From the NCBI RefSeq assembly GCF_029962835.1, contig NC_080588.1, forward strand, positions 61,156,001-61,220,000: a DNA stretch of 64,000 bases, written 5' to 3'. The position numbers were made by a program, and so were the translations under genes. The first letter of the stretch is position 1. Each line of letters starts with the position of its first letter. The stretch is from Magnolia sinica. Taxonomy: Eukaryota; Streptophyta; Magnoliopsida; Magnoliales; Magnoliaceae. Below are positions 1 to 64,000 of the stretch, one piece after another. The notes under the pieces are model-generated. The model searched no databases. It saw only the letters and a program-made list of their open reading frames with translations, and was not told the origin of the DNA.

Positions 1-1194
1 CTCAGGCAGAAGCGCAACTTGAACGGCCTAACACACGAACCTATCCTACTGCAAGGATCCCTGTGGCAGGTCTGCCCTAGGGAACTGCACAGCCTAAGGG
101 GAAGGAGCCAATAGGAACACGCACTCAACCTCCTACATTTGAGAACTGAGATCAGGAAAGCAGGCAAGCTAGACCCCAAAAGGGCGTATCGACTGCTGCT
201 GGTCCAAGTAGAATCCTGAACCCCTATATTCAGTCAAGGCCCGATAACTGCTATCGTGTTGCCAACCGGGCCACCTATCAAATACTTGTCCCCAGTGAAA
301 AGTGGCAAACCTCGCCATCAATGATGGTCGTGTTGATAACGCTTATGAAGATCCAGATATTAAAGAATAAGAGCATACCATCGAGGACGAGGCAGATGAT
401 TCAGGTTGGATTCAGCAAGATCACGGCGAGTCGCTCGTCGTGAGGCAACTATTATATGCGCCAAGAAAAGAAGTGCATCCACAGCGGCATAACATCTTCT
501 ACACTAGGTGTACGGTGAATCGAAAGGTTTGTGACATGATCATTGACAGTGGGAGCAGCAAGAACATCGTCTTCAAGGTCATGGTGGAAAAATTACAATT
601 GAAAACAGAGAGTCATCCCTCTCCATATACAATCGGTTGGATCAAGAAAGTCAGCGAAACAAAGGTAACTGAATGGTGCACCATATCCTTTTCAATTGAC
701 AAACATTATAAGGATGAAGTAGTATGTAATGTGGTTGACATGGAAGCATGTCACATACTACTCGGTCGGCCCTGACAATCTGACCGTGACGCCACTCATA
801 AAGGGCGAGATAATATATATATCTTCGTCAAGGACGACCGGAAGACCATATTGGCCCCCATGGATCCAGAGGGACCACCTGAAACTTCTAAAGTGGAAGG
901 TCATTTTCTTTTAACCATACGAGACTTCGTGGAAGAATCCAAGGAAACAGGACAGACTTATGCATTAATTATAAAAGGAGAAGAACTCGAGCCTACCAAC
1001 ATCCCTGAAAGACTAAGGCCCCTGCTACATGAATTCAAAGAAATCTAGCCCGATGACCTTCCTGATGGGTTACCCCCCATGCGGGATATCCGACTATCGA
1101 CTTTGTCCCTAGGTCCAGTTTACCTAATCGTCCCCATTATCGAATGAGTCCAAATGAGTGTGAGATTCTGCCGGGACAAGTAGAGGAGTTGATC
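1..1194 (+). pseudogene. Ty3/gypsy retrotransposon relic: gag end, protease, start of RT
   Basis: Decayed coding region of a Ty3-type LTR retrotransposon that enters from the left edge. A gag zinc knuckle (C-x2-C-x4-H-x4-C type) lies at about 249-290 but is split by a one-base shift. A retropepsin-like domain follows at 440-775, with the Asp-Ser-Gly active site at 545-553 and the family's C-terminal Leu-Leu-Gly-Arg-Pro at its end. The frame breaks just after that motif and resumes around 851-1048. The linker to the reverse transcriptase runs to 1194 with several stops. The domain order and wording resemble CRM/Reina-like chromoviruses, but I cannot fix the clade. Multiple stops and shifts mean it encodes no working polyprotein. 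The RT continues beyond the inserted solo LTR at 4353. Confidence 0.85.
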
Positions 1195-4100
1195 TGTAAC
1201 GCCCTGAAAATCGGGGGTCAAGTAAAAGTCCAACTCCCGAGTTCCAACGCATCACTTATGCAACATATTTAATGATGATTAAATATTATCTGTATTAGTG
1301 CATAAAACATGAATAAGATTAAGCCAAATCATCAAAACATAATCCAAGGACAGTTGTAATATGCAAGCGGAAGACTGAAACGAATATATATAAGATTACA
1401 AATCAGTATAAGTCCCCAAAGTATGTGTGCATTGCCAGGTCAAAATTACATGTATTATTTCAAAATGTAAAATATAAAAAATGTATCAGTCCACTACAAG
1501 TATAACCCTAAAGCCCCGACGATCAAAACGGTCAATGAGAACCCGCCTGAATACTACATATATGAGAATGCCTCCTTATCATCCTCAAAGTCCGGCTCCG
1601 CCTCGCAGGCTGCGCCATCGTCTGAACCTACAACAAGGTCTGGTTGGTGTTTAAAACACCGTCCCGTAACGTGTGAGTGAGTGATCAACTCAGTGGAATA
1701 ATAAAGCAAAGGTTAACATGTTATCAATTCAGTCAAGCAGTAATGATAAAGCAATACAATCGAACATCCCTAGATACTCTGATTAATGCAGGATAGTATG
1801 AATAAATGATGTATGCCCTCGCCTGCACTCCCTCAGCGATCTTCCTTTAATGGTCGCGCATGTCAGTCACTTCCTCGTTCTCTCTACACATCGCCAAACG
1901 GCACATGCAATGTGGTGCATGAATAGGATTACCAAGTTCTTATTAGTCCTTTTCATACAGCAGGATTGGGAAGCTAAGGTACCTTCCTTATATCAATTCC
2001 CAAACAATGATCCACTCTAGGGTCATCAATCCTAGTAATTCTCATATGATGTTGCGGTTCTAGGTCACTGCAAAGGGCTCATCACCTTATCAGTGCAAGC
2101 CTAGTGTACTCTCGTTACTACATAAGGGCTCGTCGCCTCTACGTAGTCTTAGCGTATGCTCGAGGTCACTACAAAGGGCTCGTCACCTTATCAGTGTAGG
2201 CTGACAGCTCGAATACAGTGTCTCATACCACCGTATTCAGCTCACGAATCTGGGTTGCTCGCTGCTCACTACGGGGAGGCTTGTCACTCAAGCGTAGGCC
2301 GACAACTCAACCACGGTGTCCCATACCACCATGCCCAGCTCATGAGTCTTAGCGGATCGAGGTACCAAGGTTAAAAGGGTTTTCACAAGTGAGTTTGGTA
2401 CCTTAGATTCAAGCAATAGCGTCCATACATGGTGAACATACATCAGGTTAATCGGGTTACTTAACGAGCTTGACTAATACGAGCGCACGTTGAATTGACC
2501 GACATGAAGTGCGTAAGCACTCCGTGTGGCATAACCACTACCGACAACCAAGGTACGACTCGGGTTCATCGAAAACGTCCTATGTGGCAAGACAACCTCA
2601 GCCACCTATTCAGTGCCTGTTACCGATTACTTAGACCATTTCATAGTCCCAGACACATTCAATTATATCAGATAATTATACAAGCTAATCAAAACAGTAA
2701 TGGATCAACAATTCCAACCATACAAGCATGTGAGCATTTGATGGATTTCAACTAAAACATGAATTCACACACATGCAGTGTCTAAGTAAAGCAGACAAAG
2801 AATACAAATTACATGGAGGAAATCATACACATCATTAAGATAGTTGAGAATCTCTTCTCAACACCCATATAAAGTACAATATATCACACACTTGTTCATT
2901 CAAACATTTCTACAAACACTTAGACTACATATTCCAACATACATGATGTATGTTGGTTGTAGCACGTATTAGGGCAAATCCTTTCATCAAGGAGTTGTTA
3001 CACATACAGCTAGCATAAACATACGTTCAAATTCCATACATATACGATACTTTCTACATATACATGGAATACACTAAACTCAATATAGTTCATATATATC
3101 AGAAACAGGAAATACACATCGCATTTAACATGTGAAATAACACCCACATCAGTAATAAACCATTAACCAGCATTGAAAGCCTTGAAAACCATAACATATA
3201 CATTTATAGTCTGTACCTTTTGCCGGTAGACTCGTAACGAACTCAGTTTTAAAGCTAAGTCTTTGTCTAAGGCAGATTGACAACCTATAGCATAAATTAT
3301 GTTAGCTATTTCATAACTTACACTATTTGAAACCTTAAAATAGATTAGGGTTAGGTTTTCTTACCCAAGTACGTTGTCAAAAACGTCGGATTCGCGATAT
3401 AGAGGGGGTGGCTAAGTGCGTGGAGTAACGGGATCGAATCCCAGGAAGAACTTCCAACTCTCACTCTCACTTTCTCTCTTTTCCTTTCTCTTTTCTCTTT
3501 TCTCTCTCTCCTAGGGTTTCTCAAATTCGTATGGGGTGAGAGAGGGAGGGTTTGAGGTCCTTATATAGGCCCAAGTTTGATAGAAATGGCCCCAGGGCTA
3601 AGGTATACTTAGGTTATATCCAAATACGGACTGTTCCAGTCCAACGGAGCACTTCTGGTAGCCTCTTTTCCACGTGCAGTCGGACTTAAGCTCCCTGACC
3701 ATGGATCTAGGTCAGGCTGAGTTTTCGTTCCGATCAGGTTTATAAATCAGCCGTGACGGACCAGTTTCAGTTCAACGGTCATGGTCACTCGATCAGGGTC
3801 ACAAGTACACCGACATGTGTGAGACATTTCTCCTGATCCGATGGTGTATTTGGGTCAGATTCTGACAGTCTGAATCCTTATATCTGGCCCGCAAGTGACA
3901 CGACTCAGATTACTTAAATTCGAATTTTTATTTCTAAATATTTTCACGTTTCTCACACTCTTCGCTCTAAGCTCAAGTTGTGCATTTCTAGACACAGTTA
4001 GGACTTGATTTCGAAGGAGTTGTCAAGTCCAGTAATGCGGTCATATCCGTATAGTTTCAGGATAATCGGACTTTCGATGTGCGGTCCAGGTCCGATACGA

Positions 4101-4347
4101 AGTTTCGGTGTGCTCCCGAGAGCAACCGGGTTTAAGGACGGATTCTAGATTTCAAGGTAATGTAGCGCCAATGATACTGCACGTTTTGAGTCTTGCAAAT
4201 CATATTTAAAGTGATTAGTGCTAATTTCATAAGCACTCTAGTTTAGCACTTGCTAACATTAACTTAATTTCTAAAGGTTTTGGTCCTGGGTGATTTCTAC
4301 CTGAGGTGGTACTTGGGTCCTTGTACGGATTTTTTCGAGACGTTACA
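1195..4347 (-). mobile_element. Solo LTR (3153 bp) of a Tekay/Del-like Ty3 element
   Basis: The element begins TGTAACG and ends CGTTACA, the expected TG...CA LTR ends. It is flanked by a perfect 5-bp duplication, TGATC, at 1190-1194 and 4348-4352. Removing it and one TGATC copy rejoins the interrupted RT reading frame of the host element. The outer ~70 bases at its right end, read on the minus strand, match the start of the LTR at 18419, so the two are one family in opposite orientation. A TATATAAGG-type TATA box lies at about 3561-3568 (minus strand), with a pyrimidine-rich tract (GA on minus) at 3455-3510 beyond it. No internal region is present, which indicates LTR-LTR recombination after insertion. 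Confidence 0.9.
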
Positions 4348-4352
4348 TGATC

Positions 4353-6327
4353 CGTAAGGGTCTTATTCGAGAGAGCATGAGTCCATGTGCTGTACCAGCT
4401 CTATTAACTCCAAAGAAAGATAGGAGTTAGCACATGTGTGTCGACAGCCGAGCCATCAACAAAATCACCATAAAATATAGGTTTCTTATACCACGGTTGG
4501 ACGATATACTTGACATGCTAGAGGGTGCAAAAATATTCTCTAAATTGGACCTAAGGAGCGGCTACCATCAGATTCGAATACGGTCGGGTGATGAATGGAA
4601 AACGGCCTTTAAGACCAAGGAAGGAATATACGAATGAATGGTCATGCCCTTCGGTCTTTCGAATGCGCCTAGGACATTTATGAAATTGATGAACCAAGTT
4701 CTGAAACCTTTCATTGGGCGGTTCGTTGTGGTTTACTTCGATGATATTTTGATATACAGTTAAGACGAAACCACCCATATGGAACACCTCAAAAAGGTCC
4801 TTCAAGTGCTCACTAAAAATAAATTGTACCTCAATTTAAAAAAATACAGCTTCATGACTGATAGCCTATTGTTCCTAGGTTTTGTCGTAATATCCACGGG
4901 CATTCGGTTGGATGAGGAAAAGGTGAAGGCAATCAGAAAATGGCCGATTCCTACAAATATTCACGAAGTGCGAAGTTTTCATAGACTGGCGACATTCTAT
5001 CGTCGGTTCGTGAAAAATTTCAATACCATTGTGTCACTAATCACAGATTGCATGAAGAAAGGGCAGTTTCAATGGACTGACGAAGCCGACAAGAGCTTTG
5101 CGAAAATCAAGTGCAGATTATCCATGACCTCGGTTCTTTTACTTCCCAACTTCGACAAACTATTTGAAGTCGAATGTGATGCCTCGTATATCGGAATTGA
5201 GGGAGTTTTGTCTTAAGAAGGTAGGCCGGTAGCTTTCTACAGCGAGAAACTTAGCAATGCACGCAAGAAGTGGTCTACATATGAGATCGAGTTATACGCG
5301 GTGGTCCAGGCACTACGGCACTGGCGACATTATTTGATTCAAAGGGAATTCATACTTTACACGGACAATCAAGCTCTCAAATTCATTAATAGTCAAGCTA
5401 ATATTAACCATGTGCATGCTAGATGGATCTCGTTTTTGCAGGAATTCATATTCGTACTAAAACATAAGTCAGGGCAACAGAACAAAGTAGTTGATGCACT
5501 GACTCGTCGTGCAACTTTGTTAGTCACTATGAGCAATAAGGTTGTCGGGTTCGAGCACCTAAACGACATATATGCCGATGACGACGACTTCAAGGACGCA
5601 TTGGTTAGATGTCAAAAAGGTCACCCCGACGACTTACATATGCAAGATGGGTTCCATTTCAAGGGAAATCAACTATGCATCCCAAACAGTTCGCTAAGAG
5701 AACAGATAATCCAAGAGCTACATTGAGGTGACCTTAGTGGACACCTTGGGGGAGATAAGACGCGAGCTCTTGTGAAAGAACGGTATTACTGGCCGCAATT
5801 GGTACATGATGTGAGAAAGGCAGTCCAACATTGTTATATTTGTCAGACCTCGAAGGGACAATCTCATAATACAGACCTCTACACTCTATTACCCATACCT
5901 GACAGCCCTTGGGAGGATTTATCTATGGACTTCATGCTTGGTCTCCCACGAATACAACACAAAGTACAAGGAGCAAGCGAACAAGCATCGACGACAAAAA
6001 GTGTTCGAGGTGGGCGATCAAGTAATGGTCCATCTGCGCAAAGAACGATTTCTGACTAGAACGTGCAACAAGTTGAAGAATAAAAAGATTGGACCGGTAC
6101 CAATCATCCGAAAGATCAATGACAACGCTTATGTTGTTGATCTTCCAGATGACATTGCAATCTCACAGACTTTCAACGTCACGGACCTGACCGAGTATCA
6201 TGAACCAATGCAGGAAGAGAACTCGAGGACGAGTTCTTTTGAAGTGGAAGATACTGATGTAGAGCGGGTCACGGACAATTTCATGGCCAAGATGGATCAG
6301 AACAGGCCCGGTCGACGAGAGAAGTGA
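4353..6327 (+). pseudogene. Ty3/gypsy pol relic: RT, RNase H, damaged integrase
   Basis: Continuation of the element at 1-1194. The RT shows a Leu-Asp-Leu-Arg-Ser-Gly-Tyr-His segment near 4545 and the catalytic Tyr-Phe-Asp-Asp at 4733-4744. RNase H follows (about 5140-5480), including the Thr-Asp-Asn-Gln-Ala stretch. The integrase HHCC zinc finger lies at about 5719-5860. In-frame stops occur near 4430, 4636, 4761, 5215 and 5725. After the first integrase residues (…Leu-Gly-Leu-Pro-Arg at about 5937-5951) the sequence jumps directly to the C-terminal Lys-Tyr-Lys-Glu…Phe-Glu-Val-Gly-Asp region. The D,D-35-E catalytic core of roughly 250 residues is therefore missing. Clade is uncertain (CRM/Reina-like chromovirus). 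Confidence 0.88.
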
Positions 6328-6339
6328 CCCGGACCATCA

Positions 6340-6980
6340 GATCTTAGATCGGGCGTATCTCGCAATCCGGAATGAGTTATCTGACGTAAAATATATGATT
6401 TTGGGGTAGAACGAGGTACCTTAGCCAACCAACCTGGCTATGCCGGGTTGCGCAGCCTGGAATTGCGAAAAACCCCTTGATCGACGGTCGTTTCCCTGTT
6501 TTAATTTCGTTTTTACTATAAATAGTAAGTTTTAGCTTGATTATAACTCTTCATCCGTCGGGCTTTAGGAGTTGCGCCCAACGTGAAAAGAGCTTAGAAT
6601 AATTAGGAGAACGGTTTCGTGAAGCCAAATAGGACACTTACTATTTTTGGCCGAATCCCTTGCGCACTAGTAAACATCACGACCGTCTATAAATAGTAAG
6701 TTTACTATTTATAGTAAGTTACGGATTCTAGGAGTTTGAGTTGTAGTTTGATTCTGATTTCTTTCCCATTGATTGGTACCCCTATTTAAAGGGTTGTGAA
6801 CTTGTTTTTACTCATTCATTAATCAATTTCAAATTTATTAGAATTTATTTCTATTTTCTGCTTTCTTTCCTTGTGGATTCGAGAAGTCTCCGTGAGGAGT
6901 CCAGAGAAGTTCCGTGGATTCCGAATAGTTATCCTCTTGAGGAAGATGGTGCTCGACCTCACGTCCTCCCCTACGTCAAC
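6340..6980 (+). mobile_element. Probable 3' LTR of the Ty3 element at 1-6327
   Basis: This non-coding stretch follows the pol C terminus. It carries a CTATTTAAAGG TATA-like box at about 6781-6791, then a pyrimidine-rich leader and a region ending near CCTACGTCAACG, as in plant chromovirus LTRs. Short palindromic motifs built on CTATAAATAGTAAGTTT occur at 6515-6530 and 6690-6717. The exact ends are not proven because the 5' LTR lies outside the window. Confidence 0.55.
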
Positions 6981-6981
6981 G

Positions 6982-7330
6982 GTCCATATCAAAGGTCAGC
7001 CCTAATGATGAGTAGTCCATATCCAATGTGGTCCCTACATGATGGATGACCCACATCATAAGTGGGGCCCACATGATGGGCGGTTCACATTAAAGGTGGG
7101 CTCCACATGATGGGTGATGGATATTTAAGGTGGGCCCCATATTATAGACAATAACATTGATGGTGGGCCCCACTTGATGGATGACCAACGTCAAAGGTGG
7201 ATCCTACATAATGAATGACACACATCCAAGGTGTGCCCCATATGATAAATGGCCTACATCAAAGGTGAGGCCCATACAATGAATGATCCACATTAAAAGG
7301 TTGGCCCCATATAATGGATCATGGATTTGA
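6982..7330. repeat. Degenerate ~33-bp minisatellite
   Basis: About ten head-to-tail copies of a 33-35-bp unit. Each contains a GGTGGGCCCCACATGATGGA-like core followed by a variable GACCCACATCAAAG-like half. Copies differ at many positions, so the array is old. The core resembles the termini of the hairpin MITEs found elsewhere in the window. Confidence 0.8.
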
Positions 7331-8012
7331 GGGAGGCCAAAAAACTTTAGGAATAATTGTATGTGATGTTGGAAACCAAACATATTGTTTTGCTACTTAA
7401 TTTGCCAAACATATTTATCCACTGAATAAGTAGAAATTAAGATAACATACTTATGACATACATAGCTTATCTAAAGTAACTTATGATCCACGTGTATATT
7501 ATAACAAAGAACAATCTCACATTCTTCTAGGATAGCTTAAAAGGGAGACTTCCAACTAGCAGTCAATAGGTACTCGTACCCGGGCATACCTGACCCCAAA
7601 AATCTGTCCTGGTCTCATTTTTAACAGATCTAGTTAAAATATTAGTTGGGTTGGGTCCAATGAGATGTACCAACCATGTCTCACCGAAGCTCAGTGAGTG
7701 GTGTGACTCAGTCAGGCAGCTCAAAAACTCAGTCAACTCAATACAACTGAGCATGACTTCAAGTCAGCTCAGGAACTTAGCCTAATCTAACAACCCGGTC
7801 GCGTCAACAAGACTCATCAAGTCAGCTCGAAAACTCAGTCAACTCAATACAACTGAGCACGACTTAGTCGAGTCACTGGCCCAGTCGGTTTTTGTTTTAA
7901 ACAACACAGTGACCACCCAGCCCCATTGTTCCCTCTGGTGTGGCCCACCTGAGTTTTGGATCAATCTAATTGCTGATCTCATGTCCTAACAGAGAGATAC
8001 CACAATGTTAGA
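7331..8012. other. Intergenic, with one diverged tandem duplication
   Basis: No coding sequence is supported. A ~104-bp unit rich in ACTCAGTCAACTCAATACAA is present twice, starting near 7725 and 7829. The neighbouring GACTCAGT/CAGCTCG composition is like the interiors of the hAT-type MITEs, so this may be an eroded copy. I see nothing identifiable in 7331-7560. Confidence 0.4.
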
Positions 8013-8170
8013 CAGGGCATATGCCCGTGTGGTAGACTCTGAGGAGTTTCAACATGAGGTCTTGGGTTTGAGACTCATAGGTGGTGAAATCCCACGACGG
8101 CGTGTGTGGGTGTGTGGTGGGTGCGTGTGTAAAATAAATACATAATTATTTTTTTTTTAAAAAAAAGGTA
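8013..8170 (+). mobile_element. tRNA-derived SINE, family S1
   Basis: A GTGGTAGACTCTGAGG A-box-like segment (about 8038) is followed by a GGGTTTGAGACTC B-box-like segment (about 8075). The family motif ATAGGTGGTGAAATCCCA, a GTGTGTGG-rich stretch and an A/T tail come next. The same sequence recurs at 30990-31130 (-), 32451-32620 (+) and in shortened form at 29052-29133 (-). No clear target duplication was found here. Confidence 0.65.
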
Positions 8171-10249
8171 AAAGAAAAAGAGAAGAAGATGCATATGCCG
8201 CAAAAACATCAAAGTGGACCATAGAGCTCTGGTGTTGTGTGCAATCCATATAACAGGTGTTGCACAAATATATTCTAAGTTATAGTACTATTAATCAGAT
8301 GGGATAACTTGGACAGTTCAACTGGTGAATCTAAATAGTGCATTAAATCTGGAACACATTTCATGAACTATCATGAGAAAATTTCTCCAATTCATCCTTG
8401 TATTGTCCCGGTTCTCAACGGCTATCCTTTTTCCAGTCCTTGAATGGGATTAGATGGTTATGATTGCTTAAAGAGCTTGATTCTTTAGAATCACAAACAA
8501 TCCATGAAGGACCATAAAATGATAGATTAAATTGCTGATTGGACCCACTTTTGTGTATATGATCTTGACCGTTTATATTAGAAGCCATTGATTGAATGTT
8601 TACTTTTTGTCAAATAAAAAATGATAGCTACCTATGAGTTATCGTCCACCTAGTTAATAACTTCCAACCTTTATTACATTGGTCTTATGGCGAGGATCGC
8701 CTTTTAAAATAATTTCAAAAGTATATATTTATTCATTGAGTGCACCACACTTCTTTTTTGCTATTTATTAATAGGTTGGATGTTATCAGTTGGTTGGACT
8801 GTGCTTTGTGATCCGTTCATGATAACTATAAATGTGTTGTGTGGCTCCGTTTTCAGCTTCATTTCTGTGGGTGTACCAGAATTGAAATTGCGGCTCAATT
8901 CAAACTGAATAACTATGACCCCAAGAATTAAAATAGGCAGACACGTAATATATGGCCAAGGTATGACCGCCTATTCAGCCACTCCCTCAGTATTTAAATA
9001 AGATCAGATGATATTCAAAGGATAGAGTTTGTCATCTGACGATAGGTTATACATTTGCCTTCTATACGAAAAGACTTTTCAATATAGATAAAGTAAAATG
9101 AGAAAAGAATTCTTACCGTCGATCATGGAGAACAACTGCAAAATATATTTCCTGGTGAAGAACTGAATCCAACGTACGAGCGTAGACTTAAATTACAGTT
9201 AAAATTACCAGCTACTTGATTAACGTGATGAATTACATTATAAAATGTAAATAGTAAGCTGAAAGTAAAGAATTACACTAAGAAATGTAATTTATTGGCA
9301 GGAAAGGTAAAGTATTACACTATGGAATGTAAATTGATTGATAATTGAAATGTAATGTTTGGTTTAATTGAGTTAGTATGAGACAAAAATTTTCTTTTAC
9401 ATTCCTCTTATATATATAGCTTTAATCCAACTATCTGTATCATTTTCACGTTCTGACGGTTGCCATAACTGTTCACTACTACTTGACTTCATTTGTTTTT
9501 TCTTTTGTCATTTGTCTTGTAACCGCTCCTTCATAATTGCTCCTTCATTGGTCACTTAGACATTGACGTGACACTTTTCAATAAGTTCCCAGTATTATTT
9601 TGTTAGAAATTTAAGTGTTTCTTTTACGCAATGGAGAATAGAAGAAAACGATAACGAAACGATCAGATCTATCGGGTTTAAGGCTCGACTTGAATAGTCA
9701 ATTTCTTAAGACAGATTTACTGCCCTTTTTCTAGAAATTCCAGCAAGTGCAAACGAAGGAAATCTGTAAATTGTCTTCAGGATACAATGAACTCTCAATC
9801 CAATTTTCAACACGAAAAGTTACACATTTAAGTGTTAAACAAATCTCTAGTTTTGACACCGATATGCCTTAAGACGTTCAGAAAAAATCAGCAAGAGATT
9901 ATATCAAGAGTAATTGCACAGAAGATGATATAATCTTAAGGATTAAGAGTATCTACTTTTAGATTATACTATCCAGGATTTATATCAATTGAAAGGTTAT
10001 GGATTTCTTCCTGAAGAGGTGTTAAAGAGCCGCTTCAAGAATTTCATACCCATTCACAGCAAATAATTGCCTTTTCATGAAAGGACATGACTTTATGTCC
10101 TATGACAGTTATTTTTGTACTCATTCAAACAAAAGCAGTTATCCAACAGGAAAAATTGTATCCACATAAGCGACATGTGCCATAAGTGCCACATTTATAA
10201 TCATGTCACAATTACTCTTAATTATATATAAAAAAAAGTAATAAAATAT
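8171..10249. other. Intergenic, AT-rich; three ~41-bp hairpin repeats at 9230-9355
   Basis: No gene is supported. At 9230-9355 three tandem units of 40-42 bp each contain an inverted pair such as ATTACA…TGTAAT (starts at about 9230, 9270 and 9312). The rest holds no recognisable motif. Confidence 0.4.
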
Positions 10250-10505
10250 CAGGGTAGACCTTGGTTCAATACCAGTTGAACCATGACCTAAAAAAGTTTG
10301 AACCGTGTGCTAAAAAGACTAAGGCTCTTATTGCTCCTTGCGACGATGCACACGTGCGAAGTGCTAAGTGCACCTAATAAAGCGCCCAAGCAACCCTATA
10401 GCCAACGCCGCGCGTGCGGACGGTGCTTCGCACCATCCTTGAGGAGATTTGAACCCTAGTTGTATAAATAAAAACTCCTTCTCTTACCGACTGGCTATAC
10501 ACACT
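10250..10505 (-). mobile_element. Probable tRNA-derived SINE, second family
   Basis: On the minus strand the 5' end reads like a tRNA gene. An A-box-like ATAGCCAGTCGGTAAGAG lies at about 10480-10497, then a B-box-like GGGTTCAAATCTCC at about 10445-10458. Downstream is a strong hairpin, GGACGGTGC/GCACCATCC (about 10418-10438). No complete cloverleaf can be drawn, so it is not called a tRNA gene. The 3' end is uncertain. Confidence 0.45.
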
Positions 10506-11382
10506 ATTTATGGAAAGTTTAAATAATTAATATATTTATTTACTTTCTAAAAATAACTTTTATTTTTGAAATTTATTTTTATTCTAAAAAACACAATATA
10601 TTTGTCAAAGAATCTTTTCAAATATCCAAATACACTATACAGATTTATATAAATCACACGTAATCTAGTTTAATTAGCTCTCATGAGAGATGACGATAAT
10701 GGGGATGAACAAAATATGCCGGTGGGGCTGGACTGATGTTAAGTAGATGGGCTATTTATATAGCCCAAGATTAAGATCAACTGATTAATAAACTATATTT
10801 CTATTTTAGGCTCAGGTCCAGCCCTTAGGCCTGATACGCCAGCCAAGCTTGACCGATAGCCCAACTGACCAGCCTGGTCCATGGACAGCCTAATTTGGTT
10901 GTTTCCTGCAAAACGAGTTATTCGATGCATATGTATTTATATATTATACAAATGGCACATGTTGATTTAATCTAAACTAACTAAATTGAGGAATCCAACC
11001 TGGTCGTAGGCACAATACCAAAATCAGATTGGTTGAAATATATAAACCTTTAATTTATGGCCGCTTATTTTTCCAAGTAGGTTTGTCGGATTTTTTTTTA
11101 ACCGTATAACAAATGGCTATCTGAAGGTCGGATAATTAAATAATATCAAGCAGTAAAGACCACTCACCCCTTGTTTAACATTTTAGGACCAATTGCCCCT
11201 TCATTTAAGATTTGTTACAAAGCACCCCCTTGCACTCAAGAAATGACCAAGTTCAACCCTCTGTTGAAATAAATGATACAACCACGTTAACCATTTATAA
11301 TATTCCAATTGTACCCTCTTAGTTTTTATGTTATTACAGTTATACCTCTTATTTGGCGATGGGCTAAACAAGCCCGGTCGTG
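10506..11382. other. Intergenic, nothing recognised
   Basis: AT-rich sequence without a convincing open frame, repeat or RNA signature on either strand. Confidence 0.4.
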
Positions 11383-11887
11383 GATTGGCTAGTCACGCTG
11401 CCAGTTACCACTGGCTACTGGTCGGTGCTCTGTGGACTGTAGCGCCTTCATGATGTATGCGTTTCATCCACGCCATCCATTCATTTTTCCAGATCATTCT
11501 ATTACATGAGCCCAAAAACTAGGTATATTCAAATCTCAAGTGGACCACATCACAGGAAAAGTGTTGATTGAATGGCCACCATTAAAAACTTCATGGGAGC
11601 CACAAAAGTTTTGTATGATATTTGCTTTTTCCCTTCATCCAGGTCTCTATGACCTAGTCCACAGCTTTGATGTCAAATAAATATTACGGTGGGCGCTGGG
11701 AGGCTTTTAATTTTGGAATTCAATCACTACCGTTTTCCTGTGATGTGATCCACCTGAGATTTAGATCTACCTCATTTATAGATCAAAACCTAAAGTGATA
11801 TGGAAAATGGATGAACAGTGTGGATAAAACACATACATCACCACATAGCACCGACTCGTGGCCATCTAGGGGTGTCACTAGCCAAAC
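11383..11887. mobile_element. Hairpin MITE, family H (full copy)
   Basis: The left half, with TGATGTATG, CCATCCATTCATTTTTCCAG, GAGCCCAAAAAC and AGTGGACCACATCACAGGAA, is answered by its reverse complement in the right half. Nearly the whole element folds on itself. The arms extend outward to GGCTAGTCAC (left) and GTCACTAGCC (right). A loop rich in TGATATTTG…CCCTTCATCCAGG separates the arms. No target duplication could be assigned. Confidence 0.75.
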
Positions 11888-11909
11888 TGCATCCAGCCTT
11901 ATTACTCAA

Positions 11910-12175
11910 GATAGTGTGGCCCTTGGTGTGGGCCCACTTGATGTCTGTATTCTATATCCACACTGTCCATCTGTTTTTCTAGATCCTTTCAAGGCATGAG
12001 CCCAAAAATGAAGCAATCCAATTCTTGGGTGGACTATAGCATAGGAAGCAGTGGATGGGACACATAAGTTTTGAACACGAAGCTGATATTTGTGTTTTTT
12101 ATTTTATTTTTTTCAAAGGTTTTTCCCTTCATCTAGATTTACCCTATCAACAGTTTGAAATGTAACTGGCTAAAC
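11910..12175. mobile_element. Hairpin MITE, family H (left arm and loop only)
   Basis: GTGGGCCCACTTGATGTC, then the CATGAGCCCAAAAATGAAG and TGATATTTGTG…CCCTTCATC landmarks in order. The sequence then ends without the matching right arm. It sits directly after the full copy at 11383-11887. Confidence 0.65.
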
Positions 12176-12302
12176 CAGTTTTCCTCCAATCCATGCTCAC
12201 ATCTCAACCGCTGGTTTCAAAAACGTACATCCGACATTCAACGTGCTGCCACCACTTGACCTTACGGAGTGCTATGGTCAGGTCGAGCGTATATATATAT
12301 AT

Positions 12303-12848
12303 GGGGAAAAGGTACTATGCGCTCGGCCTCACTAGTCCATCCCATGAGGTCGAGCTGTGTGGGCCCCATCGCGATGCGTTTCGAAAATCTACCCTATCAG
12401 TCAAATGCACCATTCCATCATGGCCTAGGTCTCAAAAATCAAGTCAATCGTGACTTTTGTGGGCCACCACATACAGAAGTGGGGAGGGGCCGTGCACCAT
12501 TAAAACATTCATAATCATATTTTGGGCCCACCGAGATGTGGTTTGCAAATCCAGCCCATCCATTATGTGTGTCCCACTTGGATGAGGGTTCAGACCAAGT
12601 TTCAGTAGCATTCAAAACTCAGGTGGGCCCCACCAAGTGCTTTTATATATTTTAACAGTGTCTTCACATGATTTTAGATGGTATGGCCCACCTAAGTTCT
12701 GTATACGGCTGATTTTTGGGATATCCCATAATTTAGAGGGTACCCATCAAATGCACGGTGTTGATGGTCGACACGCATCACGGTGGGGCCCACACAGCTA
12801 AACCTCACGGGAGCTTATCATGAGGTCGAGCGCATAGTACCTTTTCCC
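12303..12848. mobile_element. Micron-like MITE, family M, inside a (TA)n array
   Basis: A 546-bp element with inverted ends GGGGAAAAGGTACTATGCGC and GCGCATAGTACCTTTTCCC. It is flanked immediately by (AT)6 on the left (12291-12302) and (AT)7 on the right (12849-12862). Subterminal CATGAGGTCGAG is also inverted. The interior carries GTGGGCCCCACCAAGTGC and related motifs shared with copies at 35221, 41855 and 42252. In rice, MITEs named Micron are known to sit in (TA)n microsatellites in this way. Confidence 0.75.
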
Positions 12849-12862
12849 ATATATATATATAT

Positions 12863-13687
12863 AAGGAAAAAAAAAAATACAACAAAACATTACTGAAACA
12901 TTATGGTGGGCCTTAGGAAGTTTTTAAGGGTACACCATTGTTTCAATTTCTCATCGAATTTGGGCGGGTAGAACTCCTGTACTTGCTACGGTCATTGTAT
13001 TCATAATTACAACTTTAAAAAATGAGGGTGCTTGTGTTAACAGTTCTCCTCTCTTTGCTAAGCAAATTTATGAGAAAATTGTTTTTTATACTGTCTTTGT
13101 CATTATCCTCCCTCGTGGGAGGAGCCATGTTCTCAGCCGGTGAAGCCTTATACACAATAGAGATCTCATGGTTGGGATTCTCCTGGGAAGTATTTCCCAC
13201 TTAAAGATTTGGATTTTTTTCCTTTTTTGTTGTTGTTTTTTTTAGTTCAATGATCAAGAAGAACATATGATCGGTGCGAATACAGAATAGATACATTAAG
13301 GTGGGCCCATAGCAAGGGCTACACCGTGTTGGGTGAGACCGGGGCGCATCTAATCTGCTCCCCAACCATAGCAACCGGGCACATGTGCTAATGTGTAACA
13401 CATGTTTGAGGTATAAGATTTCCATCTGGTCTCAGCCACAATGCTTTAGATTTCCTGGCTAAAAGCAGATACTCTCGCACCTCAGCGTATTAAAATGAAC
13501 GGATGGTTGGGGAAAAAACATAATTGCTCCAGACTGTGAGTTTAACTTTTACACTACAGCCCACGCGAGAGACAGCTCATTGATGGTGGCCCACCTAATG
13601 TACGGTAAACTGCCGTAGACAAGCTGTTATGCAATTCATCTCATCATCTGTGAGGTGCAAATGCATTGACACTATCGTACACAAGAT
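12863..13687. other. Intergenic with MITE fragments
   Basis: Short family-H arm pieces (for example GGTGGGCCCATAGCAAGGGC near 13300) in otherwise unassigned sequence. Short open frames at 13022-13204 and 13201-13425 have no recognisable domain and I do not call them genes. Confidence 0.35.
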
Positions 13688-14403
13688 TAGGGGTGTACAT
13701 CGATCCCTAGTGGGGGTGGCTAACAGTGAAGTGTCAACTGTCGGTGGGGTGTACTAACAAGCCAACGAAACCAAAAAAACAAAAAAAAAAGGGGGTGTGC
13801 AACGAATCAAACCAAGTCGAGCTGGCCTCAGCTGGGCCACTAGCTGACCTCAGCTTGAACTCCGCTCAGCTTGGTTCTCGAGCCTGACTAGCCAGCTCGG
13901 CTCGGTTCGGTCAGCAGCTTGGCCAGTTTGAGCAGAATTCGAGCCGAGTTAGTCATTGCAGCATTTTCACAAACACCTAGACTTGCCCTTCAAAATCTCA
14001 CTGTATTTGAGATAACAGCAATGGTTTATGGGTATTTTGTGAAACACGTTCTAAGCAACATAAAAATCAAGAAAATAAAGGTGTTGATTTCATATACATA
14101 CCTTCCTTGCCACCAGCCACACTTCTTTGAGGCATTTCATCACACACTTAGTGAGCAACATCAATATCAAAGTACCCAAGTCACCAAACTGGTTCGATCC
14201 GAGTTCGATTCAAGCTTGGTTCAATCCAAATCGAGTCGAGTTGAGTCGAGCTAGGGCTAGCTCGAACTCGGCTCGAACTCATTTTCGAGCTCAAAAAATC
14301 AGCTCAACTTGGCTCGAACTCAGCTTCAAACCGAGTCGAATCGAGCTTTTTCGAGTCAAGTCAAGCGAGCTAACCGAGCTAGCTCGGTTCGTGTACACCT
14401 CTA
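13688..14403. mobile_element. hAT-type MITE, CGAGTC-rich (716 bp)
   Basis: Ends TAGGGGTGTACA and TGTACACCTCTA form the terminal inverted repeat. The flanks CACAAGAT (13680-13687) and CACAAGAA (14404-14411) match at 7 of 8 positions, which is the hAT duplication length. Both subterminal regions are dense in GAGCTCGGCTCGA-like words. No transposase is present. Confidence 0.8.
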
Positions 14404-14434
14404 CACAAGAATGCCTAAAAATGACAAACATGGA

Positions 14435-14870
14435 CCAAAGAGAATGCTTACTGAGTCTGTGTGGCCCATCGTGATGTATGTCTTATCCACGATGTCCATC
14501 TGTTTTAACAGCTCATTTTAGGGCATGAGCCTAAAATTTAAGCATATCCACAGCTCAAGTGGACCACACCATAGGAAATAGTGTGAATTAAACTTTTACT
14601 GTTGAAAATTTCTTGGGGTCACGGAAGTTTTGAATATGGCTAATATTTGTGTTTTCCCTTCGTCTATTTCCGTGTGACCTGATGAAAGGTTGGATGAAAA
14701 ATAAACATCACTATAGGCCCTACAAAGTTTTCAACGGTGGTAGTCATTATCAAACTAGTTTTTGGATATGCTTCAATTTGGGCCCAATGCCCAAAAATGA
14801 GTCGGAAAATGCATAGACAGCGTGGATAACAAACGTACATCCATGGTGGCCCCACATGGTTTGCTCAACA
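14435..14870. mobile_element. Hairpin MITE, family H (full copy)
   Basis: Left arm with GTGTGGCCCATCGTGATG, CTCATTTTAGGGCATGAGCC and AAGTGGACCACACCATAGG; loop with GGCTAATATTTGTGTTTTCC. The right arm contains CCCAAAAATGAG and GGATAACAAACGTACATCC, the inverse of the left. The ends CTGAGTCTGTGTGG and CCACATGGTTTGCTCA pair. Confidence 0.7.
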
Positions 14871-14871
14871 T

Positions 14872-15398
14872 TAGAGCTGGGCACTGGACAACTCGACTGG
14901 TCCAACTCATTTAGATCCAAGTGAGTGAGTCTATCCGAACCGAGTTGACTTTGTCCAATCCGAACTCGAGTCGAATTCGAGTCACCCAGTAACTTGACTC
15001 TACTCGACCCAAAATCCAATGACTCGACTTGATTCGAAATTTGACTCGTACATATATACTTTAAAAAAAAAAACCTCAGATATAATGTTTCAAGTATGAG
15101 ACGTCGTGTACTCAAAGAGGCCATAATTTTGGCAAGTGAATTTAGGCTTTGGGTGGTGATTTCAGCAGATCAATATTTGTTGCACCCGACCCGGCTCAGT
15201 GCTGACTCGACCCGACTCAGTACTTGTGATCGGATTGGACTCGGTCCGGATTAGTCTAGGCTAGACTCGGACTTGGATCCGATCAGGCATGCTGGACTCA
15301 GTAACGAGTCCATTCGAGTTTAGGTCAAGCCTATTTCAAATCCGTATCAAGTCTGGTCAGACCTAACTTGGTATGACTCGGCTCGATGCCCAGCTCTA
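14872..15398. mobile_element. hAT-type MITE, CGAGTC-rich (527 bp)
   Basis: Perfect 12-bp inverted ends TAGAGCTGGGCA and TGCCCAGCTCTA. The interior is filled with CGACTCGA/TCGAGTCG words. The flanks do not give a recognisable 8-bp duplication, perhaps because the element lies at the edge of the preceding MITE. Confidence 0.7.
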
Positions 15399-15794
15399 AC
15401 TAACCGGTCTCCTCAAGTTGACAGCTTAGAAAGAAAAAAGCAACTAATGAATGTAAATGGCGGGTGTGATTTTTGGATTATGGCTGACTAATATTGGGGT
15501 CCACCAAATGGACAATCCGGATGGCTCGACTCATCATCGATATTAATGTGTGTTGAAGGCACTAACCCACTTACTCGAACTTGTTAAATTGTTAATGTTC
15601 ATAAAGATCACGGACTGTAATGATCTAGACCATCCATTTAAACAGCACCACCTTCCCCATTTGGAACAATTTGCCAGACGATTGAGATCAATATTGAACC
15701 GTCCCTATGACCAATACACAATGAATTGCACCAGATCATTCCCTAACAGACGTATATTTGCATTTTTTACTCCAACTCAAGGGGGCATTTTAAG
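15399..15794. other. Spacer between two hAT MITEs, unassigned
   Basis: Holds no recognisable gene. An open frame that crosses into the next MITE (15550-15885) has no family resemblance and is not called. Confidence 0.35.
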
Positions 15795-16333
15795 TAGAGC
15801 TGGCAACGAGACGACTCAACTCGTCCGACTGGTTCAGATCCGACTCAATCTGAACGAGTGGGTGAGTCAATCCGAATCGAGTTGACTTCGTCCAATCTGA
15901 ACTCAAGCTAAGTCAAGTTTGAATCACTCAATAATTCAAGTCAACCCAAGCTGAAATCTAACTTGGTATTGACTCTACTCGTTCTGGAACTCAACTTGTA
16001 CATATGTATTTAAAAAAACTCAAATATGAAGTTTCATATTTGAGATGCCATGTATATGATGGAGAGGCAAGTAAATCTAGGTTTTGAGTTGCGATTTCAG
16101 CATGTGGATACCCGTAGCACCCAACTTTACTCAGTGCCGACTCAACCCAACTCAGTACTTGTGATCGGATTGGACTTGGTCTGGATTAGTTCAGGCCAGA
16201 CCCGAACTCGAATTGGGTCAGGCATGCTGGACTCGATGCCGAGTCAGATTGAGTTTGGGTCAAGCCTATTTCAAAATCGGATCAAGTTGGGTCAGCCCTA
16301 ACTCGGTCCGACTCGACTTGATGCCCAACTCTA
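15795..16333. mobile_element. hAT-type MITE, CGAGTC-rich (539 bp)
   Basis: Ends TAGAGCTGGCAA and TGCCCAACTCTA. The flanks ATTTTAAG (15787-15794) and ACTTTAAG (16334-16341) match at 7 of 8 positions. The interior is close to the copy at 14872, including the shared stretch around GTACATATGTATTTAAAAAA. Confidence 0.8.
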
Positions 16334-16559
16334 ACTTTAAGGCTCGTTTGTTTCCATACGTTAGAGCTATGTGCGATCCACCTTGATATGTTTGTACCAT
16401 CCAAACCATCCATCTTACGTGACCCCATGTTTAGAGTGGAGCCTAAAAATTAAGTCTAATTCAAAAGCATCCATCAAATGTGACTTCATGGTATGCTATG
16501 TGGCCCAGCGGACATGTTAGTTAAGTGTGTCCCATGTCTATGATATACAAGAAATGGGA

Positions 16560-16910
16560 TGCAAATCAGGTTGTGTGGCCCAATGTGATGTGTGTTTTAT
16601 ATCTATACCATCCATCTGTTTTGTCCCCCTCATTTTAGGCCATAAACCTAAAAATGAAGCAGATCTAAAACTCAAATTGACCTTACCATGGGAAAAAAGT
16701 AGAGATTGCGGTGGGCCCTTCATCCAAGTCTAAGTAACCTTATCAACAGGTTGATGACAAATAAACATTATGGTAGGCCCTAGAAAGGTTTCCCGTGGTG
16801 TGGTCCACTTGAGCTTTTTATCTGGGTCATTATTTACTTCATGAGATAAAATGAGCTAGAAAAAAGATCCATGGGTGGTACAAGACACATCACACACATC
16901 AACACGCCAC
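16560..16910. mobile_element. Hairpin MITE, family H (degenerate)
   Basis: Landmarks GTGTGGCCCAATGTGATG, CTCATTTTAGGCCATAAACC, CCTTCATCCAAGTCTAAG and GTGTGGTCCACTTGAGC occur in order, with a matching but eroded right arm. A further arm fragment lies at 16360-16480. Confidence 0.55.
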
Positions 16911-17039
16911 CAGTGGGGATGGTCTACTTCCCAAGAAATGGCCTTGTAATTTCCCAGCTACACCAGTGCATGTGCCAAAAATAGGTATACCCAAGGGGGG
17001 CGGATGAGTCCGGATACTCTGCTTGCTACAAACAAACAA

Positions 17040-17040
<1 letters not shown>

Positions 17041-17078
<38 letters not shown>
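17041..17078. repeat. (AAT)n microsatellite
   Basis: About twelve uninterrupted AAT triplets. They create a leucine-run open frame on the minus strand that is not a gene. Confidence 0.9.
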
Positions 17079-17082
<4 letters not shown>

Positions 17083-17158
17083 AATAAAAATTCCTATTTG
17101 GTATAATGTGATTGGGCCACATCATGGTAGACTGCGCTTTATGCAGAAGCAGATTGCG

Positions 17159-17595
17159 TACTGAGTAAACTCTATGGAGCCCACTGTCATTCATGCATTG
17201 TATCAACTTTGTCCATCCAGTTTATCATATAATTTTAGGGCTTAAAACAAAAAATTAATCATATCCAAAGCTCAAGTGGACCACACCACCTGAAACAGTG
17301 TGAATTGAAGTCTACCGTTGAAAAGTTCTTTAGGGCCCACAAAAGTCTTAGATCAAGATGGTATTTGTGTTTTCCCTTCTTCTATGTTTGTGTGATCTTA
17401 TGAACAGTTTGAATGACAAATAAACATCACTGGGGCCTTAGAAAAGTTTCAATGATGGAAATCAATACTTTCACTGTTTCCTTTGGCATGGTTTACTTGT
17501 TTTGGGTTTAACCCCAAAAATGATAGGGAAAAGCGGATGGATTACGTGGATAAACCACATGAATTCACAATGGACCCAACAGAGTTTACTCAGTA
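17159..17595. mobile_element. Hairpin MITE, family H (full copy)
   Basis: The 15-bp ends TACTGAGTAAACTCT and AGAGTTTACTCAGTA are perfect inverted repeats. Inside lie the usual AAGCTCAAGTGGACCACACC, GGTATTTGTGTTTTCCC and AACCCCAAAAATGATAGG landmarks. No duplicated target is evident. Confidence 0.75.
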
Positions 17596-17820
17596 AGATA
17601 AGAGCGTTCTAAGATGCAATTTGATTTCGTTAATTTTATGCATATGCTGACAAAGTAAGTAATGACATGAACCAATAACCTTGCAAGAAATCAAGAGTTT
17701 TCTGTTTATGGCAAGAGAGGATCCAGATTCAACGCAAATTAGGTATTACCAGCTTAGTGGGTGTTACCCATATTTTAGGTTGCAGTCTCAAACATTAAGC
17801 ACATTCAAATCTCAGGTTAC

Positions 17821-18418
17821 AGTCCCTACAAAGCTTTGTATGGGCGCCCATGTTGAGCTCCACATTGTTGGGCAGAAGTTGGCGAGAAGAGTTTGGTTGG
17901 CCCAGATTTGGTTCAAGCGACCTCAGAGAAGATTGATATTATCAGGCGTCGACTTCTTACAGCTTAGAGTAGACAGAAGAGTTTCGCCGATACGAGACGG
18001 AGACAGGTGGAAAAACTTACGCCGAGATTCATTGGCCCATTCCAGATTTTAAACTGAGTGGGTGTAGTAGCATACCGTCTTGCCTTGCTCACACCACTCG
18101 CAAGCGTGCACAACGTATTTCACGTATCGATGTTGAAAAAATATGTTCTTGACCCTACTAATATTATCAAATGGGAGTAAGTGCAGCTAAGTGAAAATGC
18201 TACCTATGTATTGCGACCAACACGATTTCTAGATAGGAAGGAACAAGTGCCACGTAGCAAGGTTATCCCGCTCATGAAAGTGTTATGGACACACCACACT
18301 AAGGAAGAAGCTACTTGGGAAATGGAAGCCGAAGTCTGTAAGAACTACCTTCAAATCCTCGAGAAGTACGAAAAGGTACTAATTTCGGGGATGAAAATTT
18401 TCTTTAAGGGGGGTAGAT
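17821..18418 (+). pseudogene. Tekay/Del-like chromovirus integrase C terminus (relic)
   Basis: The frame from about 17821 shows the Ala-Leu-Tyr-Gly-Arg motif of chromovirus integrases. Next come the Leu-Val-Gly-Pro-Asp-Leu-Val-Gln-Ala-Thr-Ser segment (17890s), a Pro-Arg-Phe-Ile-Gly-Pro-Phe segment (18025-18045) and a C-terminal chromodomain-like region with Trp-Thr-His-His-Thr-Lys-Glu-Glu-Ala-Thr-Trp (18289-18321). Stops interrupt it near 17850, 17962, 18051 and 18180. About 25 residues normally between the Arg-Arg-Arg and Pro-Arg-Phe segments are absent. A purine tract at 18405-18415 sits directly before the LTR, as expected for the polypurine tract. The 5' side is cut off by MITE-like sequence at 17600-17820. 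Confidence 0.85.
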
Positions 18419-21361
18419 TGTAATGTCTCAAAAAAATTCGTATAAAGACCTGAGTACCACCTCAGGCAGAAATACCTAAGGATCGTATCCTGTCGTAATT
18501 AAGGCGGAATTTAGTTAAGTACCAAACTGAATAATCGGTGGATTAAGTTTAGGCAACCATTTTCACAAACGATAAGACCTAAAGCCATTAATACCACTGA
18601 CACAATACTACATAAAGACCTAGGAAAAATCCCAAGCGTCTGTCGCTCTCGGGAGTACATTGAAACCCCGTATCGGACCTAGACCGCGCGTCAGGAATCC
18701 GATGACCGCGAAACTATAAGACTATGTCCGTCCTATTGAGCTTGACAACCATTGAGGGAATTAAGCTCAGATAGTGTCAAAAAATGCATGACTTGAGCCC
18801 TGAGTGAAGTGTGTGAGAAACGCGAATATCTTTAGAAAATGAAGTGAAACTTAAGTGAATTGGGTCATTCGCTCACACACGAAATTGAGGATTTCGGACC
18901 GTCAATTTCTGACCAAACTTCACCCATGGGGAAAGAAAATTTCCTTGCACATATCCGTATAACTATGGCCCCGATCGAGCAAGTATGATTGTTGATCTGA
19001 CATAGGTCCTCCACGGTCGATCGACTTATCCGATCGCACCGAAATCACGTCCTGGCATAGATCCATTGTCAGAGAGCATACCCTATAACGTATGTGAGTA
19101 GTAGGCCTCCCTGTGAGCCCTGTTTGTCAAAAACAACTACCTAAAGAGTATAACCTATGTATATAGTGGCTCTATGGCCATTTGCATCACTTCTGGGCTT
19201 ATATATAGCCCTTATACGACCCCACCTCTCTCATATACGAATTTTCCTAAAACCCTAAGGGAGAGAGAGAGAGAGAGAAAAGAAGAGAAAGGAGGAAAGA
19301 GAGAAGAGGAATTTTTGGTGATTGATGTTGTGATTCTCTCCCACGACTCCATGCATCGAATCACCTCCCCATTACGCTACACACTCTGATTCGGCTAAGA
19401 TTTGGGTAAGAAACCCTAACCCTAATCTTATCATAGAGATCCATATTGAGTAATCGACAAACTAGCTAACCTATTTCATTGTGTAGGTGCCCGATGTTCG
19501 GTTTTCGGGAACGTAGAATTCGAACAGAGTCCGAATCGAGTATTCCGACGAAAGGTGTGGACTATAAACATTTAGGTTATGGTTATCAATGCTTTCAATG
19601 TCAGTTAATGATTTATATCTAACTTGATCGCTATCATATCGTCTTAAATATGCCATTTTCGATATAATATACATGTATGAACTATGTTGAACAAAAGATG
19701 CATCTCATGTGTTAGTTAAAATGTTTGAATGAATATGTAAATATGATTTATGCTTGCCACGTCTACTAATCTAGGATTCGTAATTGTTAGATGCATACTG
19801 ACCTCTCTGTATAAGGATTTGCTAAAATATACATTGTAACTAACCTAGTCTATATATTTGATGAAGTAGTTTAAGTGTTTGAATGAGAAATTGTTAATGA
19901 TTTGTATTTATTAAGAGTATTAAGATAAGATTCTTTGTTACCTTATTCATATGTATAGTTCCTTTCATATAATCTTATTTACTACAACGCAATTTATGAA
20001 AAAAATGTAAGTGTTTAGCAACGTGTGCAATGTGTTTGATGAAATGCTCAAATGAGGAGTTTACTTGGATTGTTTGTTAAATACTGAAATGATTTTCACA
20101 TGTATTTACTTACTGCATCTGAGTAAGATTGGGGCTACAACGTAGCCCAGGCAATTGGTAACAGGTGGCCGAATTAGTCTCGCCACATTGGGTGTATTCG
20201 ACGAATCTGGGTCACACAACGATTGTCGACAGTGGTTAGGCCACGAGGAGTGCTTATGCACTCCATGTCGATTAAGTCAGCGTGTGCTCGTACCAATCGA
20301 ACTTGTCTAATAAACCGATTGGCCTATTGTGTGTTTATCATGTATGGACACTACTTCTTAAATTTAAGGTACCCCCTACTAATGTAAATGCCCACTTTAA
20401 CCATGGTACCACGATCCGCTAAGACTCATGAGCCGGGGATGGTGGTATGGGACACCGTGTTTGAGCTGTCGGCCTACGCTAGGGTGACGAGCCTCCCCGT
20501 AGTGACCAGTGAGCAACTCAGACTCGTGAACCGGACGTGGTGGTATGAGACATCGTGTTCAAGCTATCGGCATACGCCGAGGTGATTAGCCACCCCATAG
20601 TGACCGCGAGTATAAACTTTTGAATTTGTCTATCGACTGCTTTTCATTAGGAGTGATGACCCTACAACTTGCCTATCATATGTGCTTGACTAGGAGTGAC
20701 GAACCTAGATGAATCCTTCGGTTCGGGTCAATGATATAAAGGGAGGTACCCTACCTTCCTAAATCTGCTGTATGAATAAGCTTAATTAATTACTGGGCTA
20801 ACATGACTATGCATTACACTGCATTAGTTAAGACATGCTTTAAAAGAGTGGAAGTCGCACAGGAAGCAGTGTTGTCATATGCGATATTAGTGTCAGTGTC
20901 GCTTGTTGAGGGAGCTTTGATGCGAGGGCATACATCATTACTTACATTCCATTCCTGCATTAACAAGAGTAGTTAGGAAGTGCTTGTTAATTTGCTTTTT
21001 CATTACTGCTTGATTGACTTGATAACATGTTAACCTTTGCCTTATAGTGTCATTGTGTTTGTCACTCACTCCCACCCTGGGACAGTGTTTTAAAACACTA
21101 ACCAGACTTTGGTTTAGATGCAGGTGATGATGAAGTCTATGCAACGGAGCAGGACTTTATAGACGAGGAGGAAGAATTCTCCTACTTTCAGCTCTTGGGC
21201 GGGTCTATGTAGATCTCGTACCAATGCGCAGGGAATATAGGGATTTTTGGCTTAGTTGAACACATTTACTTTCCGCATTTTGTTTATTTTGAAATAGTAC
21301 ATGTATAAATTGAGCCCGGTTACATATTCATACTCTAGGGGCTGTGAAACACTTGTATACC

Positions 21362-21420
<59 letters not shown>

Positions 21421-21602
21421 CAGTCTTCCGCTTGTTTAATTTAATTATATCTGGAGTATGACATGCTGTTTTAGTATAATCTCACTCATGTTTAACTCAT
21501 TAATATGGATGAAATCTAAACATCATTATCCATATTGCATAAGTGATGTGCTAGATCTCGGGAGTAGAGCTTTACTTGACCCTGGAAATTCAGGGCGTTA
21601 CA
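18419..21602 (+). mobile_element. 3' LTR (3184 bp) of the Tekay/Del-like element
   Basis: Begins TGTAATGTCTC right after the polypurine tract and ends GGGCGTTACA, giving TG...CA boundaries. A TATATATA box at 19199-19207 is followed by a (GA)n leader at 19259-19320. The solo LTR at 1195-4347 is the same family in the other orientation. The 5' LTR and most of the internal region are missing, so this is the right end of a truncated element. Confidence 0.85.
21363..21419. repeat. (TA)n(GT)n compound microsatellite inside the LTR
   Basis: Eight TA units followed by about nineteen GT units, in the 3' part of the LTR. Confidence 0.9.
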
Positions 21603-21799
21603 ATTATCGAAGAGACCAAGAACAATACACCACTCATAGTACAAGAATACAACAAGAAATAATACAAACATATATATTATAGGGAAGATCATGCAAGAAT
21701 CAAATATGAGATGATCATGCAACACCAATTTTATGCTCAAACATGTTGAAAACCAAACAAATAGCAATTTATCGTTGTATGAATGTTGGTGGACCTAAT

Positions 21800-23313
21800 A
21801 TGTAGGTTTTTAGCTAGGTTTTTTTCCGAATCACTCGTGCACATCACTTTAGCATTCAAAATCATTAAATTTATCCTAAAATTAGTACTTGGCCACCTAG
21901 GGATAATGGTTCGCACCTTATAACGTTTCGTCCCATTTCACGGAGTTCATAAGGTTTGGGCGTTGGGGAAAGGTTGTCGAAAACCTAAGTAAGCATACAA
22001 GCTTATAAAAATTGGAATGAATTAAACACAAGACTTAAACCTATAAACTTAACTCAATACTTACTTTCAATCGTCACCAAATCAACACCAATGAAGGACA
22101 ATGTTGTTATAAAGAGATGAGAGGGTGAAGGTGCACAAACCCTTATGCTTCCAAGCTCTCCCTATCTCTTTCCTCTTTCTCTTCTTTCTCTTCTTCCTTT
22201 CTCCTTTTTTCTCTTGTTAAAATTCGTATGGGAGGAGGGGGTGCCCAAACGAAACCATTATATAGTGCCAGATTTGGTGTAAATGGCCCCAAGGGCTAGG
22301 TTTTTACTATATAGCCCTATGGGAGGGTCTTTCTAATCTCTAGGGCCCACTATGAGGTATACATGTCGATATATACCATAGGATAGTTAGCCCTAATAAT
22401 GATCTACGTATAGACATGATCGGCCCGCCATTTGGATGCGCCGATCGACAAATATGATTACAAGTTTGTTCAATAGTCACCGATAGTCGATCGGGGCCGC
22501 GGCTATATGGATATGAGCAGGGAAATATCCTTACTCCACGTATGAAGTTTGGTCGTAAACCAACGGTCCGAAATCCTCAACTTTGCATAAGAGTAGACGA
22601 CCCAATTCATTTAAATTCTAGCTTCTTCCTTTATGGTATTTGCACTTCTCATGCACTCGTCCTTCGGCTCAAATTGAGCGGTTCTGGACACTACCCAGGT
22701 CCGACTCCCCCGATAGACGTCGAGCCCAGTAAGATGGACATTATTCTATAGTTTTAGAATTAGTGGCCCACTAACGAGTAGTCTAAAGCTTGTTAAAAAA
22801 ATCGGAGCATTTCTGGAATGAATTAAATATTGAGATTTCTCGTAGGCAGTGATTAAGGTTTAGATTAACTATGTTCATAGGGTGGCCTATTATAACTAGT
22901 GAAAGTGGAGATTTGGTCATGGTTACTCTAAACCATCGATTTTAAGCTAAAAGAGTGATAGAGTTGATTAATTTGGTCCATTAGTCAAGATCTGAGCCTT
23001 ATCTAACTCGGCTTCGAGTAGGTCTTTTAATTTAGTTACGATTGTCTTGATTAATCAGTATTAGGTCAGTTAGATTTAAGCTCTGTGTGAGCAAATCATG
23101 TGGCTAAATTCGGTATTTAAGTGATCAGACGGATTTGTTGGCTTCTTACAATTAATTAATTGGACTTGTGCGGTTCTTTACTGGTTCCACCCATGTATAA
23201 ACTAACACTAAGTGCTAATGTTCAGTAAGTGATAATATAAGTTAATTACATTTTTAAAAAAAATTAAAAATTTTTAATAATCTAAAATAGTGAAAATCCA
23301 GGACTTCGTTACA
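21800..23313 (-). mobile_element. Inverted LTR fragment related to the Tekay/Del-like LTR
   Basis: The right edge CGTTACA (minus-strand start TGTAACG) fits an LTR terminus. Inside, a CT-rich block followed by AATTCGTATGGGAGGAGG (22140-22240) and a TATA box near 22257-22264 (minus) mirror the layout at 3455-3570 of the solo LTR. Sequence identity is lower than between the other two copies, so it is an older or different subfamily. The left edge is uncertain. Confidence 0.6.
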
Positions 23314-24631
23314 TGAGTTTAATAATTTAATGGTTTAATTCAACTAATTGTATGCATAAGTGCATGTGTATCATCCATCATACTCACCAGAGCATCTATG
23401 TTGTTCTCGTGAGGAAAGTGGAGTATTATGATAATCTGGCAGATATAAAGCTTGATACACAGGCACTAAGAAACTATATATGTGGCATGCATTGATACAA
23501 ATTAAACCGATTAAATCGTGACAACCATTGTTGCGACGTAACAACCCCAAAAGTAGATTTCTTCATTTATCTTAACCTCTGATGCACTGACACATGTTCA
23601 TTGAAATTGGACCGTTGGATATTTCTAACGTTTAACAATTTAATAAATGTTCACCAGTCTAATACTCATATCATCAAATAATCCTAATTTTTTGTTCATG
23701 ATGCATAAACTGGGAACAGTAATTTTGGGCAGTTTAGTTTGACTCGCTTGAAGGCCATGTACGCAATTTCTAAGGGCCTGTGCAGCATCCATCACAATCT
23801 GCCAGAGTAAAAATCTTTTCAGGAAGAAAAATGGCACTTGTCTTATAGTCTGGCAGAGTTTGATGATTAATACACATGGCATATATTAATCAATGCAAGT
23901 TGAGCCGACAGAATAATGGAATTTGCTTTCTTTTTATTTCATTTCTAAAATTGGATTTTTTTTTTTATTTTTATTTATTATTATTTTTTTTTGAGCCATT
24001 CTGTTCTTTAAATCCAGAACGCATGTTGAATTAGGAGCAGTACACTAAATGCCAACATTTCTAAGTTAGAAAAATTTTGTAATTATTTTTAAATATTTTA
24101 ATATAATTTTATAATATTATAAAATTATTGAATTTGATAAAAAAAAAAAAAAAAAAAAAAAACATGTGAGTTGCATGAGCCACTGCATTGACCCACTTCA
24201 GTCAAGTTTCAAGGGTTAGTCCAGTGGAACCGCGTCCTGTGGTGATCTAGAAATGAGGCTATTTCTAGTAATGAATGTTTTGAATTCGATTGAACGTGCG
24301 CTATTAAAAATATTATTGGGCATAGCAACAGTATACTCTTCTGGAATTGATTGAAAGCTTATGATATCAAGAGATTATATATATATATATATATATATAT
24401 ATGAAGATTGGTCTAACTATTCAACAACTGATTGTTATGGTAATCAATAAATTTGAGAAGGCAACAATTAATTTTTTAAAATGAGATCTTTTTTACCTGA
24501 ACTAGAATTATTTTTTTTTAAAGGTAATAACATTTTAAGTTTCTCAATGAATTAATTATAAATAGATAACATTAAAAATAAAATTGATCATCAATTTTAT
24601 TAATTTAAAAGTAAAACTATTACAATCAGGG
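23314..24631. other. Intergenic, AT-rich, simple repeats only
   Basis: Contains a poly(A) run at about 24139-24162 and a (TA)n array at about 24376-24401. No gene, RNA or transposon terminus is evident. Confidence 0.45.
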
Positions 24632-24995
24632 AGAGGCATAAAGTAAGGTAGATCTAAAGATCAAGTGGACCACACTGCAGAAAATGGTGAGAGATTGAAG
24701 GTCTACCATTGAAACCTTCCGGAGGTCACAAAAGTTTTTGATCAATCTGATATTTGTTTTTCCTCTTCATCCATGTTTTTATGACCTTATAAATGAATTT
24801 TAAAAAAAATAAATTAAGGTGATCCCTACCAATGTTTAACGGTGGGAATCGTTGTCCTCATGACTATTTGTGATGTGGTCCACTTGAACTTTGGATATTT
24901 CTCATTTTTAGGTTCATGCTATAAAATGACCTGGCGAAATGAATAGATGGTATAGACATATATATAATAAATACATCCTGATGGACTCACATAAC
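24632..24995. mobile_element. Hairpin MITE, family H
   Basis: GATCAAGTGGACCACACTGC, TGATATTTGTTTTTCC, TGATGTGGTCCACTTGAAC and the CATTTTTAGGTTCATGCTA right arm occur in family order. The terminal parts are eroded. Confidence 0.6.
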
Positions 24996-25034
24996 TTTGA
25001 TTTTTTTTTTTTTCCACCCTTGGTACCATTATGG

Positions 25035-25230
25035 GGCTCGAGGATGGTCGGCCTCTTCGCATACACCAGCTAGGTCACTGGTGTGCGGTACCGCACCTAA
25101 TCAGCTTCCTAGTAGGGCTTGCCATAATTTCTGTGTTTTTATCAGCTGTATATTCATTTTGCCAGCTCATTTTAAGGCATGAGCCCAAAAATAAACTGAT
25201 CCAAATCTCAAGTGGACAACACCAAAGTAA
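25035..25230. mobile_element. Hairpin MITE, family H (left arm only), WAT1 upstream region
   Basis: GCCAGCTCATTTTAAGGCAT, GAGCCCAAAAATAAAC and ATCTCAAGTGGACAACACC are left-arm landmarks. The arm ends about 190 bp upstream of the WAT1 start codon, so it lies in or near that promoter. Confidence 0.6.
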
Positions 25231-25390
25231 ATAGTTGATCAACTTGATTAGACTTACTTATATGCCAAGTATTCATTTTTCTTACTTATACGCTACGTGG
25301 TTAATTCCTAAGGGTCTGGGTATCATCCGCCACACTCAACCAGAGTATCAAAGTTTTTCTCCTCAGATATACATGCCCAAAGGCCACAGA

Positions 25391-25418
25391 GTGAGAGAGA
25401 GAGAGAGAGAGAGAGAGG
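25391..25418. repeat. (GA)n tract in the 5' leader of the WAT1 gene
   Basis: About fourteen GA units end two bases before the start codon at 25421. GA/CT tracts are common in plant 5' leaders and core promoters. Confidence 0.75.
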
Positions 25419-25420
25419 AA

Positions 25421-28400
25421 ATGGCTTCTCAGTGGAAGGCGCACGCGGCGATGGCGTTCGTGCAGTTCTGCTTCGGCGGATATCACGTGATAACGAAGGT
25501 TGCCCTTAACGTGGGCATGAGTAACATCGTCTTCTGCGTCCTTCGCAACGCACTAGCTCTCTTCATCCTCGCCCCCATCGCCTTCTTCAGAGAAAGGTCA
25601 GTGCTCTCGTCTCTTCCCCTGCCTCCATCTATCCTTACATACTGACCGTACAAATCGTGAGTCACGCTGTGGATGGAGCGTATTCTGGAGATAACACTTA
25701 ATGGATGATCAGGACCGTCCAATTGGTGACCTTCTAATGGACGGTTAGAAAGAAACTAATGAGTGGTCTGTTCAACGGATGGTATCACATGGTTGTGATC
25801 GTTCAATTGGGTTTTCTGAATATGCTCTATCTGTAATGGATCTGACAATTTGGACGGTCTGGATTGATTTACTTGTAGGCAGGTGTATGGTAGATGAGTC
25901 ACCACCATTCAAGAGGACTCGGAATGCTTAATGTAGCACACAGCACGTATGTGTTTTATCCACGCCGTCCATCCATTTTTCCAGCTCATTTTAGGGTATG
26001 AGCCCAAAAATGAGCTAGATCTAAATCCTAGGTGGACCACACAGCCTACAAGGAAATCAATCCAGACTTTCCACATTGTCGGATCCATTACAGAGAGAGC
26101 ATATTCAAAAAACCCAATTGAATGATCATAACCATGCCATATCATCCGTTGAACATGGACCACTGACTAGTCTCTTTCTAATCGCCCATTCGAATGTCAC
26201 CAATTGGACGGTCCTGATCATCCAAGAATTGTTAAAATCACCTTTTTATGCCAATGCGTTGCTTGTGTAGGAAATCCGATCCATGTAAAAGGTTTATCCC
26301 ACCATAAAGATCACCTGGACTGAAGACCAGGCCGATCCACTAGTCAGGCAGGCCACACCGATAAAATCGATGGTGTGTCCCACCTACTCTGTCGATCGGC
26401 GTGATTTTCGAAACTGATGATCTTGGTGGTAAGTTCCACTTTTTACATGGCTCGGATCTCCTGCCGAAGGTATGCTTTGTCTGGAAATATGGACCGTATT
26501 AAGTTAGCATGCAGCCGGATGCAGGGGATCCGTTTCCTTGGTAGAGTAGCCCGGAATTTACGGGAACGGATTAGGTCATGCAGGCGGCGGATTAGGTGCG
26601 CACCAGGCCTCACCCAAAGATGGTGTGGCCCTTACTGTGGGGCCCACCTTGATGTATGTATTCTATATCCATGGCATCCATCCATTTTGCCCGATCGTTT
26701 TAGGGCATGAGCCCAAAAATGAAGAAGATCCAAATCTCAGGCAAACCACACTATAAGAAACAATAGTGATTGAATGAATCACGCCCTACCATTAACCATT
26801 AAAAACTTTCCAGGGCCCACCGTAATGTTTTGGTAACGGTTATTTGCCATCCAACATGTTGATAAGATAAGTAAAGTTGGATGAAGAGAAAACAAAAAAA
26901 TAATAATAATAACAAAAACAAAAACAACGAATACCAGCTAAATACAAGACTTTTATAGCTCACTAATTATGTTAGATGAAGAGGGAAAAAACACAAAAAA
27001 AAACAAACAGCAGCTAGATTCAAAACTTTTATGGCTCATTAATGGTCAATCACCACCATTCCTGTGATATGGTCCACCTGAGAATTAGATGTGCTTCATT
27101 TTTCTGCTCATGCCCTAGCATGATTTGCTAGACAAAGTGGATATAAAATAAGAATCCAGATCATCTGTTTGCTACAGGTAGAAAAATCCTGCCTTTTGCA
27201 ATATAAGTGGACCACATCAATGGAATATTGCTGACATGGACGTGGACAATTCAAGACGCAAGAAAGTTAGATTTTTCTGCTTGTCACAAGCAGATGATCT
27301 GGATTGATAAAATACATACATCAAAGTGGGCCCCATGGTAAGGGCCGCCCAACGGTTGAGACCCTTTCGTGGAAGAATCATGTGAACTTTCATACAGAGT
27401 ACTTTGGTTTTAGCTGTAACACATGACAAAAGGTTTCTGGGAAGTAGATTGTGTGGTGTATCACACACCACTGACCACGATAGTATGTGTATGTGGGCGT
27501 GTGAAGAGGAGTGCACTAGGTGGCCGAGCCTTAGGATTTAAGGACTGGAGAGGATATCAAAGTTCAATGGCCCCACAGTTTTGTATTTATTATATTCAAA
27601 ATGACCATCCATTTGGTGAAATTATTTTAGAGTGTAAGCTCAAAAATGTTTCATATCCAAAGATTAAGTAGGGAACAATAATTCTCATCGTGAAAATATT
27701 GGTAGGGCTCACCATTATGTTTATTTTCTATCCAATCTGTTCATTAGGTCACACAAACCTGGATAAAGGGAAAAGTGTTGAAATTTGGTTTTTGAAAATA
27801 ATTGAAATTTTTGAAATTTTTATTTTTCAAGTTGAAAAGTGCAGTTTTTACTTTTGTCCCACATCGAAAATGAAAAAAAAAATAAAAAAATCATGATTTA
27901 TACATGAAAGTGTATGTAATATTTTTATTTGGATTGTCAAAAACGGCTCAAATTATTGATCAACAGGTAGAAACTTTTTTCAAATATTCTTAACCATTAA
28001 TTGCCACCTAGCAATGGTTCACTTCTTAGTGCCCATATAAATTAAACCATTCCAGTCCCGATCTCAATCAACCTAAAAAGATATCTCCTCATCCATACTA
28101 CAAATACATCCATTGTTTGAGTCTGCCAAACTTCTATGACTCCTAGGAATGTGGTTCACTTGAGCTTTTGATCTATCTTATATTTTTTGCACAAACCTTA
28201 TAATGATCTAGCCAAATGGACGGACAATTTGGATGTAACATATATCTCATGGTGAGCCCATATAACTTAGTGACGTAAACACACCATAGATGTCAGCTGT
28301 GTGTGGTACACCTAGAGTTTGGAGTACAGATCTGACTTATCCAAATTGAGAAGAGGCCAATTCCAGCAGTAGGAAGCGAGGTGGGGCCCACTTCGATGTT

Positions 28401-31400
28401 CACTTCTTAGTGCCCATATAAACTAAACCATTCCAGTCCCAATCTCAATCAACCTAAAAAGATATCTCCTCATCCATACTACAAATACATCCATTGTTTG
28501 AGTCTGCCAAACTTTTATGACTCCTAGGAATGTGGTTCACTTGAGCTTTTGATCTATTTTACATTTTTTGCACAAGTCTTATAATGATCTAGCCAAATGG
28601 ACGGACAATTTGAATATAACCTATATCTCATGGTGAGCCCATATAACTTAGTGACGTAAACACACCATAGATGTCAGCTGTGTGTGGCACACCTAGAGCT
28701 TGGAGTACAGATCCGACTTCTCTAAATTGAGAAGAGGCCAATTCCAGCAGTAGGAAGCGAGGTGGGGCCCACTTTGATGTTTGCGAAAAATCCATCTCAT
28801 CCATCTATTTTATGCAAGCTCATTTTAATACATGCAACAAAAACTGAGCTGCATTCAAGACTTAACTGAGCTACACGAGAGGAAACAACGGAGATTGAGT
28901 AAACATCTTTTAAGCATTCATATAGCCACAAAAATTTTGTATGAGGCTAAGTTTTTTGTGTTTTCACATACGTCGGAATGACCTTATAAACAGTTTAGAT
29001 GGCATGTAAATGTCAAGGTAGAACCCTGAAAGGTTTCAACAGTAGGCACTTTCAATACACACACTCCATGTTAGCCACCTCCGCTGGGGATCGATGCCAA
29101 GACCTCAAGTGTTGAAACCAGTATCTCAGTCTGCAACAGTAGGCACTTATTTACCCATCTTTCCCTCCCCTGTAGCTACTCGAGTATTGTACTGGATCTA
29201 TGCCTATTTTAAGTAAGCCTCACCTAGGCATCACTGCTTTGTCATTGGTTTGGTTTTTTTTTTTTTTTTCAATTAACAGGTGAGTCGGTTGATTTACCTT
29301 TTCATCTTTTTGTTGGATTTGGTTGGACTGGGGGCATTTTCTGCAAGAGGCTTTGGCAGGAAGCTAAATGGCTCCCTTGTGATGTCTGAGCTAACATGAT
29401 AGGATTTGACTGGTTGATATGTTGCTGTCAGAAAATGAAGTCTCATGTAGAAAATTCTTCGCACATTTGTCGTGTATGACAGATGTATGTGGCTCAATCA
29501 AATCATATCCTGTCAGATTATCATGGCATAATTGCAGATCTCGTCAGCTAAATTCGCTGCCATTATTAGAGATGGGACCACTCAAAGTAGTTTACCAGCG
29601 TTGGATATTTAACAGACCCACTATTTATAGGATACCTTAAAAAAATCTTACCAATCGGATGATCAGAACCGTCCAATCAAATCAAAAATGAATGGACAAG
29701 ATTGTCCCTTCTAGTTTCTTTGGTTTTCGTACAGCAGTGGAAGAAGAATGGACTGGACCTAATGGACGGTCCACATGAGCGATTCAGTTACCAGCGAATC
29801 CACGTGCAACTAAATGATCCACATTCATCATGCTGTGACCGTGGGGCCTTTCCTGTGGTGTGGTCCACCTGAGATTTGGATCTACTTCATTTTTTGGATC
29901 ATGAGCTAAAATGATCTGTCAAAACTAATGGACAGCATGGATTTAAGGCATATGCATCAAGGTGGGCCACACGGTAAGGAATCCACCCACCATGGTGGAT
30001 CCCGGGATCCACCAAAGCCCTGCCATTCTCAACCAGGCCGTTTGGCTGGTGACAGCTAGGCGTTGTCAAAGCTGTGGGCTCACCACGATGTATTTATTTT
30101 ATCCACACCGTCCATCCATTTTGTCAGCTAATTTGATGGCATGAGGCAAAAAATGAGGTAGATCCAAATCTGAAGTGGGCCACACCACGAGAACACAGTA
30201 GGAATAATCTCATCCATTCCTAAGCCACTATTAAGTTTATTGGTCACGCAGACCTGGATGAAGGAAAAACACAAATACTGATTTTTGATCCAAAACTTCT
30301 GTGGCCCCTAAGAAGTTTTCTGTGGTGTGGCCCACTTGAGCTTTCGATCTGTATCGTTTTGTGGATTATGTCCTCAATTGAGCTGGAAAAATGTATGGAC
30401 GGTGTGGATAAATTATATACATCAGATCCACATAGTTTTGACATCAACCAGCTCCAGCTAGCTGGCTGATGTCGGGAGTCACCAGCCAAACCGCGTCTCG
30501 TCTCTTCCAAGGAATCATGTGAGACTCCACGGGAGCATTCGCACAGTGTACCTTTGTTTCAGTTCTGACACGTGTGGCCTAAGGTTTTTGTGATCCAGAC
30601 CGTTACTCTGTTGTGTCTCACGTGGATGGTCTACGCCTTAAATCTATTCCGGACGGGATGGTCTCTAACTTTTCTTGTTGTGGCCTAGAGATAAACGGTT
30701 GAGAATATGAATAAGACTTCCCATCTAAGAGATTTGTGACAAATACTCCATTTATGGTGGAAAGCAACAGACCCTAAACGATCTGTTGACCCAACTTCTC
30801 ATTATTTTTATTTTTTACACACGCACGCACACCCCCGTATTGAGAATATGAATGAGACTACATTGAAATGAAAAATTCTCTAAGATAGGTCGCTGAGATC
30901 TTCCCATCTAAGAGATTTGTGACAGATACTCCATCTATGGTGGAAAGCAACAGACCCTAAACGATCTGTTGACCCAACTTCTCATAATTTTTTTTATTTT
31001 TTATTTACACACGCGCAAACACCCCACACACTCACGCCGTGGTGGGATTTCACCACCTATGGATACTCCACCCCTTGACCGGGTGTTGAAACTCCTGAGA
31101 GTCTACCACCGGATCAAGAGTAAGGATCCAACCCAACTTCTCATAATTGAGTACAAGTGTACATTGGGCAAAGATGGATCATTTTCCTCTCTCTTGATAA
31201 TTGGTTTGATTGATTTTTATTTTTATTTTTTTAGTTCATCTAAAAGGTTAATTAAGTACTATATCGAACAACTTTCAAACATGCTTTACATACACATAGG
31301 GGTGTACAACAACCGAGCTAGCTCAGTTAGCTCGCTCGATTCAACTCAGTTCGAAGTTAAGTTCGAGCCGAGTCAAGCTGATTTTTTTAGCTTGAAAATG

Positions 31401-34400
31401 AGTTCGAACTGGCCCCAACTCGACTCAACTCGAATCGAATCCAACTCGGATTGAACCACTTCAATGACTTGGTTACTTTGCTATTGATGTTGCTCACCAA
31501 GTATTTGAAGAAATGTCTTAACAAAGTGTGGTTGGTGGCAAAGAAGGTATGTACATAAAACAAATACCCTTTTTTTTTCTTAGTTTTTATGTTGCTTAGA
31601 ATGTGTTTGATAAAATACCTATAAAATCATTGCTTCTGTATGTTACATACTGTAGGATTTTGACGTTGCAGTCTAGATGTTTGTGAAAATGCCTCAATGG
31701 CGAACTCGGCTCGATCTTATCTTAAACTCGGCCCAAGCTAGCTCGAGCTGACCAGTCAGGCGCAAAGACCGAGCCGAGCCGAGCCGAGCTCGAGCTAAGG
31801 TCAGCTAATGGCTAAGCCAAGTCAAGCTAAGGCCAGCTCCACTCGATGTACACCCCTACATATACACCACATATCCTAGGGACCAAATCTTCACTTTGGG
31901 TGTGATCTCTCAAGTGACCCAATGTGGCTAGATTTGATTGGACCACTTCTTACTACTCATCTCTATCGAGAGCGGATTAGTTGTTACCAGGTTAACACCT
32001 TAGTGAGGGTTACCCATACCATGTGGGGCTCATTTTGATGAATTTGTTGTATATCCATATTTACTATTCATTTCTTTAGCTCATTTTAAGACGTTATACC
32101 AAAACTTAAGCATATCCAAATCTCTTATGGATCACAACATTAGAAAAAATGGTAAGTGGCCATTAAAATCTTTTTATAGCTCATAAAAGATTTTGATAAG
32201 TTGATCTTTGTATTTTTCTCTTCATCCTAGTCTTGTTGACCTTGTTAATGAGTAAGATAGCAAATAAACATTATGGACCTACTTACAATGCCCCCTAGGT
32301 AACTTTTAATGGTGGGCATTCAATCATCACTATCTCCATTTGTGTGATCCACCTAAGATTTAGATCTCCTTAATTTTTTTTTGGACCACGACAAAAAATG
32401 TGCTTGATAAAATGGAAGGACAAGGTGGATATACAACACATCATCAACGTGGGCCCTTACTCTTACTCCAATGGTAGACTCTCAGGTGTTTCAACACCGG
32501 GTTGAGGGTTCGACTACCCATAGGTGGTGAAATCCCACCATGGCGTGAATGTATGGTGGTGTGTGTGCATGTGTAAAAAAATAAAAAATAATTTAAAAAT
32601 AATAATAATAATAATAAATGGGGTACTAAGGTGTTACCTAAATAACACCTAATCCACTTTCTTCTCCCTAACAGGGGCATATGACTCAATTAAATCCTAC
32701 TCTGAATCCATGCATATGACTCAATTAAATCCTACTCTGAATCCATAATATTATCATGGTGTTTTTTATGATTCAGTTTACCTAGCAATCTATGAAGTGA
32801 CACATTTAAGACAGTGACTATGATTAGCTTTCTTGGTGGACATGAATTGTCGTGTGACCATGTTACTAAGGATATCTTTTATTTGCCTAACTTTGGAGGG
32901 TTTTGTTAGTCACAGCTGCCATTAAAAAAAAAAAAAATAAATTTAATTCATGCAAGGCATGTTTTAAAGTTGATTTAGCTAAAATATGTTTGAAAGTTAT
33001 TGGGTGGAATACATATTTAACTAAATCTTCTTTTTTTAAAGTAGGACATTGTAATCTAATCACGTTATGTCACTGGGTCATTAACACTATACTTACTTCT
33101 CTTGTTCACTTATGCCAATGGCATGAACATATGGTAAAAAAGCTTGGTTGAATATTCAATAGAGGGCCATGTAAAATCTCATAAAATTTAATACATTCAC
33201 ATGGTGTGGCCCACCTGAGTTTTGGAATGGCCTGCTTTTGGCGTGTCTCTTAATCCTAGTGGAGCACACCTGATGAACCGGTCGGATGGCATATAAACAA
33301 CATGGTGGACCCCACATTCCATCTGAAAGTTTCTATGGTGGGCATCATCCTCCTCAATGTCTATCTGGTTGTTCCCTTTGTTATCATTAGCTTGATTGTG
33401 TATCAAGCTGTAGTTTAGAATCTACGCCTAAAATGTGGGGGCAAATCTAATGGACGGCTTAGATGGCACTCAAACATCACGTGGCCCGACACATCTCGAT
33501 CATTCACCATGGAAACCTTCCCATGCACGTAATTGCATTTGGAATGTGGAGAATCTGAATCACTGATCTGCACTGCCCATTTGCCCAGACCCACTATTTA
33601 TAGCATACATTAAAAAAATCTTACCAATCGGATGATCAAAACCATCCAATCAATGCAAAAATGAATGGACAAGATCGTCTCATCTAGTTTCTTTTATTTT
33701 TGTAAGGCAGTGGAAACTGTATGGACCGGACCTAATGGACGGTCCAGATAGGCGATTCAGTTACCAACGAATCCACATGCAACTAGGCGCATGGGAAGGT
33801 TTCCATACACTTGTCCACTGGATAATTTGAATTTCTCCACGTCATAAAACGGGATAATCCTTCTTTGTAGCAGAACGATACGCCCTCCGCTATCTCGCCG
33901 CCAGCTCGTGTGGTTCATCTTCCTGGGGTTCACCGGGTAAGGTTTACCTGGCCCACCTTGAACCTATTCTTTGCACCGTTTACAATTTGATCTGGACCGT
34001 TCATCCTTCAGGACCCATCATATATGTTCATGGTCCAGAAATTGGGCTGGTTAGGTCGTCCGAACGGTTCCTTTCGATGGAAAAGTGAAATTAAGCGCTG
34101 TCCTGATTGAATAATCAGGACCGTTGGATCGACTTGATTTTTGGATCCAGGAACATGTATAGCAGGGCCCACTAGATGATCCGTCTGGATTGTACTAATT
34201 TTTTGAATTATTGAACAGGATATATGCGAACCAGCTTTTATTTCTTATTGGCCTTAGCTACACAAATCCATCATATGCTGCAGCCGTACAGCCAGCTATT
34301 CCAGTCTTCACCTTTCTATTGGCTGCAATAATGGGGTGAGGCCCACCATCTATTCACCTTTCTGACCGTTCGATGGAAATCATTATTATTAGAGGATTTA

Positions 34401-35175
34401 TTTGAAGCCTTGGAAAATTATGATGATCCATGTGCTTGCAAATACCTCTTGTGAATGTGACATGCACTTTGATCTAAACCATCCAAATCGCAGGCCCAAC
34501 AGTGGATGGGCCATGGTTCAAAAACAGACTAATTAATCCAAGTATCATTTAATTAATTAATCAATACTATTTAGAATAATTTAGGTTTTGGGTTTTGGAA
34601 AAGATTATATTTGAACCATTGTTATGTGAAAATCCACTTGTAATTTTTGTACCTAACTTAGACCTGACCATGCGAGCTATCTTGCACCCCTGAACCCTAA
34701 ACCTCAAACCCAATGACCCATTAAAGGGCCACCTTTTTTTTTTTTTTTTTCGGCCCCTACCTGGACCTGACCTGAAATTTAATTGGTAAGGGATGGGGTC
34801 CATTATAAATTTGATCTGGGCCTGGGGCTAAACAAGATGTGCTCGTCGACGTACATGGGACCTCCCAAAATCAACCCGATTGTACCAGACTTAGACCCAA
34901 TTTCTAAATGGGTCCCATCCTGACTATTCTAATATGGACCCCACCCAACCCAAGTTGTGATTTGAACCTGAGAAAAATAGTTAATTAATACAAGTATCAT
35001 TTGGTTAATTAATCAATACTATCTAGAATTGTTTTGGTTTTGAGTTTTGGGTTTTGGAAAAGATTGCATTTGGACCATTATTACGCTGAAAATCCGCTTA
35101 GCAATTATTGTACTTAACCCAGACCTAGTGATGCGAGCCATCTTGCACTCCTAAACCCTAAACCCAATGACCCAT

Positions 35176-35221
<46 letters not shown>

Positions 35222-35771
35222 GGAAATGGTTCTATACGGTCAACCTCATGGTAACTTACCATGAGGTCGAGCTGTGTGGACCCCACCATTATGTGTGTCA
35301 AACATCAACACCATGCATTTGATGGGTTCCCTTTAAATTATGATATATCCAACAAAGCAGCCGTATACGGAGCTCAGGTGGGCCATACTATCAAGTAGGC
35401 CATACCATCTAAAATCACGTGAAGACATGCCTAAAACATATAAAAGGAATTGGTAGGGCCCACCTGAAATTTGGATGAGTCTGAAACTTGGTCTGACCCC
35501 TCATTAAGTGGAACACACATAATGGATGGGCTAGATTTGTGAACCACATCTCAGTGGGCCAACAAATGGTTATGGATTTTTTAATGGGAGGGTAACCCTT
35601 CTCAACTTTTGTATGTGGTGTGGCCCACGCAAGTCATGGATTGACTTGATTTTCATGCCCTAGGCTCACAATGAAATGGTGCATCTGACTGAAGGGGTAG
35701 ATGTTCAACACGCATCACAGTGGGACCCACACAGCTCGACCTCATGGGAACCCATGAGGTCGACCGCCTAG

Positions 35772-35843
<72 letters not shown>

Positions 35844-36810
35844 GCCCTACTTGGACCTGACTGGAATTTTAATTGGTGAGGGATGGATCCATTGGAAAAC
35901 TGATCTGGGCTGGGCCTGAATTTCAGTCCTATAGATAAACAAGCTGGGCCCATGTTTACCAGACTCCCCATCGCCACCCTACTCCGGTAGCCACCATTTG
36001 GATAATTAGGATCCACTTAAGGTGAAAGTATATGATAATGATCAATCTCAGCGGGCCCACAATTTGGATGGTTTAGATTGAGATACACTTGCATCATGTC
36101 ATCTGCAATGTCTGCCCGTATGTGTCCGCGTCCACTCCGGAATCTGTCTAAGGCTTTTTCTTTATTTTTTTTTCATCAATGCAGCACTGAACAAGTGCAT
36201 TTGCTCCGAACAGAAGGGCAGGCGAAGGTGGCCGGCATAGTGGTCTGTGTCGCCGGAGCCATATTGATGGTTTTGTACAAAGGCCCATCTGTGCTTGGGA
36301 TGAGTTTCATGGGCCATGATCTTCAAAGAGAGCTCTACGTCAAGTTCCAATCAGATTCAGATGGATGGTTAGGATTTGATTTGCTGAAGTTTGGGCTCAC
36401 ACGTTGGCACATTGGCGTGTTGTGCTTGATAGCGAACTGTATGTGCATGGCAACTTACCTTGCTACACAGGTATTGGACTTTATTTACTTGGATTGGGCT
36501 GGGCTTGGGCTTGGGTCTTAGCTCATGGGCTGGCTATTGACGTGTTTCGCCCCGTCATGGCTGCAACTAGAGCTGGGCATCGAGTCGAGGTGGACCGAGT
36601 TAGGGATGACTCAACTCGATCCAGTTTTGAAATAGGCCTTAACTGAACTTGACTCGACTCGATACCGAGCCTAGCATGCCTAAACCGATCTGAATCCGGG
36701 TCTAGCTTGGACTAATTCGAACCGAGTCCGACCCAGTAAAAAGTACTAAGTTGCACCGATTCGGATCCCATTCGGATTGAGAGATGAGGGAGGGAGGGAG
36801 GGATGGAGTG

Positions 36811-36855
<45 letters not shown>

Positions 36856-36896
36856 GGTGGTGACGGTGGTGGGCTTGAAGAGGAGAGTGGGACGAG

Positions 36897-36939
<43 letters not shown>

Positions 36940-39811
36940 ATGGAGGTGGGTAGTTGCCGGGATTGGAAGAGAGTTTGGGATCGAATCAGGGTTTTTTATT
37001 TTATATATACCCAAATCTGAGTCGAGTCGGTTTTGAATTGAGTCGAGTCTAACCAGATCGAGTTTCGAGTCGAGTTGGATCGAGTTATTGGGTAACTTGA
37101 GCTCGACTCGGTTTGAGTTCGGATTGTGAGAAGCCTACTCGGTTCAGACCGACTCACCCATTCGGTTCAGGTCGAGTCGGATGAGTCGAGTTGTCCCCTA
37201 CCTAGCTCTAGTTGCAACCAACAAATGTGTTATTTTAGATGAGTTCTTCTAAGTGGGCCCCATCATGAAAAATGCCTTTGCAATCCCAAGGGGCTGGGCT
37301 GATTAGTTCTTAAATGAATCGCAGCCATCCGTTGTAATTATAAGGGCTTAAATTTTAAGCCCAGTTGGCCTTTGGGCCTAATGTTCCAGCCCAAGCCCGC
37401 CCGAAGTGGGCCACGCCAGTCCATGTGGGATCATTCATTTACTTGTGGGCACACGTGCCAACCGAGTGATGTTTGAGGCGTTCATCAGGTAGGGCAATCT
37501 GTGTGTGGCCCACCCAAGAAATTGGAGTGGACCACACTTGTATGGGAAATATTGATTATTTAGAGAGGAATTGACTATAGGTCCATGCTCAATGTGAATT
37601 TTAGGCCAGCACATATATGCAGTGGAGCCCACTAGATGAAAGGCCCAGATCATGCACACGTGTGGGAAAAGCCCTTGCAATTTTGTTTTGAAATAAGAGC
37701 ATACAACTGCAGCTGGTCATTGTAATGAGTTTACCCTCTGATAGAGAGACACACATAGCCATCACCTGCATACATGTACCATGATCATAACCGTCCAAAT
37801 TATAGGCCTACATAGATGGGTCACAATCGAAGAACGTATATGATATCTAATGCGTTGAAATGAAAATCCAACGGTCCAGATTGAACAAAAAGAAGTTCGT
37901 TAATCGGAGTTAAGGGTGGTCCAACTAATCTGCATTTGGGGTTACTTCAAATCTCCAACAGGCCCCACAATTTAGACGGTTTGGATTGAGGTACTCATGA
38001 CTCATGATCCATGCATCCAGTTGCAGGTTCTGTGCTCTCAGGGTGTGATCTAAATCAGAGTATAGACTCAAATGGAACTACTTGGTTTCAGTTCACCCCA
38101 AAGTGTACGGATCATGCACGGATCCAATCTAGGCACGGATCCAATCTAGGCCGTCTATCTGATGAGTCCCTAAGTGTACAGATCTTACAAATCTTTGGGC
38201 CTATTGGATGGGCTTGTGGGCCGGACTTGGACTGTATGGCCCGATCATGCCAGGCTAGGCTCAAGTCATTTAGTCTGCCCCAGCCTGGCCTATGTGCCCC
38301 ATCCTACTAATAAGCCATTTAGAATTCTTGATTAGGCAACATATGCATCTTGTCCGTTGATTTCATTCCTCTAAATGTTTGTCTTTGTGCATGTGTGGCC
38401 CACTTGATCAACGGATGCGTTAGGAGCGTTCGCATGAGAAATAATGATCAGATCAACTTTTGGGCCAGGTCGTCCGTCGGACCCAACCTGTTCTTTCTGA
38501 GCCCAGGTTTGGGCCTGCCGTGCTAGGCCCATGCCTGACTGGGGCCTTGGGCCTTACAATGTAGCCCTGCCGGTGATCTGTGGGCCCCAGTGTAGGCGAT
38601 GCCCCAACATTCCCACCATTGATATGAAATTTTCTCTTCAATCGTCATGAAAATCTCACCGTTCATCCAGTTATTTAGTTAAATTAGTGATTTATTTAAA
38701 CTAATAGCCTATTAGCATGGTGAATTAGTGCACTATGTCACATATAATTCAATGTGGACATATGGCCCACTTGGTGAACCGGCCCAATTTTCATGCCAGG
38801 TGATCCTAATGCATGGCCATGATCATCTACACGTGACAGGATGGCGCACGTGCTCGGAGTCAGCATTAATATAGCATACACCAGGATGTATGTGATTAAT
38901 CTTATTATTATTATTATTATTATATTTTTTAATCGCAGTCTCGGCTCTTGACGTGGTATCCCGCCGGTTTGTCGGTGACGGCATACTCATATTTTTTCGG
39001 CGCTTTCTTAATGGCATTGACGGGATTATTAGCGACTAATCTCCATAAAGATTGGACCTTGACGAATTCCGAGATAATCGCGGTTTTATATGCTGTAAGT
39101 TCTTAATTATTGTTTTACATTATCAAATTTCAAATCCATGTATTTAAAGTTAGACATGAAATGATCCAAATCACCATTTTTAAAGTATTCCGTTGCTATG
39201 AATCAATTGCAATCTAACCTCACTTGGTACATTTATGCTTTATTGAATTGAATTATTATAATTTGATTCGTTCAAACATGGCCTTAAACTAACAATTTGA
39301 TTCAACATGGACCATCGTATTTATGGTTCTGATCATCCAACCATGTGTCACCCCATTATGCCAATGCGAGCTCTATATGGTATTTATAGAAGAAGAGCCC
39401 GGATACAACCAAAGCTTTAAGCTAGCCATTGTTTGCTGGCGTGGGACTTTTTCAACTCTACTAATGTAGGACGACTGGTAGGGCTCTGAGTGGAGTAGGT
39501 CATATCTGAGATCCGATTCACTCTAAACGTGTATAATATGGAGTTGGATTTTAAAATAGGTTCGATTAATTAAATAGACCGGATTCAGGTTCACAAAAAT
39601 AAATCTGAATCATATTCGGATCTGGATCTAATTGTGAGATCCGATCGGATCCCTACTATTACATGCTTCAAGTCGTCAACCATTTCAACTTCCACATTAG
39701 TAAGTTATGTGTGGTTGTTTAACTTCTGCTATTCGAACTTCAATACACTTGCTTGATTCAAATTGAAAATATTTAAATTATACTTTTTTATTGCTAAATT
39801 AAATATATTAT

Positions 39812-39850
<39 letters not shown>

Positions 39851-41033
39851 TAGATTTGTGATGTAGTGGATTCAGACTCAAATTTGATCTGAATTCAACA
39901 GCTATATGAATTTTTGGATTGGAAATAGATCTAGCTATTTATAAGGGGATCAAATATGGATATCACTTTTGGATCCGAGTCATATTAGAATCTGGATCCG
40001 AATTTGACTACAAATTTTCAAACTTGGAGCTAGATCCAACTGGATCTGATCCAAATCCTACCCATTCAGAGCCCTAGTGACTAGGCCAAGCCGAGTAAAA
40101 AAGGCTTTGATGACTCGATGGTGAATATTAGGAAAAGGAGACCCAGGGGAAGAGGTGGCAGCACTTGGCCAATCCTATACATGTGCAATGTACATTTATG
40201 TGAGTTTTAAGTGCATTTAAGTGTGTCTAAGTGTGTCTAAGTATGTCTAAGTGCAGTCTAAGTGTATCTAAGTATACTGCACTTCGACATACTTAGACAT
40301 ACTTACAACTAGTAGTTAGACACACTTCGATGCATTTAAATGTGCTCGAACATGCTTTTATATCAGAGGAAGTGTTGTATTGTAAAAGAACTGAAATGTG
40401 TGCTTCTTTTTCTTTTTTAGGGAACTATTTCATCCGCACTAAATTACGGGCTGTTGACATGGTGTAATAAGATCTTGGGGCCTTCTTTGGTCGCATTGTA
40501 CAACCCGCTTCAACCGCTAACGTCTGCCATTTTATCATTGCTCTTCCTCGGAAGCCCCATTTATCTTGGAAGGTTGTACCTCGTTTGATCTTCAATCTTT
40601 TTATTAGTAGATTTTCAATTAGTTTATATAGGCTAAAGGCCAATGGTTCCATGGTTCAATCATTTGATTTGGTGTGCCTCACATCATAGATTCTCATGTT
40701 TATCCGTTGTGATTAGGTAGGGATGATTTAAATGAGAAAAAAGGCTATATTGGCCACACTTATATAATGGGCCATACCTCAAAAATCACTCAAATTGAAA
40801 AAACCTGGTAATTTCTAACAATGTGATGTTTTTCTTTTGCAAACAGCATTGTTGGTGGACTGCTTATTATTGCTGGGTTGTACTTGGTGACTTGGGCATG
40901 CTATAAAGAGAAAAAATCAGCCGGAATTGCTCATGAAAATCAAGAATCCGAACAGCTTCTCTGCGAAGATCCGACATCCATGGAGGCTTCACAACAGAAG
41001 GGAAACAAATTCTCCAGGCTCCACTCAACCTAG
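25421..41033 (+). CDS. WAT1-related protein, EamA/DMT-type transporter, 7 exons
   Basis: Predicted plant drug/metabolite transporter with two EamA repeats (residues about 10-145 and 185-318) and ten expected membrane spans. WAT1 itself is a vacuolar auxin transporter; this copy's substrate is unknown. Exons: 25421-25596, 33874-33936, 34219-34335, 36185-36470, 38939-39094, 40421-40572 and 40847-41033. They sum to 1137 bp, 378 residues plus stop, and every junction is GT-AG with matching phase. Diagnostic stretches: [12 protein letters not shown] (exon 1), [11 protein letters not shown] (exon 3), Trp-His-Ile-Gly-Val-Leu-Cys-Leu (exon 4), [10 protein letters not shown] (exon 6). From memory it is closest to the Arabidopsis At3g45870/At4g19185 branch. 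The start is the first Met giving the family N terminus, directly after a (GA)n leader. No disabling change is seen. Introns are 8277, 282, 1849, 2468, 1326 and 274 bp and full of MITEs. Confidence 0.92.
25693..26235. mobile_element. Foldback element in WAT1 intron 1 with nested MITE
   Basis: Arms at 25693-25880 and about 26040-26235 are inverted copies with few mismatches. Shared landmarks are GGATGATCAGGACCGTCC, CAATTGGGTTTTCTGAATAT and TCTGGATTGATTTACTTGTA. The centre (about 25925-26040) is a family-H MITE left arm with TGTGTTTTATCCACGCCG. That piece is probably a later insertion in the loop. Confidence 0.8.
26275..26480. mobile_element. Short foldback MITE in WAT1 intron 1
   Basis: GATCCATGTAAAAGGTTTAT near 26278 is inverted as CACTTTTTACATGGCTCGGATC near 26437, and ATCACCTGG is roughly answered by CTGATGATCTTGGTGG. 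A related sequence (GGCCGATCCACTA with the same surroundings) is at 58985-59070. Confidence 0.55.
26625..27150. mobile_element. Hairpin MITE, family H, in WAT1 intron 1
   Basis: Left arm with TGTGGGGCCCACCTTGATGT and TTTAGGGCATGAGCCCAAAA; right arm with CTGTGATATGGTCCACCTGA and CTCATGCCCTAGCATGA. The loop contains a partly duplicated, A-rich GTTGGATGAAGAG…AAAACAAAAA segment. Confidence 0.7.
27147..27305. repeat. Small inverted repeat in WAT1 intron 1
   Basis: ATCCAGATCATCTGTTTGCT…AGAAAAATC on the left is matched by GATTTTTCT…AGCAGATGATCTGGAT on the right, about 35 bp per arm with gaps. The right arm abuts another family-H fragment. Confidence 0.6.
28018..28779. repeat. Tandem duplication, 2 x 381 bp, WAT1 intron 1
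   Basis: Two head-to-tail units start at 28018 and 28399 with TTCACTTCTTAGTGCCCATA. By eye they differ at about 16 positions, roughly 96% identity, with no length change. Each unit ends in GAGGTGGGGCCCACTTYGAT, a hairpin-MITE-like arm start. Confidence 0.9.
29052..29133 (-). mobile_element. Short SINE S1 copy with 15-bp target duplication
   Basis: An 82-bp insertion flanked by the perfect direct repeat CAACAGTAGGCACTT (29037-29051 and 29134-29148). On the minus strand it carries CTGAGATACTGGTTTCAACA and a B-box-like GGCATCGATCCCC. It lies inside an older hairpin-MITE-like sequence (28800-29060 and beyond). Confidence 0.7.
29625..29820. repeat. Dispersed ~195-bp repeat, copy 1
   Basis: The stretch from CCACTATTTATAGGATACCT to CGAATCCACGTGCAACTAA recurs in direct orientation at 33590-33790, with about 85-90% identity by eye. 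Both copies are in WAT1 intron 1. It contains GATGATCAGAACCGTCC, a phrase also in the foldback at 25693. Confidence 0.75.
29838..29985. mobile_element. Hairpin MITE, family H (right arm only)
   Basis: CCTGTGGTGTGGTCCACCTG, GATCATGAGCTAAAATGATC and GCATCAAGGTGGGCCACACG: the right half of the family without the left. Confidence 0.65.
30040..30491. mobile_element. Hairpin MITE, family H (best-preserved full copy)
   Basis: Outer ends GTTTGGCTGGTGAC and GTCACCAGCCAAAC are perfect inverses. Inside, CCACACCGTCCATCCATTTT is inverted as AAAAATGTATGGACGGTGTGG. The loop contains CCTGGATGAAGGAAAAACAC in the orientation opposite to other copies. The element is 452 bp with no coding capacity. Confidence 0.8.
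30717..30989. repeat. Partial tandem duplication that includes a SINE tail
   Basis: The ~115-bp segment from TTCCCATCTAAGAGATTTGT to GACCCAACTTCTCAT occurs at about 30719 and again at about 30901. In both cases it runs into T-rich sequence and ACACACGC…CACCCC, the end of the inverted S1 SINE. The first copy therefore carries only the SINE's tail. Confidence 0.75.
30990..31130 (-). mobile_element. SINE S1 with 18-bp target duplication
   Basis: 141 bp flanked by the perfect direct repeat ACCCAACTTCTCATAATT (30972-30989 and 31131-31148). On the minus strand it starts near CTTACTCTTGATCCGGTGGT, contains GTAGACTCTCAGGAGTTTCA and TAGGTGGTGAAATCCCACC, and ends in an A-rich tail. Confidence 0.85.
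31297..31858. mobile_element. hAT-type MITE, CGAGCT-rich (562 bp), WAT1 intron 1
   Basis: Perfect 12-bp ends TAGGGGTGTACA and TGTACACCCCTA. The flanks CATACACA (31289-31296) and CATATACA (31859-31866) match at 7 of 8 positions. GAGCCGAGCCGAGCCGAGC-type words fill the subterminal parts. It belongs to the same group as 13688-14403. Confidence 0.85.
31972..32656. mobile_element. Hairpin MITE, family H, with nested SINE
   Basis: The ends GCGGATTAGTTGTTACC and GGTGTTATT…CCTAATCCAC are imperfect inverses, with AACACCTTAGTGAGGG inside the left and CTAAGGTGTTACC inside the right. The right arm is split by a SINE at about 32451-32620. Confidence 0.7.
32451..32620 (+). mobile_element. SINE S1 nested in a hairpin MITE
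   Basis: Starts at about CCCTTACTCTTACTCC and carries AATGGTAGACTCTCAGG (A-box region) and GAGGGTTCGACTACCC (B box close to GGTTCGANNCC). ATAGGTGGTGAAATCCCACC follows, then an (AAT)n tail. No exact duplication was found. Confidence 0.75.
33590..33790. repeat. Dispersed ~195-bp repeat, copy 2
   Basis: Matches 29625-29820 from CCCACTATTTATAGCATAC to AATCCACATGCAACTAGG. It ends about 85 bp before exon 2 of the WAT1 gene. Confidence 0.75.
35175..35220. repeat. (TA)n(GT)n array left of family-M MITE
   Basis: About twelve TA units followed by eleven GT units, directly abutting the MITE end. Confidence 0.9.
35221..35774. mobile_element. Micron-like MITE, family M, in WAT1 intron 3
   Basis: 554 bp; ends GGGAAATGGTTCTATACGGTC and GACCGCCTAGAAC, with CATGAGGTCGAGCTGTGTGG inverted as CACACAGCTCGACCTCATGG. 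It is flanked by (TA)n(GT)n on the left and 33 AT units on the right. Internal landmarks (TATCCAACAAAGCAGCCGTA, GGCCCACCTGAAATTTGGAT) are shared with 12303-12848 in inverted orientation. Confidence 0.8.
35775..35840. repeat. (AT)33 microsatellite right of family-M MITE
   Basis: 66 bp of uninterrupted AT. It creates an Ile-Tyr repeat frame on the minus strand that is not coding. Confidence 0.95.
36568..37210. mobile_element. hAT-type MITE with two (GA)n arrays, WAT1 intron 4
   Basis: Ends TAGAGCTGGGCA and TACCTAGCTCTA. The flanks GCTGCAAC (36560-36567) and GTTGCAAC (37211-37218) match at 7 of 8 positions. The interior shows CGAGTCGAG-type words at both ends and (GA)n arrays at about 36819-36852 and 36900-36934 in the middle. 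Confidence 0.82.
37435..37660. mobile_element. Short inverted-repeat MITE, WAT1 intron 4
   Basis: TTGTGGGCACACGTGCCA…GCGTTCATCAGGT on the left is answered by ACTAGATGAAAGG…GCACACGTGTGGG on the right. The centre has TGTGTGGCCCACCCAAG. A relative lies at 47617-47885. Confidence 0.6.
38890..38922. repeat. (ATT)n microsatellite before WAT1 exon 5
   Basis: Short T-rich trinucleotide run that merges into the pyrimidine tract of the exon 5 acceptor (AG at 38937-38938). Confidence 0.75.
39479..40076. mobile_element. hAT-like MITE, WAT1 intron 5 (598 bp)
   Basis: Inverted ends TAGGGCTCTGAGTGG and CCCATTCAGAGCCCTA. The interior is rich in GGATCCGATC/GATCTGGATC words and includes a (GT)n array at about 39816-39848. 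The flanks agree at only 5 of 8 positions, so the duplication is eroded or absent. Confidence 0.65.
40195..40345. repeat. Inverted array of ~10-bp repeats, WAT1 intron 5
   Basis: AAGTGTGTCT-type words are repeated about six times on the left. They are answered by their complement (AGACATACTT, AGACACACTT) on the right around a centre near 40270. The arms also share GTGCATTTAAGTG/CGATGCATTTAAATG. Confidence 0.7.
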
Positions 41034-41710
41034 ACCTTAGATCACAATGATATTTTGGCCAGTTTGGCCACATGAATTTGTTGTGTCATATGCATTTGCT
41101 AAAAGGGGGTATGATTTTAGCTTTGATTTTAGTATTGATGGTTTCAAAATGGGTTCTTGGCATTTGAGAATTTGGATCGAATTTTTCCAAATTATCTTAT
41201 TATGGGGATGGAAATTTCCATGTATTTTAAGTGCTAGTGTTGTATCAGGTAACTACCCATAGTTTTTTAATTTTATTTTATTAATTTCCATCATTTGTTT
41301 TTTTTTTTCTCTTGTAGGGACAAATCTTGTTCTCCGCAATTCCTAGTTCAGGAATTTCTTGGGAGATTTTTCATGTTTTGAATTTCTCACAGATTTTGAG
41401 GTTTTTCTAGGGATATTATCCAAAATATCTTGCTAAAAATTAAATTTTATAAATATTTTATTATAAATTAGTGGATAAATTTAAAATTTTTAATAATATG
41501 TATGGAAGGAAATAAAAAATTCAACTCGGTAACACAGGATTTTAGCACTAAATCATGATAATCTATAATAAGATCATGAATAATAAGAAAAGCTAGAAAT
41601 TTGAAGATTTCATAGTAATTAGTTGATTATTGTTTAAAAAAATATTAATTTTAAAAAACAATAATAATAATAAATTTCATCATACACTATTTGAAAAACA
41701 TCCATTAGGG
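41034..41710. other. WAT1 3' flank, AT-rich
   Basis: Holds the 3' untranslated region of the WAT1 gene. I see no unambiguous poly(A) signal and no further gene or repeat terminus. Confidence 0.4.
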
Positions 41711-42470
41711 GGGTTTCCTATGACATGACTCACTTGAGCATAAAAACAGGATAGATCCAAAATTCAAGTGTGCCATGTCACATGAAATAGGTGGGATTAA
41801 AGTCTGTTTCATGTTTATATTCCATCCACAATATTTATAAGGTTATTCCCACCGAGAAAAGGTTCTATTCGGTCGAGCTCATGAGAACCCCCCATGAGGT
41901 CGAGTTGTGTGGGCCCCACCATGATGTGTGTCGAACATCTACCCCATCAGTCAGATGCACCATTCCATGGTAGGCCCAAGGATTAAAAATCAAGTCAATC
42001 TGTGACCTTTGTGGGCCACACCACATACAAAAGTTGAGAGGGGTTACTCTCCATTAAAACATTCATAATCCCTGGGCCATGTAGGGCCGCGTTAGGGTTT
42101 CCTATGACATAACTCGCTTGAGCATAAAAATGAGATAGATCCAAAACTCAAGTGCGCCATGTCACAAGAAATATGTGGGATTAAAGTCTACCATTTAAAC
42201 CTTCGCATGTTTATATTTCATCCACAATGTTTGTAAGGTTATTCCAGCTGGGAAAAGGTTCTATAGAGCTCATGAGAACCCCCCAAGAGGCCGAGTTGTG
42301 TGGGCCCCACCATGATGTGTGTCAAACATATATCCCATCAGTCAAATGCACCATTCCATGGTAGGCCCAGGGATTAAAAATCAAGTCAATCAGTGACTTT
42401 TGTGGCCCACACCACATACAAAAGTTGAGAGGGGTTACTCTCCATTAAAGCATTCATAATTATTTTATGG
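41711..42470. repeat. Tandem duplication, period 384 bp, containing family-M MITE halves
   Basis: Units start at 41711 and 42095 with GGGTTTCCTATGACAT. Each includes about 140 bp of flank, then GAGAAAAGGTTCTAT or GGGAAAAGGTTCTAT (a family-M left end) and the first half of that MITE. The first unit stops after ATTCATAATC; the second continues into a full MITE. Confidence 0.8.
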
Positions 42471-42798
42471 GCCCACCGAGATGTGGTTCACAAATCTAGC
42501 CCATCCATTATGTGTGTCCCACTTGTATGAGGGGTCAGACCAAGTTTCAGTCGCATCAAAATTTCAAGTGGGCCCCGCCAAGTGCTTTTATATGTTTTAG
42601 GCATGTCTTCACATGATTTTAGATGGTATGGCCCACGAAGTTCCGTATATGGCTGATTTTTGGGATATCCCATAATTTAAAGGGGACCCATCAAATGCAC
42701 GGTGTTGATGTTCGACACACATCATGGTGGGGCCCACGCAGCTCAACCTCATGGGGAGTTCCCATGAGCTCGACCATATAGAACCTTCTCCGATTCCC
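42252..42798. mobile_element. Micron-like MITE, family M (full copy, no TA array)
   Basis: Ends GGGAAAAGGTTCTATAGAGC and GACCATATAGAACCTTCTCC. The interior order is the same as the copies at 12303 and 35221. A left-half copy lies at 41855-42070. Unlike those two copies it is not embedded in a TA microsatellite. Confidence 0.7.
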
Positions 42799-43268
42799 AC
42801 TAACATGAGCAAAGAATGCAAGATTTTGGATATTTCATTTGCTACAAATAGAATTTTTTTATTTTGCCTATATTCTAATTGGTTCATGTCATCAATGATG
42901 TTGTCAGCACTACTACATTAAATGCAATGTGATGATGTGGCCCAATCAAATTGCAACAAACGGAAATCTCTTGTTGGTAGCAAGCAAAGCATCTGGATTC
43001 AAAACGCAAATATCAAACCAAATTAAAAAAAAACCTTGGTGGCCCCACAAAGGTTTCAAAGGTAAGCATTCAATTCTAATTGTTTCCTTCATAATGACCT
43101 AGTTGAGTTTTATATCTAACTCATTTTTAGGATTATGTCTTAACATGAACAATCGGAACCGGTGGAAGCATTGGATGTTACATGGACATCACAGTGGACC
43201 CCACAAAGTTTATAGGAAAGTCATAGGTGCATTGGTGTGTGTGTTGTTAATCAAGGAGCGATAAACTT

Positions 43269-43700
43269 GCATGAGATCCACTTCATCCATTAGGTACCCC
43301 ACTCGGTGTTTTTATTATTATCCAAAACTTAAGATTAACACTCAGGTGGCCCACCCCAAAAGCCTAAAAATTAGATGTAAAACCAATAAATTCACGCGGT
43401 TCGGTCTACTTAAGTTTTGGAACAATCTAACATTTGGTGATTTTTTTTCATCTTAACTAGCCACATCGGATGGATGGATTGTATGGTATATAAACACCAG
43501 TGGACTACACATAAAACCAACGGTGTACATGTCCATGGCCATTGTTTCTTAACAAGTGGCCTATAAGAGTCTGCGATTATTATCATTTTTGGGTGTCAAG
43601 GTTTCTTAACATGTGGCCTACACAAGTCTGCGATCATTATCTTTTTTGGGTGTCAAGGTGAACTTGAGGTGACTCACCTGATGGACGGGGTGGATCTCAT
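43269..43700. mobile_element. Inverted-repeat MITE with a 56-bp internal tandem repeat
   Basis: TGCATGAGATCCAC…TCCATTAGG on the left is answered by CCTGATGGA…GTGGATCTCATA on the right. Inside, two 56-bp units start at 43545 and 43601 with GTTTCTTAACA. A related internal part is at about 33190-33400. Confidence 0.6.
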
Positions 43701-44093
43701 AAAAGGTCCATCGTGGCCTTCATTTAATGGAAGTTGGTCCAAAGAGGTTCAGAGCATGGGAGAACTTGGAAGAGAGCATGAGCACGATTGAAAGGGAGGC
43801 TTTTAAGGAAGGTATTCGATATTCCATTGGATTATGATGGTTGATACACAAGCAATATTAAACCATACGCTTTGCCTATGTCACTTCAAATCGAAATTTT
43901 ATAAATTGTGGAACTCTATCTATTTCAGCCAAAATTCCAAAATAATACTGATTGGACAACTCTAATCTCATTGGAAGGGGCCGGTTTGTCATTGGACGAG
44001 TAATTTTTTTTATTTATAGAAAAACCTACTTAATTTAATTGCTGCTAAAAAAATCTAATTGAAGGTAGATTATTAAAACTTGAATATTCAAGG

Positions 44094-44487
44094 ACCTGTT
44101 TGATAGCGAGTAATTACTTATAGTTAAAAGAAAATAAGCAATTATTATAAATTACTTTATCTATCTACATACTTCCGTCGTATTTGAACGCCATAATGAG
44201 CTTGATTTATTCATGAAAAAATTGTAATGGTTGCTTCATCTTTCTTTTATTTATTTATTTATTTATTTATTTATTTTTGTTCTTATTTTTATGTTACTTT
44301 AATGTCAAGTCATGTTCAAAATAAACTAATATGATTGTTTAATTGAAGGTTTTACTATAATTACATTGTAAAAAATAAATTACAAATTATGTGTTTTTTT
44401 CCTAATTTGATTTTGTTATGGAAAAAATGTAATAATAGCAATATTACTTTTAACTATAAGGAATTACTCACTATCAAACAAGCTCTA
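44094..44487. mobile_element. MITE with ~36-bp inverted ends
   Basis: CTGTTTGATAGCGAGTAATTACTTATAGTTAAAAG-type left end (44096 on) is inverted on the right as CTTTTAACTATAAGGAATTA followed by CTCACTATCAAACAAG. The AT-rich interior has a (TTTA)n array at about 44247-44275. Confidence 0.7.
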
Positions 44488-46107
44488 ATTTAACAGTGTA
44501 GTTTAATGAAAACATTTAAAAGATAGATAAAATAATATAAATTTTATAAGAATCAAGTAGTATTTTGTAAGATTCCCTAAGTATAAAAAAAATAAAATGA
44601 TATTAACCATGAATGTAATCTCTATTGAAAAATCTTCAGAGTGATAGTGCTCTTAGTTGCTTAGGATACTTAGACAATCATGTCCAATCCAATCCGTTGA
44701 TATAAGCTGTCAATTGGGTTATAAAAATAAAAAATCATTTCATGGCTACCATCAAACATCGCACTGATATTACAATCTTAACCATATGAATATTAGTAGT
44801 AATTAATATTGCAATCAAGATTATTTATACAAAATAGGTGTGATTAACAATTTGCAGCATGTATTTGTTAGGACTCTTCGCTAGTTATTATAAAGGATCA
44901 TTTTTTTAAGTAATCCTAACCATTCCATCCATGTCTTAGAAAAAAGGATGGTCACCAATAAGATCAAATTAAGGATGGACTGGATGATCCTGTTAGTGTA
45001 ATATTTGGATGGTCGTGCATAAAATGTGTTATGAGCTTAATGGACAGTTCAAACCAATGATTGAACCATCTAAATGGTCCATTGCAACGTGGAGCACTAA
45101 AGCATTTCTTATAACTAATTTATGAAAATTGTGTTGGGAAATCATGTACATTTTTCTTTCCTATGTAAATCAATAAAATTAACAATATAAAAGATTTAAT
45201 GAATGGTGATTACTTCCAACACTGGCAAGTAAAATATCAAACATATAAAATGTATATAAGATATAAAGATCACTTAGTCTAACACAAATCCACTCTAATA
45301 AAATATAATGAAAGTGTAATTATCAAGAAATCTCTCTGAGATACATAAGCTACATTACCTAATAATAAATTACAAGAAACAATTAAAGAAAAAATGCTTA
45401 TAGATTACTAGGAACTGTAGAAAACCCAGTAGTATAACTTTTTGAAAAGACAATCGAAAAAAACTTACATTGTGGATAAAGATTCACAAATCAGAATATA
45501 AAGACTTCTGTAATAAAAGGCTCCTAATCAACTTTGTGGCATCTTATCTTTTCTTCTTCTCATCCTTTTTTTCAATAAAGAAAAACCTTGTAGTATTCGG
45601 AGAAAAAAAATAAATCATTCTCTCTCCTAATTTACATGGCCAAAAGATCAAAATGCCCTCTTACCCGTCTAAATAATCGCTTAAGCTCGGTCCCACCTCC
45701 ACACGAGGAGGGACCCAACACATTAGTTTTTGAATTTGAGCCATTAGATATTAACTAACAGACCGATCTTGGCATCATTTCAGTATAGTTTTTGTGTTAC
45801 TAACTCAACGGTTTAATTTTGAGTTACGCCTACGCCACTTGTGCAATCTCTCAGTGCCCGCGTATCGTCCATCACAATCTACAGAGTATCAAAGTTTTCT
45901 CTACCCGCATTGCGTTGGCGACTCTTGTACAACATAAATGAATAAATTGAAAAACGGTTCATATTCTATCCACGCCTGTGGCCCATCTATTAATCACTTT
46001 TCCTGGATTTTTGAGCTTGTAGGATGGCTGGATTTGAATGAATGGATCCGGGTCGTCCGATCTTAGTACACGGAGCCTCGTTGCTTCGTGGAGAAATCTC
46101 TTCGGAC
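44488..46107. other. Intergenic, nothing recognised
   Basis: AT-rich to about 45700, then mixed composition. No supported gene. A short phrase, ACAGAGTATCAAAGTTTTCT (45882-45901), is close to one upstream of the WAT1 gene. Confidence 0.4.
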
Positions 46108-46600
46108 CGGAATAGTCTGCAACACCTGTTGTAGCGAGAGCGTGTAACACCCAATCTCATTGGGCCCACCATGATGTTTTGTAAGATATCCACACCATCC
46201 ATCAGTTGTAACACCTAATGTTAAGACCTGAACCGAATGATCAAGAGGACATAAAACTCTATCGGACCACACCACATGGAAGAGTGGAATGTGAACGTCA
46301 CCATAGAAATATTCCTGAGGCCTGATGTGCTGTATACCTGCCATCCAAACCGTCCATCAGACTAGCTCATCATAGTAAGAATTATTCTAGAAAAGCTCGA
46401 TCCAAAACTCAGGTGAGCCACGACCTGTAAATTGGGCAGTTTTATATTGTTCCGTTAGTGTGGTCCATCTATTTTGAGGATAAGTATTATTTTTCTTAAT
46501 TATTTTGAATAAAAGGTGGGTAAAATAATGGACGGATTGGATGCCAGGCACACATCAATGTGGGCCCCACATAGCCCGGGTGATGCAGGCGCTCTCTACA
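46108..46600. mobile_element. Hairpin-type MITE abutting the NDUFS4 promoter
   Basis: The ends GTTGTAGCGAGAGCG and CGCTCTCTACAACT are imperfect inverses. CATTGGGCCCACCATGATG on the left pairs with ACATCAATGTGGGCCCCACA on the right, and CCACACCATCCATCAG with a GGACGGATTGGATGCC region. Its right end is about 115 bp upstream of the NDUFS4 ATG. Confidence 0.7.
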
Positions 46601-46715
46601 ACTGGTGCTGTAGAGAACTTCAGTCCGTTCCCTTCCAAGGCACACTCGAGCGCGAGTTCCTTAACCGCACTTCCCAGAGAATTTCTAACGCAGAGCCGGA
46701 GGTGTACGCTTTGAG

Positions 46716-49700
46716 ATGGCCCCTTCTCTGCAACCTCGTCTTCTTCTCCTTCGCTCTGCATACCAATCCTTGTGGAGGAGATCGCTGTCTTCAGATGCTT
46801 TGGTAGAAATCAAGGCTGGTGAGATTGGGATCGTCTCCGGTATTCCTCAGGAACACCTCCGAAGGAGGGTACGTTTTTTTCTAGGGTTTCTCATCTCTTT
46901 CTCAGGAAATGCATAGTTTCTGGAGGCGCAGGATTCCGTACACTTGGGACCATGGTCTGGCGATCATGGCCTTTGATCCGGTGGGCCCCTCCTTGGATGA
47001 GGATGCCTTAGAAAGTCTTCATTCATCGTTGAGTGAAAAATGAGAAATTCATGGAAAATTGCAATCTCCACCACTTAATAATACACCTATCCGGGTCTTG
47101 ATTTGCCGCGTCGTTGTTTTCGGGGAAGAAAGAAATACATTTTATTTTGCCCTTTTTTTTCCCATTGAATGTGGACCGTTTTCCATTTATTTGTAAGCTG
47201 CTTATTGAAGTGTTAGGATCTTCCGATCTGGTAGATTTTTGGGGTGTCTGCGATCCAAGGCAGGCCTGATCAGATTAATGGTCTCGATAGCGGAGCTGTG
47301 GATCCTACATATACGGAACACTGGCACTCTATATGGCTGAATTGGGGTTTCCCCGTCTTCGGTTGCTAGGAATCCCTTTTTCACCTCATTGGCATCCATG
47401 AATGGCACAGGTTGTAATTTACTCGCCTGCTCGAACGGCGACCCAACAAGGTTCCGGAAAAGTTGGAAAATGGAAGATCAATTTCTTGTCGACCCAGAAG
47501 TATGTCCTCTCAACTGTATCTCATAGCCTTCTCTTTTTAATCTATCATAAAGAATTAGGATCTTGGTCAAGATAAATGCTTGGGCGATTCAGCCAGGATT
47601 GATTGATGAGGTGATTTGCCACACGCATGCTAAACTGGCATACATGTGTGAAATCCGGGCCATTCATCAGTTGGGTGAACATCTCCTGGCCAGGCAGGCA
47701 CACTGGTTTGCTCATTGGGGTGGCCTACTGCATTTGTATGTTGATTATAGACTGTTGGTCCTTTTTTTATCGTTCGGTCTTTCTCAAACACGTGTGGCCC
47801 ACTTAACGAGTTGGGTGGCCTACATGGTGGCCCCACCTGATAAATGGCTTGGATCTCTCACACACGTGCCAGGTTGATGCGTGTTTTGCAAATTGTCTTA
47901 TATTTTCTCCTTGGTGAAAGAGTTCTAATTTTACATTGTCCTCAAATTTTCATGGAGTAAGTGTCCTGCTTCATTTTCAGCACACAATATGTAATTTTCA
48001 TCTACAATTCTGCATTGTCATGGGCTCATATGGAACTGCATGTTCTTGACTTTAACTGCTTGCAAATTGTCCTATGTGGGCAGCATGTAGTAGTTGTTCT
48101 AAGGCATAGTGTGGTCTAATCACATCCGCGTGTGAGTGGTGTTGGTAATCATGTAGTGGTGGATTCCCTACTATTTTCTGCTACCAAATACTTGAGCATT
48201 TCCTTTCATGTCTGTGGGTGCTTCATGCTAACAGTTGCCTTACAACTGCCCCTTGTGCCCCTTGTACACTTGTCTTTGGGGTGCGCATGTGATGGTTGGG
48301 TTGGGGCCGTTCAATACTGGGTGGGACCATGTTGGCATAAGAGTGCTGTCACTGTTAGCTCTGCTGTCGCTAGTTTCAAGAACTGGTTATGAGAGGAAGG
48401 TTGATGCCTGGTGAGCAGCTGATCACAGAACTTTTTGCTGATTTAATGCGATATAGAGTGTGGGGATCCATGCATAGATGTGGAAGGTTGCCTTGACATG
48501 GGTTTGTCCATTTTCCATTGACTCCTTTACTGACCTGTTAGTTGTGGAATGTGATTCGAAGACACTGTTAGCTTGGGTGGCTGGGGACATACCAATTCTA
48601 TGTAAGGGTATCATTGCTTGTTTAAGGGTTCTCTGCATCACGCGTGTAGAGAGGACAATTCCTTGGCAAATGCTCTTGTTGTGGCCATTTTGTATTGGAA
48701 ATTCTCTCCATTGCCTTTTTTGTAAGGTTTCCTTTTTCCCTTCCATTCAATTGAAATTTTCTTTACCAATAGAAAAAAATGAATGGAGCCATTACTGTTA
48801 TGTTCCTGAACTTATGCTTTTAAGTGGAGCATCAATCACCTTCACCATTTCCCAGGTCAACTGAAAATGTCTGAATGGATTTTGCTTTATTTGTAATCAT
48901 ACACCCATGTCAATTATGTGTAAATTTGTTCCTAACTTATAGAGTTCTGCTAAGCCTACGTGCATGATGCACCCGTGCATTGGGCCAATCACAGCTGGCA
49001 CATGTGGGGGAATGTGTGACATGCATCAGTTGGGCCCCATTGCGTCCACACAATGGGGCCCAACTGATGCATGTCACACATTCCCCCACATGTGCCAGCT
49101 GTGATTGGCCCAATGCACAGGTGCATCATGCACGTAGGCTTAGCAGAACTCTGTAAGTTAGGAACAAATTTACACATAATTGACATGGGTGTATGATTAC
49201 AAATAAAGCAAAATCCACACAATGGGGCCCAACTGATGTGGACCCCACTTTTTTTTAGTGGTAGAAGTATGATGTAGTTACACAGTGCTGTTGATGTTAG
49301 TTGTTTTAGATCATCAACTCTTTATTTTCTTGTAGGTGGGAGAATCCATTGATGGGCTGGACATCCACTGGGGATCCATATGCCAATGTAGGTGATGCGG
49401 CGCTTGGTTTCGACAGTGAGGAAGCTGCAAAGGCATTTGCCGAAAAGCATGGGTGGGATTATGAGGTATGTGCATCATTCATAGTTCAACAACTCATGCT
49501 ACCATTTCTTTTAAATGGAAACGACTTGTCTAATTTAAGTTTGTCTTATGAAGTCTATTCATAATTCAGACAAAAGTATCTAGCAGTTTGCCTGATCCTT
49601 TGTGACTACGTGGTTTAAGGTATTCTGTATCGGTAACAGTGGCCGTAACAGTCACCACCATTACCGATACGGGTATTAGCTGTAACGGCTAATACAGGGG

Positions 49701-52343
49701 CGTAACGACCGTTACCACTCCAATAACAGTTGAAAATTTTCTTTTGCCTGAAAAATTATCTAAAAATATCAAAATAATGTAAATATTCCAAATATATATT
49801 CATTTTTTGTTTTGAACATGTTTATGGTTGTGTAACAGTCCACTCTTTGGTGATAGTGTTGTATCGGGCTGTTTAGTGAATTTGTGAACATTATTATATG
49901 TCTGTAATGTTTACATAGCACAATCAAGCATTAAAACTAGAAATCAGGAAAAAAAAAAGGACATTACTTTTTCAAATTTTTTGAAAAAATGCCCTTGGAG
50001 CTTCTATTCGCTCAAATCACTTCAATCTACGATTTTAATCTTAAAAACTATAGTAAGAATAGTCAAAATTTATTGTAAAATGATTTATGAGAGTTTTTTT
50101 TTTTTTTTTTTTTTTTTAATGAGAAAATGGATTTAAATATAAAAAAAAAAAAAAGAAAAAAAAGTGGTTGTTTTTCAATGGAAGTGATTCTTGAGAGGCC
50201 ATGAGCAATAAATTTCAGATCCTCAAGATGGTCATGCAAACCAATGGTTGCATCTTTCATAATCACAAGAGTTTGAGAACGGATTACATACCTCTAGAGG
50301 CATGACATTTTTGTGCCTCCAGATCATGTACTACACATGTGGCACTTGCATGATGATCTGAACCAGACATTCTTTGGACTCATCCATCGATTGACAGTTA
50401 ATCAATTTTTTATTTTTTATTATACAAACCTCAATCATCTAATAAATGGGCCCTTTCTCACTTAGTGGGAGCCGTTGCTGGTTTTCGTGTTTAAGTGTTC
50501 ATTTGTATGCCACCGAGGGTTAGAATTGTCTAAATAGGCAAATGATACAATTCTATTTTGTGAGGTAGAAGAGAGTAAAGTGGATAATTTAAGGAAAGAT
50601 GATAACTTGTTTCAATGTGGTTTCTGGTTTGAAGGTTAACATTAACAAAAGTGAGATTTTGGGTGTCGGGATTTCTAAGGAAGAAGTTAGCAGGTTTGCG
50701 GATATTATTTGTTGTCATGTAGGTTCTTTTCCGTCAACCTACCTTGGGCTTCCTCTTTGCATTGGAAAACCGGCAAAACCATTGTGGGATAAAGTTATTG
50801 AAAGGTTCAAAGGTAAGCTCTCTTGATGGAAAAGCATGTATCTTTCAATAAGAGGAAGGTTAACATTGATTAGATCGGCTATGTCTAATCTTCCGGTCTA
50901 TTACATGTCCCTTTTTAGGTGTACTAAATCAATATTGGATAGGTTGGAAAAATTAAGGTGGGATTTCTTATGGAAAGGCTTAGAAGAAAAATACAAGTTT
51001 CACTTGATTAAATGGGGTGAGGTATGCAAGCGTTTTGAAGGGGATGGGGGTATGTGGAATTTAGATCATATGAATTAAGCACTTTGAGGGAAATTGATTA
51101 GTAGTTTCGGCGTGGGAAAAGGAAATTTCTAGTGAGAAGTTTTTTAAAGGAAGTATGGGTCTCAAGTTAGGGGTGGTGGTGGACAAAGGATTCGTTTCTA
51201 TATAGAGCTTCCGCGGTGTGCAAGTCTATAGCGACAGCGGTGTGCAAGTCTGTAGCGACAATGAGGCAAAATTTTGTGGAGCATGTTAAATTTTCATTGG
51301 GTGATGGGTTGGATACTCATTTTTGGAAAGATATTTGGTTGTGGAAAAGGCACTCTCTGAAGTTTATCCTAGGATAGCAAGGCTATCTGTGGATGACAAT
51401 ATATCAGTGGCTCATTGTTTCACTTTTTTAGGGGATGTTCCGTTATGGACTCTCCCATGTCATAGGAATTTGTTGGATGAAGAGTCGGAAAAGTTGGTCG
51501 GCCTTCCTTTTTCTTCTTTTTTTTCTGCTTTTGGCCCTAATAAAAAATCGTCTTTCAAAAAAAAAAAAAAGGTTAGCCTTCTAGAGTTTCTTCATAGTGT
51601 AAATCCAGTTTTGGGGTTAAGTGATGAGATGGTATGAAGTTTGGAGAAATCGGAGCATTTCTTATTAAAATCTTGGTATAGAGTTGTAAGTGGATCATTT
51701 GGGTTGAAGCTTTGATTTGGCATTATCGTGTTCATCCTAAGGTGGCGGTTTTTGGGTAGCCTGCATGTAAGCATAAGGTTCTCACAATGGACAATCTTCG
51801 CAAGAGAAGTATGGTGCTTCCAAATGCGTACTGTGTTTCCGAGATGAAGAATCAATAGATCATCTCTTTATCCATTGCTTTCTTGTGAAGGAGTTTTGGA
51901 ATAACCTCTTCAATCTATTCAAGATCCCATGGGTGATGCCGAATCCAATGGAGACCTTCCTTCTAGAGTGGGTGTAGTTGGCAAGGAAGTCTGGAGAATG
52001 GTGATGTCGGCAGGCCTATGGTGTATGCGGGGGGAAAAGGAATAGTCGGTGCTTCAAAAATGGAAGTGGGAGGTGTCTGAGGTATTTAGTGGGGCATAAT
52101 TAAATGTCATGGAGTGGGCTTAAGCGTCTGCTATATTAGGCAAAAGTTATATGTTTCTAGTTGCTTAGTTTGTGTTGTAATTCTTTAGGCTTTGGCCTTC
52201 TATCAATAAACTTATCACTTTAAAGAAAAAAAGAGGAAAAAAAAAAAAGAACCGTCTAAACACTGATTTTTGGACCACAGGCCTATTGCTTTTGGAAGCT
52301 GCTGTTACGAATTTACGATAGGGGCCATAACAGTTGTTATGGC

Positions 52344-52385
<42 letters not shown>

Positions 52386-55300
52386 GTTGGCCTTGTAACA
52401 GGATGTTATAGGACTACAGGCCATTACAGGGTTACATGCCTCCTCCTCCTCCTCCTTTTTTTCATAATGGCCGTTACAACCCTGTAATGCGTAATGGTTA
52501 CCACCATTAATGTTATGTAACTGTTTTTTAATGCCTTGAATACAACAAGTGGCTCGCATGTACATTGGGTTTTCAGCTTGAGCAAGTGGAGAGCACGTGG
52601 TTCGATAATCCAGACCACTGGTATTGAAGAGTGGGCCAATACTATTTTTGGTCAAAGGCATGTTTACACTGAATGGTGTGGGTCTTTGACAAGTTTGCTG
52701 TATGCAAGAAGCTTTGACATGTAGGGACTCTACTGTTAGATCAGGGTCAAGTTCCATGTTCCATGTCCATCATATGATGCTCCACACAACTAACTGCAGT
52801 TGCCTCAAAACTCTTCAAGATTGGTAGATACTAAACTTTTATTCAATGTTCTGGAAACAACAGTAAGGAATTATTTGGTAATTGCAGACCCATCTGATGT
52901 ATATTATAAACATGTTTCTTTTCGCATAAGCAAATTCTCAACAAACGCTTATCTGGAATTGTTTGTTATGAATTACTTCTGCACTTATTAAAAGCAATTC
53001 CAAACGGACCCTTAAGCTCAGACTTGTTTGGGAAGGTAGAAAACCGTGGAAAAGAATATGAACTCCCTAATGTGACAGTTTCCTCAATTTGAGAAACCAA
53101 AAAAGAGGGGGAAACTATTTTCCTTTTCCTAGTTTTCCTTGAATGTGCAAAACCATTTTGAAAGAAGAAGAAGAATCGTGTTAAATGTTGCTTTACACAT
53201 TTGCAAGAGAAAACTCTCGTTGTTTGACTATTGGCATTTTAACATTTCCATGGAAAACGGCCCTCCAAACCAACCAATGGAATAACTATTGTATTCCGTG
53301 GTTTTCCATTTCCTGAGGATTCCATAATTGTTTTCCATGTCCACATTTTCGGTTATCCCTATCCAAACAGGAAGTCCAAGATGAGGGCCCTTCGAGTAGG
53401 TTGTTTGTGGATGATGCAGTAATAGTTGATGAGACTAGAGAGGAATGTAGCCCAAAATATCAACTGGTTTGCTTTATTTTATAGGTAAATAGCGTACAAC
53501 TGTCTGGTTGTACTATCTACGTACTTGGAATTTGGAATGCTATATCCAAACTCTATGCTATTTCCAATCTATACAATTGCATTCAATATTCGAAATATGG
53601 GTATCGCACCCTTGTGATACAGATACATATCGGTTACCGCATGAGACATATTGGTTGTATCGCGTAATGCGTCGTTGTTGTTCTAAACATGGGGAAATTG
53701 GTCGAATTTTTCAATGAAAAAAGACATTAATACACACTTATAAATCAAACCATTACAAAAAATAAGTGCACATAATAGGCTTGCTTTGTATAGGGTCATA
53801 ATCTATGTGTTTTTTCTAAATTAATGCAAGTATATTCAAAGTCTATTCATATAATTTATAAATGTAAGAAGAAGTGTGGAAACACAAGTAATACATTCAA
53901 CAGCAAAAGAAGAATCATTAGTTCAAATTACACACGTGTTTGATTTTATGTTTGGACACAAAGATTGCAACCAATTTGTGAGAAAGTGAGAAGTTTTGAT
54001 TTTATTTTTTTAAAATTTTCCGCAACTCGGCCCATCTCTTCCAAATCTCAAATTGAAGATCCCAATCCATGATTTTTTTATGCAAAATATGAAAAATCAG
54101 GGATTTGTAACAATTTGACAATGATTTAACATGATTTACAGAAAAAAAGGATCAAAAAATCGAAAATGCTCGCCGGATTGAGCATGTGGGATATATCGTA
54201 CTACTTGTGTGTTTCATATTGCACAGGTGGGATACAAGATATATCGTAGGAGATATCGGCCGATACCGTCGATATTTAAAACACTGATTGCATTAAGCAG
54301 CTCAACCAGTTATTCTTTTAGGTTATAAAGTGGTATAGAGGTCTTGAAAGATTTTCCAGTTCTAGGTTTTCTGGAGACTTATGTAAAGCCACAAGAGGGA
54401 TTATACAATTTTATAGGTCCTAATACAATTGGAAAGGTATGCTTTTCACTCAAGCTGGAAAGATGACCTTGTCAAGTCTTCCCTTCAGTCTCTTTTGGTT
54501 TCTTGTCTCTTGTTGCATCGGATGCTTGTGAGGGTTGCAAAATCAATGGAGAGCATCCAGAAGAAAGGTTGATCTTACAGTTATGCATGGAATTCAGCTT
54601 GTACTGTTGGAGAGATGACATGTTTAGGCTCTTTATTTCCTACTGTTGTTCACTTTGGGGGCCTCTTTGGACAGGAAGAGTCCAAAACATGGACACGAAA
54701 ATCCAAGTAGAATCCTATAGACAAGGAAAACTATGAAATGAATCCAATTGACATGATTTGTTTGGCAAGGTTGATTTCTATGGAAATGTTGAAAAGTCAA
54801 CGGTCAAGCAGCTTTAGTTCTCTCTCATAACCATGGAATGGAGATTTAACACCTTTTTTTTTTCTGAAAGAAATTGATTTCCACAATAATTTGAGGAAAA
54901 TGTAATTATGGCAATTGATTTCTGCAGTTACTTTTCGGTTCACAAATAGTGGAAAAGTAGATTTCCATGGAAATCAATTTTATTTCCAAGGTTTTTAATG
55001 TTCCAAAAATAGATTTTAGGTAAGCGTTCCTTCAGCCAATAGGCAACTAGTTTTGGTCTTTTAGTATTTAAATTAGCAAGTTGTGTGACTCCTTTCAACC
55101 ATAAAAGGGCCATACATTTTGTATCGGAGACTGGGTTTCTGATAGGACAGGGTTTGGTTTAACTTTGGAGATCGATATTCATGTGCATCTCCACAACAGA
55201 ATCTCTATCCTAGTGAATGGAACTCGAGTTTTGTTTGCAACTCTAGGGACTCCTGCCAAGGTGGGAGCGGATTAGGTGTTACCCCCGACGTGGCGTGGTT

Positions 55301-58300
55301 TCATTGGCGTGCAGATGCATGTCAAAGAAGGGTCAAGTACGTATTCGACCTGTGAAAGTTGATGGATCCACTCTGATATGCATCTGCATGCCAATGAAAC
55401 TGCGCCATATCAGGGTAGCACCTTAGTCAATGTTACCCGGTTAATACCTCATCTGCTCCCTATCAAGGTGACCCTTTTTCTCCTTGTCCATTCACCATTG
55501 CGCTTGTCGAGATAGCAATAGAAGTAAGTCTCTTGGCGGGCTTCATTTTGGGCTGTTTCATGTTTGGAGAAGTCCTATTTGATTTTACCAGTGATCTTGT
55601 TTGCAACGATGCTTCTACTTTTCATCCTTAGATGTTTAAGCACATATATGAGCAGCGGGTTGATCTTAGGAAGAGTTCCTTCATTGGTTTGAGGTGGAAA
55701 ATCATGTAATAGATGATGCCATTAGAAATTGGGCTGTTAGAGCACTCGTTTCTAGCCAGTTCTTAGACTCCTAATTAGGGCTGCAACTGGAGCGGGTTCA
55801 AACCAATCCAGACTTGCCCAACCAGATTAAATCGGGTTGGTTTAGGTTGAGGTTAGGCTTGGGTTTGCTTTTGTAACCTGATTTAGTTTCGTTTTCGGTT
55901 TTGGTTGAATCATAACCCAACCTTCTCCACCCGAACTGGACATGCATACTCAACCTGGCCCAACTCTAATCAAATTGTTTGGGCTAACCCCAATCTGATG
56001 TGCTTTGCATGCCTACTGCTAAAGCCAAAGAAATCCCCTGCATAACCCAAACTACTCCACCTGACCTAAATATGCAGAGTCAACCTGGTCCAACTCTAAT
56101 ATGAAGAGTTGGGTCATCTACCATAGGGATTGTTGATGGTATAGACCAAGATTCTTTACCCAAGTTGGCAAAACTAGATTGGTGAGTCAGTTTCAGGTTG
56201 TTAATATGAAAAGGGGCAGAATCAGGTGGAATTGGGTCAGATCGAGTATGAGTTAACCACCAAGTTGTTTGGGTTGACCCCAATTCGACATGGCTTGCAT
56301 GCGTGCCGCTAGCCCAAAGAAATCCCCTCCTAAAATCTGTTTATGTATGGTGGATCCGTTGTTCCATTAGCCTCTTTCTGTCAATTTATCATTGGAAGAG
56401 AGGTGTAATTGGGGTGGGCTAATTAGGACTGCAATTGGAGCAGGCTAAAACTGAACCCTGGTTGCCCAACCTGACACTACTCCAGTTAGATCAATTGGAT
56501 TAGTTCGAAGTTGGGTTTGGCTTTGATTCTGTAACCTCATTTGGATTTGGTTTCACCTCACACGAATATGCATGCTCAACCCAGCCCAACTCTAATCTAG
56601 AAGAGTTTTGGGTCATCTGTGTTGGGGTTGTTCATATCAATGTTTTAGACCAAGTTTCATATCCCAAATAATAATAATAATAATAATTGTAGTAGTAATA
56701 ATAATAATAATAATAATAGTTGTCGTAATAATGATAATAATAATCGGATTGGGTTGAGTCAAGTTCAGGTTTTTAATATGAAAAGAGGTAGACTTGGTTT
56801 GAGCTCTGTCAGATTTAGTGTAGCTTAACCACCGAGTTGTTTGGGTTGACCCCAATCTGACCTGCATTGCATGCCTACTGCTAAGCCAAAAGTCCCTTGG
56901 AAAAGTCTGTGTCATTTTATGGTTGATCTGTTGTTCCATTGGCTTCTTTCTGCCAATTTATCATTGGAAGAAATGTGCCATTTTTTGGGGAGGCCATCTC
57001 CATTTGAGGAGTTAAAGCAGATGATAAATATGTAGTTTCCGCCATTCACACGAAAAGCCTTGCGACAATATACAACAGAATGCTACAGTCTTACCATTCA
57101 AAAGAATCATTCAACACTATTGTTGATTAAACTGTATCCCCAAATCCAACAATTATTCTTAATCATTGCAACAAACGCAATCACATAGGCTGAAGTGGTT
57201 TTTTGGATATGTAGTACAGTTGAGATGGTTGAATGTTATGCTCTGGATCCTGGTACTATGAACTCAACGTGGGTACATGTTCATTTACTAGAAGGGTTTG
57301 TCGTCCCTAACATCTGGATTGACCAGGATGCTTGCAACGGGATTGAACAAATGAGTGCTTGTGCTTGCTGGCTGCACTCTTGAGTTGATTGAAATTGGAT
57401 TTGCTCAAATTTTGGAAACATTGGAAATTTGCTCAATTCAATATTTTGCATGGTTATATTTTGATTTATCCCATACCTCTGCACGTGTGCTTGACATGAC
57501 TTGTATCTTTTGTGCAGGTTAGGAAGCGTCATACTCCTCTTTTGAAGGTTTGATATTCTTTTTTCACCTACTTCTATTGATGCAACTATTTTCATTTTCA
57601 TACCTGGTTTGTTTTTGCTTGACATGTAATATCATTGCGAGCTTGTGGTTTAGTAAAGACTGATTGATCTCTCCGAGCATTAAATCTGATTGTAGAGTTT
57701 CCACGCGTTATTTTCTGCTATGTAGGCACGAGTTCCAATATATCAAGTGTCTCTCTTAGGCACTCACATGACAAATTACATGATCGAACATTTTCTACAG
57801 TTATCACTGTACGAATTTGCATAGCACTTATTGTACCTCCAAGCCATGCATCAAGATGGATATGTAGATGCAGGTCCAAAAAATTAAGCTGGTATACTGG
57901 CATAGGACAATGATTGTTAGGTGGTTCCTGTCCTCCAATCTCATTCTCGTACTTTGACAATAGGTGAATGCAATAATTGGAAATAATTTTTTTGATTTGC
58001 AGACTTGGATATTTCCCGCACAAGAGAGTTAAAACTGGTATATCGGGTGCCATACAGTTCATGGCCCCACATCTGTATTGTGTTATATTGGGTTGTTTCA
58101 GCCGATACAGCTATATTGTTGATGGATGATACTGGTACCTATCACTCAATCCAGTTCCGGCCTTTTGGATGGTACTTTAAACCTTGCTCACAAGAATATC
58201 CCTTAATTTAAGGCTTCTAATCCCTAGCCCTCGTTCCTTTCATTTGCATGCCTCTTCCCAATTGACCATGTGGAGTGTAGTTTTCTTTTCAGCCCTCTGC

Positions 58301-60148
58301 CAAAGAAAATCTTTTTGGATCTTCTTCAACTTGTAAACAACACTAGCAAGGTCTCAAAGTCGCACAACCCACAAACAATAGGTGATGACTGTAAATGTAT
58401 ATTTTAAACATTAAACATTATATATATATATATATATATATATATCAAAACAAGAGTCCAGAATTGCTCAGCACGACAGGCTTTTGAGTTTTCTTATTAT
58501 TTAAACTACGATTGGGAGTAGTCCTTGTCTGTGATACTTAGATGTGGACACTGATACAGGACAAGTATAAAAGTGGGGGCAGCACCACTAGGATGATGCA
58601 TTTATCTGATTTTGTGATGAAATATTTGAACCATTCTATTTCATAGTTGTATTAAACAAAGCGCTAATCTTTCTAACATGTTAATTGATGAAATAGTTGA
58701 TGTTTACAATATTCAGTCAAAAAGTAAATATATCTAATACAATAGGATTCAGTTAAAACGTTAAAAAAAGTACCCTAGAGCTCTCCCAGATATGAGTACT
58801 GCCATCGTCATTATGTCCAGGCATAATAGCTTCTAGGGATAAGATACCTCACCAATTTCAGTTGTTAGGTCCTAAGAATAAGATGTCTACTCATGCAAGT
58901 GTACATTTTGGAAAGAGAATGATTTGATACAGCAGCTGTATCTATACACAGCCAATTCCAATCTGTGCAATGTCTCACATTTGCAGAATATCTGGTCCGT
59001 GCAAAAGGTGGCCCCCTGTGATGATCACTTGGAATGAAAATCAGGCCGATCCACTATTGGGCGGGCTCCATGTGGTACACTGAGCATTTTATTGGCTGTC
59101 CATAGAATTCTTATACCAGATGATGACTCCACAACATCAAAGCTGATAGTTACATGATCTTTGGATTCCTGTCTCGGACTCTCGGTTCGTTTTGTCCTTT
59201 AAATCTTTGTACAGCCTCCATCCATTTGATTTCTATTCTTGAAAGTGATCATACCCTACCAAATGGTGAGCTTCCATGTTTCTAAAACGGTTGGATCCGA
59301 TCCACATCATCACTATGAAACCTGAGGGCGACTCATAGCCTAGTTGTCGCTAGGATGCATGGAACCTAAGAGCAACTGAGCCGAGCTGCCACAAACCATT
59401 GCCCAATGTTATTGGGTTTTTAATTCTGGCGGGTGGCTCTCATTGTTTCACAATCCAACTCCCACTATGCCTCCATATTTCGTCAATAAAAAAGGCTAAC
59501 CCAGGCTTTCTTGATAATTCCTCAATAATACAAACTGACCCAACATTTTTATTTGTGGCCTTCAGATATAGGGTTCAGAAAGAATAAGAGCAGCACACAT
59601 TCAACTCAAAAAGGTCCTAAGACCGTTTAGGAGAGAAATAATGACAAGACATTCAAAAATAGGTGGCTGGATTGCATTTTTTTTCATTTGGGATTTTTGT
59701 AGGACATGCCATATCCAAGGGGCAGTCTTAAAACCATTCTATGGAGTACTGACCCATGGTGATGTTGATTTCTTTTATATCTGTTAATAGCAATAGGAAA
59801 AAATTGTGTGACCAATGCACACAGACACTCGTTGCGCATCGTGCGAATACATGGTTTGGTGATTGCTTGATACTTAGTAATTTTTGTAATTGGAAAAGAT
59901 TGTGTGCCTGGTGCACACGGTCAGGAATTTATCACACATTTCAAGATGGGAGCTTGAGTATTGAGATTTTTTTTTTTTTTTAAATGTGGAAATGCTTGCT
60001 GGATTCCTGGCAACTGTTTGCTTTTGATGGGGATAGTGAGTGTGCACATTGTACTGATCATGTCTGCTTGAATTTCCTTTTGGTGCAGCCAAAGGCTTAT
60101 GCAGACAATTTCAAGTGGAAGGGTCCCCCCAAGACTGAAGAAGCTTGA
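46716..60148 (+). CDS. NDUFS4: NADH dehydrogenase [ubiquinone] iron-sulfur protein 4, mitochondrial; 5 exons
   Basis: Accessory 18 kDa subunit of respiratory complex I, in the matrix arm near the NADH-oxidising module; the Arabidopsis counterpart is FRO1. Exons: 46716-46868, 47411-47499, 49336-49465, 57518-57547 and 60089-60148, together 462 bp, 153 residues plus stop. All junctions are GT-AG and in phase. The N terminus (residues 1-26) has an Arg-rich, acid-free, Leu/Ser character typical of a mitochondrial presequence. The conserved domain follows: Val-Val-Ile-Tyr-Ser-Pro-Ala-Arg (52-59), Gly-Lys-Trp-Lys-Ile (near 70), [10 protein letters not shown] (82-91), Ala-Asp-Asn-Phe-Lys-Trp-Lys-Gly-Pro (138-146). 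Length equals the plant family norm. The reading frame is intact. Introns are 542, 1836, 8052 and 2541 bp; exon 4 is only 30 bp. Confidence 0.95.
47617..47885. mobile_element. Short inverted-repeat MITE, NDUFS4 intron 2
   Basis: CCACACGCATGCTAAACTGG and GAAATCCGGGCCATTCATCA on the left are answered by TGATAAATGGCTTGGATCTC and CACACGTGCCAGGTTGATGC on the right. It is similar in layout to 37435-37660. Confidence 0.65.
48390..48777 (+). mobile_element. 5'-truncated LINE tail with RNase H fragment, NDUFS4 intron 2
   Basis: The segment around 48540-48580 encodes Val-Val-Glu-Cys-Asp-Ser-Lys-Thr-Leu. A shifted frame at about 48644-48690 encodes [10 protein letters not shown]; both are typical of the RNase H tail of plant LINEs. 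It ends in an A run near 48772-48778. Frameshifts make it a relic. Confidence 0.6.
48877..49216. repeat. Near-perfect 166-bp inverted repeat, NDUFS4 intron 2
   Basis: Left arm 48877-49042, 8-bp spacer CGTCCACA, right arm 49051-49216. By eye the arms differ at two positions out of 166 (about 98.8%). Transcription of the intron would give a long hairpin that ends 119 nt before exon 3. TCCACACAATGGGGCCCAAC occurs both at the centre (49045) and straight across the right edge (49214), giving a direct repeat of about 25 bp. Confidence 0.95.
49600..50447. mobile_element. GTAACGG-rich MITE, left portion, NDUFS4 intron 3
   Basis: TTTAAGGTATTCTGTATCGG and dense GTAACAGTGGCCGTAACAG words at 49617-49735 have an inverted counterpart at 52300-52545 (ATGGTTACCACCATTAATG, AATGCCTTGAA). 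The LINE at 50448-52249 sits between, apparently nested. A poly(T)/poly(A) region is at 50095-50162. Confidence 0.5.
50448..52249 (+). mobile_element. 5'-truncated L1-type LINE relic, NDUFS4 intron 3
   Basis: RT-like coding from about 50530. It has an Asn-Asp-Thr-Ile-Leu-Phe segment in place of the usual Ala-Asp-Asp. Val-Ser-Gly-Leu-Lys-Val-Asn…Lys-Ser follows, then Tyr-Leu-Gly-Leu-Pro-Leu (50740s) and Ser-Ile-Arg-Gly-Arg-Leu-Thr-Leu-Ile (50850s), the standard order of plant L1 RTs. Stops and shifts occur throughout (first TGA near 50824). It ends with an A-rich tail at about 52222-52249. Same strand as NDUFS4. Confidence 0.85.
52300..52550. mobile_element. GTAACGG-rich MITE, right portion, with (TA)n
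   Basis: GTTGTTATGGCC and ATGGCCGTTACAACCCTGTA words flank a (TA)n array at 52348-52379 and a (CTC)n run at 52439-52456. It pairs with 49600-49735 as the other end of the same element. Confidence 0.5.
53024..53370. mobile_element. MITE with TTTGGGAAGG-type ends, NDUFS4 intron 3
   Basis: CTTGTTTGGGAAGGTAGAAA on the left is answered by CGGTTATCCCTATCCAAACAGG on the right. The interior shows mirrored GGAAAAC/GTTTTCC words. A partial relative starts at about 54655. Confidence 0.55.
53395..53447 (+). pseudogene. Tiny LINE RT fragment
   Basis: The frame [14 protein letters not shown] is typical of the catalytic region of a second plant LINE lineage. Nothing recognisable surrounds it, so only a scrap remains. 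Confidence 0.45.
53584..54286. mobile_element. hAT-type MITE with perfect 8-bp duplication (703 bp)
   Basis: Flanked by ATTGCATT at 53576-53583 and 54287-54294. The ends CAATATTCGAAATATGGGTA and TACCGTCGATATTTAAAACACTG are imperfect inverses of the CAGTGTTTTAAATATCG type known from plant hAT elements. The interior has GATATATCGTA…GATATCGG words at both ends and an AT-rich centre. No transposase. Confidence 0.85.
55263..55460. mobile_element. Small foldback element (198 bp), NDUFS4 intron 3
   Basis: GGGAGCGGATTAGGTGTTAC and TTTCATTGGCGTGCAGATGC on the left are inverted on the right as GCATCTGCATGCCAATGAAA and GGTTAATACCTCATCTGCTC. Its ends resemble those of the MITE at 31972-32656. Confidence 0.75.
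55773..56960. repeat. Tandem duplication of a ~600-bp unit, NDUFS4 intron 3
   Basis: Units start with AATTAGGGCTGCAACTGGAG (55773) and AATTAGGACTGCAATTGGAG (56421). Each carries GTTTGGGTTGACCCCAAT and ends with CAATTTATCATTGGAAGA. Divergence is moderate. The second unit contains an (AAT)n array at about 56667-56745. Confidence 0.75.
57548..60088. other. NDUFS4 intron 4: simple repeats and one foldback fragment
   Basis: Contains a (TA)n array at about 58419-58444 and a GGCCGATCCACTA fragment near 59050 related to 26275-26480. Short open frames here have no recognisable domain. Confidence 0.45.
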
Positions 60149-60240
60149 TTTCATTCTCCCAACTTTTTCTTTCTTTTTTGTTTTTTTTTTTTTCTTTGTT
60201 TCTCTTTTTTGAATGATGTTGAGCCACAAATCTTTCTATC

Positions 60241-60246
60241 AATAAA
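60241..60246 (+). terminator. Poly(A) signal AATAAA of NDUFS4
   Basis: A canonical hexamer 93 nt after the stop codon, preceded by a T-rich stretch at 60163-60210, as in plant 3' ends. Confidence 0.65.
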
Positions 60247-60414
60247 TTAAAATGGCTTGATTTTCTTAATCAGATTGTTAATTCTGTATTAGTCTTCTGA
60301 TATTTCAAGAACCTATCTTTGTCCCAACTGAAACATTGGAAAAGAACACAACGGATTTGAACTGTTTTGCTACTTTTTTTTCTTTTCGTTTTGTGTTATG
60401 TACACTGGAAGTTC

Positions 60415-61509
60415 TTAAGCCTTGGAATTTGGTATCAGGAACCTCCATGTGAATAGATAGTCCTTAGATTCACAGGAGAGCCTGATTACATCACATGGAG
60501 CGTTGATGAACATCTTCTGCCCATTGCTGGCCCACTCTATCTTCACCCTGCATGAGAAGCCGTTGGATGAAATGGGCACTGAGGAATCTGAAAGATCCAG
60601 CATCACCTCCCCGCTAATCCTCTCCGTCTTCGAAGTTGTGGCGCTCACTCTCCCATCCTTTGCAACCATTGAGTCAAGCCAAGGGCACTCGGGCTGGCCT
60701 ACCATCTCTTTATACGCCGAGTTGGCGAGCCTAACCTTGTTGTTGGAGTCTGAAACAACTGACGGTAACGCCTCTGATTCCATTTCCTCTTCAACCTCCT
60801 CGGGCATCTTTGAAACTGGAGCTGTGGAACCTGAGCCAGTGGTCTCACTGATGCAAGCGACGCTGATGCTCGAACCGATAGGCCGCACGGGCTGAGGAAC
60901 TATAACAGAAGTGCAACCCGTCGGGCCTGGAATGGGTAACTGTAGATTCTGCAACAGATCCTTTTCCTCTGGAACTTCTGCCTTACAATTCAAATCCAGT
61001 ATCCATTCTTCCATCTTCGGGAAGAGGTTGAGTCCCTCTAAATCAGAGCCATTTGCAGGTGGCGGGACATGAAGTGCAGGAGCATGACATGGATATGGAA
61101 GAAGGGGAAGTGTAACTAAATCACCACAACCTGATGGGCCTTCTTCAAATCTAGGACTTGGGTAAGGAAAGCATGGAAGGCCATGTCCAAAGGTCTGAGA
61201 GGAGAGTGGTAGTTGGGTCTTTTTGGCTAGGCAAGAAGCATGAGGAGAGGGTTGTGTGAGATGATGGGTCTTTGATCTTTTTTGGGCAGCTGTAGAATTG
61301 CATGTTTTGGTCCTTTTTCTTGACCTTGTGGACCTGGTTTTGTGATGGGAAGAGAGGTTTTTGAGGAAAGGAGAGAGGATGTTCTTTTCAATTGGTGGGC
61401 CATCTAGCAATGGATTTGGAGGGAGCTGAGGCCTGGGTGCAATGGGCCTGTATCTTGACAGGATCTGATCTGTTTTAGAGGTAGACAAGAGCCCTAGAGA
61501 GCTGATCAT
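60415..61509 (-). CDS. Plant-specific DUF7950-type protein, single exon
   Basis: Intact 364-residue frame. The N terminus has a Gln-Ile-Leu-Ser-Arg-Tyr-Arg-Pro-Ile-Ala-Pro motif (about residues 15-25). A basic Lys/Arg-rich stretch at about 58-80 could act as a nuclear targeting signal. Low-complexity Pro/Ser sequence follows, then an acidic run (Pro-Glu-Glu-Val-Glu-Glu-Glu, about 236-242). The C-terminal third (about 250-360) is the most conserved-looking part, with Arg-Leu-Ala-Asn-Ser-Ala-Tyr-Lys-Glu-Met-Val-Gly-Gln-Pro-Glu-Cys-Pro-Trp-Leu-Asp and a final Phe-Thr-Trp-Arg-Phe. I recognise this layout as a plant family of unknown function (DUF7950); the assignment is from memory. Function unknown. 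Its end is 266 bp from the NDUFS4 stop, convergent. The start Met is supported by a TATA box and a (GA)n leader upstream. Confidence 0.82.
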   Translation of the reverse strand: MISSLGLLSTSKTDQILSRYRPIAPRPQLPPNPLLDGPPIEKNILSPFLKNLSSHHKTRSTRSRKRTKTCNSTAAQKRSKTHHLTQPSPHASCLAKKTQLPLSSQTFGHGLPCFPYPSPRFEEGPSGCGDLVTLPLLPYPCHAPALHVPPPANGSDLEGLNLFPKMEEWILDLNCKAEVPEEKDLLQNLQLPIPGPTGCTSVIVPQPVRPIGSSISVACISETTGSGSTAPVSKMPEEVEEEMESEALPSVVSDSNNKVRLANSAYKEMVGQPECPWLDSMVAKDGRVSATTSKTERISGEVMLDLSDSSVPISSNGFSCRVKIEWASNGQKMFINAPCDVIRLSCESKDYLFTWRFLIPNSKA

Positions 61510-61544
61510 GGTGCTTTTCCTTCTCCTTTTGCATGCAACTCAAC

Positions 61545-61562
61545 CTCTCTCTCTCTCTCTCT
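61545..61562 (-). repeat. (GA)n leader of the DUF7950-type gene
   Basis: About nine CT units on +, i.e. GA on the sense strand, between the TATA box and the start codon. Confidence 0.75.
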
Positions 61563-61607
61563 TGCATGCAGGAGTGTGAGAGAAGGAAAGAGGGTTTGGT
61601 GGGGAGG

Positions 61608-61613
61608 TTTTAT
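61608..61613 (-). promoter_or_regulatory. TATA box of the DUF7950-type gene
   Basis: TATAAA on the minus strand, about 100 bp upstream of the ATG and just before the (GA)n leader, at a normal plant core-promoter distance. Confidence 0.65.
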
Positions 61614-61664
61614 AGCTATAGAGAATTGGGTGGGCTCGGCAAACGTGGAGAGAGGTGGTCGGGG

Positions 61665-61690
61665 CACGTGTGAGGGAGGTGGACACGTGG
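61665..61690 (-). promoter_or_regulatory. Two CACGTG G-boxes upstream of the DUF7950-type gene
   Basis: CACGTG at 61665-61670 and 61684-61689, the second within ACACGTGG, the usual ABRE/G-box core bound by bZIP and bHLH factors. A third CACGTG lies at 61837-61842. All are upstream of the TATA box. Confidence 0.6.
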
Positions 61691-61842
61691 GTGGCTGATG
61701 TTTGTTTTGATGTGGGCTTGTGGGGGGAGAAGCATGTTGATGGTGGGAGGCGTTGGGATAGGACCTGCGGAACTACATGCGGTCACCAGTCAGGACTTGA
61801 CTGACACGGCAAATGTAGAAGCCAATGAGGTGTTGACACGTG

Positions 61843-63640
61843 TGTGTAGGGTTCATGCGTACGCACACATACGAAAAAGTTTTGGTTTCTTGGGAAACAT
61901 TGGTGCTCTGGTCGAGTGTGATGGTCCATACGCATGCATCCCAAGTTTTAGACGTGGCATACACTTGTCTCAAATCGAACCAACCAAATTGTGGGCCTCT
62001 GATTTAGATTGAATTTGCACGATTCCAAACCTCTGATGGATATATATATTTGTCATGGACGGCTGGATCTTCATTGATATAATACATCGATGGCCACAAC
62101 GGGAAGTTAAGGTCCTCCGTCCATCGTAATTTTGAACGGTCTGTAACGAGGAACATATGCCAAGTGTACATCCGTCGACATGTATGTGGCAGATCCGTTC
62201 TGCCAGCGAATATAAAGACCAGCTCTCAGGTTTATAAGAAAAAAAAAAACTTTGGTACTCCAGCTGCATGACAGTTCAAATGCATAAGCACTCAGATAAC
62301 ATATCATAAAGAATATGCATCTGGAATCGAACCGTCCAAGTTGTGGGCCCCACTTATTTGGATCATAAACCAAAATCTAGAGAGGATGATGCCTTCTTTG
62401 GCCAGTTTTTTAGACATGTAATAATGGACCGTTAAAATAAAAGAACTTCTCAATCCAACCAACAAGCCCCCTCTAATGGTAGTAGGTTTTGATATGATCT
62501 ATCTGCACTGGGTCCCACGTCTTGGACGATTTACTCTGAGTTTGATCCATGCCACATGTGCAGCTGGCCAGAGCATGAGTATTAATCTACGGATGACCAA
62601 ATAACTCCCTGAATTTCTTGATGGTGATATTACGAAAATACCCTTATGAATGCATATCTTGTACATCCATATATGTTGCCGATTTCTGATTGGTTGGTGG
62701 GGATGAGAGTTACCCAAAATAGCCACTAGCGTTGAGAAATGTTGTGTGTGTTTCAGTTGGGGGGCAGGACCGACAAATGGTTCTCTGCCTTGTACGGCGT
62801 GCCTCTGTATTTTTCCTGATAGGTTCTTAATGTTAGTTTACCACCATTGCGGGGACTCTTATACCGTACAAGTGGCATAGTTCTAAGGAAATCGGAACCG
62901 TCCAAACCGCTTACCCAACTTTGGATGGACCATAACCGAAAAACTACACTGATAAGACAACACTTCATATTTGGACTATTCTTTTTTTTTTTCTTCTTGT
63001 TTTGACCATCTGTTTGATAGCCATCATTTGAACGGCTAGAATTTATTGATTAGTGCGATTCTAGATATATGGTCCATCCAAAATCTGGTTCACGATTTGA
63101 ATAGTCTGGATGGCATTATAAGAGTTCCAAAGTGAGATTAGTCACGATCATTTTTCAAAATAGTTGTGAACTGTCTCAGGAATCTCGTCCATTTTTTATA
63201 GGGAAGATTGCAACTTGCAGATGCCACCTTCTCGAAGCACCGGACAAAAGCTCCTCATACGTGCCGATTTGGTCCATGTGTGACGTATCCGTGGCGTTCA
63301 TCAGATGGCACCTCTTGGTTCATATGTTATGTGCTAAAAACGGGTCTGTGTACGTCTGCACGTTGATGTGGACCGTTGGAACATCATCCTTCATAAGAAC
63401 GGCCCAGGTTTCTCACATGCATCATTGAGGAACTTGCATGATATTTCTGTTTCCAGCTTGAAGATCCGTGCCTGCGATTGACATGCATCTTCAGTCGAGT
63501 TGCACCTCCCATTCATCCACCTTACAAGTGGACTATATCGCATGTCCAATTTGTTGGACCCATTGTGTAGCTTAAAATCAACCTGATCAGACAGTATCAA
63601 GAGTCTGATTTTGCCAGTTAGATGTGAACGGTTAACATTT
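61843..63640. other. Intergenic, nothing firmly recognised
   Basis: Contains short MITE-like phrases (for example TTGTGGGCCCCACTTATTTG at 62340) but no complete element, and no supported gene on either strand. Confidence 0.4.
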
Positions 63641-64000
63641 TCTCTTAAACCTATTGAGATTTGTGCTACAGAATCACACAAATATGGATCTAGAATAGCA
63701 ATCCAAGAGCACCAAGCAATCTCAAAAGAGCACCAAAATTTAACGTGGAAAACTCTATCAAAAAAAAAATCACGACACAAAGTGATAGAAATCTACTATG
63801 AAAATAGAAATTACAAAGAGAGAGGACTTACCCGATTTGAACAACCTCGAATCTCACACTTGCTGATAACCCTAGAACCCTTTAGAATACTTTAGAAAGT
63901 CTTAGCTTGCCTTAGAATGACCCTAAAGACTTCTATTTATAGTTTAGGAAACTCCACTTACACACCGACTTTGAAAAAATCCGGAAACTGCCTCAAATTT
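63641..64000 (-). mobile_element. Possible Copia-type LTR fragment running off the edge
   Basis: On the minus strand the order resembles the U5/leader part of plant Copia LTRs: a short TATTTATAG-like element near 63935, a leader with GTAAGTCCTCTCTCTTTG, then TTTCCACGTTAAATTTTGGT and CTTGGTGCTCTTGGATTGCT. Ends and partner LTR are not in the window, so the call is tentative. Confidence 0.3.

Follow-up and report, generated by a model that had tools for sequence, protein, structure and literature searches.

The second intron of the Magnolia sinica NDUFS4 gene contains an almost perfect palindrome, which raises the question of how such a long inverted repeat came to lie in this gene and whether its transcript has any role.

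The palindrome and its host gene

Self-comparison of the window (the whole stretch of 64,000 nucleotides that was analysed, whose positions are used throughout) located the palindrome at 48876-49217. These 342 bases form two 167-bp arms (left, 48876-49042; right, 49051-49217; both on the plus strand) that differ by two mismatches and surround an 8-bp spacer, CGTCCACA (49043-49050, plus strand). The original prediction had set the arms at 166 bp and its coordinates agreed with ours to within one base; its spacer of 8 bp and its two mismatches were recovered unchanged. One mismatch pairs 48974 (C) with 49119 (A) and the other 48940 (T) with 49153 (G); on a single-strand reading both are transitions, and the arms show no indel. 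The direct repeat of about 25 bp that had been described, with one copy in the middle of the palindrome and the other spanning its right edge, is exactly 25 bp long, with 25/25 identical positions. Its central copy occupies 49045-49069 and its right-edge copy 49214-49238 (both plus strand), the first four bases of the latter, TCCA, coinciding with the last four of the right arm and being probably shared at a switch point. The 7-bp word CAACTGA is common to 48858-48864 and 49230-49236, 11 and 12 bp outside the palindrome edges; since its right copy belongs to the 25-bp repeat, we read this sharing as a coincidence, probably due to chance.

Among 25 of the 27 inverted-repeat pairs of the window (at least 40 nt, within 3000 nt of each other), the palindrome was the longest and the best matched, and the second-ranked pair among them has 112-nt arms with 89% identity and 163 nt between them. 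A scan for palindromes with a small spacer and arms no longer than 250 covered 264,000 bases: the window itself plus 20 further stretches of this genome, of which 15 were taken at predefined positions on six contigs and 5 lie close to the window. It yielded seven palindromes: the one in the NDUFS4 intron, four AT runs, and two adjacent near-palindromic, MITE-like elements in a stretch that we call L021 (G000:C16:61100001-61110000, at 6543-6847 and 6885-7255). In the first L021 element the arms measure 152 and carry 27 mismatches, in the second 185 and 28; the two are 70-76% alike, and sequences partly related to them occur in many sampled stretches as well as in the window. They look much older than the palindrome of the NDUFS4 intron.

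The location of the palindrome within NDUFS4 was substantiated by the reading frame of the gene. The coding part of exon 1 (46716-46868), exon 2 (47411-47499) and exon 3 (49336-49465), all on the plus strand, join in frame, and their spliced product matches the Pfam family NDUS4 (E 1.7e-24); consequently, intron 2, the host of the palindrome, corresponds to 47500-49335 (plus strand). The distance from the palindrome end to exon 3 is 118 nt, against the 119 nt given earlier. An additional coding stretch of NDUFS4 was observed close to 60.1 kb, and intron 3 contains, at 50593-51000, open frames resembling pieces of what we take to be a LINE-type reverse transcriptase. A second NDUFS4-like exon, with 68% protein identity, was detected at G000:C11:21176987-21177136 and is possibly an old duplicate. 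This locus was evaluated as a possible unduplicated relative and set aside, since its alignment to 47400-49500 was confined to 49300-49476, where exon 3 lies. It also contains a weak 35-bp match to the dispersed repeat family of the inner arm that is described below.

Foldback chimeras are a known kind of sequencing artefact, and a palindrome of this form could have been produced by a foldback read in the library or the assembly. However, the sequence rejoins the locus 25 bp back, leaving the intron and its splice sites intact, the arms are set apart by the two transitions with no indel between them, and the window contains 0 N bases. An artefact is therefore unlikely. The event had been proposed to be recent, with which the 2 differences in 167 pairs are consistent: with 7e-9 to 1.5e-9 substitutions assumed per site and year, they correspond to an age of approximately 0.9 to 4 million years, a figure that arm-to-arm conversion could bias towards too young an age.

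A dispersed repeat inside the arms

Dispersed copies with the same ends had been named as the sign of a transposon, and we sought them across the whole assembly (1.84 Gb, 127 contigs). With very common words skipped and a single candidate region scored, this search matched both the complete palindrome and its left arm to this locus alone. A 24-mer taken where the inner arm begins gave 68 genome matches with three mismatches or fewer, spread over C1-C19 and C42, and three of these matches are at this locus; a 25-mer at the far end of the inner arm gave 13, two of them here. The spread over these contigs and the repeat motifs would fit a magnoliid genome with n = 19. We examined 15 of the other copies, 601-624 bp each, corresponding to all 11 of the other 25-mer matches and 4 of the 65 other 24-mer matches. 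The order of the repeat family, read by eye in the alignment, is CYACACARTGGGGCCCAMCTGATG ... CATGCAYGTAGGCTTAGCARAACTC, and both family ends occur at similar spacing in several copies (for example L028, L031, L035 and L036); in L026, L027 and L029 the alignment was good only around the 24-mer. None of these 15 copies (0/15) is palindromic over the 601-624 bp inspected in each, the longest inverted-repeat arm being 20.

Over 110 nt on the upstream side of the 25-mer, the focal copy and the 11 others were similar to one another (mean local score of 16.4 vs 9.0 for shuffled sequences), and over 110 nt on the downstream side they were dissimilar (8.7 vs 8.8); the pair formed by the near-identical neighbours L039 and L040 was omitted from these means. 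This pattern suggests that the dispersed family ends at about 'GGCTTAGCARAACTC', that is, near 49151 (48942 on the left). The end appears to be real because similarity extends beyond the search pattern on one side only, the pattern itself stopping at that point. The pattern searches and the copy alignment thus indicate that the inner part of the left arm (48942-49045, minus strand) is a copy of this repeat, although a diverged one, with upstream scores of 7-20 and 3 of the 11 copies above the shuffled maximum of 15. Judging from these sequences, the family is old and dispersed. The 24-mer occurs five times, with 1-2 mismatches, inside 0.6 Mb of C3 (G000:C3:111.29-111.86 Mb); L026 and L027, both from C3, are 99% identical over 624 bp, suggesting a local duplication.

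On both sides, the palindrome extends 66 bp beyond the end of the repeat family. According to the genome searches, the outer 66 bp of the left arm (48876-48941, plus strand) is intron DNA continuous with the left flank. A 26-mer from this outer part has two matches here and one elsewhere, on C18, with three mismatches; the C18 match shows no similarity to intron 2 outside its 26 bp. Since the arms cross the repeat end and run 66 bp into the flank, they point to an inverted duplication of a local stretch, made of repeat plus flank, rather than to a transposon. An insertion into the intron of a palindromic transposon, of the foldback or MITE type, would agree with the existence of near-palindromic dispersed elements in this genome, such as those of L021, and with an inner arm derived from a repeat. 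Nevertheless, the genome search (very common words skipped) gave no second copy of the arm, the family end falls inside the arm, and the only match of the outer 26-mer elsewhere is the imperfect one. In addition, the palindrome edges lack a target-site duplication, in agreement with what had been stated from the start. We consider an insertion of this kind to be highly improbable.

Probable origin of the palindrome by template switching

The reading that we hold with considerable confidence is that a local template-switch mutation, which occurred while DNA was being replicated or a break repaired, gave rise to the palindrome. The original prediction had preferred a template switch or foldback copying to transposition. 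This preference is supported by the way in which the arms exit the dispersed repeat into DNA that is unique except for one weak 26-base match, and it also fits new DNA that consists of inverted copies of neighbouring sequence with few bases shared at the junctions.

In our model, the present sequence is assembled from pieces copied from a shorter ancestor, at a fixed cost of 8 for each switch and 3 for each mismatch. The constructed ancestor A0 contains the left arm followed by the right flank from 49240, with 49043 set to T from the other copies, and it has no perfect inverted repeat longer than 7 bp. From A0, the parse used three switches and three mismatches (cost 33), along a path made of a forward copy up to ~49041, an inverted one up to 49213, a second inverted one that restarts close to where that template begins (49214-49236), and a forward copy of the remainder; without the T at 49043 the cost rose to 36, with four mismatches. 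An ancestor in which a 19-bp hairpin already existed (A1) needed two switches and two mismatches (cost 22), the step from A0 to A1 costing 19 more. Depending on the model, the insert is explained as inverted copies with 2 to 4 mismatches. The parse of the joined flanks places the inferred insertion, relative to a single-copy ancestor, at 49046-49239 (194 bp, plus strand, with ends uncertain by a few bases).

Models in which the right arm is the original were also evaluated and found less favourable, as they required more switches unless the direct repeat pre-existed: four switches with one copy of the 25-mer (cost 41 or 47), and two with both copies already present (cost 25). In these models, the left arm is thus favoured as the original sequence and the right arm as its inverted copy. 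The direction is favoured rather than proven, since an ancestor carrying the 25-bp direct repeat fits the reverse almost equally well (cost 25, vs 22 for the forward model from A1).

Two features expected of template switching were found in these parses: the insert is a reverse-complement copy of nearby DNA, and the original template, as represented by the constructed ancestor, is resumed, the parse ending in the right flank with exon 3 in frame. The bases common to the switch points and their targets, read by eye, are GT, TCCA and TG, amounting to 2-4 per junction. At the key junction of A0, TGGA follows at 49239; this 4-base match was noticed post hoc and would be expected about once in 256 by simple count.

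The event may have started from an ancestral intron with a single old copy of the repeat, in reverse orientation, ending ...CCCCATTGTGTGGACCCCAC. Synthesis would have proceeded to ~49042-49045 and then switched at TGTGGA onto the opposite or the nascent strand, from which ~170 nt would have been copied back, comprising the repeat and the 66 bp of flank beyond it. At TCCA, a jump back to where this inverted template begins would have created the 25-bp direct repeat, and at TG the original template would have been resumed, with copying continuing towards exon 3. Alternatively, a 25-bp inverted insert could have come first and been followed by a snapback extension of the resulting hairpin, giving the same product; the single-burst and two-event versions are indistinguishable. 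The sequence itself shows the palindrome, the direct repeat, the repeat end within the arms and an insert that inverted copies can explain; the order, direction and machinery of the switching are what we infer.

The predicted hairpin and its relation to known systems

The RNA fold, which covers only the palindrome and its immediate flanks (48860-49260), reached -343.5 kcal/mol, compared with a shuffle mean of -115.4 (z -39.7), and 0 of 100 shuffles folded as well. A long and stable stem of 167 bp is therefore predicted, and it would be transcribed as part of the host gene. Because the stem is extremely stable, dicing is possible in principle; the original prediction had put forward DCL processing, along with a possible effect on the splicing of exon 3. 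This very stable intronic stem could be taken to indicate that a hairpin-RNA or proto-microRNA locus has recently arisen here and has a selected role, the more so as inverted duplications of TE-related sequence are reported, as outlined in PMC3237417, to be a source of plant miRNA genes. However, 44000-54000 contained no Rfam match that reached the gathering score; the single arm-start 24-mer that was tested has its closest other match at one mismatch and the whole arm is unmatched elsewhere, which leaves few obvious trans targets. A selected role of this kind is very unlikely. We also find it improbable that multi-switch copying of the old repeat and intron DNA gave rise to a young hairpin-RNA gene in this housekeeping intron, which would yield siRNAs or a proto-miRNA and silence its own intron or the relatives of the repeat. 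Most likely, the palindrome is a neutral scar whose hairpin is transcribed and then removed with the intron, with no present role.

The NDUFS4-intron palindrome resembles the origin of plant miRNA genes outlined in PMC3237417 in that a TE-related inverted duplication leads to a hairpin; in contrast to that origin, its source is the intron itself and its hairpin is predicted from sequence. Foldback templated insertions at yeast double-strand breaks, mostly of ~5-34 bp as summarized in PMC11724301, likewise involve a foldback at microhomology and a templated inverted duplication. Unlike them, the present event is longer, a comparison that depends on what that set could detect, and lies at no known break. 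Among the literature matches listed, judged by their titles and abstract openings and with subscription papers mostly outside the scope, there was no template-switch palindrome of this length from a plant.

A close likeness is to the template-switch mutations described in great apes (PMC7954356) and in RNA genes (PMC8794818), which, as presented in those reports, share with this locus a local inverted copy of adjacent DNA, the resumption of the template and a near-perfect copied hairpin. In the great-ape gold-standard set, as characterized in PMC7954356, the copied stretch has a median of 12 and a maximum of 128 nt, whereas ~170 nt would have been copied here; this difference, which weighs against the template-switch reading, depends on the detection used for that set. 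The extra jump back, which would have generated the 25-bp direct repeat, and the location in a plant nuclear intron also distinguish this event from the template-switch mutations presented there. The palindrome works like template-switch mutations and matches their testable features. It offers an unusually long natural plant event, with junctions preserved well enough for the switch points to be located nearly to the base, and a testable case for the birth of long hairpins in introns.
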